In this document: positions 1-64,000 of the stretch, in pieces | How the letters are laid out: every line of letters starts with the position of its first letter | How positions within the stretch are numbered: the stretch's first letter is position 1 | DNA from: Dermatophagoides farinae | Taxonomy: Eukaryota > Arthropoda > Arachnida > Sarcoptiformes > Pyroglyphidae | Length of the DNA stretch: 64,000 bases | NCBI RefSeq assembly: GCF_024713945.1 | Contig: NC_134685.1 | Coordinates: 3,157,001 to 3,221,000, forward strand | Direction of reading: 5' to 3' | Translations under genes and position numbers: made by a program | The notes under the pieces: generated by a model | What the model saw: only the letters and a program-made list of their open reading frames with translations | Database searches by the model: none | What the model was told of the DNA's origin: nothing

Positions 1-117
1 AAACTTAATGGTTTTTTAAGTCAACTTTGATTTTCAATATGAAAACAAGAAATCGTATATGGGTGTGGAAACATATTGTGAAAAATTTTCATTAATATAT
101 ATGAAATATATACTAAC

Positions 118-3100
118 CTGAATAGATTGGACTTTTTTGTGCATTTGGCCAAAATTCTGCCCATAATTGTACACAAATGAATGGTAATGAACAAAGTACA
201 TAACAGGTAATGACCACTAATGTTATTTTAACTGTTTTAATTTTGGCACGTGTTAAACCATGCATTGAATGTATACGTGGATTACTCATACGTTTATTAT
301 TATTTAGTTGTCGTCCACCACCAATACTGGTGGTAGTAGTAGCAGTAGTATTAATATGATAATTACGAGGCACAAATACATTAACAACATTATTATTATT
401 ATTGCTACTACTATCAACGGAAACGGACGTTGTTGAAGATGGTTGCTGCTTTGGTAGCAATGGTGGTGGCGGTAATGTTTTTGTTGTTGTTGTTGTTGTT
501 GTTGTACCTGATTTAAATTTCAATAAAAACAATGACGATGATGATGATGATTTTAAAACATTTGGATCAGATTTAGTAATTTGTGGCTGCTGTTGTTGTT
601 TTGGTCGTTGATGTTTTTCATAATCATCATAATCACTACTACTATTTTGACTTTGATTGGCACGATTAAATTTTGAACGTTTCTTATTAATACTGCTATT
701 CATATGGCCACCACCACCACCACCAGTTGTTGTTATTGTTTGTTGTTTTTGTTGATCAACAGAACATTGTGGACAACAAATACACGACCGTAAATTGGCT
801 TTTGTCATTTGAAGTCGATTTGGCGATGATATTGGTGGCCGTCGTCGTTGCTGTTGTTGACCATTAGAACATTTTGTCGTTTGAATCTTATTTGGTTTGG
901 TCAAATTATACAATACTTGTATTGAATTACTACGACGGCCATAAAATTGATGTTTTCGATGACGATGATTATGTTTATAACTATTGACTAATAAATCACA
1001 ACCATTTGAATTGTTTTGATGATCACATTTGGTGGATGATAACGATGAAGATGACGATGATGATGACGATAGCGATGGTGGTGGTGATAATCTATCGTAA
1101 TAATCGATAAAACGTCGTCGTCGATTTTGATTACGATGATGTAAATGTTTTAATTTTTTTTCCTGTTTCCTATACATTAATTCACTTTCAGATTTTGTAC
1201 GTCGTAAATAATTGTGACGACGGTAATGATGAAGATTTTTCGATTTTCGTGCAAACATTTCCGATTCATTTAATCCTAATGTATAATATAATATAATTGA
1301 TTAGATTTCAATTAGATTTTTTTTGTTGTTGTTGCGTCGTTTTCATTATTCACTTACCTTGTTTTTGTTCATAATCATTGTTGTTATTATTGGCTGATAT
1401 TGGATGATTTCGCAATGAAAATGTTCGATATTGCTGTTGTTGTTGTTGTTGTTGATGATTACAATAACGAAATTGATAATTATCCGGATGAATTGGACAT
1501 TTCATGTTTTGTATGATTTGATGATGATGATGATGATGATGATGATTAATGGCAGGATTTGATGAAGGCAACAAAGATGATGAACAAGTGAATAATTCAT
1601 TCGATGATGATGACGATGAAGATGATGATTTGCGATTTTTATCACCACTATTACTACTATTAGTAGTAGTAGTAGTAGTAGTAGTAAACATAAATAAACG
1701 ACGACAAGCAAATTTTGTCGTTGTAGACGGCGCTGATGTAGCCATTCTTTTGGTTGTTATTGTATTTGTAGCATAGTCATCATCAACATCAACATCATTT
1801 TTATTATTACCATTACCATCATTAATACCAACATTCGATAATCGATGTATAATATGATTAACACTGCCACCTAATGATGATGATATTGAATATGATTTTT
1901 TTGTCACTTTTGACATTGATGATGATTCATTTTGTTGCGCTTGTTGCTGATGATGATGATGATGATGATGATTATGGTGATTATGAATTGGTTCTGGTTT
2001 AATCAATAAACTCTGTCTTTTATTATGCCAATTGAGCCATATTTCACGACATATAAAATAATGTGTCCACGTTAATATGATGAATGGTACGATGAAAACA
2101 CTGACAGCATACCAAGTGACATACATTTTTGTCATATATGGTTCCTGGTTGAAATAAATGGAATTTTTATTTATTTTTTTTTTTAAAAAATTTTAAATAA
2201 TTGCAACAACAACAAACAAACTACAAAGTTTATCATTTGCTAATCTCTAGATAGAGAAAGAGAAAAAAAAACAGTTTAAAGTTTCAAAATTTGTTTTACT
2301 CATTCAAACTTGACCATAAAAAAAAGCAATTTTGCCATGATGATCATGTATTATTCAGTGGAAAAAAAAATGTTGCAATAATTGACATGTCATATGTGAA
2401 TAATAAAAAAAAAAAAAAATTTCACGTTTATCATTAATAGATCATCATGTCAATAATTAAAAATGATTGACATGAGAGATTCAATGGGGGAAAAAAAATA
2501 TTAATAGGAATCTGTATTATGTAATTATGTAATTCGGAAAAAAAACTATATACTAATTATTGATTATTCGTTGCATTTTCTTTTTCTTTTTTTTTTTTGT
2601 AACGTAATTTCGGATTCGTTTTATCATGGAAAAACTAAACAAACACCCACACCCACACCATATAGAGATACATTGATCAAAACAACAACAACAACAACAA
2701 CAACAAACAGCGACAAAACTAGAAAAATAATGAGCGATTAAAACTCTGGCAAATAAAAAAAAAAAAACATAATTGTCACACACACACACACATAAATGTA
2801 TCGATAATCTTACTGCATGTGTGTGCGTGTGTATGTGTGTAGCAATTATCATCAAACGAACAAAATTCTTTTACAATTCTTATTTGGAATTGAGAAAATT
2901 GTTTTCTATTATCTCATTCATAATACCGGCACAATGAAGAAAAAGAAAAACAATTAATCGAATCAAAACATATATAGCAGCAGCAGCAGCAGCAAAATAT
3001 ATATTCATTACATTACAAGGAATCATCCTTTTTTTTAGCAGGAAAAAAAATGTAATTATTTCTTGTGTGTTTGCGTTCGCTATGTTTACACTGACACACA

Positions 3101-6100
3101 CACACACACACACAGAATAGAATGAGAACCATGTGATCCATATCAATAACAATAAGAGACAATATAACAAAACCACCACGCCAATGCTGTAATATCTTAC
3201 TATTCTTTTCATCCATTTTTTTTTCCTTCACAAAAACCTTTCATTCATTTCCATCAACTGCAAATTGACGTAATACTTTCGACAAGAAAAAAGAGAGAGA
3301 GAGAGAGACGTGGATTTACTGTAAATGAATAGTAAATTCCGTTGGAAATTGGAACAGAAAAAAAAAATTCTTTTTTTTTCGGAAACTTTTTTTTTCTATT
3401 TTTATCATCACAAAACAACAATCCACAAAGATGACAATGATGATCGATAACAATAACAATCAATGCCTGTCTCTGTGTGTGTGTGTGTGTTTGTGTATGT
3501 AAATAGAGGCAAAAAAAGAAAATTCATTCAAAAAAAAGAGTTTCCGGTTTTAAAGGAACAAAATTCGAACCAAAAAAAAAAACAAGAAAAAAAGACAATC
3601 ACACACACACACACACACAAACATACAAACAGCCTGAATCTGAAATGAATAAAATTCTGAAAATTCTGTTGAAATTCAATCCAACAAGAAAAAAAAATTT
3701 TCTACTCGATAATTATTATTATCGATATTTGCAACAAAAAAAAAATATCAAATTCTTGTGATTTTTTTATTTTTCATTTTGAAAATATTTATCAGCCATT
3801 AGAATGGTCTGATTATCGAATGGAAATTTTTCTCTCTTTTTCTCTCTCATTCTATTTCCATATTATTATAATTGCATGCATGCGAGGGTGTTTAGCAGCC
3901 ACACACACACACACACACATGGCAAAATTTGAAATTCAGATTACAGATTTTTTCCATTTTTTTCTCTCTCTTTTTCTCTCGTTTTATTTATCTATTTTTT
4001 TCCTTCCAGAATTTACTTTCTTGACATTTGAAAATGTTACCACGTTAGACATGGACAAGTTTCGTCATCATCATCATCATCATCTTCATCATGATAATGG
4101 CACTTATTCATCAAGTCAACCGAACAAGAATTCAGAATAACAAAAAAAATTCCATTCAATAGAAAAATTTTTCTGACTCTCTCGCAAAAAAAAAATTATT
4201 CTTATTTCTTGAAAATTGGATCGCCCCTTCTCAATGTCGATCATCATCATCATCATAAAATGTGGAATATCGTTGAAATTCCAATTAAGAGTGAAAAAAA
4301 GAATCAAATTTTTTTTGTTCAATTCTTCGATTCTTCATCTTTCATTCAATTAGAATGTTTGTATATAAATACTACTTATTTTAACTGAATTTTTTTTTAA
4401 ATGTTGAAACTTTATTCTTATATGTGTGAATAGTGGATTCACGAATGATTTCCATTTTTTCCGGTTATTACGATGATGATATGGTTTTTTTTCATTAGAG
4501 TTTATTCTGATCTAGATTCTGATTATTCGCATTTTTTTTTCTCTTCCTGCTTTTGTTTTGTTTTGTTTTCACTTTGATTCCACATTCATCGCACTATACT
4601 TTTTCATTCTTTTTTTTCTAATTCTGGCTTCATGCACACATTGAATGATAAACTAAACATTTACATTGGATATGAATAAAAAAAAAACACACACACACAC
4701 AATGAACAATATATAATGGTGACAAAATGAAACGAATCAAAATTCCAGTGTAAATCAGTCACAGGAAGAAAAATATTTGCACACATTTTCAATGATATAT
4801 TCTTTTGTTTTCTCTATTTCTATTTCCATTGATGATAATGATGATGATGATGATGCCAGGAAAAGAATCATATGATCATCCTACATTCATGCATTGTAAT
4901 ATGCACATACACACACACACGTTGAAAGAGAAAAATTTGAATGATTCAATTTCTATTTTATTTTCAATCATTCATTTGGCAAAATCACCACCACCACATC
5001 ATAATCTTGATAAATCATTTCCGTGTGGTTTTTATTGAATGAATTGGATTGAATTTGAAAAGAAATTGTCCAAGAAAAAAAAACCTCTCTCACTCCCTCT
5101 GTCTTTCTTCAATGATGATATGTATTATATGATAGAACCCTACGGGCAATCTACAATTGAATGTTGAATGCAAAATTAGCATCAAACACAACCTTTTTCA
5201 TAATAAATATGTGTGTATTTTGTAATATTGTAACTTTTAAACTTAAAAAAGGATATCTCTGTGTGTGTGTGTGGCTGTTTGTTTGTTTGATAAACACCTA
5301 CGAATAATTGTGATGATGGTGGTTGTGGATGGATGGAAAAAAAAATAAAAGTTTCACCCCAGAGAAATGTCCATTGTCATCATCATCATCATCATCGTAA
5401 AGAATGGAGCGGAAAATAAAATCAAACTAGTAAACAGCCAGCCAGGATAAAGTGATGATTGAATAATAAATTGCCAAACACAATGATGTAATGTGATCGA
5501 TTTAATCAATTAATTTGATTTCATTTCATTTTTGTTGGCTTCATCATCATCATTGTATTGTTAAATGAAATTATAATCAAACTTGATTATAATAGACAAC
5601 AAATTCAAATCTCAAGAGATCTAAACATACACACACATGTGAACTCAGAAAAAGATTCTGTTCTTGGCTGTGTTGGTTGGTCTCTTTTTTCAGCATAATC
5701 AAAATAGAATTTCCATTCATTGATTAATGGTAATGATTCTATTTCACATGTAGAATATTTGTGTGTGTGTGTGTGTAAAAATCCAATTTTTTCTTTTGTT
5801 TATAAAAATATTCAACACGGAAGTAATTATATGAGATAAACTTACCGGAAATGTTGCCCAACATTCATAATCATCGGATGTTGGAGAGATTTTTTGATAA
5901 CTAAATATAAATGTTTGCGGTGTACAGAATAATAATGACATAATCCATGCAACAGCGACCATCCATCGTGAACGTCTTGTATGTGCCAATGAATTGGATA
6001 ATGGATGACAAATTGCTTGATAACGATCAATCGATGTCATGACCAATACATATGATGATAGATATGGTCCAAGTATTTGTAAAAATTTAATCATTTTACA

Positions 6101-8543
6101 TAATACATTTCCACCATAAAAACGGCTAGCAATTTCCCAGCCAAGTTGTGGTAATACATTAAAAAAACCGGTAACCAAATCAGCTATAGATAAATGAGCC
6201 AGAAAAAAGTACATTCGATTTTTGCGCAATTTTCGATTCTTTTATATGCAAAACAAAAAAACAAAAACAGCAAAAAAAAAGTGAAGAAAACATTATTGTT
6301 ATTATTCATAGTGAAATTCATTCATTCATTCATTCATCATTTCAATCAGGAAAAACAAAAAACAAAACATAAAAAACACCAAACAATGACAATCGTGCAC
6401 GAACAAAATGAATTATTGTCCAAAACTAATAACTGAATTGAAACAGACCAATCATTAATCGAAATAAAAGAAAATAAAAAAAATATTCAAATTCATCGAA
6501 TTAACGTTGATTGGAAAATTTCGTTTTGGACCAAATATATATTCTTGTATATATATGGGTCATATGTGTGTGTCTATATTGTTGGGTTGTTTCAGTTAGT
6601 TAGTCTATAGATTGATTCAAGAATAAAATGTTATAAACAAGTAAAAAAAGATTCAAACCTTGTTCTGAGAATTTTAAAAGTTTTTTTTTTTGTTCTGTTG
6701 AGACATTTTAAATTGTTAGTGATGAGAAAAAAAACAAATTTTGTCACCCTCAGGACAATGGACCATTGAATAAAATGTGTCCAAAATTAGAATCCAATAA
6801 CAACAACAACAACAAAGAATCTATTTTTGGCAATCTATTCTCAAATTTTGTATTTTTTTTTCACAGAATTTTCAAATTCATTCAATATATTCAGCTGTAG
6901 TGTAGTGTGGATCCAAAAATATCTTGTTCCGAAAAAAAAGGGAAATTCTCAATTTCCAAAAAAAAAATCAAACACACACTGATATCGTTAACGGGAAAAC
7001 TTTTCTCTTATGCCTGAAAAAAATAAACTTTTTTTTTTCTTCAAACTTCACTACTGCACCGGAACGTGGTTAAACTTTGAATAGAGAGAGACCAGTTTGA
7101 TTCATTCAACCAGTCGAACTAACCAACCAACCAACCTACTAGGACTAACCAAAAATACCATAACAGTGGAAAAAACAATTGTGGTTTTTTTCTACCATTC
7201 ATTCTCGCTCTATGACTGTTTCATCGGAAACACATTATTAATGGTAATGATTCTCTCTCTATATATATATATGACCACATACATACATGATTTGCATATT
7301 GTTGTTGTTGTTGTTGTTGTATTGTTTTTTTTGTGTTGACATCACTTGATGAATATACATTGAATGTCGCAGAAAAACAGTTTTCTTTTCAACCAAAAAT
7401 AAGGAAATTTTTTTTTGGCAATTCAATAAAGACAAAAACAAGGGTCATATGTGTGTGTTGTACAGAATTTTTGAATGTAAAAATATTTGCTATTCAAATT
7501 TGATGAGTAGGTGTGTGTGTGTGTTTGAATGCAAAATTCAATAATTTGTCAAAAACAGGAAATTACCTTATTTCCTAGGAAAAAAAATGGGAAAAAATTA
7601 AGATCAAAATTTAATATAATATTTGATGATGATGATGATTGAAACCCTTGAGATTTTTATGAATGAAACAAAGCAGCAACTTTTAAACTTTTTTTTTTTT
7701 TTTTAATTTCCAGTTTACAATTTTCATTCATAGTACTGACAAAAACCATCCAGTACAAAATGCCCGAATTATATAAATATATAGACCAGCACACAAACAA
7801 TTTAATTGGATTTGTTTTTTTATTACTGTTTTTTTTTGGTACATTCGATCGGTACTTTCGGTATATTGAAAATTGGACAAAATTTCCATGGAACAATATG
7901 GATTACTGGATCAAATTACAAATGAAAAAAGAAAGCAAAATTGGTCATTTTACATGCAGCAGCAGCATCAGTGGGCGGAGGTCAATGATGAGTGAACCAA
8001 AGCTCTGAAAAAAAAATTCTGGTACATGGACAATGTTATCCTTTCTTTTTTGTTTTGTTTTTATATTCAATTCACCATAGAAACATTCAATTTTAATTTC
8101 CATTATCATCATCATCATCATCAACATAATTATATCATCGTTATCATTTAATTTGATTTAGAATAAAAAAAAAACATATGCACCAAACATTTTTTTTTGT
8201 TATGATGAATCAAGGAAACAAACAAGAAGGAAACGAAATTGTAACATCCATAATCATCATCATCATCATCATCATCATGTGCAGCATATATATATATTTA
8301 TTAACATTTTCATAGTCTCAAGATAAAAAAAAAAAATAACACTGAAATGAAACAAAAAACATACAGACATACACACACACACACACACATAAAAAAAACT
8401 GCAACATGAAATCGATTTATCTTTGCAACAAATTATAAATATTACATTTACACACACACACACACACGAAACGCACTGAGAAAAAAAAATGAATTCTTTC
8501 TCATTCCGACATTTTTTTTTCATTTCACTTAATATATTAAATT

Positions 8544-8583
<40 letters not shown>

Positions 8584-9027
8584 AATCGTATACAAACAAA
8601 CACATTATCATTCTGTTTATATTGAATTCAAGTAGAAAATTCCAACTAAAAAAAAAACAAACCAAAACAAAACGGGTGAAAGTGAAAATGAAAACATTTC
8701 AATTCAATTCAATAATAAAACACATGAACAACAAACGGTAACTGAAATATTAATAATATATATTTGTTTTTATGGCCACAACAAAAAAAAAAACTTTTGC
8801 TTTAAACTTACATTTAATGCAACCAATACGAATGTATTACCACAGAATATTAATATAAACATTAAGGCTAATAAACTGATTTTTATATAACGCATCGTTT
8901 CAATCCATTCAGGTATTGTTGCTATGATTGTTGTTGTTGTTGTTGTCGCCGTAGTCGTCGTTGTTGTTGTTGTTGTTGTTGTTTCGGTAGCCATTAATAT
9001 TATTGATGATGATGTTAAATTATCCAT
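118..9027 (-). CDS. Vasopressin/oxytocin (inotocin)-type neuropeptide GPCR, 3' end outside window
   Basis: Four visible exons: 9027-8812, 6238-5846, 2144-1358 and 1275-118. Donors are GTAAGT, GTAAGT, GTAAGT and GTTAGT; joins are in phases 0, 0 and 1, and the last exon ends in phase 1. The TM7 exon lies beyond base 1. Exon 1 has Ser/Thr-rich N-terminal sequence and TM1 (CGNTFVLVAL). Exon 2 has TM2 to TM4 with the LSIADL and DRY-type (SIDRYQAICHP) motifs and ends in ECWATFP. Exon 3 has TM5 (YVTWYAVSVFIVP) and begins intracellular loop 3; exon 4 ends that loop and holds TM6 (AKIKTVKITLVV, PFICVQLW). FYGGNVLCK, YVTW and VQLW fit the vasopressin/oxytocin receptor group; the CCAP receptor group is the main alternative. 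Such receptors couple a secreted peptide to G proteins at the cell surface. The ATG at 9027 is the first in its open frame (in-frame stop upstream near 9115), but a further upstream 5' exon cannot be excluded. Loop 3 is about 560 residues of His, Gln, Asn, Ser and Thr runs. Confidence 0.82.
2145..5845 (-). other. Long intron of the vasopressin-type receptor
   Basis: A 3.7-kb intron between the TM4 and TM5 exons. It holds A/T runs and short (CA)n, (ATC)n, (CAA)n and (GA)n microsatellites, and I see no exon in it on either strand. The open frames here are microsatellite read-through. Confidence 0.7.
6239..8811 (-). other. Long intron of the vasopressin-type receptor
   Basis: A 2.6-kb intron between the TM1 and TM2 exons. 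It contains several (CA)n tracts, including a long one at 8545-8576, and (ATC)n near 8256-8279. No further exon is recognisable. Confidence 0.7.
8545..8576. repeat. (CA)n microsatellite, 16 units
   Basis: A pure CA run in an intron of the vasopressin-type receptor gene. Confidence 0.92.
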
Positions 9028-12000
9028 TGCTAATGTTAATAATAAAATGATGATGCAGATACACACAGTAACTACTAATATAATAATGATGATGGATAAC
9101 AATAGAAAAAAAAATCATCCATTCACTATCATGATCAATTTTTTTTTTAATTGAACCGAAAATCAATCAATCAATTAATTAATTAATTAAATCAATAACA
9201 TATATACATACCATTACTAATGTGCATATACATCATTATAGTTGTCATACAATCATTTTTGGTATCATCGGAATCGATAAACAATGTGATCATCATTATA
9301 ATGAATGATGAATGATGATGATGATGAAAAACCTGAATTCATATTGATGATGATTTGAAGATGCAAAAAGAAAAAAAAGCACGTACACACACACACACAG
9401 ATATCAATTTGAATTCAACACACACACACACAACCAATACAAATTACTTATTCGTTTTTTTTTGTTTTGTTTTCAAATTGAATTCTGGTACTTTTCCCTA
9501 GATTATGATTATCATTTCAATTGTTGTTGATTATCGATCATTATGAAATAATAAAAAAAAACACGAACATAATCATCATCAATAGAGGTGAAGAATCAAT
9601 CTCATTCAATTCAATTCAATGTGAACGTTTTTTTTTTTTTGGTCTTCTGCTCGATTATGGTGATTATGAGATAATGTACGTTGTTTTTTTGCCATCATCA
9701 TTGTTGTCGTCGTCGTCGTTGTCGTCGTTAAAAATTCAATAATGAGGATACTGTAAAAGGAAATGAGAATTGATGAAAAAAAAATAAAGAATCATCATCA
9801 TCATCATCAACATCATCAACGACAATGGGGATAAAAAAAAATTCTAGAATTCGCAACATTACGAAATTTTCAATGACAATCAATTAATCAATCAATGTAA
9901 ACATACAACAACAACAACAACAACAAACGAAAAAAAAATGCTGAATAGAAGAGTTATATATGAGGGAAAAGTTTCCAAGTGTAAAAATCTTTTCAACAAC
10001 AACAAAAATTTCCTTTTTCTTTCATTCCATTTTGATGATTCAAAATATTTGACTTTCGGTTTATTTTCTCTTCCATTGTTGTTGTTGTTGTTTGGAAACA
10101 AAAAATTTCCTTTCAATCATGATAATGATGTTTATTTGTTTATTTAATAGATTAAAAACTCACAAATTCGATTACGAAATCGGGGAAATTTTTTTTTGTC
10201 GTCATGAAAAAGTTAATCTTTTCAACACACACACACACTCGAATGTACTTGCACCCTATTCGTACGCAGACAACAAAAAAAGGTTCAATGAATGGAACAG
10301 CAAAGAATTTGGATGAAAAAAAAATAATGAATCGAAACAAAAGAGGCTGAGATCGAAAAAACGCCGAAAAAAATTTGTCTATTTCAATCCAAAGAAAAAA
10401 AAGTGTCAGAAAGCAAAAATCACGATCCGTTTGTTTGTTTTCATCGTTTTTTTTTTTGACCGGAACTTGGCAAAAAAGAACAAAAAATTTTTTCCCTTAC
10501 AAATGGATTCAGATCAGAATGAAAGTTGGCTGCACTGACATAATTTGTATATAAAATGTGCTACGCTATAATAATTTAATTTGGAATGACGAACGTAAAA
10601 AAAAAATAATAAATAAATCGATTCCTTAGGTTATGTAGACAGAATTTTTTTTTTGCATCAATCGATTTGATTGATTGATTGATGAAAAATGTGAAGTACT
10701 TGTGTATGTACGTTTATAGTCAACCAAAGTGTTTGCGTCAATGATTGTGTGTGTGTTTGCATGTTTATTTTCATGTGTGTTATTTGCATAACACATCTAC
10801 TGAAGAAGGAAAAAAAAAATATTGATAATAATAATAATAATGATGAAAAAAAATGAAAATGAAAAGTGAAGAATAAAATCTTGAAAAGAAGAGAATTTCA
10901 ATTCCCAGAATTCTTTCCTGTGTGTGTGTGTTGAAAATATTTTTTTTTTCACACAATAATAATATCAGCAAACACACACACTCATGGTGATTCTCAAGTC
11001 GAAAAAAATTGAATGCGTGTGTGTGTGTGTGTGTCAGTCAAATATGAAAACGGAAGAAAAATTCATAATATTTGCAGCATGTATAAGTTTTCCAAACATC
11101 CTCATCACCATCATCATCACCAAACACTTATTCATACAAAGTTCATATAAGTGATGTGATTGAATATATGAGTGAAAAAAAAACACAATAACTAAATGCA
11201 GAAAAATAAATTTCAATGCAATATTATTGAATTCGAATATTGATGATGATGATGATGATTGAATAAAGAATTGCCAAGAACTTTATGAAAACAACAACAA
11301 CAACAACAAATTATTCTGCAATGAATAGAATAGACTAGATAAACACAACCCAAACACATTATTCTGTTGTGTTGATTATTTACCATCAACTAGACAACAA
11401 CAACAACAACAACAACAAAAAACTATTACCGACGATGATGAATAAATTTACATTTTTTTTCGTTTCTCATCTTTTTTTTTTTTTTTGGTCTCGTGTTCTA
11501 GATATTCATTTTGTCGTTGTTTTTTTTCTCTGGATTTTTTTTTTTTTTTTTTTGGGTCCATCCAATCATCGGAAAATACACATACACACGCATATAGCAT
11601 GTATGTAATAATAAGCTAATGATCAAGGTGGTGATTCATTATGATTATGATGAAAAACTATCAACAACAGATCTATATACTATATGAATGAATGGCAAAA
11701 ATGATTGATTTCTGAGATTGAATTTCTGTGTTTTATCAAGCCAACTGGATAGAGAGATAGAGAGAGAATTTTAATTTATTCCATCTTTTTCATCATCATC
11801 ATCATAATCATTATCATTGTAAATTGGTCCAAAAATTACATGTAATCAAAATAAAATGAATTTCACAAAAAGCAAAAATTTATTCCGAAATAATGATGGA
11901 AAATGGATCGGATGGTTTTTTTCTGGTGGATATTGATGATGATGATGATGATATGATAATAATGATATGATATTTATTTACACACTCACCCGAATAAATG

Positions 12001-15000
12001 TGAAAATTTTTTTTTTTTTGAAAAAAAAATTAGTGGCTGAAGATTGAAAAATGAATTTTATCACACACACAAGCACACGCACGCACAGACACTGACAGAA
12101 TTGGTTATTTGGAATTTCAATTTTTGTTTTCACACGATGGAAATGCAAAAGAACAAAAAAAAAACAGGAAAAATAATTTAGCGACCACAAAATTGAAAGG
12201 ATTATTCTTGTCACGCAAAAAAAAATGTAAGATGATTTCAATCGATTTTTTTTTTCGTTTGTTTGTTTGTTTCACTAAAGTAAAGAAAATTTTAATCAAC
12301 ACACCGAAATTTCTTTTTCTTTGGTTTTTTTTTTTTTTTTTTTTGAAAGCGTGAAGCGGAATTTTATTACTTTTTTTCACTTTTTATATTCAAAGTTTGT
12401 TTCAATGGAAATTCACCATGATGATGATCATGATGATCAATTCAGAATTCAAATGAAATCAATATTCGATGTTGTTCGTTATGTTTGGTGAGGTGAAGTG
12501 AAATGAAAATGAAAATGAAAATAGCCGCTGATGATTTTTTTTTTCAAAGTGCCCGTTTTATAAACACACGCACACACGCACACGCACACACACAGCGGAC
12601 AGTGGACATGCGTTATAAATGACGCGTGCGTGCGTGTGTGAATAATAATGTCAACGTCGTGTGTAAAGAAATAAAATAAAATAAAAAAATTTGGAAAGAC
12701 GAGGATGAAATAAATTTTTTCAATGAAAAAAAAAAAAAAAAATTTACAAGTGTAGGTGGATGGAGGTGAACAAAATGGACCAAAATGTTTCATGCCCATT
12801 TCACTGTATACATGTTGTTTTTTTTTGTATACAAATAGTAGACAATGGTGGGCGTTTATATAAGGAAGCCAATTGAGTGAGATATAATAAATGAATGGGT
12901 TAATGAACAAAAATCGAAAAGCAAAAAAGTTTTTTTTTTCGATTTTCATTTTACTTTTTTTTCTCTCTCAACAATAATTGATACTTATGGGTTTAGATTT
13001 TTGTTTGTTTTAAATGGTAATGATTGACTATAGAAAATTTTTCTTTTCCTGTTTTTTTTTCTCTGAATGAATGAATGTATGAAATCTGGTCTGGTTTGAA
13101 AAAAAAAACCAAATGGGCGTACATGTTGGGTTTTTTTTTTTGTGTGTGTGTCATTCTCAATTATAATATTTTGTGGTGGTTTTTTGTAGTGCAAACATCA
13201 TACAGCATGGAGAAAAATTTTAAAAATTTTAAATTGAACAACAAGGATAACCAAAAACGAAAACATCCAAGTGAAACGATGTGTAAAATGAACAAACCAT
13301 TTTCATCAGATTCATTTAGTCAAGTTGTGTGTGTGTGTAAATTAACGGTAATTAATTTGTTGCCATGATGATGAATAATATAAGGGCCTGGTGTTTTTTT
13401 TTATTATTTGCACATCTCTCACCACTTTTTTTTCTCCCATCTCTCTTGTGCAGAAATTATGACCAAATTCGGCCATAGAAACACGCACGCACACACACAC
13501 ACACACACACACACAAACAAACAACCACACGACTAATAATAAAACACCAGATTCATTATAATCATTCACAACACAAAAAAAAGAGAAGAAAAAAAAATTC
13601 GAAATTAAAGTCAAAAAAAAAAAAATATTCCCACATTCAATCAATTCGATACCAGAAAAAAAATACCAGAATGGGAGAGAGAGAAAAAAAGTTTTGGCTG
13701 TCTGGAATTGATTTTGGTATGTTTGACATGCGAAAAAAAAAGTTTATCATCATCATCATCACCATCTTTGGTGGTGGTGGTTTACCGTTGAATAGTGGAG
13801 AAACAAATAATAATCAGCTAATAAACCGAATATAGAATTTTGAACAAGGCGCATAAGAGAAAACAAACTTACCATCAATTTTTTTTTCTCCATTCTTTCT
13901 CATTTTCATTTTGATTGAAGAATCAGAATAATATTATGCTATATGTTGAATAAATTTTCTGACCTATTTTCGATATTGATGGCATTTTTTTTTTATTATA
14001 AATTTTCAATCAGTCAGCCAATTGGTAAACGAATAGGTAAAATTTGATTTTTTTTTTCATTGATTGGTTTCGAATCGAATCAATTTTTATTGTTGTTGTT
14101 GTTGTCTTCTGTAAGATGTTTCTTCATCAATTTTATTTTTGACGTTTTTCTTGTACGATTCCATCTTTTTTTTCTGTTTTTTCTGTTTTTTTTTTTTTGT
14201 TTCTCAATTTTCATTCGATGAATTTCGGTGGTTGCTATTATTGGTTTTCATTTTCAATGCAGAGAGACAGAGAGAGAGAAAAGATTCGGTTAAGTGTAAC
14301 GAGAACAAGAAAAAAAAACAAAATCCTTCTGTTAATGACAGGCCAGCACAATCATTTGTGTTCATCTTCATTATTAAATTAACAAATCTTCATTCATTGT
14401 TGATGATGATGTTTTTTTTCATGGGGTTGAATTTTGGAAAAATTTTTCGTTTTTTTTCTGTCATTCAAGTGAAAATAATACCACTGATGATACGTTGTTA
14501 CGATATGATAGTAGGATTCAATATTGTCAATCACACGCACAAAATATATATCGGTGGATTTCAAAATATTGAATTCCGAAAAAAAAAAATTCCAGAGAAA
14601 AAAAAATATTAGAATCCCATTGATTTACATTATTCGATTCTGTTGGCCAAATTTCCAATTTTTATTTTTCAGTGGCAATGAAAAAAAAACGAAAACGAAA
14701 ACGAAAACAAAACAAAAAAAAATCTGTCAAATGATGATGAATAAAAGCATGAATAATAATAGAGAAACTGTAGAGAATGAGAAAAGAAAATTCCAATTTT
14801 CTTTTTCACCATGATGGAAAATTCTTATTCTTTTTTTTGGTTACAAAAAAAAACCAATGATGATGAAGCACAGAATACCAATCAAAATTGATGAATAACA
14901 ACAACAACAACAACAACTGAAAACAAATCCAATGGATCATCATCTATGAACAGCAACAAAACAAATATTTATAAAAAACATCAGCAAACGAAACGGTTTG

Positions 15001-15503
15001 ACAATCAAAATGAAAAGTATTTTTTTTTTGGTATTTTGCACATTCTCTTGTTTTTCCATTCTTTATTTTTTGTTTTCTAATGGAAAAAAAAATTTTATTC
15101 TTCAACAAACATTTGACGACTTTGCATTCGTAATTCTGTTAATGATATTCTTTTGAGATTCCTGATTCTCGATTGATGAATTTTGGAATTTTCATTCTAT
15201 TCATCTCATTAGAATAATAATTGATTTATACAGTCGATATCGAAAACCAATTGTGGATGTTTATTTGTCATTTTTTTTGGATTTTTTTTTTTTTTTTAAA
15301 TTTTTTTTTTCGCAATGAAATAATAATAATAAAGTGAAAAACGAAACGAAATATGTAAAAAAATGGAATAATAAAAATAAAAATAAAACAAAAACGATGA
15401 TGATGATGATGATACGATTTGTTCAATATTCGTTAATGTTGCCAATATCGATGTTGCGTATTCTGGTTGACTTTTTTTTTTTTTTTTGGTTTGTTTCACT
15501 TCA
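9028..15503. other. Intergenic, microsatellite-rich; no gene seen
   Basis: About 6.5 kb between the two GPCR coding regions. It probably holds the promoter and 5' UTR of the left receptor and the 3' UTR of the right one, both on the minus strand. The sequence is A/T runs with (CA)n, (ATC)n and (CAA)n arrays. A short ATG-headed segment at about 9200-9290 on the minus strand ends in an AATG|GTATGT donor and could be a 5' exon of the left receptor. Nothing else resembles a conserved protein or RNA. Confidence 0.6.
13483..13515. repeat. (CA)n microsatellite with CG variants
   Basis: CACGCACGCACACACA.. array in the intergenic region between the two GPCR genes. Confidence 0.85.
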
Positions 15504-16811
15504 TTATGCTGCCATTTGATTGTTTCCTGTGCATTGTTGCTGCTGTTGCTGTTGTCGTTGTTGTTGTTGTTGTTGTTGTTGATTACGTTCCTCATCATAA
15601 CGTTGAAATACATTGGTTGGAAAAAAATTATTAACAAATGAATCATTAGATTTACTAGTAGTACCATTTACACCATTGTTAACATGGCCAATAATACCAT
15701 CGTTTGAATTTGTTGAATTTTCCAATACACCACCGCCACCATTACCATTACCACCATTGGCAAATATTGATGCTTTTGAACGATATAAAATGGATTCTTT
15801 CAATTCGGCAAAACCATTACGGAATTCTGGTGATAATTTAAAATAAATGAATGGATTCAATACAGTATTGGCCATGCCAAGACAACCACTAATCATATGG
15901 AATAGAATTGCTGAATTATCCGGCATTTCATTCATTGGCAATAGATTGACACTGATCAATGAGATCCAAAGAGGTAGCCAACAAAGTATATGAAAAACGA
16001 TGACAGTCAATATTAAATGTGCTGATCTTTTATTACGTTCAGCGAATACCTGATATTGGCCTTCACTAGCAATCGTATCGGAACTATTTTCACCGGCCAA
16101 CGTATAGATTAATGGTACGGCAAGTAAAATCTTAATGATTGTTGGTATTATAAATGCAGATATAATGGTGAACCAAATATAAGCTTCACGGCTACTACCA
16201 GTCCAGAATAGATCACAATGATTGATTTCGGAATTTGGTACAGAAAATGTTGATGCATGATAAAATACTGGCGATACGGAAATGATGCAAATAATCCATG
16301 TTAATATACATATCATTCGGCTATTTATTGGTCTTTTATAACAAATATGTGATAATGTTGGCTTTAATATTGACAGATATGTATCAATAACCAATACCAA
16401 TAAAAATAATGAACTAGCAAAACGATGTATGGCACCTTTTGATAATAATAATTTGCATACAAATTCACCAAATGGCCATGAATTAGACCAAATTGATATA
16501 AGAAATACAGGTACAGTGATCACGTATAATAGATCCGATATTGCCACATTTAATATATATGTATTGGTCACTGTACGGATACGATGATTTTTTAGATAGA
16601 TAATGATTACCAATAAATTGCCAATAACACCAAAAATGGCGGCAATATAATGAAATATTTTCGAAAATTCCAATGCCGTATACAATGATTCTGCAGTACC
16701 GGTCATATTACCGACAAATGAATCTAATGAATCTTCAAATTCCAATAATTCTTTCAATGTTTCATTTGCCTGTATGGCTAAATGAGTCATATTGAAATGT
16801 TCAATTTCCAT
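15504..16811 (-). CDS. Somatostatin/allatostatin-C-like peptide GPCR with a degenerate DRY motif
   Basis: One uninterrupted coding exon of 435 residues, from an ATG at 16811 to a TAA. N-glycosylation sequons (NMT, NET) lie in the N-terminus. TM1 (about 52-75, GVIGNLLVII), TM2 (NVAISDLLYV), TM3, TM6 (FHILCWLPLW) and TM7 (NPFIY, 319-323) are all recognisable. TVTNTYILN and WPFGEFVCK are typical of the somatostatin, allatostatin-C and opioid branch of rhodopsin-type receptors; the exact ligand cannot be named. The TM3 motif reads D143-T144-Y145 instead of DRY, so the arginine that normally controls G-protein activation is missing. The C-terminal tail is Gly/Asn-rich and ends in polyglutamine from a CAA/CAG microsatellite. 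The protein is a surface receptor; whether it signals normally is uncertain. Confidence 0.85.
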   Translation of the reverse strand: MEIEHFNMTHLAIQANETLKELLEFEDSLDSFVGNMTGTAESLYTALEFSKIFHYIAAIFGVIGNLLVIIIYLKNHRIRTVTNTYILNVAISDLLYVITVPVFLISIWSNSWPFGEFVCKLLLSKGAIHRFASSLFLLVLVIDTYLSILKPTLSHICYKRPINSRMICILTWIICIISVSPVFYHASTFSVPNSEINHCDLFWTGSSREAYIWFTIISAFIIPTIIKILLAVPLIYTLAGENSSDTIASEGQYQVFAERNKRSAHLILTVIVFHILCWLPLWISLISVNLLPMNEMPDNSAILFHMISGCLGMANTVLNPFIYFKLSPEFRNGFAELKESILYRSKASIFANGGNGNGGGGVLENSTNSNDGIIGHVNNGVNGTTSKSNDSFVNNFFPTNVFQRYDEERNQQQQQQQQRQQQQQQQCTGNNQMAA

Positions 16812-18868
16812 TTTTTAAATGAATGAATTAATGAATGAATGAGGATGGAATTTTTCTTTTTAAAATTTTTGGTCACAAAAAAACAACAGGGTCCAGATTT
16901 TATGTTTATCGTATGATCACGATCTCGTTTCACTATTTTGGAAAAAAAAACAGAAAGAAAAAAAATGAGAAAATTAAAATCAGATTAAAGGTTAAACAAA
17001 AATGAATAGAGATATTAGATAATCAATCATCATCTATAAAGCAACAACAACAACAACAAAAATGAATGCTTTCTACACCCGAAAACTCTCTCGTACACAC
17101 ACACATCTCTAAAAAACCAAAACAAAGTTTTCTTCGTTTGCAAATTCAATCAATCAAAAATTTTCAATGACATGTACAACAACAGAGAAAAAAACAACAT
17201 TGGAATGGCAACCAATGGAATAATTTGCCAAATTTCAAGAATTCTAGAAAAGAAAAAAAATGGAAATTCAAACAGAAAAAAAAATTCGTTTAAATGTGAA
17301 AAAAAATCTCAATTATAATTGATTCCACTTTCTCTCTTTTTTTCCATTAATGAATAATTCTTTGCATCCTGGGAATTTATCATTGTGAAATCAGTTTTTT
17401 TTTTCATTCGTTCAAATGAAATGGATGATGATGATGATGATGGGAGAAAATTCAATTAATAATTCATTTTGGAACAAAAACAAAAAATCTGGCAACCAAA
17501 ACACACAAACGCACACAATAAACAGATGTCATGAAATTTTTTTTTCAGTGTAAAGAACTAATCGATTATTTTGAAGCCTAGAAAATCAAAAGGTAAAAAA
17601 CACATACATACCTGGATGTGAAAAACACAAACACAATCAAGTGGATGATGATGATGGAGGAAATTTTTTTTTCGCGTTTGTTTTATCAAAGAAAGATGGA
17701 ATTTTTTTTCCTGATGAAGAAAGATGATCAATGTGGTGATAACCGATGATGATGGTGATGATGATGATGATGAAATTTGTTGAAAATTTAAATAAAATTT
17801 TTAAACATTTTCATTTTCATTTTCATTTTTTTTCTGGTGTAAACATTGTCATAGAATAAAGTTTGCAATTGAAAAATCGGTTTCAATTATCCATCGTCGT
17901 CGACATGTTGTGTTGTGGCTGTGAATAACAAAAACTATCGTTTATCTATCACCACCACCACCACCATTTACAAACAAAATATGAGATCAACGAACGAGAG
18001 ATGTGAATATATGATGTGAACATGAAGAAAGAACAAGATTGTAACGGCGGCCAAAAAAAAAAAAAAAATTCCCGTTGTTGTTGGTCAGACTTGTTCGTTC
18101 GTTTATTTCATTTTCAAAAAAAAATCTTTTTTTTTTTGTTTTTTTTTTTGCAAACGAAAAAAAAACATCGTTGATGGTTTGAACATTTATAAACTTGTTC
18201 GACTTTTTTTTCTCCCCTTTTAGTTTATCCGTTTATTTCATTTTTTTTTTGTGACCAACAAAAAAAAATAAGACCAATGATGATGAAGTAAGTAAATGGA
18301 CAAACAATTGAAATGAGAAACAGATGAGAAAAAAAAATTTTTCTTTTTTTTTCGTCGATTACTCGGTTGTTCAGTCAATCCAAGTCGGCCATTCAATTAT
18401 CATACAGTGTTGGTCTGGTTAGTAGTTTCCCGTTTGACAACCTGTGCATGTGCATGTGTGTGTATGTCAAAGACTGTTGATGTTGATTCGTTCCGTTTTA
18501 CAGTAAACTTTAATAATCGGTAAGACATGAAAAACATACACACACACACACATCCTTAAAAATCGGGATCCTTTTTTTTTAAAAAAAAGAGTAAAATTTA
18601 GGTGAGAGTTTCATGTTTGTAATGAAAGATGAAAAAAAAATAACTTACCATTTCAGCCATTTGCCTGAAAATTGAATCGTTTGGTCTCTTTTTTTTCTTT
18701 CTCTCTCTCTCTCTGTAAACATTTTTTTTGTTTGCCCCGTTATTCACAGTATTACCTGTTTCTGTCTATCTGTTGAAATCATGTTTTATCATCAATTACA
18801 CTAAGAAAAATCGTCTTTTTTTTTCTTCATTCGGTAATACTTGCACTCTATTTACAAATACACCTACA

Positions 18869-18870
<2 letters not shown>

Positions 18871-18901
<31 letters not shown>
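18871..18901. repeat. (AC)n microsatellite, about 15 units
   Basis: A pure AC run in the gene-poor spacer left of the MITE. Confidence 0.92.
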
Positions 18902-18906
<5 letters not shown>

Positions 18907-19140
18907 CGAACATTAAAATTTTTGCATTATTCAATGATTGTACATTGAACTCATCGTCATAATTTTTTTTTTATGTGAAGATATTTGGACAATGTCCACC
19001 GAGAGCAACAAGAAAAAAAAATTCTCTTTCATTCCATCTATTATCCAGAGATGATTTTATCGATTTTTTTTCAAATTCCAAATGTCCGATAAAGTTTGAC
19101 AAATGAAATACCATTTTGTATATACAAGAGAAAAAGCTTT

Positions 19141-19616
19141 TTAACACTATTCCTAAGGATGACCCATTTTGATTTTAACATTGAAATTACACTAAAAGTA
19201 TAATCATTTGATTTGTGATAATCTTTTTTTTTCAACTCATCATCCTGGACCTGGATGATATAATGATGTGGTATATCGATTTCTACGAACAGTGGTTCAT
19301 TTGACTTATTGATGATATCTACGAAACGGATGAACCTATGAAAATGAAACTTTCTCTTCCTCGAACGTTTTTAGGCACCAAATGAGTGTATCATTGTCAT
19401 CATCGAAACAATTTTCATTATCATCTTCGAAAATGAAAATCAACAATCATCAAATCGTATCAGGAAGATGTCCGTTTGGATTTAACTAGTTTAGATTACA
19501 AGGAAGATTTACTGAGAAAGTTTCATTTTCATATGTCCATTCATTTCGGAGATATCATCAATGGATCAAATGACCCCGTTTCGTAGAAAAAAAATTTCCC
19601 GTAGAAATAGTGTTAA
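19141..19616. mobile_element. piggyBac-type nonautonomous element (MITE)
   Basis: A 476-bp imperfect palindrome bounded by TTAA on both sides (19141-19144 and 19613-19616). Just inside, the left end reads CACTATTCCTAAGG and the right end, on the other strand, CACTATTTCTACGG. A second inverted pair lies at 19294-19356 and 19514-19576, 63 bp with 54 matches by my alignment. It carries the GGGTCATTTGA type of motif often found in piggyBac-like ends. A small hairpin sits near the centre. There is no transposase frame, so mobility would have needed a transposase in trans. Assignment to piggyBac rests on the TTAA target site and the terminal motif. Confidence 0.75.
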
Positions 19617-20544
19617 ATTGAAATGAAATTTTCAAAGGAAAAAAAACAACAACAAAAAGTTTAAACTGGAAATATTAAATGGATGCAAAAAGCTGGATTC
19701 TATCTAGCAAAAAAAAAATATTGAGAAAAAGAGAAACGAGATTTGGGTCTTCAATATGTCTTCTTGGATGATCATGATGATGATCCAAAGAAAAATTTTA
19801 CTTTACTTTTTTGCTGTTGTTGTTGTTTCGGGCTAATACATTTTTTTTTTTGACTTAAGCCTGTCCAAATGGCATGATATCGTTTACCGTTATGTGTAAC
19901 GTAATGAAATGGATGGATATTTTTGGCCATTCATTCTTTTTTATTACTAACAAACCAACCGACATTGCTACCATCTTTTTCATTTTTGATTCAATCATTA
20001 AATGGTCATCGTCATTACATCTAAGAAAAGACAAAAAAAAGAAGAAAATGAAAATGGTCATAATAAAACATCGAAACTGTTTTGTACTTAACGAAATAGA
20101 AAAATAGATCCACTAGAAAAACAAAATGAAAAAAAAATCAAGTCACACAGCCTGAAGGGTTGATTATTTCGAAAAAAAGGACCAATTGTTGTTGTTGTTG
20201 TTTATTATTATTACGATAATTATGATGGCCAAAAAGTGATGCAAATTGCACCATAATTACATTTTCATCATAATAAAATATTTGGCCAAAAGGTAAGATG
20301 TGAACAAAACAAAACAAAAAACTGTGGAAAAAAGGAAACGAAAAATGAAAAAATGAAAACAAAAGTAGCCTGTAAGAAAATAAAGATTCGATCAAATTAT
20401 CGCAAACGATACTATCGATTCTTATATATCGAATCAAATAATCGATTGTTCCATTGTTGTTATTCATGTGGATCGATTATTTTGGACAAATTATTATCAT
20501 TATTAAACATTTTGGTTCGAAAAAAAACAAACCCCAGTAACCAT

Positions 20545-20567
20545 TGGTGGTGGTGGTGGTGGTGGTG
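20545..20567. repeat. (GGT)n microsatellite
   Basis: About eight GGT units in the gene-poor spacer, directly followed by a GATGATAATAATGAT run. Confidence 0.88.
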
Positions 20568-23500
20568 ATGATAATAATGATGGCCATACATAACAATTTT
20601 CTCACTTGTGATCATCATCATCAACATCATCTACAACAAAAACCAGACTGGTTAATTTCTACATTTCGAAAGTATCCCGTTTGTTGTTGTTGTTTTTCCC
20701 ATAGAACAAAAGTTATTTTTGGAACATCTCAAAACATCATTCTCATCATCATCATCATCATCATTATCAACAGCAACAGCTGTCACGTCAATATATTATG
20801 GTCGTTGATTTACAGAGCTGATTTTTTTTCTGTATATAACTAATATATGATGTGAACCATTTTACAATCACCACAACGTTCATAGTAATAATCATCATTA
20901 TTATATTATCATTTGGTCATTTTTATTTTTTTTTTTCGTTTCGTTTTCTTTAGCCAACCAATTTGAGGTCATTTAACATTGGACATTATCATAATTTGTA
21001 TTTTTTTTCAATCTTTAATGATCATTGTTACGCTGGTGGTTCATCATCCATTCTAATCAAAATCAATTTCATCTAGAGGTCATTTTCATTCAAATATCAT
21101 GTCATTTGTATTCAATTATGTTAACAAACTTAATTATCTTTTTTAGCCTGGATGTTTTTTTTGTTGTTGTTGTTGTTCATCTCGATCATCAAGAAATTTT
21201 TTTTTTTTTTTGGACAAATATTTACCAATCATCATCATGGAGCTAATAGTTTTGTTTGTGATTTTCATCCAAATGCCCGGTATTTTTTATTTATTTTTTT
21301 TTGGCATAGTGCTTTTGCTGTTTTGATTGATGTACAATGTTTTCATTTCAAGTTAAACAAAACAATGTAGCAGGTGCATCTTCTGTGAGTTGTTATTGAG
21401 AAATTTTTTTTTTCTTTTTCAATTAATTTCTGTATTCATTTTATCTAGGTTTTTTTTCAGTGCGACAAAAAAAAAGAAAAAAAACGGGCGTACTCACCCC
21501 ATGATAATCCATTATCATCATGTCACGATGTTTTTTTGGAATCTAACCAATCATCATCATCATAATGGGGAAAAATGAACAAAAAGAGAAAATTTGCATA
21601 CAATTTTGTCATACAACAACAACAACAACAAAAATGACAAGTAAATCCATTCATTCCACACACACACACACACACACACATATGTTGTTCATGTGTCTAA
21701 ATTATTTTCATTTTTTTTCTTTCTTCATCATCATTAGATTCCGGAAGGAAATGACTTTAAGCTTTAATTTTGTTGTTGATGTTTAAAGTTATTATTATTG
21801 TGTGTGTGTATGTGTGTTTGTTGGATGAATGAACATGATAATAATAATAATATGATGTCTGTATTTATTGAAAAAAAAATGGATTGATGATGGAATGAAT
21901 AGAACGAACAAAATGAGATTGACATGTTATCATCATCATCATAACTCGTTTGTTTGTTTAATACACACACACACACACATAATGGCCATATCGATTGTAT
22001 CGATTGTTGTGTTATTAGCAACGGAAGAAAAGAAATAATTTTCCTTTTTGTTGCTGTTATTGTTGTTGTTGTTGTTTATACTTGTCAAATGTTGTGCTGT
22101 ATGTAATGATTGAAAAACTTTTCCTTTCTCTCTTTCTCTTTCTCACTGTCGATTTGTCTTTTTAAAATCGAAATTTTTTTTTCTGATAAAACCCCATACC
22201 AAAATGGCAAAGGATTGTTGTTGTTGTTGTAGTAGTTGTTGTTGTTATTGCTGTCTCGGATTTTAATCTGACCGGAAATTTGATATTCACTTTTTTTTCT
22301 TTCTTTCTCTTCTTGTGTGTGTGTTGTTGATCGGTTACTAAAAGACCTGTTGAACTTGTTTTTTTTTTTTTGGATAGGATGCAAGAAAAAGAAATTTTTT
22401 TTATCGATCTCATAAAATATAGCTAGATCTCACGGGAAATTCAATCGATCGATTGATCGATTGATTGGATTGAAAACAAATAAATAAATAACACATTTGC
22501 AACACATTTGTGGTCATTTTTTTTCGTCTTTTCATAAATATCATGACATGATAAATCCACCATAAATATGATATGTGATTTATTGGCAATATGATGATGA
22601 TTTATTGATAACATATTCATATAATTGCAGCAGAAAAAAAATCAATAAAAAAAACCATTTAGCCATCAGAAGAAAAAAGATGGACATAATCTATGGTGAA
22701 AGTCAAAAAAAAAAAAAAAAAGCTATCGGATATTGGAATAATTCTGGCACAAGAATCCATAATTCATCATCATCATCGATGATTAAGTTTTCATTTGATT
22801 TTAATATCTTTGCTGAATTTTGCCTTTCTCTATCGAAATGGATTCTATTAAGAATTATGATTTAATAATGATGATGATGATGAATTTGACTTTAACCAGA
22901 TGTTTGTGTGAATAATTTATTCATATACAGAATTGACCGGATAAAAATTAATGGAATTTCAAACACTCACACACACACACACACACAAAACTTTTGGTCG
23001 CCATTGTTTTTTTTTTTTTTTTTTTGATGCAAAAATAAAATTAAATTATCTGAATGAAAAGAGAAAATTAATAAATCATCTTTCTGGGGAAAAAAAGGGT
23101 TAAATACAATTACAAAAACAAAAGAAAAATCGTCAACTAAGTAATATAATGGTGGTGGCGGAGGTGGTATGTGACATACCATTGTGACATGTTTGGACGA
23201 CAGAGAAAAAAACAATGACTAAATTAATCTAAATTTGACTAATGATCACCATCATCAATTGGAAAAAAAAGATAATTATAACCAACAACCATCATCAATC
23301 ATGATCATCATCATCACCATTGCCATTTGATTGAACAAAAGACAAAAACAAAAAAAAAACGATCATGAAAATGATGATGATGATGATGATTAAAAATCGA
23401 TCAATTAATTCAATAATCATCATCATCAAATGATGATAATGATAATGATCATTTTACGTTGTTGTTCTTTTTCCGGTATGAAATTTGCATATGTATTGCT

Positions 23501-24948
23501 AATGGATAATGGTTTTTGTATACGCAATCGTACCATTAAAAAAAATACGGTAATGACAAACCGGTACATCAGATATATATGGCTGGACAACAACAACATG
23601 ATGATGATGATGAAATTGTGAATCGAATTGATTTCAATCTCTCAGTGTGTGTGTGTGTGTGTGTATGTCAGTGGAAATTGAAATCTGAAAATTGTAAATC
23701 AAATCAAATTGGTTGTCATAGTAACAACAGTGATCACACAAAAAAGAAGGAAAAAAAATTAGAAATCACCACCACTACCTAAACGAACACACACACACAC
23801 AAACTAATCGATAATTGATGATTTGATAAATGGAAATAGAATCGATTACAAATTACATTCCCTGATTTTGTTTTTCGTTCGTTTGTTCTTTATTTTTCCA
23901 TCGAAATCAACCATTTGATGATGATGATGAATAATAATTATATATGTGACGTGTGTGTGTGTCCGTCCATTATCATTATGATTTCCGGTTTTCAATGATT
24001 AAGTCAGACCGCACTGATGATGACCGGAAGAAAGTAAACACAAAAAAAAAAAACAAAAAAAAACAAAAAATCACTTCATTTCACCCCACTGACAATGTGA
24101 CAATAAATTGAGACGACTATATTTACACAGAAGAGATTTGTTTGTTTGTTTATTTGTTTTTTTTTCTATATCCACATTTGTTGGTAAACCAATTTTTGTT
24201 TGTCTTTTAAATTTTGGTATACATACATATGATATGAGATGATGATGAGAAAAATTGTCAACTGAAAACAAATGTTTGTTTTTCTGTAACTTGATTAAAT
24301 GTCAAGAAAAAAAAACGACAACAACAATAACCGAAAACAAAACCCTTTCGCAAAACGAAAATAATCGATTTGGAAATCTTGGATCAAAAACGAATTGCAA
24401 AACTCGTCATATTTTCTCTCGACAGCCCAAATTGTTGTCTCGATTTTTTTTGTTTTATTTTTCTTTTGACAAATTCCATCGATTGAGAGAAAATTGAGAA
24501 AATGGCAACAGACAAACATTTTTCAAATTCCAATTTTAAAATCCTGAAATCAAAACACCCCAATATACACCAGCAAAAAAAAATTGGATTCAAAATTTTG
24601 AACCAAAAGATTTTGGGAACCAAACAAAAAAAAATTAGATTTTTTAACCCAAAAAAATGTGTAGAAAACAAACCAGATGACAAACAAACAACAACAAAAA
24701 AAACCGTAGCAACCAGCAATATCAAAATGCAAATCAAAATGAAATTCCAATTAAACAAAGAAGAGAAGAAAAAAATTCCTGTCCAATGAAATGGAAAACC
24801 AGAAAAAAAATTGAAGAATTTTCATCACCATCATCATCATCATTATGATTGAAGAGAGAAAAAAAATGAAAATCCACATGTGGATAAACACAAACACTCA
24901 CGTTGTGTATTTGTTTGTTTCTGGTTTCTGGTATATGGCAAAAAAAAA

Positions 24949-24975
24949 TGAATGAATGAATGAATGAATGAATGA
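24949..24975. repeat. (AATG)n tetranucleotide repeat
   Basis: Seven AATG units in the gene-poor spacer. Confidence 0.88.
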
Positions 24976-27831
24976 CGTTTGAACATCATCATCATCATCT
25001 TTTTCTCATTAATTCATTTATTTTTAGGTTCTTTTTTTGGCTGTTGCTAAGTTCTGTTGTTGGATTTCTCATCATCAGATTTTTCATTTCATTTGAGATT
25101 TACTTGGAATTATAAATGAAATGAAAAAACAACAACAACAAAACAACAACAACAACAAAGAACAACAACAAAACAAAACATTTTCAATAATTCGTACACA
25201 TTACATAGAAAATGATTTTGTTTGGTTTCCTGGTTTTATATAGATGATTAAACCAGAACAACAACAACAAAAAAATACGAGATTGATGTTGATGAACCTT
25301 TGATGTTTTCAGGAAGAAAAATGAATTTCTGGAACATGAAAAAAAATTTTTTTTTTTAATTATCACAATTGACAAAGATTATGCACAATCCAATTTCTAT
25401 TTGCTTTGGATCTGTCGAATGAATGAATGAATGAAAAACAAACGATTTTCTTGATTAAAACAAATGGTTGAAAACCACTGTAGAGTTAACAAAAAATTCT
25501 TTGTGCATGTGTGTGTGTTGAAGAATCAAATTTTTTTTGTAACGAAAAAAAAAATTGACAGCTATGTCAACAGCCAAACACACACACACATGCACCAAAA
25601 GAGAATGAGAGAATTTTCTTATGAAACCAATCAACCAGACCATTTTTTTTTTTTTAGTTATTAGTATTTGACATCATTGTTGTTGTTGTTGTTGTTGTTG
25701 TCATTGTTGAATGTTTATTGGTTGGTTTAATATATTCAAACTCCTACAAACACAGATGAGAAAAAAAAATATAGGACTTGACAGAATTATTCATCATCGA
25801 TCCAACAACAACAACAACAACACAAGGACATTGATATGTTTTTCATCATGTGATGATGATGATGATGATGGTGTTTTTTCATTGAGTTCATTGAGAATAA
25901 TGTTTGGTTTTCTATTTTCTTTCTTGTTTTTGTTGTTGTTGTTGTTGTTGTGATCAATTACCCGGGACAAAAAAATTTTTTTTTTTTTATTTATTTTTTC
26001 TCCATAGCTAATTCACATACACTGACACACAGAATTAATAATTTCATCATCACTTGAAACGAAAAATTTTCTCTTCTATTTTCTGGAATTTCTTCTTCAG
26101 ATCGTATCGAATTCTCGATGAATAGAATCGTGAATTGTTGGCTGATGGTTGATGTGATGGTGTTGGTGGTGGTGGATGTCAAACGAGATTTTCTTCTTCA
26201 CATTCAATTCACAAATTTATTTATTTTTTTTATTGTATTTTAATTCGAACTCAGAAAAATCTTCTTTCAATAATCGATTGATGACAGTTTTTTTTTCGTT
26301 TTTGTTGTTGTCAAGTGTTGTGGAAATTTTTTTTTTCTTTCAAAAAACATTCGATTCAAAATTCTTGCGAAAGAAAAAAAAACATCGATTCTATCGATAG
26401 TCAACTATCGATATCATTCGTTCGTTCTCATCATGATGATGATTCGATATTGTAAACAACGTGAATTAACATTTGTATGTATACAATCGAATCATTTGTC
26501 ATTTGGTCCATGAAAAATAATAATCATTATCATCATCATCATTAGAATGAGATAAAAAAAAATTCTTACGAAACATTCATGTTACGCCTAATATATGTTA
26601 TGTCTACTGAATTTTTTTTTCTCGTGTTTTTTTTCTGTTCATTTTCTTGTGCTTGAAACAACAACAACAGCAACAACATGAGAAGAGAAAAACGATAAAT
26701 AATTCATTAAATGATGGCTAATGAATTCACATTGTTGATGAATTTTCTCAGTATATAATGATGATGATTCTTGTATATATAAAGTAAATATACAATTTGA
26801 TTCCATGATTTCCAATATCCAATATCGTATGATGATTTGTTTATTTGATTCATTGTAAATGATGGTCAAACATTATTGGAATACAATGGATCAAATGAAA
26901 CAATGAAATTTGATTTCGAAACAAACAGAATAATGAATGAATAATGAAAACAAAACAAAAACAAAACAGAAAAAAAAGCCAACAAACTATAAGAAAATCA
27001 TAAATCATTGGATAAAAAAAAAACATTTGAAGTGCGTGGGAGTTGTGTGTCGATGATGCAATTGGCGTTTCATTTATTTATCCGATGTTTTGGCTTTTGT
27101 GTCGATATTGATGGTAGTTTTTTTTTTGACATTCCATCCAATTGATGATTCATTTGAAAACGAAAAAAAAATGATGTTGATGATGGTGGTATCGTTTTGA
27201 AACCCAAACGTTTTTTTCCATCATCATTGAATGGAATGGAATGGACGAATCACCAACATCATCAAAATCATCATTCTCACAGTGCGACACATTCATATAT
27301 AACGATACGGCCAAAAAAAATGGACTTCATTTCATCCAAACAACAAAAAAAAGAAAGAAAAAATTTACATCAATCATGTCATGTGTTTCGATGGCAGTAA
27401 CAAAATTAGGATGATGATGATAATAACCATCCCAAATAATAATAAAATTTAAGAATTTAAAAACAAAAAAATCCATCAAAAGTTTCCGTTCTATGTGGAT
27501 AGCTGGCAGCACTATATTTGTTGTCAAAATTGTTTCAATCGAAAACTTCAGGTGGTTTGTCTGGTGAATGGCAAAAAAAAAAAAAAAAAAAAAACAAACA
27601 AAAACTAAGAATCAAAATCACCACTTTCATGGCTTTTATTCTCTCTTTATTCATCTTGGTTGTCATTTTGTTTTTTCAAAGTTCAAAATTCGAATCAAAA
27701 TGAAATGAAATGAATGAATGTTTTTATTTTTCGTTATAAAAATATTTCCTGTAATATGTCAACATGTTGATGATATCTATCTTGATATTTTTTTTTTTTG
27801 GTGGTGGTGGTGTACATGAGCCGATATTCAT

Positions 27832-27852
27832 TCCATCCATCCATCCATCCAT
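27832..27852. repeat. (CATC)n tetranucleotide repeat
   Basis: Five CATC units in the spacer left of the aquaglyceroporin. Confidence 0.85.
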
Positions 27853-28734
27853 CAACGGTATATCCTGGTTTCTATATCATCAAAATGTTTATTACGCGGT
27901 TTTTCTTTCATATTTTTTTTTCTACCATATATTTTAAGTGTTTTAAGCCACAACTAACAACCAGTCAACCACCACATCACAAGATGTACCACATTCATGC
28001 CTGATATAAAAAAAAATGCTGCTGCGGCTAATGAATGATTGACAATTATCGCAATCCACACTGTGAAAAAAAAATGGGATGTCTCCAAAGAACGAGATGG
28101 TTAGCATTTTTGTTGTTGTTATTGTTGAACACACACACACACATCTACCCAAATCTTCAGCCAAAACATTGATTTTCATTTTTTTTTTTTTTTTTTTGTT
28201 GCGATATATATAAATATCTTGTTGTTTATGTGTGTGTGTGTGTGTGTGTGTACGATTCTCTTTTTGAATTTAAAACTTGTGTGGCAAATAAACTCTGTCT
28301 ATGTGTGTTTGTGTGAGGAACCCAAGAATTTGTCATCATCATCATCTTTTTTTTCAAAAAAAAAGACTTGAATCTATATCTGGATCATGTAGAATCGATT
28401 TTTATATTCATTCATTGTCATCATCATTCCAACAAAACAGTAGCAGTAGCAGCCACAAATTGCCTTTTTATTCCCATTTCCAAAAAAAAAAAAAAAACAG
28501 ATTCGAATCAAGAATACAAAAAAATTTTTATTCTCATCAGACTCAAAAAAAAAAAAAATTTTTGTCGTTAGTCAAATGACATAATTTGTTCACTGTTTCT
28601 TTACAAGAAAAAAAAATTCAGAATAATTCATTTTGTGACGAAAACAAAATTTTTCTTTCACATTTTTTTTTTGCCTTTCATTTCATTACATAGATCTTGT
28701 GTGCTTCAAACTGACGAAAAAAAACAAAAACAAA

Positions 28735-30675
28735 ATGCATAATCTTTTTAAAGAATTTTTTGCCGAATTAATCGGCACAGCCATTCTTATGGTAAGTTTT
28801 TGATTTTTTTTCCACCAAAAATAATCGAAATCATTTGATTTGATGATTTATGAGTGATGTGGTGATGATTTCAAAAAAAAAATCGATATTCAAGATGATG
28901 ATAATATATATCCAATTGACACTAATTAATTTTGAGATTCATGATTACTTTAAAATTTTTTAAAATCCAATATATCTAATCTAATCGAATCGAATTGAAT
29001 CTAAATTTTATTGCTACAGCTATTAGGTATTAGTGGTGCTGCATGTACAGTACTAACGAAAGCACCGATGAATCTGGCATGTGCTTTTGGTTATGCATTC
29101 GGTGTGATTATTGCCTCCATATTTGCTGGACCTATTTCCGGTTGGTTTTTTTGTTGTCATTGTTGTTGTTGTTTATATTTGAGAATTTTTCTCTTTGCTT
29201 TTCTTTAGGTGCCCATATTAATCCTGCAATTACAATTGCATTTTCAGTGATTGGAAAATTTCAATGGCGTAAAGTACCAGTGTATTTGATTGCACAATAC
29301 ATTGGTTCATTTATTGGTTCAGCATTGGCATATTCAATCTATTTTGAAGCGATTCATGGTTTTGATCTGGATAATGGTTATAATAATGATAACATAACTG
29401 AACCATCAATGATTACGGCTGGTATATTCATAACAATGCCAGCCAATCAACATACAACAATTTTACCAGCAATTTGGGATCAAATAATCAGTACAGCATT
29501 GCTTGTTTATGCCATACTATTCATTGGTGATGAATTGGCCACACCAAAATTGCTACAAACATTAACAACTGGATTATTAATACTTACATTCATCATTGGT
29601 TTCAATTATAATTGTGGTGCCATTCTGAATCCAGGTATGTGAAAATGATTTTTTACACCTGTTTGTTTTTGTGACATATGATATATGTCATATGTTTTTG
29701 ATCTCAAAAATAATAATAAAAAAAAAATCTCATCCATTTCATTTGACATTTGTCAAACAAAGAAAAAAAAATCGATAATTCATTGGTAATAAAAAAAAAA
29801 TTTTGTTTTGTTTTTTATATTTTCTTGACAAAAACCAAAATCGATATTGAAAATTCATTGTCAAGGTCTGACGTTTTAAACATTTGAACTTTTAAATTTT
29901 TCATCTGATGACAAATATCGATAAAAAAAAAGAGTTAAAACAAGATGAAAAGAAAGGTCATCAACACATGTGTACAGAAAGAATTTTAAAAAAGTGACCA
30001 TACCACATACCATTCAAAGTTTAATGATTTCCGACCATTTTTTTTTTTGTATTTCCATAGCTCGAGATTTAGCTCCACGGATTCTTTTATCGTTCATCGG
30101 CTACGAATCAAGAGTGTTTGAGTATGTTTAAAATGTTTCCGCAGATTTTTTTTCTCGTTTTTTTAATTAATTAAATTTTTCTTGACATCTTGTGGTTTTA
30201 GACCTTTGAATTATAATTTCTGGTGGGCAGTCGGTATTGTTGCGCCGCATTCTGGTGCAATAATTGGTGCAATTGGTTATTTTTATATGGCCAAAATGAG
30301 ACAATCATTTGTGGATGGTGATAATATTTTCAGCCTGGCCAATGCAGATATTATTCAAGCAAAAAGTATTTCATTAAATAATTCATCATCACAAGAAAAT
30401 GGCCGCATTATTAATCATCATCATAATCATCACCAACAACAACAAATGACAAATCGACAGGTATGAATTATGAGCAGATTCAATTTGATTTGAAAATTCA
30501 TTAACGAGTCAATTTCTATATACATTAGATGTTTCATGATAAAGTAAATACTGAATTTCAATCAATAATTCTCGAGAAGATGAAGAAGAAACGAAATTCG
30601 GACCATTTCGATATTCGAAATCAGTATTTTGGAATGCTGGACGATGAAAACAATTTCCTGATTTTCCATGATTAA
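28735..30675 (+). CDS. Aquaglyceroporin (MIP family channel)
   Basis: Six exons: 28735-28791, 29020-29140, 29209-29634, 30061-30121, 30202-30460 and 30529-30675, coding for 356 residues; all phases join. The protein would form a six-helix membrane channel for glycerol and water. The first pore motif is SGAHINPAIT (NPA 64-66) and the second NPARDLAPR (NPA 200-202). The aspartate right after the second NPA-Arg (D204) is the mark of the glycerol-permeable branch rather than strict water channels. The exon 1 ATG starts a Phe-rich helix (EFFAELIGTAIL), the usual start of TM1. The C-terminal tail of about 100 residues is long, with His/Gln runs, and looks lineage-specific. Donors include GTAAGT, GTTGGT, GTATGT and GTATGA. 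The permeated solute is inferred from the family. Confidence 0.9.
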
Positions 30676-31084
30676 TAATTTTTATATATTCATACCATAC
30701 ATTGGCATATAATTGGAATTTTGGCTTTTTAACAAAAATTTTTTTTTTGCTCGGTTAAAATAAATTGAAAATTTTCTAAATAAAATCATTCTCTAGATTT
30801 CTTTCGGAAGTGAATATGAAAAAGATGATTAAATAGATAGAATATAGAATTAACTTACTTTTAAAATGATCAAATCTTTTGAAAAAATAAACAGTAAAAA
30901 TCAAACAATTCGAATTCAAGAATTCTGATACGTCCTATATGAACAACACATTCAATGCTGCTCAAATTCATTTTGATTTTGGACCGGTCCGTGAATTTTT
31001 TTTTTCATCTGAATTTTTTGTTTGAATTTTTTTTTTGTTTTGAAATTTTCATTGATCATTGAGAATTAATTTTCTATTATCAAA
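30676..31084 (+). promoter_or_regulatory. Aquaglyceroporin 3' UTR and Brr2 promoter
   Basis: A 409-bp spacer between two same-strand genes. AATAAA at 30779-30784, about 105 bases after the aquaglyceroporin stop, is a likely polyadenylation signal. A perfect 10-bp palindrome GGACCGGTCC lies at 30981-30990, about 100 bases before the Brr2 ATG; it is GC-rich in an AT-rich setting and may be a transcription factor site. Confidence 0.45.
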
Positions 31085-34000
31085 ATGGCTGATGCTGCTG
31101 CACGATCGCAGCAATTTGATTATCGAGCCGTGAGTTTTTAAATTTAAATTGTTCATTTTGTTTATTATGTTGTTTTGATTAATCAAATTTTTTTCTTTTG
31201 TTTTAGAATTCTAATTTGGTTCTTCAAGCTGATACCCGTCTCATTGAACGTCGACCACGAGATGAAGCAACGGGTGAAGTTGTATCATTAGTCGGTAAAT
31301 TGACTACAATCAAAATGGGTGATCGTTATCAACGTACAAAACCACAAATGGAAGGTAAACCATCGAAAAAATCATCATCACATCATCATTCGGATGGTAA
31401 TATGATGAAAATGAAGAAATCATTATTATCCGAAGATATAACCGAATCGATGGGAATACTTTATCATCCAAAAACACCCGAAACACGTGAAACATATGAG
31501 TTAATATTGGCATTTATATCCGAAATGCTTGGTGATCAACCAAGAGATGTACTTTGTGGTGCTGCCGATGAAATTCTTCAAGTAATGAAAGCAGATAATA
31601 CTAAAGAAAAGGAAAAGAAAAAAGAATGTGAAGCTTTATTAGGTGCATTAGTGACGGAAAAATTTTCCATGCTATCCGGTCTTTGTCGAAAGATAACCGA
31701 TTTTAATTTTGAAGATGATAATAATCAAAATAATCATGCAAATGGTGATGGTAATCTTGATGATACCTATGGTGTAAATGTACAATTTGAAGAATCCGAT
31801 GAAGAAGAATTCGAAGGCATGACAAATGAAATTCGTGATGATGAAGATGATGAAGAAGAAGGTGAAGAAGCAGCTATAGATACGGCTATTAAAGCAGCAT
31901 CAAATACAGCCGCTGCTACTGCCAGTTCTTCTGTTGGTGGTTCGGCAACGAATTCATCAAATGAACCAATGGCTAAAATACGTAAAGGTAAAGATACAAA
32001 TGTTCATCCACGTGAAATCGATGCATATTGGCTTCAACGTAAATTGAGCAAATATTTTGATGATCCGGTGGCTGCACAATCAAAAGCAGCTGAAGTGTTG
32101 AAAATACTGAAAACAGCACGTGATGATCATGAAGTAGAAATACAGCTTATCGTGTTACTTGGTTTTGATCTTTTTGATTTTATTAAACTTTTACATCATA
32201 ATCGACAAACGATATTATTTTGCACAATGTTGGCACAAGCACAACGTCAATCGGAAAAGGCAAAAATTATTGAAAAAATGAAAAGCGATCCAGATTTGAT
32301 GGAAATTTTGAAAAAACTTGAAACAAGTCAAACAGATACATCATCATCATCATTGGATCATTCAAAAGATTCTGCTCCATCTAAAACGGCGGCTACTAAT
32401 GAAGATGAAGAAGACAGTATTTTTTCTGATAAAGTAAAAATGTTAGATCTTGAAGATCTTAGTTTTCAACAAGGATCACATTTTATGGCAAATAAACGTT
32501 GTCAATTACCCGAAGGTAGTTATCGTCAACAACGTAAAGGATGTGAAATTATTCATGTACCAGCATTGAAACCAAAACCATTCGATCCGGATGAAACATT
32601 GGTGCCGATAAATAAATTACCACGTTATGTTCAATCAGCATTTGATGGTTTTAAAACATTGAATCGTATCCAATCACGTTTAGCACCAACATTGTTGGAA
32701 ACAGATGAAAATCTATTGGTCTGTGCTCCTACTGGTGCTGGTAAAACCAATGTTGCATTGTTGACAATGATGCGTGAAATTGGTAAACATATTGATCCAA
32801 CTACTGGCCTAATAAATACAGATGAATTTAAAATTGTTTATATTGCACCAATGAAATCATTAGTACAGGAAATGGTTGCAAATTTCTCCAAAAGACTATC
32901 CAGTTATAATATTAAAGTTGGTGAATTAACTGGTGATCATCAACTGAGTACGGAACAAATCGTTCAAACACAGATTATTGTTTGTACTCCAGAAAAATGG
33001 GATGTTATCACACGTAAAGGCGGTGAACGTTCATATACACAAATTGTACGTTTAATCATATTTGATGAAATTCATCTTCTTCATGATGAACGTGGACCAA
33101 TCCTGGAATGTCTTGTTGCACGTATGATTCGTTCAATTGAAACAACACAGGAAGATATCCGTTTAGTTGGCCTATCGGCTACATTACCAAATTATGAAGA
33201 TGTTGCCACATTTCTACGTGTTGATCTAAAGAAAGGTTTATTTTATTTTGACAATAGTTTCCGACCTGTACCATTGGAACAACAATATATTGGTATTACT
33301 GAAAAGAAAGCGGTGAAAAGATTTCAATTAATGAATGAATTGTTGTATGAAAAAACCTTGGAACATGCTGGCCGTAATCAATTATTGATTTTTGTTCATT
33401 CACGCAAAGAAACCGGAAAAACGGCACGTGCTTTACGTGATATGTGTCTTGAAAATGATACACTTGGAATGTTTTTGAAAGAAAATTCTGCTTCAACCGA
33501 AGTTTTAAGATCTGAAGCTGAACAAGTAAAAAATCTGGAATTAAAAGATCTACTTACCTATGGTTTTGCTATCCATCATGCCGGTATGACACGTGTTGAT
33601 CGTACATTGGTTGAAGATTTATTTGCTGATCGCCATATACAGGTATTGGTTTCAACGGCCACATTAGCTTGGGGTGTCAATCTGCCTGCACATACGGTCA
33701 TTATCAAAGGTACCCAGGTTTATAATCCAGAAAAAGGTCGTTGGATTGAATTGGGTGCTCTGGATGTAATGCAAATGCTTGGTCGTGCTGGTCGGCCACA
33801 ATATGATACACTTGGTGAAGGAATCCTGATTACACAGCATTCTGAATTACATTATTATCTATCATTATTGAATCAACAGCTACCTATTGAATCACAATTG
33901 ATATCAAAATTACCAGATTTATTGAATGCTGAAATTGTTTTGGGCAATATTCAAAATGTTAAAGATGCCGTTAATTGGTTAGGTTATACCTATCTTTATG

Positions 34001-37000
34001 TTCGTATGCTACGCAATCCAACATTATATGGTATTTCGTATGATCTGTTGAAAGAAGATCCAACACTAGAACAATATCGTACAAATCTTATCTATACGGC
34101 TGCATCTGTTTTGGATAAATGTAATCTAATACGTTTTGATAGAAAATCCGGTAATATTCAAGGCACCGAATTGGGTCGTATTGCATCACATTATTATTGT
34201 TCTACTGAAACAATGTCGATATATAATCAATTTCTTAAGCCAACATTATCAGAAATTGAATTATTCCGTGTATTTGCGTTATCAGCAGAATTTAAAAACA
34301 TTACCATACGTGAAGAAGAAAAATTAGAGCTACAAAAATTAATGGAACGTGTACCGATACCGATAAAAGAATCGATTGAAGAACCATCAGCTAAGGTTAA
34401 TGTATTGTTACAGGCATACATATCACAATTGAAACTTGAAGGTTTAGCATTAATGTCCGATATGGTTTATGTAACACAATCAGCAGCAAGATTAGTACGT
34501 GCTATATATGAAATTGTTTTGTTTAGCGGATGGGCAGAAATGGCTGATAAAACATTATCATTATGTAAAATGATTGATCGTCGTATGTGGCAATCATTGT
34601 CACCATTACGGCAATTTAAACGTATACCAGAAGAAGTGATAAAAAAATTGGAGAAAAAAGGTTTCCCATTCGAACGGCTATTTGATCTTGGACCGAATGA
34701 AATTGGTGAATTATTACGATTACCGAAAATGGGCAAATTGGTTCACAAATATATTCATATGTTTCCAAAATTGGAACTTTCTGCTCATATTCAACCGATA
34801 ACAAGATCAACATTGAAAGTTGAACTTACCATACAACCAGATTTTCAATGGGATGAACGTATACATGGAAATTCGCAGGCATTCTGGATCATTGTCGAAG
34901 ATGTTGATAGTGAAGTTATACTGCATCATGAATATTTTTTACTTAAACAAAAATATTCACAAGATGAACATATTGTTAAATTTTTCATACCAATTTTTGA
35001 TCCATTACCGCCACAATATTTTATACGTGTAACATCCGATCGATGGATTGGTGCCGAAACCGTTTTTCCTGTTTCGTTTCGTCATTTAATTTTGCCGGAA
35101 AAATTTACGCCACCAACTGAATTATTGGATCTTCAGCCATTACCATTATCGGCATTTCGTAATGTTCAATTTGAACGTCTTTATAAAAATGATTTTCATT
35201 CATTCAATTCAATACAAACACAGGTATTCAATTCATTATACAATACAAATGATAATGTATTTATTGGTGCACCAAATGGTAGTGGTAAAACTGTTTGTGC
35301 TGAAATATCCATATTGCGTTTGTTTATGGTGGCAAAGGAAGCAAAATGTGTTTATGTAACACCTAAACAACAATTGGCACAAATAATTCATTCACAATGG
35401 AATAGAAAATTTGCATCGTTAGAAAAATCTGTCGTATTACTTACTGGCGATACAACTGTTGATTTGAAATTATTGGCTAAAGGTGATATTGTAGTCACTA
35501 CGCATGAAAAATGGGACCTATTATCAAGACGTTGGAAGAAAAGTAAACATGTCCAAAATGTTAATCTATTCATTGCCGATGATCTACAGCTATTGGGTGG
35601 TCAAGATGGTCCTGTTTATGAAATCATTTGTTCACGTATTCGTTATATGTCATCACAGATTGAAAAATCTATACGTATAGTTGCATTATCATCACCGATT
35701 GCCAATGCAAAAGATATCGCACAATGGCTTGGTTGTAGCCATGGTCATACATTTAATTTTCATCCAAGTGTTCGACCATTACCATTGGAGATTAATATAC
35801 GTGGTTTTAATCAAACACATAATACAACACGTTTGTTAGCAATGTCCAAGCCTGTTTATCAAACCATTTTAAGTCGGTCATTACAGAATTCCGTGTTGAT
35901 ATTTGTTCCATCACGTCGGCAGGCACGATTAACTGCAATCGATATGCTTACATATGCAGCAGCGGATGCAAGACCAAATCGTTTTTTACATTGTGAAGAA
36001 GATGATGAAAATTTTCAAAAATTTCTTAAAGAAATAACTGATCCAACTCTACGGGAAACCATTTCCAATGGTGTTGCATATCTACATGAAGGTACTAAAA
36101 TGAAAGATCGAAGAATTATTGAAACATTATTTGAAGCCGAAGCTATACAAATTATTGTCATATCAGCCAATCTTTGTTGGTCAACAACAATATCGGCCCA
36201 TTTGGTATTGATTATGGATACACAATTCTATAATGGACGTATACATTCATATGAAGATTATCCAATATCGGATATTATACAAATGGTTGGACATTCTGGT
36301 CGTAATTCATTGCGTAATGATGAATGCTCTAAATGTGTTATATTTTGTCAGAATACCAAAAAAGAATTTTTCAAAAAATTTCTACTTGAACCATTACCAA
36401 TTGAATCACATTTAGATCATTCATTACATGATCATTTTAATGCTGAAATTGTTACCAGAACAGTTGAAAATAAACAAGATGCAGTGGACTATCTAACATG
36501 GACTTTCCTGTATCGTCGTATGTCCAAGAATCCAAATTATTATAATCTATCTGGACTAACACATCGTCATTTATCGGATCATCTTTCGGAATTGGTTGAA
36601 AATACATTAAAAGATCTTGAAGATTCTAAATGTATATCGATTGAAAATGATATTGATTTAAGTCCATTGAATTTTGGAATGATTGCTGCTTATTATTACA
36701 TACATTATTCGACAATTGAGTTGTTTAGTTTATCATTGAATGCAAAAACTAAAATTCGTAATCTAATTGAAATTATTAGTAGTGCATCTGAATATGAAAA
36801 CATACCGATTAGACATCGTGAAGATGGTATTCTACAACAATTACATTCAAAAGTGCCGAATAAAATACCACAAGCCAAAATGTCTGATCCACATACGAAA
36901 GCTAATCTGTTGATTCAAGCTCATCTATCACGAATATCATTGTCAGCAGAATTACAACAAGATTCCGAAGAGATTGTAATGAAAACTATTCGCCTGATTC

Positions 37001-37809
37001 AAGCATGTGTTGATGTTATCAGTTCGAATGGATGGCTTACACCGGCAATTGCTGCCATGGAATTGGCACAAATGATCACACAGGCAATGTGGAATAAAGA
37101 TTCTGTATTGAGACAATTGCCACATTTCACAACCGATATTATTGAACGTTGCACTCGAAATGATATCAACATTATATTCGATCTAATGGATATGGATGAT
37201 GATGATCGAATTAAATTGCTAAAATTGGATGATAATAAATTAATGGATGTAGCAAGATTCTGTAATCGTTATCCAAATATTTCATTAGAACATGAAATAT
37301 TGGATAAAGATTCTATCGAAAGGTTTGTACATAGAGAATTTTTTCTAAAATTTTCGATTCTAATATTTTGATGATTTAGTGATTCACCTGTAAATGTTAT
37401 GGTCTATCTTGAACGTGAAGATGATATGGTTGGTCCAGTGATTGCACCATTCTTTCCACAGGTAATTTTCATTTTCATTTTTTTTGATCACACTAATTGA
37501 TTGATTTGTTATTTTTGTTTGAAACAGAAACGTGAAGAAGGATGGTGGCTAGTGATTGGTGATACAAAAACCAATACATTAATATCGATAAAACGGATAT
37601 CATTACAGAAAAAGGCCAAAGTTAAATTGGATTTTGAAGCACCAGCAACAAGTGGTCATTATAATTATATGCTTTATTTTATGTGTGATTGTTATATGGG
37701 TTGTGATCAGGAATATAAATTTGAATTGAATGTACGTGAACAACCGGCTAAATTATCATCATCATCGAATCGAAAACGTAAAGCATCCGAACAAGATAAT
37801 GATCAATAA
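31085..37809 (+). CDS. Brr2: U5 snRNP 200-kDa helicase Brr2 (SNRNP200)
   Basis: Exons 31085-31129, 31207-37322, 37380-37461 and 37528-37809 give 2174 residues, close to the roughly 2136 of the human protein. The nuclear spliceosomal Ski2-like RNA helicase unwinds U4/U6 snRNA to activate the spliceosome. Residues 14-25 ([11 protein letters not shown]) match the family N-terminus. The first RecA cassette has Walker A (APTGAGKT, 522-529), DEIH (635-638), SAT (672-674) and MLGRAGRP, followed by a Sec63 module. The second cassette has GAPNGSGKT (1369-1377) but DDLQ (1473-1476) where the active cassette has DEIH, and VALSSPI for SAT. This fits the known inactive C-terminal cassette, which serves as a regulatory platform; a second Sec63 module completes the protein. 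Introns are 77, 57 and 66 bp. The 5' exon encodes 15 residues and joins in phase 0. Confidence 0.97.
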
Positions 37810-38175
37810 TCATATTCATAATAATAATAATAATAATAATCTTTGCATCTTTTGATAATTAAACTTGAAAATAATTTCAATTTATTTCATCATCAATTGA
37901 ATTTTGAAAAAGATAAAAAAAAATCTCGAATCTAACAGTTTTATATCATAGGTGTTTCAATCATCATCATCATTAATAATCATGATGATTAAAAATAAAA
38001 TTAAATTTTTTTTTTCATTCATTTTCATTAATCACATATTGTTGTTTGTTGAAATTCGTTGTTGGTTGTTGTTTATTCTCTAATGTTTTTTTTGATATAC
38101 AATTTTCTTGTGGCAAAAAAAGCAAGAGAAAAATTGATTGATTGAAGTTGAACGTTTTTTAAAAAAAAAAATCAA
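37810..38175. other. Convergent 3' UTRs of Brr2 and Cks1
   Basis: A 366-bp spacer between tail-to-tail genes. AATAAA at 37994-37999 could serve Brr2. TTTATT at 38072-38077 reads AATAAA on the minus strand and could serve Cks1. Otherwise only A/T-rich simple sequence. Confidence 0.5.
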
Positions 38176-38535
38176 TCAATTGGCAAGAAATTCTGCCTTA
38201 TCCGCTTCAATCTGTTTTGCTTGTGATGGTACAGTAGTTTTACCAGTGATTGGACGACGAAATAATAGTATATGTGGTTCTGGATCATGTATCATATAAT
38301 GTATCCAACCTTGACTTTGTGTTACGCCCAATGCACGCCATTCAGCTTCAGTCATTAGATGTGTTTTTGGAATTAATTTTGCATATTCTTTAGGCAGAAC
38401 AACATGTCTATGGAACAATAGAAAACAAAAATTCCAATTAGATTAGATTAAAAAAAACATCATTGCATCATACCTATATTCATATTTATCATCATAATAA
38501 CGTTCTGAATAGTAGAAATCTTTATTAGACGACAT
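38176..38535 (-). CDS. Cks: Cyclin-dependent kinase regulatory subunit Cks1
   Basis: Two exons, 38535-38474 and 38407-38176, encode 97 residues. Cks proteins bind CDK-cyclin complexes and use a phosphate-binding pocket to help multisite phosphorylation and ubiquitin-ligase targeting. The sequence is near-canonical: [20 protein letters not shown] from exon 1, then [32 protein letters not shown] and [23 protein letters not shown] is the hinge segment involved in the beta-exchanged dimer. The intron splits the arginine codon in phase 2, with a GTATGA donor. A C-terminal tail of about 20 residues after FRRP is variable in the family. It lies next to a B-type cyclin on the same strand, and its upstream region shares a 15-mer with the cyclin B/KIF23 spacer. 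Confidence 0.98.
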
Positions 38536-39213
38536 GATTGATGGATGATTCGTACAAATAAATTGGTAATTGAAAATCAATCGAAAAAAAAAATTTCACA
38601 AGATTAAATTTTTTGTTTCGATCGAAAAATTTTTTTTTTCAAAGCTTGAGTAAAAAACAAATCAAACACTAAAATTCGAATGGCGCGTAAACGTTATGAG
38701 CTGCCCATAATACACACACACACGCTTAAATTGGCCGTTTATGAAAACACATTTGTGTGGTAGTAGCAATTTTTTTTTAGTGAGAAAAAAAAACATCCAC
38801 CACCACACTACATACATTGATGCTTCTAACTACTACTACTACTACTACTTGTATATATTCACGTTTAAAATTTGAAAATTTTCCTGCACCATTCAGAAAT
38901 GACGTTACAAAAATTGAAAATTTGATCAAATTATCATGATTTAAAAATTAAATTTTTACGAAAATTGAATTTTATTGAATTGAAAAATAATAAATTGCTA
39001 TAAAAACGGAAAAAATGATGATAATGATGATGATAAGACGTTCAATAAGCGATGTTAATATTTCATTGTCACACAAATGTTTTTCCATATCATCAAAAAA
39101 AAAGATGATTAATCAATCATCATCATCATAATGTTTAAAGTAGAGTGATGATGATGAAAAATTCAAATACAAAAATGAAATGGAAAAAAAATCGAGATAA
39201 TTATATACGTTGT
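38536..39213 (-). promoter_or_regulatory. Cks1 upstream region and cyclin B 3' UTR
   Basis: A 678-bp spacer between two minus-strand genes. On the Cks1 side it holds TTCGAA (38675-38680) next to GGCGCG (38682-38687), resembling a CDE/CHR cell-cycle module, and the 15-mer AAATTGGCCGTTTAT (38728-38742). On the cyclin side, TTTATT at 38971-38976 (AATAAA on the minus strand) is about 240 bases past the cyclin stop and could be its poly(A) signal. Confidence 0.5.
38728..38742 (-). promoter_or_regulatory. Shared CCAAT + Myb-type 15-mer upstream of Cks1
   Basis: On the minus strand the site reads ATAAACGGCCAATTT: an AAACGG Myb-type core joined to a CCAAT box. It lies about 193 to 207 bases upstream of the Cks1 ATG. 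The identical 15 bases recur at 41427-41441 in the cyclin B/KIF23 spacer. NF-Y boxes and Myb/MuvB sites are known features of G2/M promoters; the role here is inferred. Confidence 0.55.
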
Positions 39214-40567
39214 TTACATAGCCAATTTTTTGATGATACGCATAGAATTTGGTGATAGATTACTTATGCTCATACATTTGGATGATGAATATTTTTTACG
39301 GCAATTCTGTATTCAAAAAAAAAAAAGATTTCAACATGGATTAGTGGAAAAAAATGACCAGAAAGAAATTACCTGATGTTTAGAAGTTTCGGATGAAATA
39401 ATCAAACGACATAGATAGCCAGAATGTTTACGAACATCATGAATTGTATATCCAGTATAATATTCAATAGTTGGTGTCCAAATCGATGTTTCCATTGGAT
39501 CGTTCGGTTTTTCGTCATTATTATTATTCAATTCAAGTGCTACATATAGTGAAGTTGCAGCAATCAATGATGGTAACCATTGTGCACATTGATAATCAAT
39601 AACGGATAATTCACAAAAAAATTTACCCATCATATGTACACGTGAATCAGCCTGTGCGGCTTTTGAACCACGTCGTAGAAAATACAATGGTGATGGTCCA
39701 CTTAATTCGAAATTTGTCACTTTAAGTATACGAATTTCCATTCGTAATATGTCACGTTTTGTATAAAGATTATCACAAATGATGACAAAATCTTTGATTT
39801 CTGGATAAAAAATTTCTTCATATTTGGCTGCAACAAATATTGCCGTAGCACCCAATAATTGTAGTTGATTTTTTTCCACCGATTCACGTGCTAAAACACG
39901 ATCAACAATCGATATGGCCAAATAAAGTGTTTCAGGTGACAAATGAAAACTACGATGTATACCATTGATCCAATTGACAAGAACAGCACGCATATTTGGT
40001 GTGACAACATTATGAATTGAAAGAAAATTTGTTTCCAATGCCAATGATTTCTATTTCAAAAAAAGAAAGAAAAAGAAAACGATAGAACAAAATCATTAAT
40101 TTGATCATTTAAAATTGGTGAGAGAAAAAAAAATCCAACTCTACCTCAAGCTGATGAAGATATTGATAGATATCGGGAGCATAATCACTCAATAAAAAAC
40201 AATTGGATTCATTGTCAATATTTTCAATTTTTGGTTTAACTGGCTCTTGTCGTTTTGGTTGTTGTTGCTGTTGTTTTTGTTCAATCTTATCCGTACAGGA
40301 AGCGGAGGGTAATAAAGATGAAACCATACGTTTTTGTTGGATACCACCGACACCACCACCACCACCACAACCACCACCAGCAGCAACAACAGCACCACTG
40401 ATACGTGATTTGAATACGGGAATTTTTGAACGAAAATTCAGACCATTTTCTTGTTCACTGATATGTCGAGATAATTTTAGATTAGCAATTTGATCATTGA
40501 TTGTATTCGTTGGTTTTAATGGCAATGGAACAGCAGCATTTGTTCGTGCTCGAAGTGGTTGAATCAT
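39214..40567 (-). CDS. CycB: G2/mitotic-specific cyclin B
   Basis: Three exons: 40567-40145, 40050-39373 and 39306-39214, encoding 397 residues, all joined in phase 0. Cyclin B activates CDK1 for entry into mitosis. The cyclin fold begins at DIYQYLHQLE; exon 2 carries NMRAVLVNWI (MRAIL-type CDK-binding helix), ETLYLAISIVDR, KYEEIFYPEI and the B-type signature PLYFLRRGSKA. The last exon gives KKYSSSKCMSIS, matching the conserved NKY..SK segment of B cyclins. The N-terminus (1-141) is Gly- and Gln-rich. I find no RxxL destruction box or KEN box in it. An acceptor (TTTTCAG, ending at 40597) lies just upstream of the ATG and the frame stays open back to it, so the true N-terminus could start in an undetected upstream exon. 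Confidence 0.95.
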
Positions 40568-41574
40568 TTTTTTTATGTTACGAATCAAATGAAAGTCTGA
40601 AAATTAAGAAAATCAAATTGATCAAAATGATAAAGACGAATTCGTTTGCTATAAATCAAACGTGAAAGAATAGAATTTTTTTTTCTCGAAAACAAAATAA
40701 AACGTAGTAAAAACTTGTATTTGTGAATTTTCAAATGTTGATCATAGATCAAATGATGATGATGAGATCTAAATAAATAATAAAAAAAACTCTCAAATAT
40801 ATTGGTGGTCTATGAAATCAACAATGAAATACAATGGTGATGATGACATTAATTTATAGACAAAACAAAATCGTTAAATGATCAAAAAAAATGTAGAAAA
40901 ATTGAATTGAATTTGGTATTTATTTTCCGTTTCGATTTCAATCAACATGCTTGATGGTGAACACACAGCAGATGAGAAAAACTCAAGTTAAATGCCAACT
41001 TAATGCCAAACGAATATGATAACCGATGACAATCGAAATGAAGCGAACAAAAAAAAAAAATTTAAACAATTCCAACGGTCATTCATGATTGGTTTGTTTG
41101 ATTCGTAGAAGGTGGGGCCTAAAAATTTCACTTTGTTTCGGGAATTTTTTTTCGAATTATTTCGTAAATATTTCCCATTTTCAATATTTCATCATCATTT
41201 TTTTTTGATCCAAAAATTCATAATTCATAAATCAATTTTTGATGCAAATAGATTCTTGTATTTTGAATAAATATCTTTCTCTCGATAAATTTGTCAATCA
41301 ACATTTATTATGATCTAAAATATTTATTATGATCGAACGAAAAAAAAATTTGAATTTTAGATGAAAAAATTTATTCCAAAACGTTGTTTATGACGGGTCC
41401 ATAAAATTTGTTCAAACGGTCGTTTCAAATTGGCCGTTTATTTGAATTTTTTTTTAGAATTTCACTGTCAGCGTGCATGTCAGTTGTGTTCGTTTGTTTT
41501 TATTGTATGTCTCTCTATCTGTTAATTTTGATTTATTTTTTGGTCATTTTTCTTTTTGAAAATCAAAATCAACA
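40568..41574. promoter_or_regulatory. Divergent cyclin B / KIF23 promoter region
   Basis: A 1007-bp head-to-head spacer. It contains CAACGG (41073-41078) with ATTGG, an inverted CCAAT, at 41088-41092; AAACGG (41414-41419); the 15-mer AAATTGGCCGTTTAT (41427-41441); and TTTGAA or its reverse TTCAAA at 41411-41416, 41424-41429 and 41441-41446. These match the CCAAT, Myb-site and CHR elements known from G2/M promoters. The dense group at 41411-41446 is about 130 to 160 bases before the KIF23 ATG. The pair at 41073-41092 is nearer to cyclin B. Confidence 0.6.
41427..41441 (+). promoter_or_regulatory. Shared CCAAT + Myb-type 15-mer upstream of KIF23
   Basis: Identical over 15 bases to the site upstream of Cks1 (38728-38742). 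It is directly followed by a CHR-type TTTGAA and preceded by TTCAAA and AAACGG within 16 bases. It sits about 135 bases before the KIF23 start codon. Confidence 0.55.
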
Positions 41575-44234
41575 ATGGTAAATCATCGCAGGTATGATGA
41601 ATAAATTTTTTTTTATTATATTTTAAATTAATCTTTATGTTACAATCAATAAATCCTTTTAGTAATTCGGCTAAAAAACCACCGCCACCAACGAAACCAA
41701 AACCAAAAATGGATACGAATGAAAAAGATCCATTACAAGTTTTTTGTCGTTTACGTCCATTAAAAAATCTTACCGATACAATTGTTGTGCATAAGATTGA
41801 TGATCATCTTTTGCAAATATCACCACCTGGACAGCAAAAACAATTGTATAAATTCAAAAAAGTTTTCGATCCACAATTCGATCAACATTCAGTGTTCAAA
41901 CAAACAGCTTTTCCATTAGTCAAAGATCTGATTGATGGTCATAACGGGCTTTTATTCTCTTATGGTGTTACATCTTCAGGAAAAACCTATACAATAACCG
42001 GTACACCACAAAATCCTGGCATTATACCACGAACATTGGATACCATATTCAATACATTGAATAAGAATGGCTTGCAAAATATTCGTTTTGGTTTTAAACC
42101 AAATAATCAAAATGGTTTTGAAATCATTTCCACACCGGATGCTATTTTGAAAATTCAAAATGAAGCAATCTATTCGACACCAAGTAATAATAAAACACCA
42201 AGAAAACGTGATGCATATGATTGGGAAAATCGTGTGCAAGAAGAAATGTTCGTTAAAGACATAAATTGCGATAATAAATATGCTGTATTCGTGTCATATG
42301 TTGAAGTTTATAATAATTACATTTATGATCTACTTGGTGATCATCAATCATCAGAAATGAATAAATGTTCGAAACGTATTGTTGAAGATTGCCAAAAACG
42401 TTATTATGTTCAAGGTGCTAAAGAAATTGAAGTGAAAAGTTCACAAGAAGCATTCGATCTTTGTATCAAAGGTATGAAACGTCGTCGTATTGGCACAACC
42501 AAATTGAATAATGAATCTAGCCGATCACATTCAGTATTCAATATTCGTTTAGTACAAGCACCATTAGATAATGACGGCGTAGAAGTTATTGATGATGATA
42601 ATCTGATACATATCAGTCAATTATCGATTGTTGATTTGGCTGGTTGTGAACGTACTTCGAGAACTCAAGCTACAGGAAGTCGCTTACGTGAAGCAAGTAA
42701 CATTAATAATTCATTATTAACATTACGACATTGTTTTGATGTATTACGTGAGAATCAGAAATTGAACACGAATAAAATGGTACCATATCGTGATAATAAA
42801 TTGACACATATGTTTAAAAGTTATTTTGAAGGTGATGGTAAAGTTGAAATGGTCATCTGCATTAATCCTGGTCTTGAAGATTATGATGAAACATTGCAGG
42901 TATGTAAATTCGGTGAAGTATCGCAAGATTTGGTTACCAATCGTTCAACACCTATCAAACGTACACCATTACGACCAATCAATAATTTTTTCATTGCATC
43001 ATCAATCAATATTGGACCACCATTACCGGATAAATATGTTGAAGATCCATCGGATGATAAAACCCTTATGAATTGGATTATGACATTAGAGAAACGGATG
43101 GAAAATCATGAACAAAATAGTTTGATTATTGATGAATATCAAAAAAATGTCAGACAAAATATTTCTGAATTAAATCGTGATAATACATTGATTGAACAAC
43201 AAAACGCTGTATTGAAAATGGATTTAGTAGCACGTGAAAATCAACTGCTCGAATATGAGAATAGATTCATTCATATGAAACATGAATATTCAGAAACAGT
43301 CAATCGAATGAAACTTCAAATTGAAGAATTGCAGCAAGAATTGTCCACCACTAATCATCGATTAGCTACAACTGAAATCGAGAAATCAGATCTTCATAAT
43401 GAATTTCGTCACTATAAACGATCTATTAAAGAAAGTTGGAAAACCGAATTTAGACGTTTACAAAAACATTTCATACAAAAAGTTCATGAAGCTGAATTAG
43501 AAATGGAAAAGAAAATGGCTACAAATCAAGAAAAATTGGAATTATTACGAACAATAATTAATAATGATGATGATTTAGAATTCATTAGACCATCGTGGAT
43601 GTCACCATTGAAAGTAAAACAAGATACAGGAAATGAACCGATGACAACAGCAACAGGCAATAATATTCAATCACCACCTGTTATAAATCCACGCCATCAA
43701 CGATCATTGAGCACGGATGATGCAAAATGGATTGAACATCGTCCACCAGGTACATTGGATCTTGGTACCGTATTTCAGCCAAATATACAATCAAAACGTA
43801 AGAAATCTGTTACCAATTTAAAAACATCAGATTTTGTTGGAAAAAAAGATGAAATTGCCACAAAATATTCATTGACACATCATCAGGCAACCAACACAGG
43901 TGATGTTGAAACCAATGTCTATAAAGGTGATGTTATACCATCATTAACCGGTGGTTCACAAGTCATATTTAATGATGTTGAAAAATTGACTCAATATCCG
44001 TGTATGTCTGATTCCTTAAATATAACGACGAGAAAAAATCGAAAACGTTTAGCTGAAATGTTTGAACGTATGACAACTACTACTACTGCCACCGCATCAT
44101 CGTCGACAAGATCAACACCAACAACAGTAACATCGACGATTGTAAATTCAAATGCAGAAGGAATGGAATTTTTGCCATCAACATCATCAAATCAACGTAA
44201 TAATGGAACACCAACAAAACGTAAAAAATTCTAA
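41575..44234 (+). CDS. KIF23: Kinesin-6 KIF23 / MKLP1 (Pavarotti, ZEN-4)
   Basis: Exon 1 (41575-41591, 17 nt) joins exon 2 (41663-44234) in phase 2, giving 862 residues. MKLP1 is the motor half of centralspindlin, which bundles midzone microtubules and drives cytokinesis. The N-terminal motor has the nucleotide loop GVTSSGKT (107-114), SYVEVYNNYIYDLL, NNESSRSHSVFNI (switch I) and DLAGCERT (switch II). The long insert between the P-loop and the YNNYIYDLL segment is typical of kinesin-6. A coiled coil follows (roughly 480-640). The tail has the RSLSTDDAKWIEHRPPG and YKGDV segments that mark MKLP1 rather than MKLP2. The protein ends in a basic KRKKF. The P-loop has Ser where most kinesins have the first Gly of GSGKT. 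It is divergent from cyclin B over a shared spacer. Confidence 0.96.
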
Positions 44235-44737
44235 CAGTAAATTAAACGAATCTTGGCTAATTGTAAATTTTTGTTTTTTTTAATACAAACACCTGACTAT
44301 TATTTTTCAAAACATTATTATTGTCCACATGAACAAACAAAAAAAATTTATTCATTCATATTGATTTCATTTCATATGCCACACAATAAATTAAAAAAAA
44401 AAATAAAATAAATAAAAATTCAAATTATTAATTTTTAATCAAATAGAAACAAACATTGCGCTAATTAAATTGAAAAATTCTAGTTGTTGTTGAATTTATA
44501 ACACCACCATTCACGCATACGATAAAATATCATTGGCATTTGCTTCTACCGTTTCGGGATTGCGATTTGTAGTTGTTGAGTCTGTATAACACACTCTATA
44601 ACGGACTAACGGTATATTGATGATGATGATGATGATGAGTGATATTAGTATATTTCGAATAAACATATGATTTTTGTTTTTGTTTTTCTCTTTTGATTCA
44701 TCAAGTTCATCAGGAAATCATCATCATCATCATCATC
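44235..44737 (+). other. KIF23 3' UTR and TMEM65 upstream region
   Basis: A 503-bp spacer between two same-strand genes. AATAAA-like sequence occurs around 44385-44415, with an (ATG)n run near 44622-44637 and an (ATC)n run ending in the TMEM65 ATG. No further gene is seen. Confidence 0.5.
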
Positions 44738-45475
44738 ATGTTATTGATGACATTAAAACGTCATTTATTATCAATACGGTCATCATCATCACCATGTTTG
44801 AATATTTTCTTGATGAAACATCATCATAATGGATTATCAATTCGTCATTTTTCACGTCCAACATCTGGTGCATTTCTATCGAATAAAGAACGTGTCAGAG
44901 ATTTTCTTGCCTTATTGAATGTAAATGAAAAACGTATATTATATGAAGAGCTTCAATCACAACCAGAATTGATGCCAGGACCAATAATAACCGTAATTGA
45001 GACTTCAACACCACCGATGATGGATGATCCAACAAAACAGCTGCCTAACACTAATCAATTGGTACAATTATTCATATCTCAATCACTGCCATTTATTGGA
45101 TTCGGTTTTCTTGACAATCTTCTTATGATCGTTGCTGGTGATTATATTGATCTAACACTCGGTGTTGCATTAGGCATATCAACAATGGCAGCTGCTGGTT
45201 TAGGTAATGCCTTGTCCGATATTGCCGGTGTTGGATCTGCTTATTATGTTGAAAGATTAGCCGATAAAATTGGTGTCAAACCACCGAAACTGTCATTAGC
45301 GCAGCTTCAAATGTCTCGAACAAGATGGATAACACAATTTGGTCGAGCATTCGGTGTTGCCATTGGTTGTTTCATTGGAATGTTTCCATTATTATTTCTA
45401 CCACATCGATCCGATCTACGTAATAAGGATGATGATGATGATGAAAAACCAAAGAATGAACAAATCGATCATTGA
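44738..45475 (+). CDS. TMEM65: TMEM65-like mitochondrial inner-membrane protein
   Basis: A single exon of 245 residues, close to the 240 of human TMEM65. The first 45 residues are rich in Arg, Lys, Ser and His with few acids, as in a mitochondrial import signal. The conserved core has LPFIGFGFLDNLLMIVAGDYID, GISTMAAAGLGNALSDIAGVG and AIGCFIGMFPLLF, forming three membrane helices. In mammals TMEM65 is in the inner mitochondrial membrane and has been linked to mitochondrial sodium-calcium exchange and to intercalated discs; the role here is inferred from homology. The ATG at 44738 is the first in frame and directly follows an ATC repeat. The C-terminus ends in an Asp run. Confidence 0.94.
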   Translation: MLLMTLKRHLLSIRSSSSPCLNIFLMKHHHNGLSIRHFSRPTSGAFLSNKERVRDFLALLNVNEKRILYEELQSQPELMPGPIITVIETSTPPMMDDPTKQLPNTNQLVQLFISQSLPFIGFGFLDNLLMIVAGDYIDLTLGVALGISTMAAAGLGNALSDIAGVGSAYYVERLADKIGVKPPKLSLAQLQMSRTRWITQFGRAFGVAIGCFIGMFPLLFLPHRSDLRNKDDDDDEKPKNEQIDH

Positions 45476-45715
45476 TAAACATGAAAATGTTTCACACAAA
45501 CCCCAAACAGGAACATTTTCAATTCTATCTAATTTTTGTTTTTTTTTTGATTTTGTAAATAATTATCAATTAATGAATTTGTTTTTTTTGTTTTAAATTT
45601 GTTGTTGAACATTGTATTTTATTTATGTTATTTATTTATAACCAGATGTATTCGTGTAGCTGATTAGAAATCTTCACAATATTGATTGATGAATAAAAAT
45701 CTTCAACAGTCATTT
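45476..45715. other. Convergent 3' UTRs of TMEM65 and KXD1
   Basis: Only 240 bp separate the two stops. AATAAA at 45692-45697 would serve TMEM65. TTTATT at 45618-45623 reads AATAAA on the minus strand and would serve KXD1. The signals cross each other, so the two mature transcripts probably overlap antisense at their 3' ends. Confidence 0.45.
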
Positions 45716-46268
45716 TCAGCTATTCTTTTGACATTGATCATTCGTTTCGGAAATGTTTGAAGATTCTTCATTTGTTGTCATTTGATTTTCGAGCATTAAA
45801 TTTTCCATCGTTTCTGTTATGATATTCGTATTTTCTTCATCAATGACATTTTCTTGTTCCTGTTTTTCAATCAAAACATCAGGATATTTTTCTCGTAATT
45901 TTTGTTTAATCATCCGGATTCGATGAAATACTATGTCCAAATCTTTATACATTTCATTCAATTTTGTTGTATGTGAACGAAAATCTTTAGATAATTTAAG
46001 ATAATGTTGATTAGAAAGTTCATTACAATAGACAAGCATTTGATTTGATTTTTCAAATCGATTCAATCTAATGATGATGAAACAGAAAAAAATGTTCAAA
46101 TTAATGAATTTTTTTCTTTCATTGAAAATTCAAAACATACAAACTTCGTTGTATATCAGTGATTTTGTCCACATCTTTTTTATCAATCAAATCGGCCAAT
46201 TGATTGATTAGATATTCAACGTTTTCAGATTTCGTAGATTCATCTGATGGTTGTTGTTGTTGAGACAT
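45716..46268 (-). CDS. KXD1: KxDL motif-containing protein 1 (BORC subunit)
   Basis: Two exons, 46268-46141 and 46067-45716, encode 159 residues. The join is in phase 2 with a GTATGT donor; the nearer GTTTGT would break the frame. KXD1 is a subunit of BORC, which couples lysosomes to kinesin through Arl8. The conserved part is RFEKSNQMLVYCNELSN, then EMYKDLDIVFHRIRMIKQKL. K84-D85-L86 is the KxDL-type core, and the whole stretch is predicted coiled coil. The N-terminal 20 residues are Gln/Ser-rich and the C-terminal 50 are acidic and Asn-rich, as is usual for the variable ends. It lies 476 bp downstream of the NKCC stop on the same strand. Confidence 0.88.
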
Positions 46269-46744
46269 TTTTGATCAAAAATAACAACAAAAACTTTCTG
46301 GGAAAATCTAGAAAAAAATATGAAAAAAATATTTCCAGCAATTTGATAATGATTCAGTGGCGCCAAAATTAAATTGTTGAAAACATTTTTTTCACGATGT
46401 GTATTCAATCAAATTTTTTGTTTTGTTTTGATTTTGTTTATAATTTATTCTCAAGGCATACAATAAATTATTATAATAATAATAATCATGATGATAACGA
46501 TAATTAGAATTTTAAACAATAAAAAGGATTGTCAACGAAAATATTAAGCAAAAAGTAACAATTGGAATGGATGAATCATTCACCTTCTAAGTTTTTTTTT
46601 TGCTGGTTTGTAAGTAGATTTTTATGTTTTGCTATTGCTAATGTATAATTGTAGGTGTTTTGTTCGTTTTTTTTTATTGTCAGTCTGAATCTATTCAATT
46701 TTCTTTTGTTGTTGTTGTTGTTGAATGGAATCATACGATAACGT
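46269..46744 (-). other. NKCC 3' UTR and KXD1 promoter
   Basis: A 476-bp spacer between two minus-strand genes. TTTATT at 46444-46449 reads AATAAA on the minus strand, about 300 bases past the NKCC stop. The rest is A/T-rich with a (TTG)n run near 46707-46722. Confidence 0.45.
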
Positions 46745-49700
46745 TTACGAATAGAATGTCAATACATCGGTCTGATTACCACGCATCAACATCATAGGCG
46801 GCATGTTTTTGGTCAATGTTTCCAGCCATGCCATATACAATACAGTTGGACATGAATTCTTACGAGGCATAGGCAATGTGCTATTGAAAAAAAAAAAAAT
46901 TTTTTAATGATAAAAATCAGATCAATTGATTTTCTATGATAAACATACATAACAATCAGTCTAGAATCCTTGGAATAATTGAGCAAAATTTCACGAAGAC
47001 GAATATGGCGATAAGTCTAGAATATTAGATAAACAAAATATAAAAATAAGAATTAGTGAAACTAATATTAGATATAAACACCACATACCTTATCTCTAAA
47101 TCGAACCAAATCCGCTTCAGTCAATGTCATACCATCTTTATGTCCAGCATCATGTCTTTCTTCGGAATCTTCAACAATATATTTTTCAATCATTCTACGG
47201 AATTCTCGTTTCGAATATTCTTCTGGTGGTTTCAATAAATCAGTGATAAGTATAACATCCGAATAATCGATACGAAATTTTGATAATAATTGTGCCATAT
47301 TTCTTTGTTCAGCATCCAGTTCGGATTTTTTATTGACCAATGCAAAAACACGTAATTTACAATCTTTCCATTGTGATTGATTACGTATTATATATGGTAA
47401 TAATAATGTTAGGCCACCATCATCATACAGCCACCAAACATCGATATATCCTTTCTTTTGTTTTGCTAAGAAGAAACTATCTAGCGGTATAGCATCATCT
47501 TTCATTTGTACTACAGCCATATCTATATAATTTGTTAATTAATTAACGATAATTAATTGGTATTCAAATGCAAAAATCAAATTATTTCTAACCCTTATTC
47601 TTATCGGTAATGGCAGGAACAGCCGGTTTAACATCACCATTTGTAACTTGTTTACGATTCGGCACATGTACAATAACAATGGAGAAATGATAATCGAAAA
47701 TGGCACTATAAAAATATGAAAACAAAAATGGTTTTGAAGTTCAAAAAAAAAAAAATGAAATCAAACAAACAGAATTTAAAAAAAAATCAACATACTGGAT
47801 TGCTTTGAAATATTCAACAACTTCTTTTCTATCACAATCAATCCAATCACGTTTAAAACCCAACATAACAATATTAGGCCTCAATTTACCAATACCAGTT
47901 GATTGTATCAATGCACGAACACCTTGACTAAAACTTGCATCTTGTATTAGAGTGAAAAATGCTTTCATATTTCGATTGATTAGATAGAGATTTCCATCAT
48001 GTAATAATGCATTCTGTGCTCGAACCGAAATTGGTGTCTATTCAATTTGTTTAAATAAAAAAAAAACATCAAAACAATCATCATCATCATCAAAAAAAAA
48101 AAAAAAAAAAAAATCAAATCAATCCATCCAATAGATTTACTTACAGTAACAATATGTCCACAGATCAAAAGACCAGCATTTTTTGTGATCAAATGTGCAA
48201 GATCAACAAAATCGGATCTTGTCGGTGGATTACCCGATAATAATAATATCTGTGGACGATATGTTTTAACATGATCAGGTAACATTGTTAGTTTATAAAC
48301 ACTGGTAACAGCAGAACGATGTGTTTGTGCCTGTGTTGATGAGCCCCAATTGACATCTGATTTTTTTTTTTAAAAAAAAAACAACAAAAACATTAATAAC
48401 ATAAACAATGGATTAGAGATTAAACAAAAAAATCATACCGGTAGCACGTTTTTGTACCCAAACATGTAATGCTAATACAATAACAAATGTAAGTAATGCA
48501 GCAATCCATCCGGTCATAAACATGACAATCAAACAAAGGAATGAACCAAATAATGCTATCCATTTATTGTAATATTTAAAACTTGGACGGAACCCCGGTG
48601 ATTTACTCCAGCTAGCATGAAAACAACTGAAATTAATCAATATATATGCGGCGAGAAAAAAATTTGATATAATCGGTGCAATAGCATTCAATTCACCCAT
48701 TAAACAGCAACCAAAACCGATAAAAAATGTAAGAATATAAGCACGTCGTGGTTCATTATTTCGGCCAAATCCTTTACCAAAATATGCAATACCAGGGAAA
48801 AGTTTATCATTGCAAAGTGCTTGAAATACTTTAGGTGCCGAAACCATACTAGCTAATGCTGATGACAACGTGGCAGCATAGATGCCAGCATAAATAATTG
48901 GACCAAACCAGGACATTAATTCAATAATCTGAAAATTATTCATTGAACCATAACGACAAATTTCATCGGGTGCAAGACTACAATTACGTATAGCTTGTAC
49001 AACATCTTTTACACCAGGATGATGAACCAATTCCACAACACCATTAGCATCGCGAACAACATTGGCAGCAACCATAAAATGGAATCCAACATAACTGATT
49101 GTTGTGATGATGATAGCCAAAAATGTGCCCAATGGAATTGAATATGATGGATCTTTCAAATCGCCGGAAATATTAGCACCAGCTAGAATACCGGTAGCGG
49201 CCGGAAAATAGACGGAAAATACGGTGAAAAATGTTTCATTCCGATAAGCTGGAAACATGTTTTCCCAGATCAATGATGCTAGGAGCGAAGAAAAAAGAAA
49301 TTTTAAATTATCAAAAATACAGACATTATAGATTCATAGATACTTACTGCTCCAACCAATGTAACCACGTGCAATCTGTGTATCAGTTGGTGGCAATACT
49401 GAACCAATCAAAAAATCACTCATAGCAGTCAAAAGTATAAATAAAAGAAAAACTTGTGTTTGGGCTTCCCATTCAGTACCAATGTAAACGATTCCTAACA
49501 ATATGATTGTAGTGACTGAACTAATCAAACGGATATCGTTAAGTCCACCATCGAATATTATTTTTCCATATTGCTATTTGATTTTAGGATTGAAAAAAAA
49601 TCATTAAAATGTGATGTAACATGCAAAATTTTTTTTATTTCTCTCTCTCTCTTTCTACATACCCCAATATGATCACGAACAGTTTCAGCAAAACCAACTG

Positions 49701-52124
49701 TATACATGGCGACAGCAACAGCATTGGCCAATGAAAAAATAATACCAATAGAACCACCGAATTCTGGACCCAATGATCTACTGATCATATAATATGTACC
49801 ACCACCTTTTACTTCACCATTTGTACAAATTGCTGACATTGACATTGTTGCTATAAGTGTCACCACGGATGCCAACATTAGAATGATTGTACCCTGAACA
49901 ATACCAGCTTGTGCGGCCACCCATGAAAGACGCAAAAATAACATAACACCCCAAATATTGAGCAAACATCTTACTAATACACCTTTGATCCAACCGAATT
50001 TAACAGCTTGCTTTTCCTTAGATTCTTCTTCCGCTGCTTTTTGTATGACAATTTTTCCCTTTTTAAAAATTAAAAATAAAATTTAAAAATTCGAGCAAAA
50101 ATTACAAAAACAGAAAAAAATCTCGGTTCTATTTTAATTTGACCTTTCCCTTTATGGATCAAAATAGATTCGAACGAAAAAAAAATTTTGATTGAATTAA
50201 TCAAAAAATCATACTTTTCATTTCTCATTCTCGTTCGGATTGATGAATTTCAATTATTAATTTTTTTCCTACTATTTCTCATGTTCATTTTGCTCTTGTC
50301 ACGATGACGGTGACGATATTTTTGATTCGAAACAAGGTGCGTCCGATCATCATCATCTTTATATATACAACCTTGGCCTATAACTTGGTTTTAAACTTGG
50401 ATTTCGAATTGATTTTTTTTCTTCTTTTTTTTTATTTGTTCTAGTTGTGTGTGTGTGTGTATGTATGTATGAGGATGACATAAACAACATCAATCAATCA
50501 ATCGATGGCAAATACGTGCCAGTTTTATTTATCGATAAATTTGTTTCACTAATCAACCAACCAACCAACCAATCGATTCATTATTCTCAATCACCACCCA
50601 TACATACATCCTCATTCTTCATTTTGTTTGAATTTATAGAAAATGTTTTTTTTCCTCTGTTGCTGATTCACATACATATATAAATATAAATATTAAAATA
50701 GACAAAACACACACACAAATACATCATTTCCTATATCCGGTGTCTTTCAATTTAATTTTTTTTTTGTTGTTGTTGTTGTTGCAACATCATGATTATTACC
50801 ACCATCACCAAAAATAATAATAAAAAACGGAAATGTTTTGAAATTCATTGAAATTGATAAATTATTACTTGCCTGTCTTATTAATCAGTCACATATAAAT
50901 CAAATATATATATAAAAAAAAATTCCATTGGTGATTCATTAAGAATTTTGAAAAAAAAAATTTTGTGAAATGTAATCATCATCATGATTGGATTATAATA
51001 ATGAGATCCATATCCAGAAAAAAAATTTCTTCTCAACTAAACATGTAATATATAAATAAACGATATCATATTCTTGACAAATAAAGGCCATGTTGATTCG
51101 ATTCGATTCGATTTCACCATGGAAATATAAAATAAAAAATAAAACAATTAAAATTGAACGGATGAGATATATATATATATGACTATAAACAAACAAACAC
51201 ACACACACACACACACACATAGACTTTTAAAACACTGACTTCAAATTCATTTTTCATTTTGATTGACTTATGGATTCAGATAATCAGTAACAAAAAAAAA
51301 AAAAAAATAAATTATGACGACAACTACTACAACTACTAAAAGGCTTTGATATGATGACATTTAGAAGTGAATTAGAAAAAAAAGTAAATTTTTTTTTGTT
51401 TGTGTGTACATTATGGGTGGACTCATCATCATCATCATCATAATTTAGAAGATATTTGCCAATGAACTTTAACATTAACATTAACATTTTTATGATATAT
51501 TGAATTGAAAATTGAAAATTGATAATAATTTTCACTTACCGTATTACTATCAAATGAAACTGTAGCCTGTGTACCATGTAATTCATCCAATGTTGGACGT
51601 GCCATAAATCCATGAACCGATTCAACATTACGATAATGATCAGCACGTGGTAATGCTTCACGTGTATAATGGCGAAAACTTTTTAGATTTTTTGTTGCAT
51701 AACCGGCACCACTAGTACCGTAAAGACCTTCACCATATGAATCTTCAGAATCTTCAGAATTATCATCATTATCATCAACTTTATCCACTTGAAATCGATT
51801 ATTCTAATGATGTGATGGGTTTGTTTTGAAAAAAAGATAGAAAAAATTGAATTTTTTTTGCCCACATGCACATTGTGACAAATTGCATACCTCTGCATTA
51901 GCTGCCGCTGCCGCTGCTGCTGCTGGTGATGTATGTGATGCAGTACGGAATGCAATCTGTTTTGGTGGTGAAGTAGCCGATGATATTGGTTGACCATTAT
52001 TATCTTCAACACGTGGTTTGGCTAGATTACTTTTTAATGCCATTGGATTTTGGCCACCACCCACAATCAATGGGCGAGATTCTTCACCATTGGTGGTGCC
52101 AACATTTTGATCTTTTGTCGACAT
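46745..52124 (-). CDS. NKCC: Na-K-Cl cotransporter (SLC12A1/2 type)
   Basis: Eleven exons: 52124-51891, 51803-51540, 50058-49663, 49573-49348, 49278-48439, 48356-48145, 48037-47796, 47705-47593, 47522-47089, 47016-46949 and 46880-46745, giving 1054 residues with all phases joining. It moves Na+, K+ and Cl- electroneutrally across the plasma membrane. The cytosolic N-terminus has RFQV (81-84), a SPAK/OSR1 docking motif. After it comes [17 protein letters not shown], matching the regulatory phosphothreonine segment of NKCCs, with T125 as the likely site. The membrane domain opens with [13 protein letters not shown]. The large loop 5-6 exon and the C-terminal domain ([22 protein letters not shown]) follow, ending in the family terminus VLTFYS. 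The presence of the [15 protein letters not shown] exon and the length favour NKCC over KCC or NCC. Most introns are 68 to 107 bp; intron 2 is 1.5 kb. Confidence 0.95.
50059..51539 (-). other. Long NKCC intron 2
   Basis: A 1.48-kb intron between the regulatory N-terminal exon and the first membrane exon. It holds A/T runs, (GT)n near 50445-50460 and (CA)n at 51197-51220. No exon is recognisable. Confidence 0.65.
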
Positions 52125-52577
52125 AATGATGAAGATGATGATGATGTGTTTCGATGAACGACAATATCACTGAATTTTTAAGGCACTTTTTTTTGTTATA
52201 CAGAAAAAAAATCAAATTGTTTTTCAGAGATGAAAATAAAAAAAATGAAGCATAGATTTTATGAAAAGAACCACGGATGACTATTACATCAATGGACGGA
52301 AAATAGTGTTGTGACGATGAAGATTATAGATGATGATGATGATGATAATGGTTATTGTTGGTTTTCATTCAAAAGTTTTTTTTTTTTTTTTGATTCACAC
52401 ACAAGAATTCAGTTGAAAATGGCCGTAACACATCAACAATTGACCAGATGACAGGAATAGACACACACACACACAAACAGAGATAGAGCAAAAAAAAAAC
52501 TGAAAAATGATCCAGCCAACAAAAACGAAACAAAACACTGGTCGGTACCGGAATCAAATTGTCCGGGTTTTTATATT

Positions 52578-52580
<3 letters not shown>

Positions 52581-52621
<41 letters not shown>
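52581..52621. repeat. (AC)n microsatellite, about 20 units
   Basis: A pure AC run upstream of NKCC, followed 40 bases later by a (TA)n run at 52661-52679. Confidence 0.92.
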
Positions 52622-52622
<1 letters not shown>

Positions 52623-53573
52623 AGAAAAAAAAACAATACAAACGATGATGACGATGACAATATATATATATATATATATTATCTATATGTGCCGTGTGTA
52701 TGATGATCATTCATTTATTTGATGATGATCAGATTCATTCACATAAATTGAAAATTTGGCAGACGAATTTTTCTGGCTTTTGGATTTTGCCGGTGTTGCT
52801 TTATTTATTTATTTATTTTTTGCTAGAATCGTAATTTATCGTAGTAGTAGCAGTAGTATATTTGCCGATGATGTTGTATACAATGACAATAATAATGATG
52901 ATGACAATTTCGGTGGTTGTTGTTGTTGTTGTTGTGGTGGCGGTGGTGGTAATAATCAATTGCAATTGATCATCATCATCATCATTATTATGGTTTATAT
53001 TGGTATGCGCCCATTGTTCAATAGAGCTCTGTGGGAAATTGGCACGCGTGCCAATAGGTTCGCCATCCCTGGACTATAGTAATCACCATTGAAGAAGGTG
53101 GAAAATGAAAAACAATATATAATGGATTAATGAAATGGATGGATTTTTTTTTATTGTTTTACTTCGATTTTAGGTTTCGATTTACTATTTGGACAATTGC
53201 CACTGTGTGTGTGCGTGTGTGTATGCGTTATCATCATCATCAACGAATGTGGCAACAACTGATACAACTGTATTATTTTTATATATCGATCAATGATGAT
53301 GGATTGTCATTCGTTGCTGCATTTGTGGTTATTGAACGAGGTGGTTAATAAACAACCAACCAGAAAACAAAAACAGAAGAAAAAAACATCAATTTGGAAC
53401 ATAAAGTGAGAGAGAGAGAAATTATTTTTGACATTTCTCATCCACAAAAAAAAATACGCAGAAAAAACCATTTTATCTATCTAATATCTAGCGAACCCTG
53501 AAAAAAAAATGTTTAATAATGTCAATCAATCATTCAATATCGATTCACAAAAAAATGTAAAATGATAGTCACA

Positions 53574-53594
53574 GCAGCAGCAGCAGCAGCAGCA
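53574..53594. repeat. (CAG)n microsatellite, 7 units
   Basis: A noncoding CAG run in the NKCC/TIPIN spacer. Confidence 0.88.
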
Positions 53595-56500
53595 ATCATT
53601 TTATCAATTTTTTTTCAACTCGATATCAATATAGGTTTTTCGGTTCAAGTCAAAAAAAAAAAAAAATGCCAATCAAACAACCCAAATAAAAATAAAACTT
53701 GAGTTGAATCCAGAATTCTATTGAATTCATCTATAAATTGATGAATTCAATGGATTCAATTTAGTTAGTTTGTGTGTGAGTGACATATTACATTGAAAAT
53801 TAACGTAAACATAATTTGGAATTTTCCGATTAGTTTGATCATTTTATCGGTAAAATTTTGTTTTTGTTTTTGTTGTTGTTTTTGTTGCTATCGCCCAAAT
53901 CATATCACATTTTTTTGTTGTTGTCTAAGTGAAAATGTTTCCTACCAAGTATTGTTTATTTGTATTGATAGATTTAAATTCAAAAATTCATCAATCAATC
54001 AATCAGTCAAACACAACATCATTCAACCCAAAATAATCGATATAAACACATATATGTTACTGCTACTGCTACTACTACTCGATAAAATGTGGTAAACATT
54101 CATATATGGTTTTAATATTCAAACAACTACTAAAATCATCATGGTATATAAAAGGAACATCATTGTGTGAATAATTACCACTATCGATCGATAGATCGAA
54201 ACAAAAACAAAACAAAAAAATTCTCGAGAATTCATCTACCACAATAAAAATCATTACAAACGACCTATGAGAAAAAACAGAAAAAAAGTGAAAAATTTCT
54301 TTTTTTTTTTGATTTCGTGTTTACGCATTCGATAATTTATTTTATCAACATGGATTAATTGCAATCAAATGAATGAAATAGTGTGGAGAAATGAAAGGGC
54401 AAAAACCCGAATTAAGGGCTGGGTGTCTGTGCGAATAATTCGCTAGATGATGATATAGCATAATTGAATTGAAGGAAAAAAAAGTTTATTCGGTCGAACT
54501 TTTGTTACATTTCAATGTTGTGTGTGTGTGTGTGTGTGCGTGGTTGGACAATATTCTACGTGACTTGTTGATTTTTTTTTTTTTTTTTTTGATCAGAATA
54601 AACAGATTCTAGGTAGACGCCCTTTGAATATTTGCCATTAGTTACTACTATAGAAAAATTCATCCATTAACCATATTTGTATCCAAATGAAGAAAAAAAA
54701 CAAATCAAATCAAATCGATTGACAATATATATCGCCTACATTGGAAAAAGAAAATGCGATCAACAGGCCTAACGATAATTTTATTATTATGCAATCCGAA
54801 CGTAATAACAAATTGATCAATTTCATTGAATCAAAAAAAAAAAAAAATCATTTTGGCCATTGATCTATATGTATAATAATATGATATGTTTTGAAAAGCA
54901 AAACTTGACAAATGAATGTGATTGGTTTTCTATTTGAATTCGTTTTTTTTTTTTGGTCATGTCTATGCATAATAATAATAAAAATATGATGATGATGATC
55001 AAGATCATTAATTTTTTTTCTTGTATCATTATAACAATTGTAAAAGATTAAATTACAATGTTATAGAATAGAATTATATTATGATGATAACAACAACAAC
55101 AACAACAACAAAATCAATGGTGGATAATGATGATGATAACGATGACATCGAATCTTTTCATCACTTTTTTTTCTTTTTTTTCAAAATAAAAGTTTGACTT
55201 TCGTTCGATAATAATAATGCCCGGATCTATTATATGAACCTTATTAACCGAAAAAAAAAATTTTTCAATTGACAAAAAAAAAACACAATGATGACCTAGC
55301 TAGAATTTACCCTTCATGGTAATCATACACACACACACACACACACACTACTTGCTTAGTTCACTATTCTATTCTACCATCAATTCATTTATACTGAATC
55401 ATCATCATTGTGTTAATGAACAAAATAATAATTTTCGGAAGTTTGAAAGACAGGTGTGTTCGTGTGTGTGTGTGTGTGCGTGCAGAGATGAAACTTGTTG
55501 ATAAGTACAATAACAAATGAATGAATTTAAATTTCAAATTTTTTTTTCTAGATCATCAACAAAAACAAAAACAAAAGGTTTTTGAAGGTCATCAGAAAAA
55601 AAAATTTGAGAATCTAACAAAAAAGAAAAAGAAAATCCATCAACTCTACGGCTAGGCCGAACAAAAATGATCAAGTTTTTTTTTTGTTGTGAAACAAAAC
55701 AAAATCAATGTACAAAAAGGTGTGGAAATAAAGAAAAAAAAATAGAAGGTGGAGGCAATACAATTATCCAGAAAAGAATGAAAATTGATCATCATCGTGA
55801 TCATGATCATAATTGAATTATTGAGATCAAGGCAACAAAATACAAATGATGATTGAATTCAATAAACATCACCATCATTTGATTATTATCGACAATATAT
55901 TCATTCGAAATCAATTATCAATAATAATAACAATGATGATGATGGTTTTTTTTCATTTTTCGAATTATTGTTTTCAATCGAAAAAGTTGAACAAAGAAAA
56001 AATGCATTTTATCTTTTGATATTTGAATCGAATGTTGTTGTTATTGTTGCTGATGCTGTTATTAAAGGCGCACATGTTGTTCGAATTGAAAACAACAAAA
56101 AGTGTTCGATATATCGATATACATACACAGACAGTACACCGAATGATAATCAATTGATTTTGATATCAAATTTGATTTGTGTGTTTGTGTGTGTGTATTA
56201 AAAGAAAACAAATTTAATTTAAATGGATCAAAAATGTCAATTTCATAAGAAAATTGCAATACTTACACATACATTATACTTATGTGAATCATCATTCTAT
56301 TATTGGTTTTATTCTCATGGATTCATCATTTCATGTGATTCATTTGATTTCCGGTATTTTTCTTGCCATAATAATGATGAATGATGATGATTGGTAATCG
56401 TAAAAGTTTGTCATGTATTTCATTCATCCATATATCGGATATTAATTTATCAATAAAGAAATAAAGTAATCGGATCACATCAGAAAAAAAAATTTGATAT

Positions 56501-56688
56501 TATTACGGTTTTCTATTGTTCAAACAACAACAACAACAACAAGTACTTTTGACAGCACCGGATCAGAGATGTTGCTGTTCTCAAGTATGGTTCAATTTCA
56601 TATATGGCCAATCAATGCATTCAATAGATTGTAGTATGAAATAATTTGGTAATTTCCGTTTTGTTTTTTTTTTTGTTTTCGTGTTTAC

Positions 56689-56697
56689 GCGCGAAAA
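56689..56697 (+). promoter_or_regulatory. E2F-type site upstream of TIPIN
   Basis: GCGCGAAAA, the reverse of the TTTCGCGC E2F consensus, lies within TTTACGCGCGAAAAATA about 220 bases before the TIPIN ATG. CpG-rich octamers stand out strongly in this AT-rich spacer. E2F/DP control is known for replication-fork genes; function here is inferred. Confidence 0.5.
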
Positions 56698-56916
56698 ATA
56701 AAAAATTTATGAAAAAAAAAATATACAGAACCAGATGATAGCAGTAGCAACTTGTGGATTTTCAAAAAAAAAAAAAAAAAAATTGTCAGTGTTCGATGAC
56801 TCAATCCTAGTGTCTATGAATGATCACACATGTGTGTTTTGTTTTGTTTTCAATATATTTTTTTTACGCGCTCTTTTTTTCGTTCAGATATTTTCTTGGA
56901 TTTGTGCAAAACAACA

Positions 56917-57741
56917 ATGGATTACGATGATTTAATAGATGAACCATCCAATGTTGATAATAATGAATCCACAACAAATGATTCGCAACCAAAATCCACT
57001 GTTGTAAATCCCAAAACACCAATTATTCGCCGTCCAAGAAACATACTTCGTGTTGATCATCTTGTTTCTCGTCGTGGTATTGCAGCATTACCTCAAATCA
57101 TAAGCCAGACAAAATTCAAAGGTAAAGGACATGAACTCGAAGATCTTAAATTATTGTTATTTAAAACAAAACATTGGGCACATCGTCTGTTTCCTGGATT
57201 GACATTCGAGGATTTTGTCGCCAAAACCGAACAATTTGGCAATAAACGTCCTGTGAAAAATTTCCTCAATCGTATACGTACAAATGAACAATTGTATTTT
57301 GCCGATGATCATAATACGATTAATTCAGATAACGATGGTGACGATGATGGTGGTGATCAACAACTACGGCCAAAAGAAGAAAAAATTAATGATGATGGTG
57401 ATCAAGCTGCCAAAAATTTCGATTTATTGTTTCGAGATCATATTGAAGAAATGAAAATTAATATGTCCAACAACAAGGACGATGATGATGATGATGATGG
57501 AACAAATGGTCGATTAACAACAACAATAACAATGTTGACGACGAAAGAAAACCAAAATCACCATGTGGATAATAATAATGATTTTATGGAAGACGATGAT
57601 GAAATTGATTATGATGATTTAGATATTGTAGCTAGTAGTAGTAAAACGGATCATAACAACGAAAAGCAACATGATGGACAAACATCTAAAATCGACAACG
57701 ATGCTGTTGATGATCATCAAGATAATCATCATTTGGAATGA
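56917..57741 (+). CDS. TIPIN: TIMELESS-interacting protein TIPIN (Csm3/Swi3 family)
   Basis: A single exon of 274 residues. With TIMELESS, TIPIN forms the fork protection complex that stabilises replication forks and supports the S-phase checkpoint. The Swi3/Csm3 domain covers about 42-124: SRRGIAALPQ, TKFKGKGHELEDLK, KHWAHRLFPGLTFEDF and KNFLNRIR match the family closely. The C-terminal half is a low-complexity Asp/Asn/Gln tail with three aspartate runs, probably disordered. The ATG at 56917 starts MDYDDLID, an acidic start typical of the family. An in-frame ATG at 56830 would add 29 hydrophobic residues and is more likely in the 5' UTR. A likely poly(A) signal AATAAA is at 58018-58023. Confidence 0.93.
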   Translation: MDYDDLIDEPSNVDNNESTTNDSQPKSTVVNPKTPIIRRPRNILRVDHLVSRRGIAALPQIISQTKFKGKGHELEDLKLLLFKTKHWAHRLFPGLTFEDFVAKTEQFGNKRPVKNFLNRIRTNEQLYFADDHNTINSDNDGDDDGGDQQLRPKEEKINDDGDQAAKNFDLLFRDHIEEMKINMSNNKDDDDDDDGTNGRLTTTITMLTTKENQNHHVDNNNDFMEDDDEIDYDDLDIVASSSKTDHNNEKQHDGQTSKIDNDAVDDHQDNHHLE

Positions 57742-57900
57742 TGATCATTTTATTTATTTATTAATTGAATTGAATCATCATTTATTATTTATTATTATTA
57801 TTGATTGTATGTCTGTGTGTATAACATAATTCTGTTTGTCGTAAAAAAAGATATATACAAAACAAAAAACATTCACCCATTACAATTATTGTCAATGATG

Positions 57901-57932
<32 letters not shown>

Positions 57933-57935
57933 CTG

Positions 57936-57966
<31 letters not shown>

Positions 57967-58192
57967 TTTTTTGTAAAATCTAGAAAACACAATCTTTATC
58001 ACATTTTTTTTTCATTTAATAAAGAACAAATATCCATCTTCGAATCGTTCAATTAGTGGTATTTTTGTTTGTTTTGGCACAATCTTGTGGTCAGTCAGTT
58101 GATAATAATAATGATGATGATGAATGATTAGGATTAGTGTCTGTGTGTGTGTGTGTGTGTCAATGCAATAACTTTAATGTGGATTAAAGATG
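57742..58192. other. Convergent 3' UTRs of TIPIN and DAPK with a long T run
   Basis: A 451-bp tail-to-tail spacer. It holds an almost pure T tract (57903-57972), interrupted only by single C and G bases, then AATAAA (58018-58023) for TIPIN. TTTATT copies near 57769-57786 read AATAAA on the minus strand for DAPK. A (GT)n run lies at about 58142-58160. Confidence 0.5.
57903..57972. repeat. 70-bp near-pure T tract
   Basis: A T homopolymer with only a few single-base breaks (CTG near 57933, C near 57947), in the TIPIN/DAPK 3' spacer. Its exact length may be affected by sequencing error. Confidence 0.85.
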
Positions 58193-61100
58193 TCAACGTG
58201 ATAGATTTGAACTGGATGTATGTGATAATGTACTAACACCTAAACTTGTATGTGATGATTCATCATTATAGATAATTCCTTCTTCCGGTAATGATGTTGA
58301 TGGAAACATTCGTAATAATGGACCAGTGTTTAATATTACATCTACACAATCAAAACGATTCAATTCGGATAATTTTTCTACCAACATTTTGATTGTACAA
58401 TTTACATTACGAACACATTCTTCAATAACACGTGCTGTTGGACTTAATTGAGCATTTGTACCAGGATCTAATTTAGGTAATTTATCGGTCATACCGAGTA
58501 ATATGCCAAACATACACCAATCACGACCAATCGATTCAGGTGGATCCAATAATGAACATAATTTTTGTTTCGTTAACAATGATAAATTCGATGAATGAAG
58601 TTCATTGGCTAAGGTTGGTTCACCATTCGAAGAAACATTGATTTCATTTAAATTACAGATACCGAAACAAAGAATATCACCAATCCGTTCTTCACATTCG
58701 GCGTCATCAGTTTGAATTTTTTTCTTCAATAAATTTGTTGTACTTTTATTCGAACCAAACAATAAAGATTTCATCAATGAACTAGATGAATAAAAGCTTA
58801 GATTTTCACGTTGATCTTTTATCTGTACAGGTGACAAATAGGATTTGGCAACATTTAAACCAGGTGCACATCTACAAACGGTTTGTTCAATAATCTGTAT
58901 CATTTCTTGCATGAAGAAAAAACATTCACGACGTTTATCATATGGTCCAGAAAATCGTATTTCAATCGATTGCGCAGTTGTATTCAATGAGATGATAAAC
59001 ATGATATTAGTTTCTTCAATTGTAAAATGACTGAATTTAAAACAATTATGAAGATCATATACATTATAGGTAGAATGATTTCGTAGCTCTGAACGAAGAT
59101 TGGCTTGTATTCTTGGAAATACACTGGTAAGAATGCAACCAAACGATGGTGATGATGATGATAATGAATGTTGTAAATGGAAAACAATTCCATGATAAAC
59201 ACAATTATCACGATATTGGAAACGATCCAATAATTCTTCCCAATCACCATCAAGTATAAAACAAGGAAATTCATATTCAATATCACCAGAACGATCATTC
59301 GGTGTACAAATACCAAGTAATTCAAGTAATTGTAATAGATCCAATGCATCGACATCATCGAATCGTTCTTGGAATTCATCAATAGAATAGATGCCCATTA
59401 TTTGTGTTTTATTCACATTGATCATATAGTTTGGATCATCTTTCATCAATAATAATGTGCCGACAATATCACAGTTTAGCCATTTAGGATTGAGCACCAA
59501 TGAATCATAGTTGGTGTTATTTGTTGATCTGAGAAAAACAATTTCACCCATAATTTCCAATTGTTGGACTAGTTCTTTGAAATGATCTTCTGAAGATAAT
59601 GGATTTATTTGTGATCTGATCATGTCTTTGAATTGATCATAGCTTAATACAGGAAAATTGGGCGAAACTTTTCGATAAAGATTCAAAAATGTAAGAACTG
59701 AATCAAGAAAACCAGTTGTATGAGGCAATTCTTGAACGATCGATAATTTGGCGTGATTTAAATACTGTTTTAATTGTTTCATGCCGATCGAACCGGCAAC
59801 ACTGGCATCCATCATGAATATATTACCATAAATTTCGAATACATTTTTGAATTTGGCCATTACTTTCATCATAATCTGTTGTAGATTTTGTTCAATTTCA
59901 TCAGGCACAAATGTTTGCTGAGCTAGATCGGCGTGTGTAGCAATCAATATGATTTTAGCATAATGTTGACTTTTACCACAATATAACAATGGTTCCGATA
60001 TTGGCATACGACTTTGTATGAAATTTAACCAGAAGAAAATATTATCAAGTTGAATTTCAATTGCATCACAAAGACGAAATACTATGGCATGTAGACAATG
60101 TACATCACCCAAAAAATGATCATAGATCTGATGATAAGCAGGATGGCCACTAAATTCCCATACACTTAGATCGCCAACACCCGATATATACATTTGTTGA
60201 CAATCGATTCCTTTTGTTTGTGTTTGATGATGATGATTTGGCTGCGTAGGATGTTGATAATGATTGATATTTGCAGTTCGATTCATCATTTTTGTCATTA
60301 TTCCATTATTCAATTGTTGTTGCTGCTGTTTCATCATTGGCACATTGTTATTGTTTATGGTTGAATGATGATCACGACTGGTCATTGATCCATCACTTAT
60401 GATTGAAAGATTTGATCGGCCCAACTCACATCCATTTGTTTTGGATACATTCTTTTGATGTGGTGGTGGTGGTTCTATAGTCGAACGATTTAGTTGTTGT
60501 TGTGACTGACCATTCATTGTGGTATTTATATTATTCAATTTCATCAATGAAATTGTACTATTGAGACCTTTTGAGCGACGAAACCAGCTACTAAAATAGC
60601 CACATTTTAATGATTCAATTAATGTTGATTTTCCTGCGCCAGAATGACCAAAAATTTTCAGTTTAATCCGTGGTAATGGTTGATTTGAAGGTATGGGCAT
60701 CAATTGTGTGATGAATTCTTCTTTTTGTCTTTCATTACGTAAACGTGTCAATAGATCGGCAATATCATTATGACTTTGAGCAATGGCACAAATCTGTGGT
60801 ATGATTGAATCTTTATCTTTTTGATCGACAACACTGCCAGCTAAACATAATGTACGAACAATTTCGATATGACCACTTTTTGCTGCAATATGTAATGGAT
60901 ATAGGCCATGTTTATTTGGCACATTAACCTGGCAACGATTCATTTGGCATAACCATTGCCCGATTGATACAAGATTATAACGAGCAGCATAATGTATGGC
61001 ACGTTCGCCATTATCATCTGGTAATTCATAATCGGCACCAGCTTTCAACAATAACATGGCTACCATTTGATGTTGACGTTTTAAAGCCAAATGTAATGGT

Positions 61101-62788
61101 GTATAGGAATTCTAAAAAAAAACACATCATTATAAAAGGCGTTGTAATAATAGATCATCATCATCACTGATCATTACCTTGTTACGAAGATTTGCGTTGG
61201 CACCAGCATCTAATAAACATCGTACACATTCATAATGACCACGAGCTGAAGCTACATGAAGGGCGGATTCTTCTTCCTAAATGAATAAATGATCAAAAAA
61301 AAAATTCATTTGAAATAACGAAAATACAGGCATTGAAATTCAATCATTCATCAAACAAACAAGACGAGATCAATTTCCATTCAAAAAAAAATTGTTTCTT
61401 TAACTCATTTTTGCTTCAGGCGATGAACTTTAAACGATAAAAAAACAATTTTTTTTCCTTTTCAAAAACCGGATGCATTCATAAACAACAACGACGATAA
61501 TAATAATTTCGAATTTATGGAAAAAAAACTTATGAATTCAACAGGTATTCAATATGCTGAAAATGGGTCATTAGCATTGATTTTTCATTTTGCTAACCAA
61601 CAAAACAAATTGCTCGAAAAACATATACATACCTTATTCATTATGTTTGTATCGGCACCAATTTCACCAAGGATATGTACAATTTTTGGAAAACCATGCC
61701 ATACGGCAATCAAAATGGCCGTCTCACCATGCTATTCATCCGTGAATAGTGTATTCATTTTTTTTTTGTTCAAGAAATGAAAAAAAAACAAAAGAAATTT
61801 AAAGATCACACAAGTTATGTGTATTGTAAATTTTGATGATATGGATCATCAACACAATAGAACAAAACAATGAACATCATCACCGATCATCATCATCGAT
61901 CTATCTGTGACTCATCAATCAATCATCATTGATTGGTAAATAAATGATTGATCAGAAAAATGTAAACAAACCTCATCAATGGCATTGATATTGGCACCAC
62001 ATTTACATAGTTGTTCAACAGCTTCAACATGACCATAACGTGCAGCTACATGTAATGGTGTTTCGTTATTCTAGGATAGATTTTTTTCCAAAAAAAAAAA
62101 CGATAAAATTGATGAAAATAAAAATGTTTAAAATTATCAATTTGTGGACATCATCATCAAATGGTAAACTTACCTTATTTAACATTTCAATTGAAGCCGT
62201 TTGTTCATAAACATAACGGATAATATTTGAATGATTTTGTCTTGCTGACCAATGTACTACGGTATCTCCTTGCTGATGATCAGCAGAAAAAAAATCGGTA
62301 GCAAAAAATAGAAATGGTTTACCAGATGAAAAAAGGGGAGAGAAAGAAAATATAAATATTCAATAGTTCAAGAAATAAATATGATAATGTTGGTCATCAT
62401 CATCATCATCATCATCATTTATCTATCTATCTAAATACAAATGGACAAACGATTGAATCATCATCATTTTTACCACATTCAATATTGCAAAACGATAATA
62501 ATCTTTAACGATAATCGATAATGATTTACATTTTGTATTTATGTGAAAGTTGATTTTTTTTTCAATTTCATTTCAATCCATATAACAAACTAGAACAATC
62601 TCTCTCTCTATATATATATATATAACAAAGTCCATTTGCCTGTATTTCAAATAATGAATATATACGGTAATGGCATACACAATACTTACATCATCAACAA
62701 CATTAATATTGGCATCAATTTTGCATAGAAATTTAAATATTTCCAATTGTCCAAGACCAGCACAATAATGTAATAATGATTCACCATG
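58193..62788 (-). CDS. DAPK: Death-associated protein kinase: ankyrin, ROC-COR and death-domain part (5' end outside window)
   Basis: Six exons are visible: 62788-62690, 62272-62174, 62070-61972, 61731-61633, 61276-61178 and 61111-58193, giving 1137 residues to the stop. The first five are each exactly 99 bp, phase 0, and each encodes one 33-residue ankyrin repeat. The last exon continues with three to four repeats (TPLHLA, RAIHYAA, YPLHIAA). Then comes a ROC GTPase-like domain with P-loop GHSGAGKST and [14 protein letters not shown], a COR-like region ([15 protein letters not shown]), and a death domain after [13 protein letters not shown]. This order and the Ser-rich C-terminus are those of DAPK1, a calmodulin-regulated Ser/Thr kinase acting in apoptosis and autophagy. 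The kinase and calmodulin-binding exons must lie to the right of base 64000. A long low-complexity insert (Gln, Asn, His) sits inside the ROC domain. Confidence 0.94.
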
Positions 62789-63891
62789 CTATAAATATTA
62801 GGATAAATAATCGAAAAAAAAGGAAAAAATTCATTGATTCATTCAAATTAAAATCGATTATCAAATAGCACAAGGAAAATAAGAAAAAAAGGTCAAATAT
62901 AATTATTATCACACAGACAAACACACACACACAAAGGATTGAATGTGTGACCAAATTTTCATTCAACTAAAGGAAACTAACACTACTCTTCTACAACTAC
63001 TACTATTTGATGATTAGATGTGAAAATTTTTTTTTTTGCAGGTTGATTCAGTCTCGTTTTATTAACCATCACCACCACCATCATCAATCAATCTATTCAA
63101 TTTCTCACAAAAAAAGGGACATCTTCATGGTCATCATCATCACAATTATTTTCGTTGTTGATAATAAATATATGATGATCCAATTCTCAATCACGACGAT
63201 TGTAAATGACAAAAAAAACGAAAAAAAAACTGGGCCAAACTCATCTTCAATAACAACGAAAAAAAACATGACTCAAATTCATGTGGATTCTATTCAATTT
63301 TTTTTTAATTTCTATTTGGCTCAATTCTAACAACAACAATAATAATAACATTGCATCGAATAATAAAAAAAAGAGGATTCGTGATTGGTAACAAACAAAA
63401 CAAAACAAGATACCTGAACCTTTCAAAAGTGAAAAAAAACAAATGGCAATACTTATATTATTATTTTAATGACAAATCGATTTTTCTTAAAATCTGGTTT
63501 ATGAATAATAATTTTTCTGAATGTTTGTGTGTGTGTGTGTGAAATAAGCTTTGGTTCAAATGATAAAATGGTTTGCCTCAAGACATCAACAAGCAACATT
63601 GACATACAGAGAAAGCTTATAATGATAAAATCACAAAACGAAAATTACATTGAAACTCTATGAATGAAAAAAAAGAAATTTTCAAAATAAACATTATTAT
63701 TATTGTCATCATCATCATCATTATCATTATCATTAAATGGGTAATTATATCACAACATAGATATTCAAAAAAGAAAGCAAAAAAAGAAAAAAAAATCAGG
63801 CAAATAACCTGAGACAAAAAAAGGTTAAATTTTATCTCTTTTTTTTCTACTTGCTCAGTGCTATTTTTTTTCCCTTACTTTTAAACCCCAA

Positions 63892-63989
<98 letters not shown>

Positions 63990-64000
63990 TCAATTGCAAT
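62789..64000 (-). other. Intron of DAPK, 5' part outside window
   Basis: No further ankyrin or kinase exon is recognisable in the last 1.2 kb. It holds A/T runs, short (CA)n and (ATC)n arrays and ends in a long (CA)n tract. It is read as intron because the visible repeat exon needs an upstream phase-0 partner. Confidence 0.6.
63903..63988. repeat. (CA)n microsatellite, about 43 units
   Basis: An uninterrupted CA dinucleotide run close to the right edge, the longest in the window. It lies in a DAPK intron. Confidence 0.95.

What the first reader, a model, noticed from the sequence alone, without database searches (positions are those of the whole stretch)
38728..41446. Identical 15-mer with CCAAT and Myb core in both spacers of the cell-cycle cluster
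AAATTGGCCGTTTAT occurs at 38728-38742 (upstream of Cks1) and 41427-41441 (between cyclin B and KIF23). Read on the other strand it is AAACGG joined to CCAAT. With uniform bases a 15-base match between spacers of this size is expected by chance only about once in a thousand tries. Its parts are the known NF-Y and Myb/MuvB sites of G2/M promoters, and a CHR-type TTTGAA follows directly at the KIF23 copy. It may be a mite version of the G2/M control module.
Basis: partly seen in the sequence, partly recalled or inferred. Interest (0 to 1): 0.75.

Follow-up and report, generated by a model that had tools for sequence, protein, structure and literature searches.

The report
Myb-site mitotic promoters in a mite
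The repeated 15-letter word is real and carries a Myb-type binding site of a kind found upstream of 7 of the 11 mitosis genes whose starts could be placed in this mite genome, so it looks like the mite form of a known animal mitosis switch rather than a new module.

Summary
The 15-mer AAATTGGCCGTTTAT is at both stated places, its only two exact copies in the 62.4-Mb genome. It is not a repeat and not a general mitotic module: none of its 26 one-mismatch relatives lies beside a gene I recognised as mitotic. What generalises is its Myb half. AACGG[C/T]C occurs in 7 of 11 mitotic promoters (Cks1, cyclin B, KIF23, KIF11, KIF18-like, survivin, PRC1) against 5 of 197 non-coding background pieces, or 7 of 15 if four kinesins with unclear starts count as misses. 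It ties for first among 7-mers, beyond 60 null sets. Of four mitotic promoters read after the pattern was fixed, two carry it (P 0.005; 0.008 with cyclin E added). The genome has a three-repeat Myb. CCAAT and CHR words are not enriched, though CCAAT lies within 16 bases of the Myb site in 5 of 7 genes. Unsupervised motif search failed. Factor binding and timing are inferred.

The parts
38728..38742 (-). 15-mer copy 1 in Cks1 orientation, ATAAACGGCCAATTT: Myb-type AACGGCC overlapping CCAAT, the only AACGGYC site in the 700 bases read upstream of Cks1
41427..41441 (+). 15-mer copy 2, upstream of KIF23: GGCCGTT (41432-41438) and ATTGG (41429-41433)
41415..41433 (-). CCAATTTGAAACGACCGTT: CCAAT-N7-GACCGTT, sharing its CCAAT with 15-mer copy 2
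41074..41092 (-). CCAATCATGAATGACCGTT: CCAAT-N7-GACCGTT, about 510 bases before the cyclin B ATG
41411..41416 (+). TTCAAA (CHR-type), overlapping AACGGTC as TTCAAACGG
41424..41429 (+). TTCAAA (CHR-type)
41441..41446 (+). TTTGAA (CHR-type) directly after 15-mer copy 2
38675..38686 (-). GCGCCATTCGAA: E2F/CDE-like word plus CHR-type word in the Cks1 promoter; the same arrangement (GCGCCATTTAAA) lies upstream of a second kinesin-6-like gene (L072)
38889..38899 (-). TTTCTGAATGG: a second shared word (TTTMTGAAYGG) of four mitotic promoters
38176..38535 (-). Cks1 gene (two coding exons; start codon at 38535)
   Evidence: PF01111, exon 2; first exon read by me
39331..40567 (-). Cyclin B gene (coding exons; start codon at 40567)
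   Evidence: PF00134, PF02984 on the 39331-40044 frame; start codon read by me
41575..44234 (+). KIF23/MKLP1 gene (short first coding exon from 41575, main exon to 44234)
   Evidence: PF00225, PF16540; first exon read by me

Best explanation
The two copies are Myb-type binding sites (AACGGYC) overlapping a CCAAT box in G2/M promoters: that of Cks1 and the shared cyclin B-KIF23 spacer, which holds three such sites. The likely mechanism is that the mite's three-repeat Myb, probably as Myb-MuvB, binds AACGGYC 77-514 bases before the start codon and switches mitotic genes on in G2/M, helped by NF-Y at nearby CCAAT boxes and by MuvB/LIN54 at TTYRAA words. Shown here: the words, their positions, the enrichment of the Myb-type site in mitotic promoters, and a three-repeat Myb gene. 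Inferred: occupancy, cell-cycle timing, NF-Y and MuvB roles. The exact 15-base identity is probably one arrangement of these parts plus chance in the A+T-rich flanks.
For: AACGGYC in 7 of 11 mitotic promoters vs 5 of 197 background pieces, Fisher P 8e-8, discovery genes included; 7 of 15 if four kinesin loci with unclear starts count as misses, P 1.2e-6. Tied first of the 7-mers with at most one two-fold-degenerate position that occur in at least 4 of the 11 (P 3e-9; best of 60 null sets 1.9e-5). The bare core AACGG: 10 of 11 vs 64 of 197 (P 1.7e-4). Fresh genes: survivin and PRC1 yes, cyclin A and cyclin B3-like no, 2 of 4, P 0.0046; dinucleotide shuffles reach 2 in 12 of 1,000. 0 of 46 other window pieces carry it. 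CCAAT within 16 bases in 5 of 7 genes, P 4e-4 with the distance chosen afterwards. Three-repeat Myb gene at C10. Human KIF23 is bound by DREAM/MMB at its CHR and by NF-Y; Drosophila Myb-bound promoters are enriched in YAACKG and its direct activated targets are enriched in mitotic genes.
Against: Four of 11 mitotic promoters lack AACGGYC (cyclin A, cyclin B3-like, KIF14-like, second kinesin-6-like), as do the 700 bases before the frames of four further kinesin loci (L065, L069, L071, L073). The 15-mer has A where the strong Myb site has C/T. Unsupervised EM motif finding failed: in 11 leave-one-out runs a Myb-like word was chosen in 2, mostly G+C-rich words otherwise; no left-out gene was predicted (all 11 P above 0.15); 4 of 164 null sets reached the observed score. 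CCAAT and CHR words are not enriched. A KIF21-like locus, not thought mitotic, has ATTGG, AACGGTC and GGCCGTT upstream (L063:81-102), and the cyclin E-like locus has GACCGTT about 1.1 kb before its coding frame (L089:463). Several gene labels are mine by eye.
Confidence: 0.6

Rival explanations
1. The 15-base identity is a coincidence: two unrelated A+T-rich promoters each hold a common Myb/CCAAT core and the flanks match by chance. The sites may still be used, but the 15-mer is not a unit.
For: 8 of 1,793 random pairs of pieces align as well. The whole genome has only these 2 exact copies, so no other mitotic promoter has the word. The Myb sites of the other mitotic promoters have different flanks.
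Against: The Myb core itself is enriched, and survivin has the related ATGAACGGTC (ATRAACGGYC in 3 of 11 mitotic vs 0 of 197 background).
Confidence: 0.5
2. The genes are governed mainly by E2F/DREAM through CDE/CHR-type elements; the Myb-type words are minor.
For: GCGCCA in 4 of 11 mitotic promoters vs 10 of 197 (P 0.003). GCGCC-N1-4-TTYRAA in 2 of 11 (Cks1, second kinesin-6-like) vs 3 of 197, one of the 3 being that same kinesin-6 promoter. The unsupervised search preferred E2F-like G+C-rich words. The C. elegans DRM hybrid E2F/LIN-54 motif is a known parallel.
Against: Cyclin B, KIF23, KIF11, survivin and PRC1 have no GCGCCA in the stretch read, and AACGGYC is more discriminating. The cyclin E-like promoter has E2F-like words and no AACGGYC in the 700 bases used.
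Confidence: 0.17
3. Remnant of a small local duplication or gene conversion between neighbouring spacers.
For: The two copies are only 2.7 kb apart and are the only ones in the genome.
Against: The ungapped match ends at the 15 bases, and the word falls exactly on two binding-site cores.
Confidence: 0.05

Closest known systems
Myb-MuvB (MMB)/dREAM-controlled mitotic promoters of Drosophila
   Same: Mitotic genes with Myb-type AACGG words near the gene start; YAACKG is enriched in Drosophila Myb-bound promoters (PMC7172335, passages).
   Different: Here the preferred word is AACGGYC and the base before it is A or G in 4 of 7 genes; binding and MuvB are untested; CCAAT lies within 16 bases of the site in 5 of 7 genes.
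Vertebrate CCAAT (NF-Y) + CHR G2/M promoters, e.g. human KIF23
   Same: KIF23 with CCAAT and TTTGAA near the start; human KIF23 is bound by DREAM/MMB at its CHR and by NFYA independently of the CHR (PMC3641139, passages).
   Different: In this mite CCAAT and CHR words are not enriched over background; the discriminating word is the Myb site.
C. elegans DRM hybrid E2F/LIN-54 motif and human CDE/CHR
   Same: GCGCCATTYRAA in Cks1 and a second kinesin-6-like gene resembles an E2F word next to a CHR (PMC3093354, passages).
   Different: Found in only 2 of 11 mitotic promoters and not part of the 15-mer; nematodes have no animal-type Myb (PMC7225089, passages), the mite does.
Plant MSA element (recalled, no call)
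   Same: AACGG-type core in G2/M promoters bound by three-repeat Myb proteins.
   Different: Not tested here; flanks differ.

Membership tests
Myb-controlled G2/M promoter (MMB type) | Myb-type word enriched in mitotic promoters over background | tested here: met
   7 of 11 vs 5 of 197, or 7 of 15; tied top 7-mer against null; 2 of 4 fresh mitotic genes
Myb-controlled G2/M promoter (MMB type) | Strong Myb site YAACGG in the 15-mer itself | tested here: not met
   15-mer has AAACGG. A pyrimidine at that position is present at cyclin B, the KIF18-like gene and KIF11 only. YAACGG as the strong site: PMC6022509, one passage
Myb-controlled G2/M promoter (MMB type) | Animal three-repeat Myb gene in the genome | tested here: met
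   Three Myb repeats at C10:2953385-2953878, read in L094; repeats 2-3 match c-Myb 2.5e-58 and B-Myb 1.1e-48
Myb-controlled G2/M promoter (MMB type) | CHR word TTYRAA beside the Myb site | tested here: inconclusive
   Within 7 bases in 5 of 7 genes; 52 bases away at the Cks1 copy and 173 at survivin; random 7-base spots in these promoters have one within 10 bases 26% of the time
Myb-controlled G2/M promoter (MMB type) | MuvB core genes (LIN54 and others) present | not tested
Myb-controlled G2/M promoter (MMB type) | G2/M expression and Myb occupancy | not testable with these tools
   No expression or ChIP data
NF-Y (CCAAT) G2/M promoter | CCAAT enriched in mitotic promoters | tested here: not met
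   9 of 11 vs 145 of 197, P 0.42
NF-Y (CCAAT) G2/M promoter | CCAAT close to the Myb site | tested here: met
   Within 16 bases in 5 of 7 genes; random spots 12%; P 4e-4, distance chosen afterwards. Among other AACGGYC sites in the loci held, 5 of 22
Dispersed repeat family | Many copies scattered genome-wide | tested here: not met
   2 exact copies; 28 with at most 1 mismatch vs 11 for the reversed pattern
CDE/CHR (E2F-LIN54) element | E2F-type word next to a CHR in the finding | tested here: not met
   Not in either 15-mer copy; a separate GCGCCATTCGAA lies nearer Cks1

The most novel reading that the evidence does not exclude
Mites drive G2/M genes through a phased composite in which an NF-Y box and a Myb site are read together: CCAAT, 7 bases, GACCGTT in cyclin B, KIF23 and the KIF18-like kinesin, and 9 bases (about one helical turn) further apart in PRC1. 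The 15-mer would be the fused form with no spacer. In this lineage Myb, rather than the CHR, would be the anchoring site of the mitotic programme.
Probability: 0.15. Interest if true: 0.55.

Novelty: new member of a known kind. Interest (0 to 1): 0.37.

Why it matters
To my knowledge (recalled) G2/M promoter logic has been worked out mainly in vertebrates, flies and worms. A compact mite genome in which one Myb word ties for the best 7-mer separating mitotic promoters gives a chelicerate data point on whether the ancestral arthropod programme relied on Myb sites rather than CHR/CDE sites, and it makes a simple prediction (AACGGYC near mitotic genes) that any annotated mite genome and RNA data could test. 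It also gives a concrete case of three neighbouring mitotic genes whose spacers carry the same sites.

Tried and rejected
15-mer as a repeat or general module: rejected (2 exact copies). Of the 26 one-mismatch places, 7 are coding by codon score and 13 lie inside one of the four longest open frames shown for their locus (some of these frames look spurious). 9 keep both cores (ATTGGCCGTT), and none lies beside a gene that I recognised as mitotic from ORFs within 1.5 kb (recognition by eye; one search looked closer at 9 of the 26). Core AACGGCCAAT: 220 places vs 100 for the reversed pattern. Only 30 of the 220 were fetched, in contig order (C1 and the start of C2); 17 of those 30 are coding by codon score, so this gave no promoter test.

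CCAAT-N7-GACCGTT: exactly 4 in the genome, 3 of them at mitotic genes, but the pattern was written from those three, so this is circular as a test; with at most one mismatch there are 164 places vs 108 for the reversed pattern. The loose pattern CCAAT-N0-20-ACCGTT shows little enrichment (581 vs 528).

Unsupervised EM motif search: TGACCGTTTA-like came out at width 10 on all 11 promoters, but widths 8 and 12 gave G+C-rich E2F-like words. Of 11 leave-one-out runs 2 gave Myb-like words; no left-out gene was predicted, and 4 of 164 null sets scored at least as high. I rely instead on k-mer counting with null sets.

Promoters dropped before the counts: four kinesin loci (L065, L069, L071, L073) were left out of the 11 because their gene starts were unclear; two of them (L069, L073) had been in the first pair comparison. 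None has AACGGYC in the 700 bases before its frame, and with them the count is 7 of 15. Cyclin E (L089) was fetched as an unnamed top cyclin hit and set aside as a G1/S control only after I read it; with it the fresh count is 2 of 5, P 0.008. SMC genes, PLK1 and a second PRC1-like gene were located but not read.

One search used wrong coordinates for minus-strand loci; one search replaces it. NF-Y and CHR enrichment was tested and not found. Conservation in other mites could not be tested: the genome tool says this genome has no relatives there, and the other collections hold phages, plasmids, E. coli, viral, metagenome and prokaryote contigs. Literature: one search for mite and Myb/DREAM/CHR terms listed 8 of 3,236 papers, none of them on mites; this is weak evidence of absence.
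Full report
The word. AAATTGGCCGTTTAT is at 38728-38742 and 41427-41441, and a whole-genome search finds only these two exact copies in 62,435,336 bases. Assembly size and a 7.12-Mb contig fit the 62.43-Mb Dermatophagoides farinae genome with N50 7.11 Mb (PMC11074847, outline); an earlier D. farinae assembly is 58.77 Mb (PMC8487952, outline). The species name is my inference. The copies lie about 195 bases before the Cks1 ATG and 135 bases before the KIF23 ATG.

Chance. Among 1,793 random pairs of 600-base non-coding pieces, 8 aligned at least as well as the Cks1 and KIF23 promoters do through the 15-mer, one of them through the seed word used to fetch the loci. So the match alone is only mildly surprising (about 0.4% per pair), less so after allowing for the many spacers a reader scans.

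Not a module by itself. With at most one mismatch there are 28 places (12 + 16) against 11 for the reversed pattern. Of the 26 others, 7 are coding by codon score, and none sits beside a gene I recognised as mitotic. One non-coding relative (L011, AAATTGGCGGTTTAT) lies in a divergent spacer with further Myb-like words, next to a gene I could not name; it has no AACGGYC.

What is shared by mitotic promoters. I read kinesin loci, three cyclin loci, a single-BIR survivin-like gene and PRC1. KIF18-like and KIF11 identities come from PDB matches (1.6e-100 and 2.1e-135). For L072 the best chain is named only kinesin-like protein (I recall it as ZEN-4) and the next is KIF20A. Survivin and PRC1 rest on Pfam matches. 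The labels cyclin A, cyclin B3, cyclin E, KIF14-like and KIF21-like are mine by eye. The KIF18-like promoter repeats the cyclin B arrangement CCAAT-N7-GACCGTT, and the KIF23 spacer has it too, using the 15-mer's CCAAT. The common denominator is AACGGYC.

Test of AACGGYC. It was fixed on five genes: Cks1, cyclin B, KIF23, KIF11 and KIF18-like. In the window it occurs 5 times, 4 of them in this cluster's spacers and 1 inside a coding frame. Over 11 mitotic promoters 7 carry it, against 5 of 197 background pieces (Fisher P 8e-8). The five discovery genes are in that count. Four more kinesin loci with unclear starts were left out; none carries it in the 700 bases before its frame, and with them it is 7 of 15 (P 1.2e-6). 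Two promoters already in hand when the pattern was fixed (KIF14-like, second kinesin-6-like) lack it. Of four mitotic promoters read afterwards, survivin (77 bases before the ATG) and PRC1 (250 bases) have it, and cyclin A and the cyclin B3-like gene do not. P of at least 2 of 4 is 0.0046 from the background rate, and dinucleotide shuffles reach 2 in 12 of 1,000. A fifth fresh locus turned out to be cyclin E-like (G1/S): E2F-like words, no AACGGYC in the 700 bases used, one GACCGTT about 1.1 kb before its coding frame. With it the result is 2 of 5, P 0.008. Counting 7-mers with at most one two-fold-degenerate position that occur in at least 4 of the 11, AACGGYC ties for first (with AACGGKC) at P 3e-9, while the best word in 60 null sets reached 1.9e-5. 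Background pieces come from loci fetched with the core and one-mismatch patterns (seed positions removed), from the rest of the window (46 pieces, 0 hits) and from kinesin loci (40 pieces, 2 hits; some of these kinesins may be mitotic). They are non-coding by codon score, not proven promoters.

Results against. EM motif discovery did not recover the site reliably and failed leave-one-out. CCAAT and TTTGAA do not separate mitotic promoters from background. The 15-mer's own Myb core has A before AACGG, while the strong site is YAACGG (PMC6022509, one passage); among the seven genes only cyclin B, KIF18-like and KIF11 have the pyrimidine. A KIF21-like locus has the same words far upstream.

Arrangement. 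CCAAT lies within 16 bases of the Myb site in 5 of 7 genes (overlapping it in Cks1 and KIF23; 7 bases away in cyclin B, KIF23 and KIF18-like; 16 in PRC1; none in the KIF11 and survivin stretches), against 12% for random spots (P 4e-4, distance chosen after looking). Among other AACGGYC sites in the loci held, 5 of 22 have it. CCAAT-N7-GACCGTT has 4 exact places genome-wide, a count that cannot serve as a test because the pattern came from three of them.

Factors. The genome holds three adjacent Myb repeats at C10:2953385-2953878. Read directly, repeats 2-3 match c-Myb (2.5e-58) and B-Myb (1.1e-48). A second place (C9:1054882-1055151) shows two adjacent repeats (not read). MuvB and NF-Y genes were not searched.

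Reading. Human KIF23 needs its CHR and is bound by DREAM and MMB, with NF-Y on CCAAT (PMC3641139, passages). LIN54 reads TTYRAA (PMC4974476, passages). B-Myb and NF-Y motifs co-occur in human B-Myb binding peaks (PMC11414393, passages). Drosophila Myb-bound promoters are enriched in YAACKG, and its direct activated targets are enriched in mitotic genes (PMC7172335, passages). The mite promoters fit this known kind, with the Myb word the most discriminating part. Occupancy and timing are inferred. The 15-mer is best seen as two promoters that happen to share one compact arrangement of a Myb word and a CCAAT box.

Noticed in passing
window 38176-44234: Three mitotic genes (Cks1, cyclin B, KIF23) lie in a row within about 6 kb; cyclin B and KIF23 are divergent and share one spacer with three AACGGYC sites.
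   Followed up: partly
window 38889-38899 (-); also in the promoters of KIF11 (L059), KIF18-like (L061) and survivin (L092): A second shared word TTTMTGAAYGG in 4 of 11 mitotic promoters and 0 of 197 background pieces; found by eye, untested on fresh genes.
   Followed up: partly
window 38675-38686 (-); L072 upstream of its kinesin start: GCGCCATTYRAA, an E2F/CDE-like word joined to a CHR-type word, in the Cks1 and second kinesin-6-like promoters.
   Followed up: partly
L011 (C2:2758305): Divergent spacer with AAATTGGCGGTTTAT, TTTGACGGTTGA and AACCGTTGAAA beside an unidentified gene; a candidate mitotic gene by its promoter, though it has no AACGGYC.
   Followed up: no
L063:81-102: ATTGG, AACGGTC and GGCCGTT clustered about 1.4 kb upstream of a KIF21-like motor exon; either a counter-example or a neighbouring gene's promoter.
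   Followed up: no
C9:1054882-1055151 and C10:2953385-2953878: Two places with adjacent Myb repeats (two and three repeats); the mite may have two Myb genes. Only the C10 place was read.
   Followed up: partly
   Followed up: no
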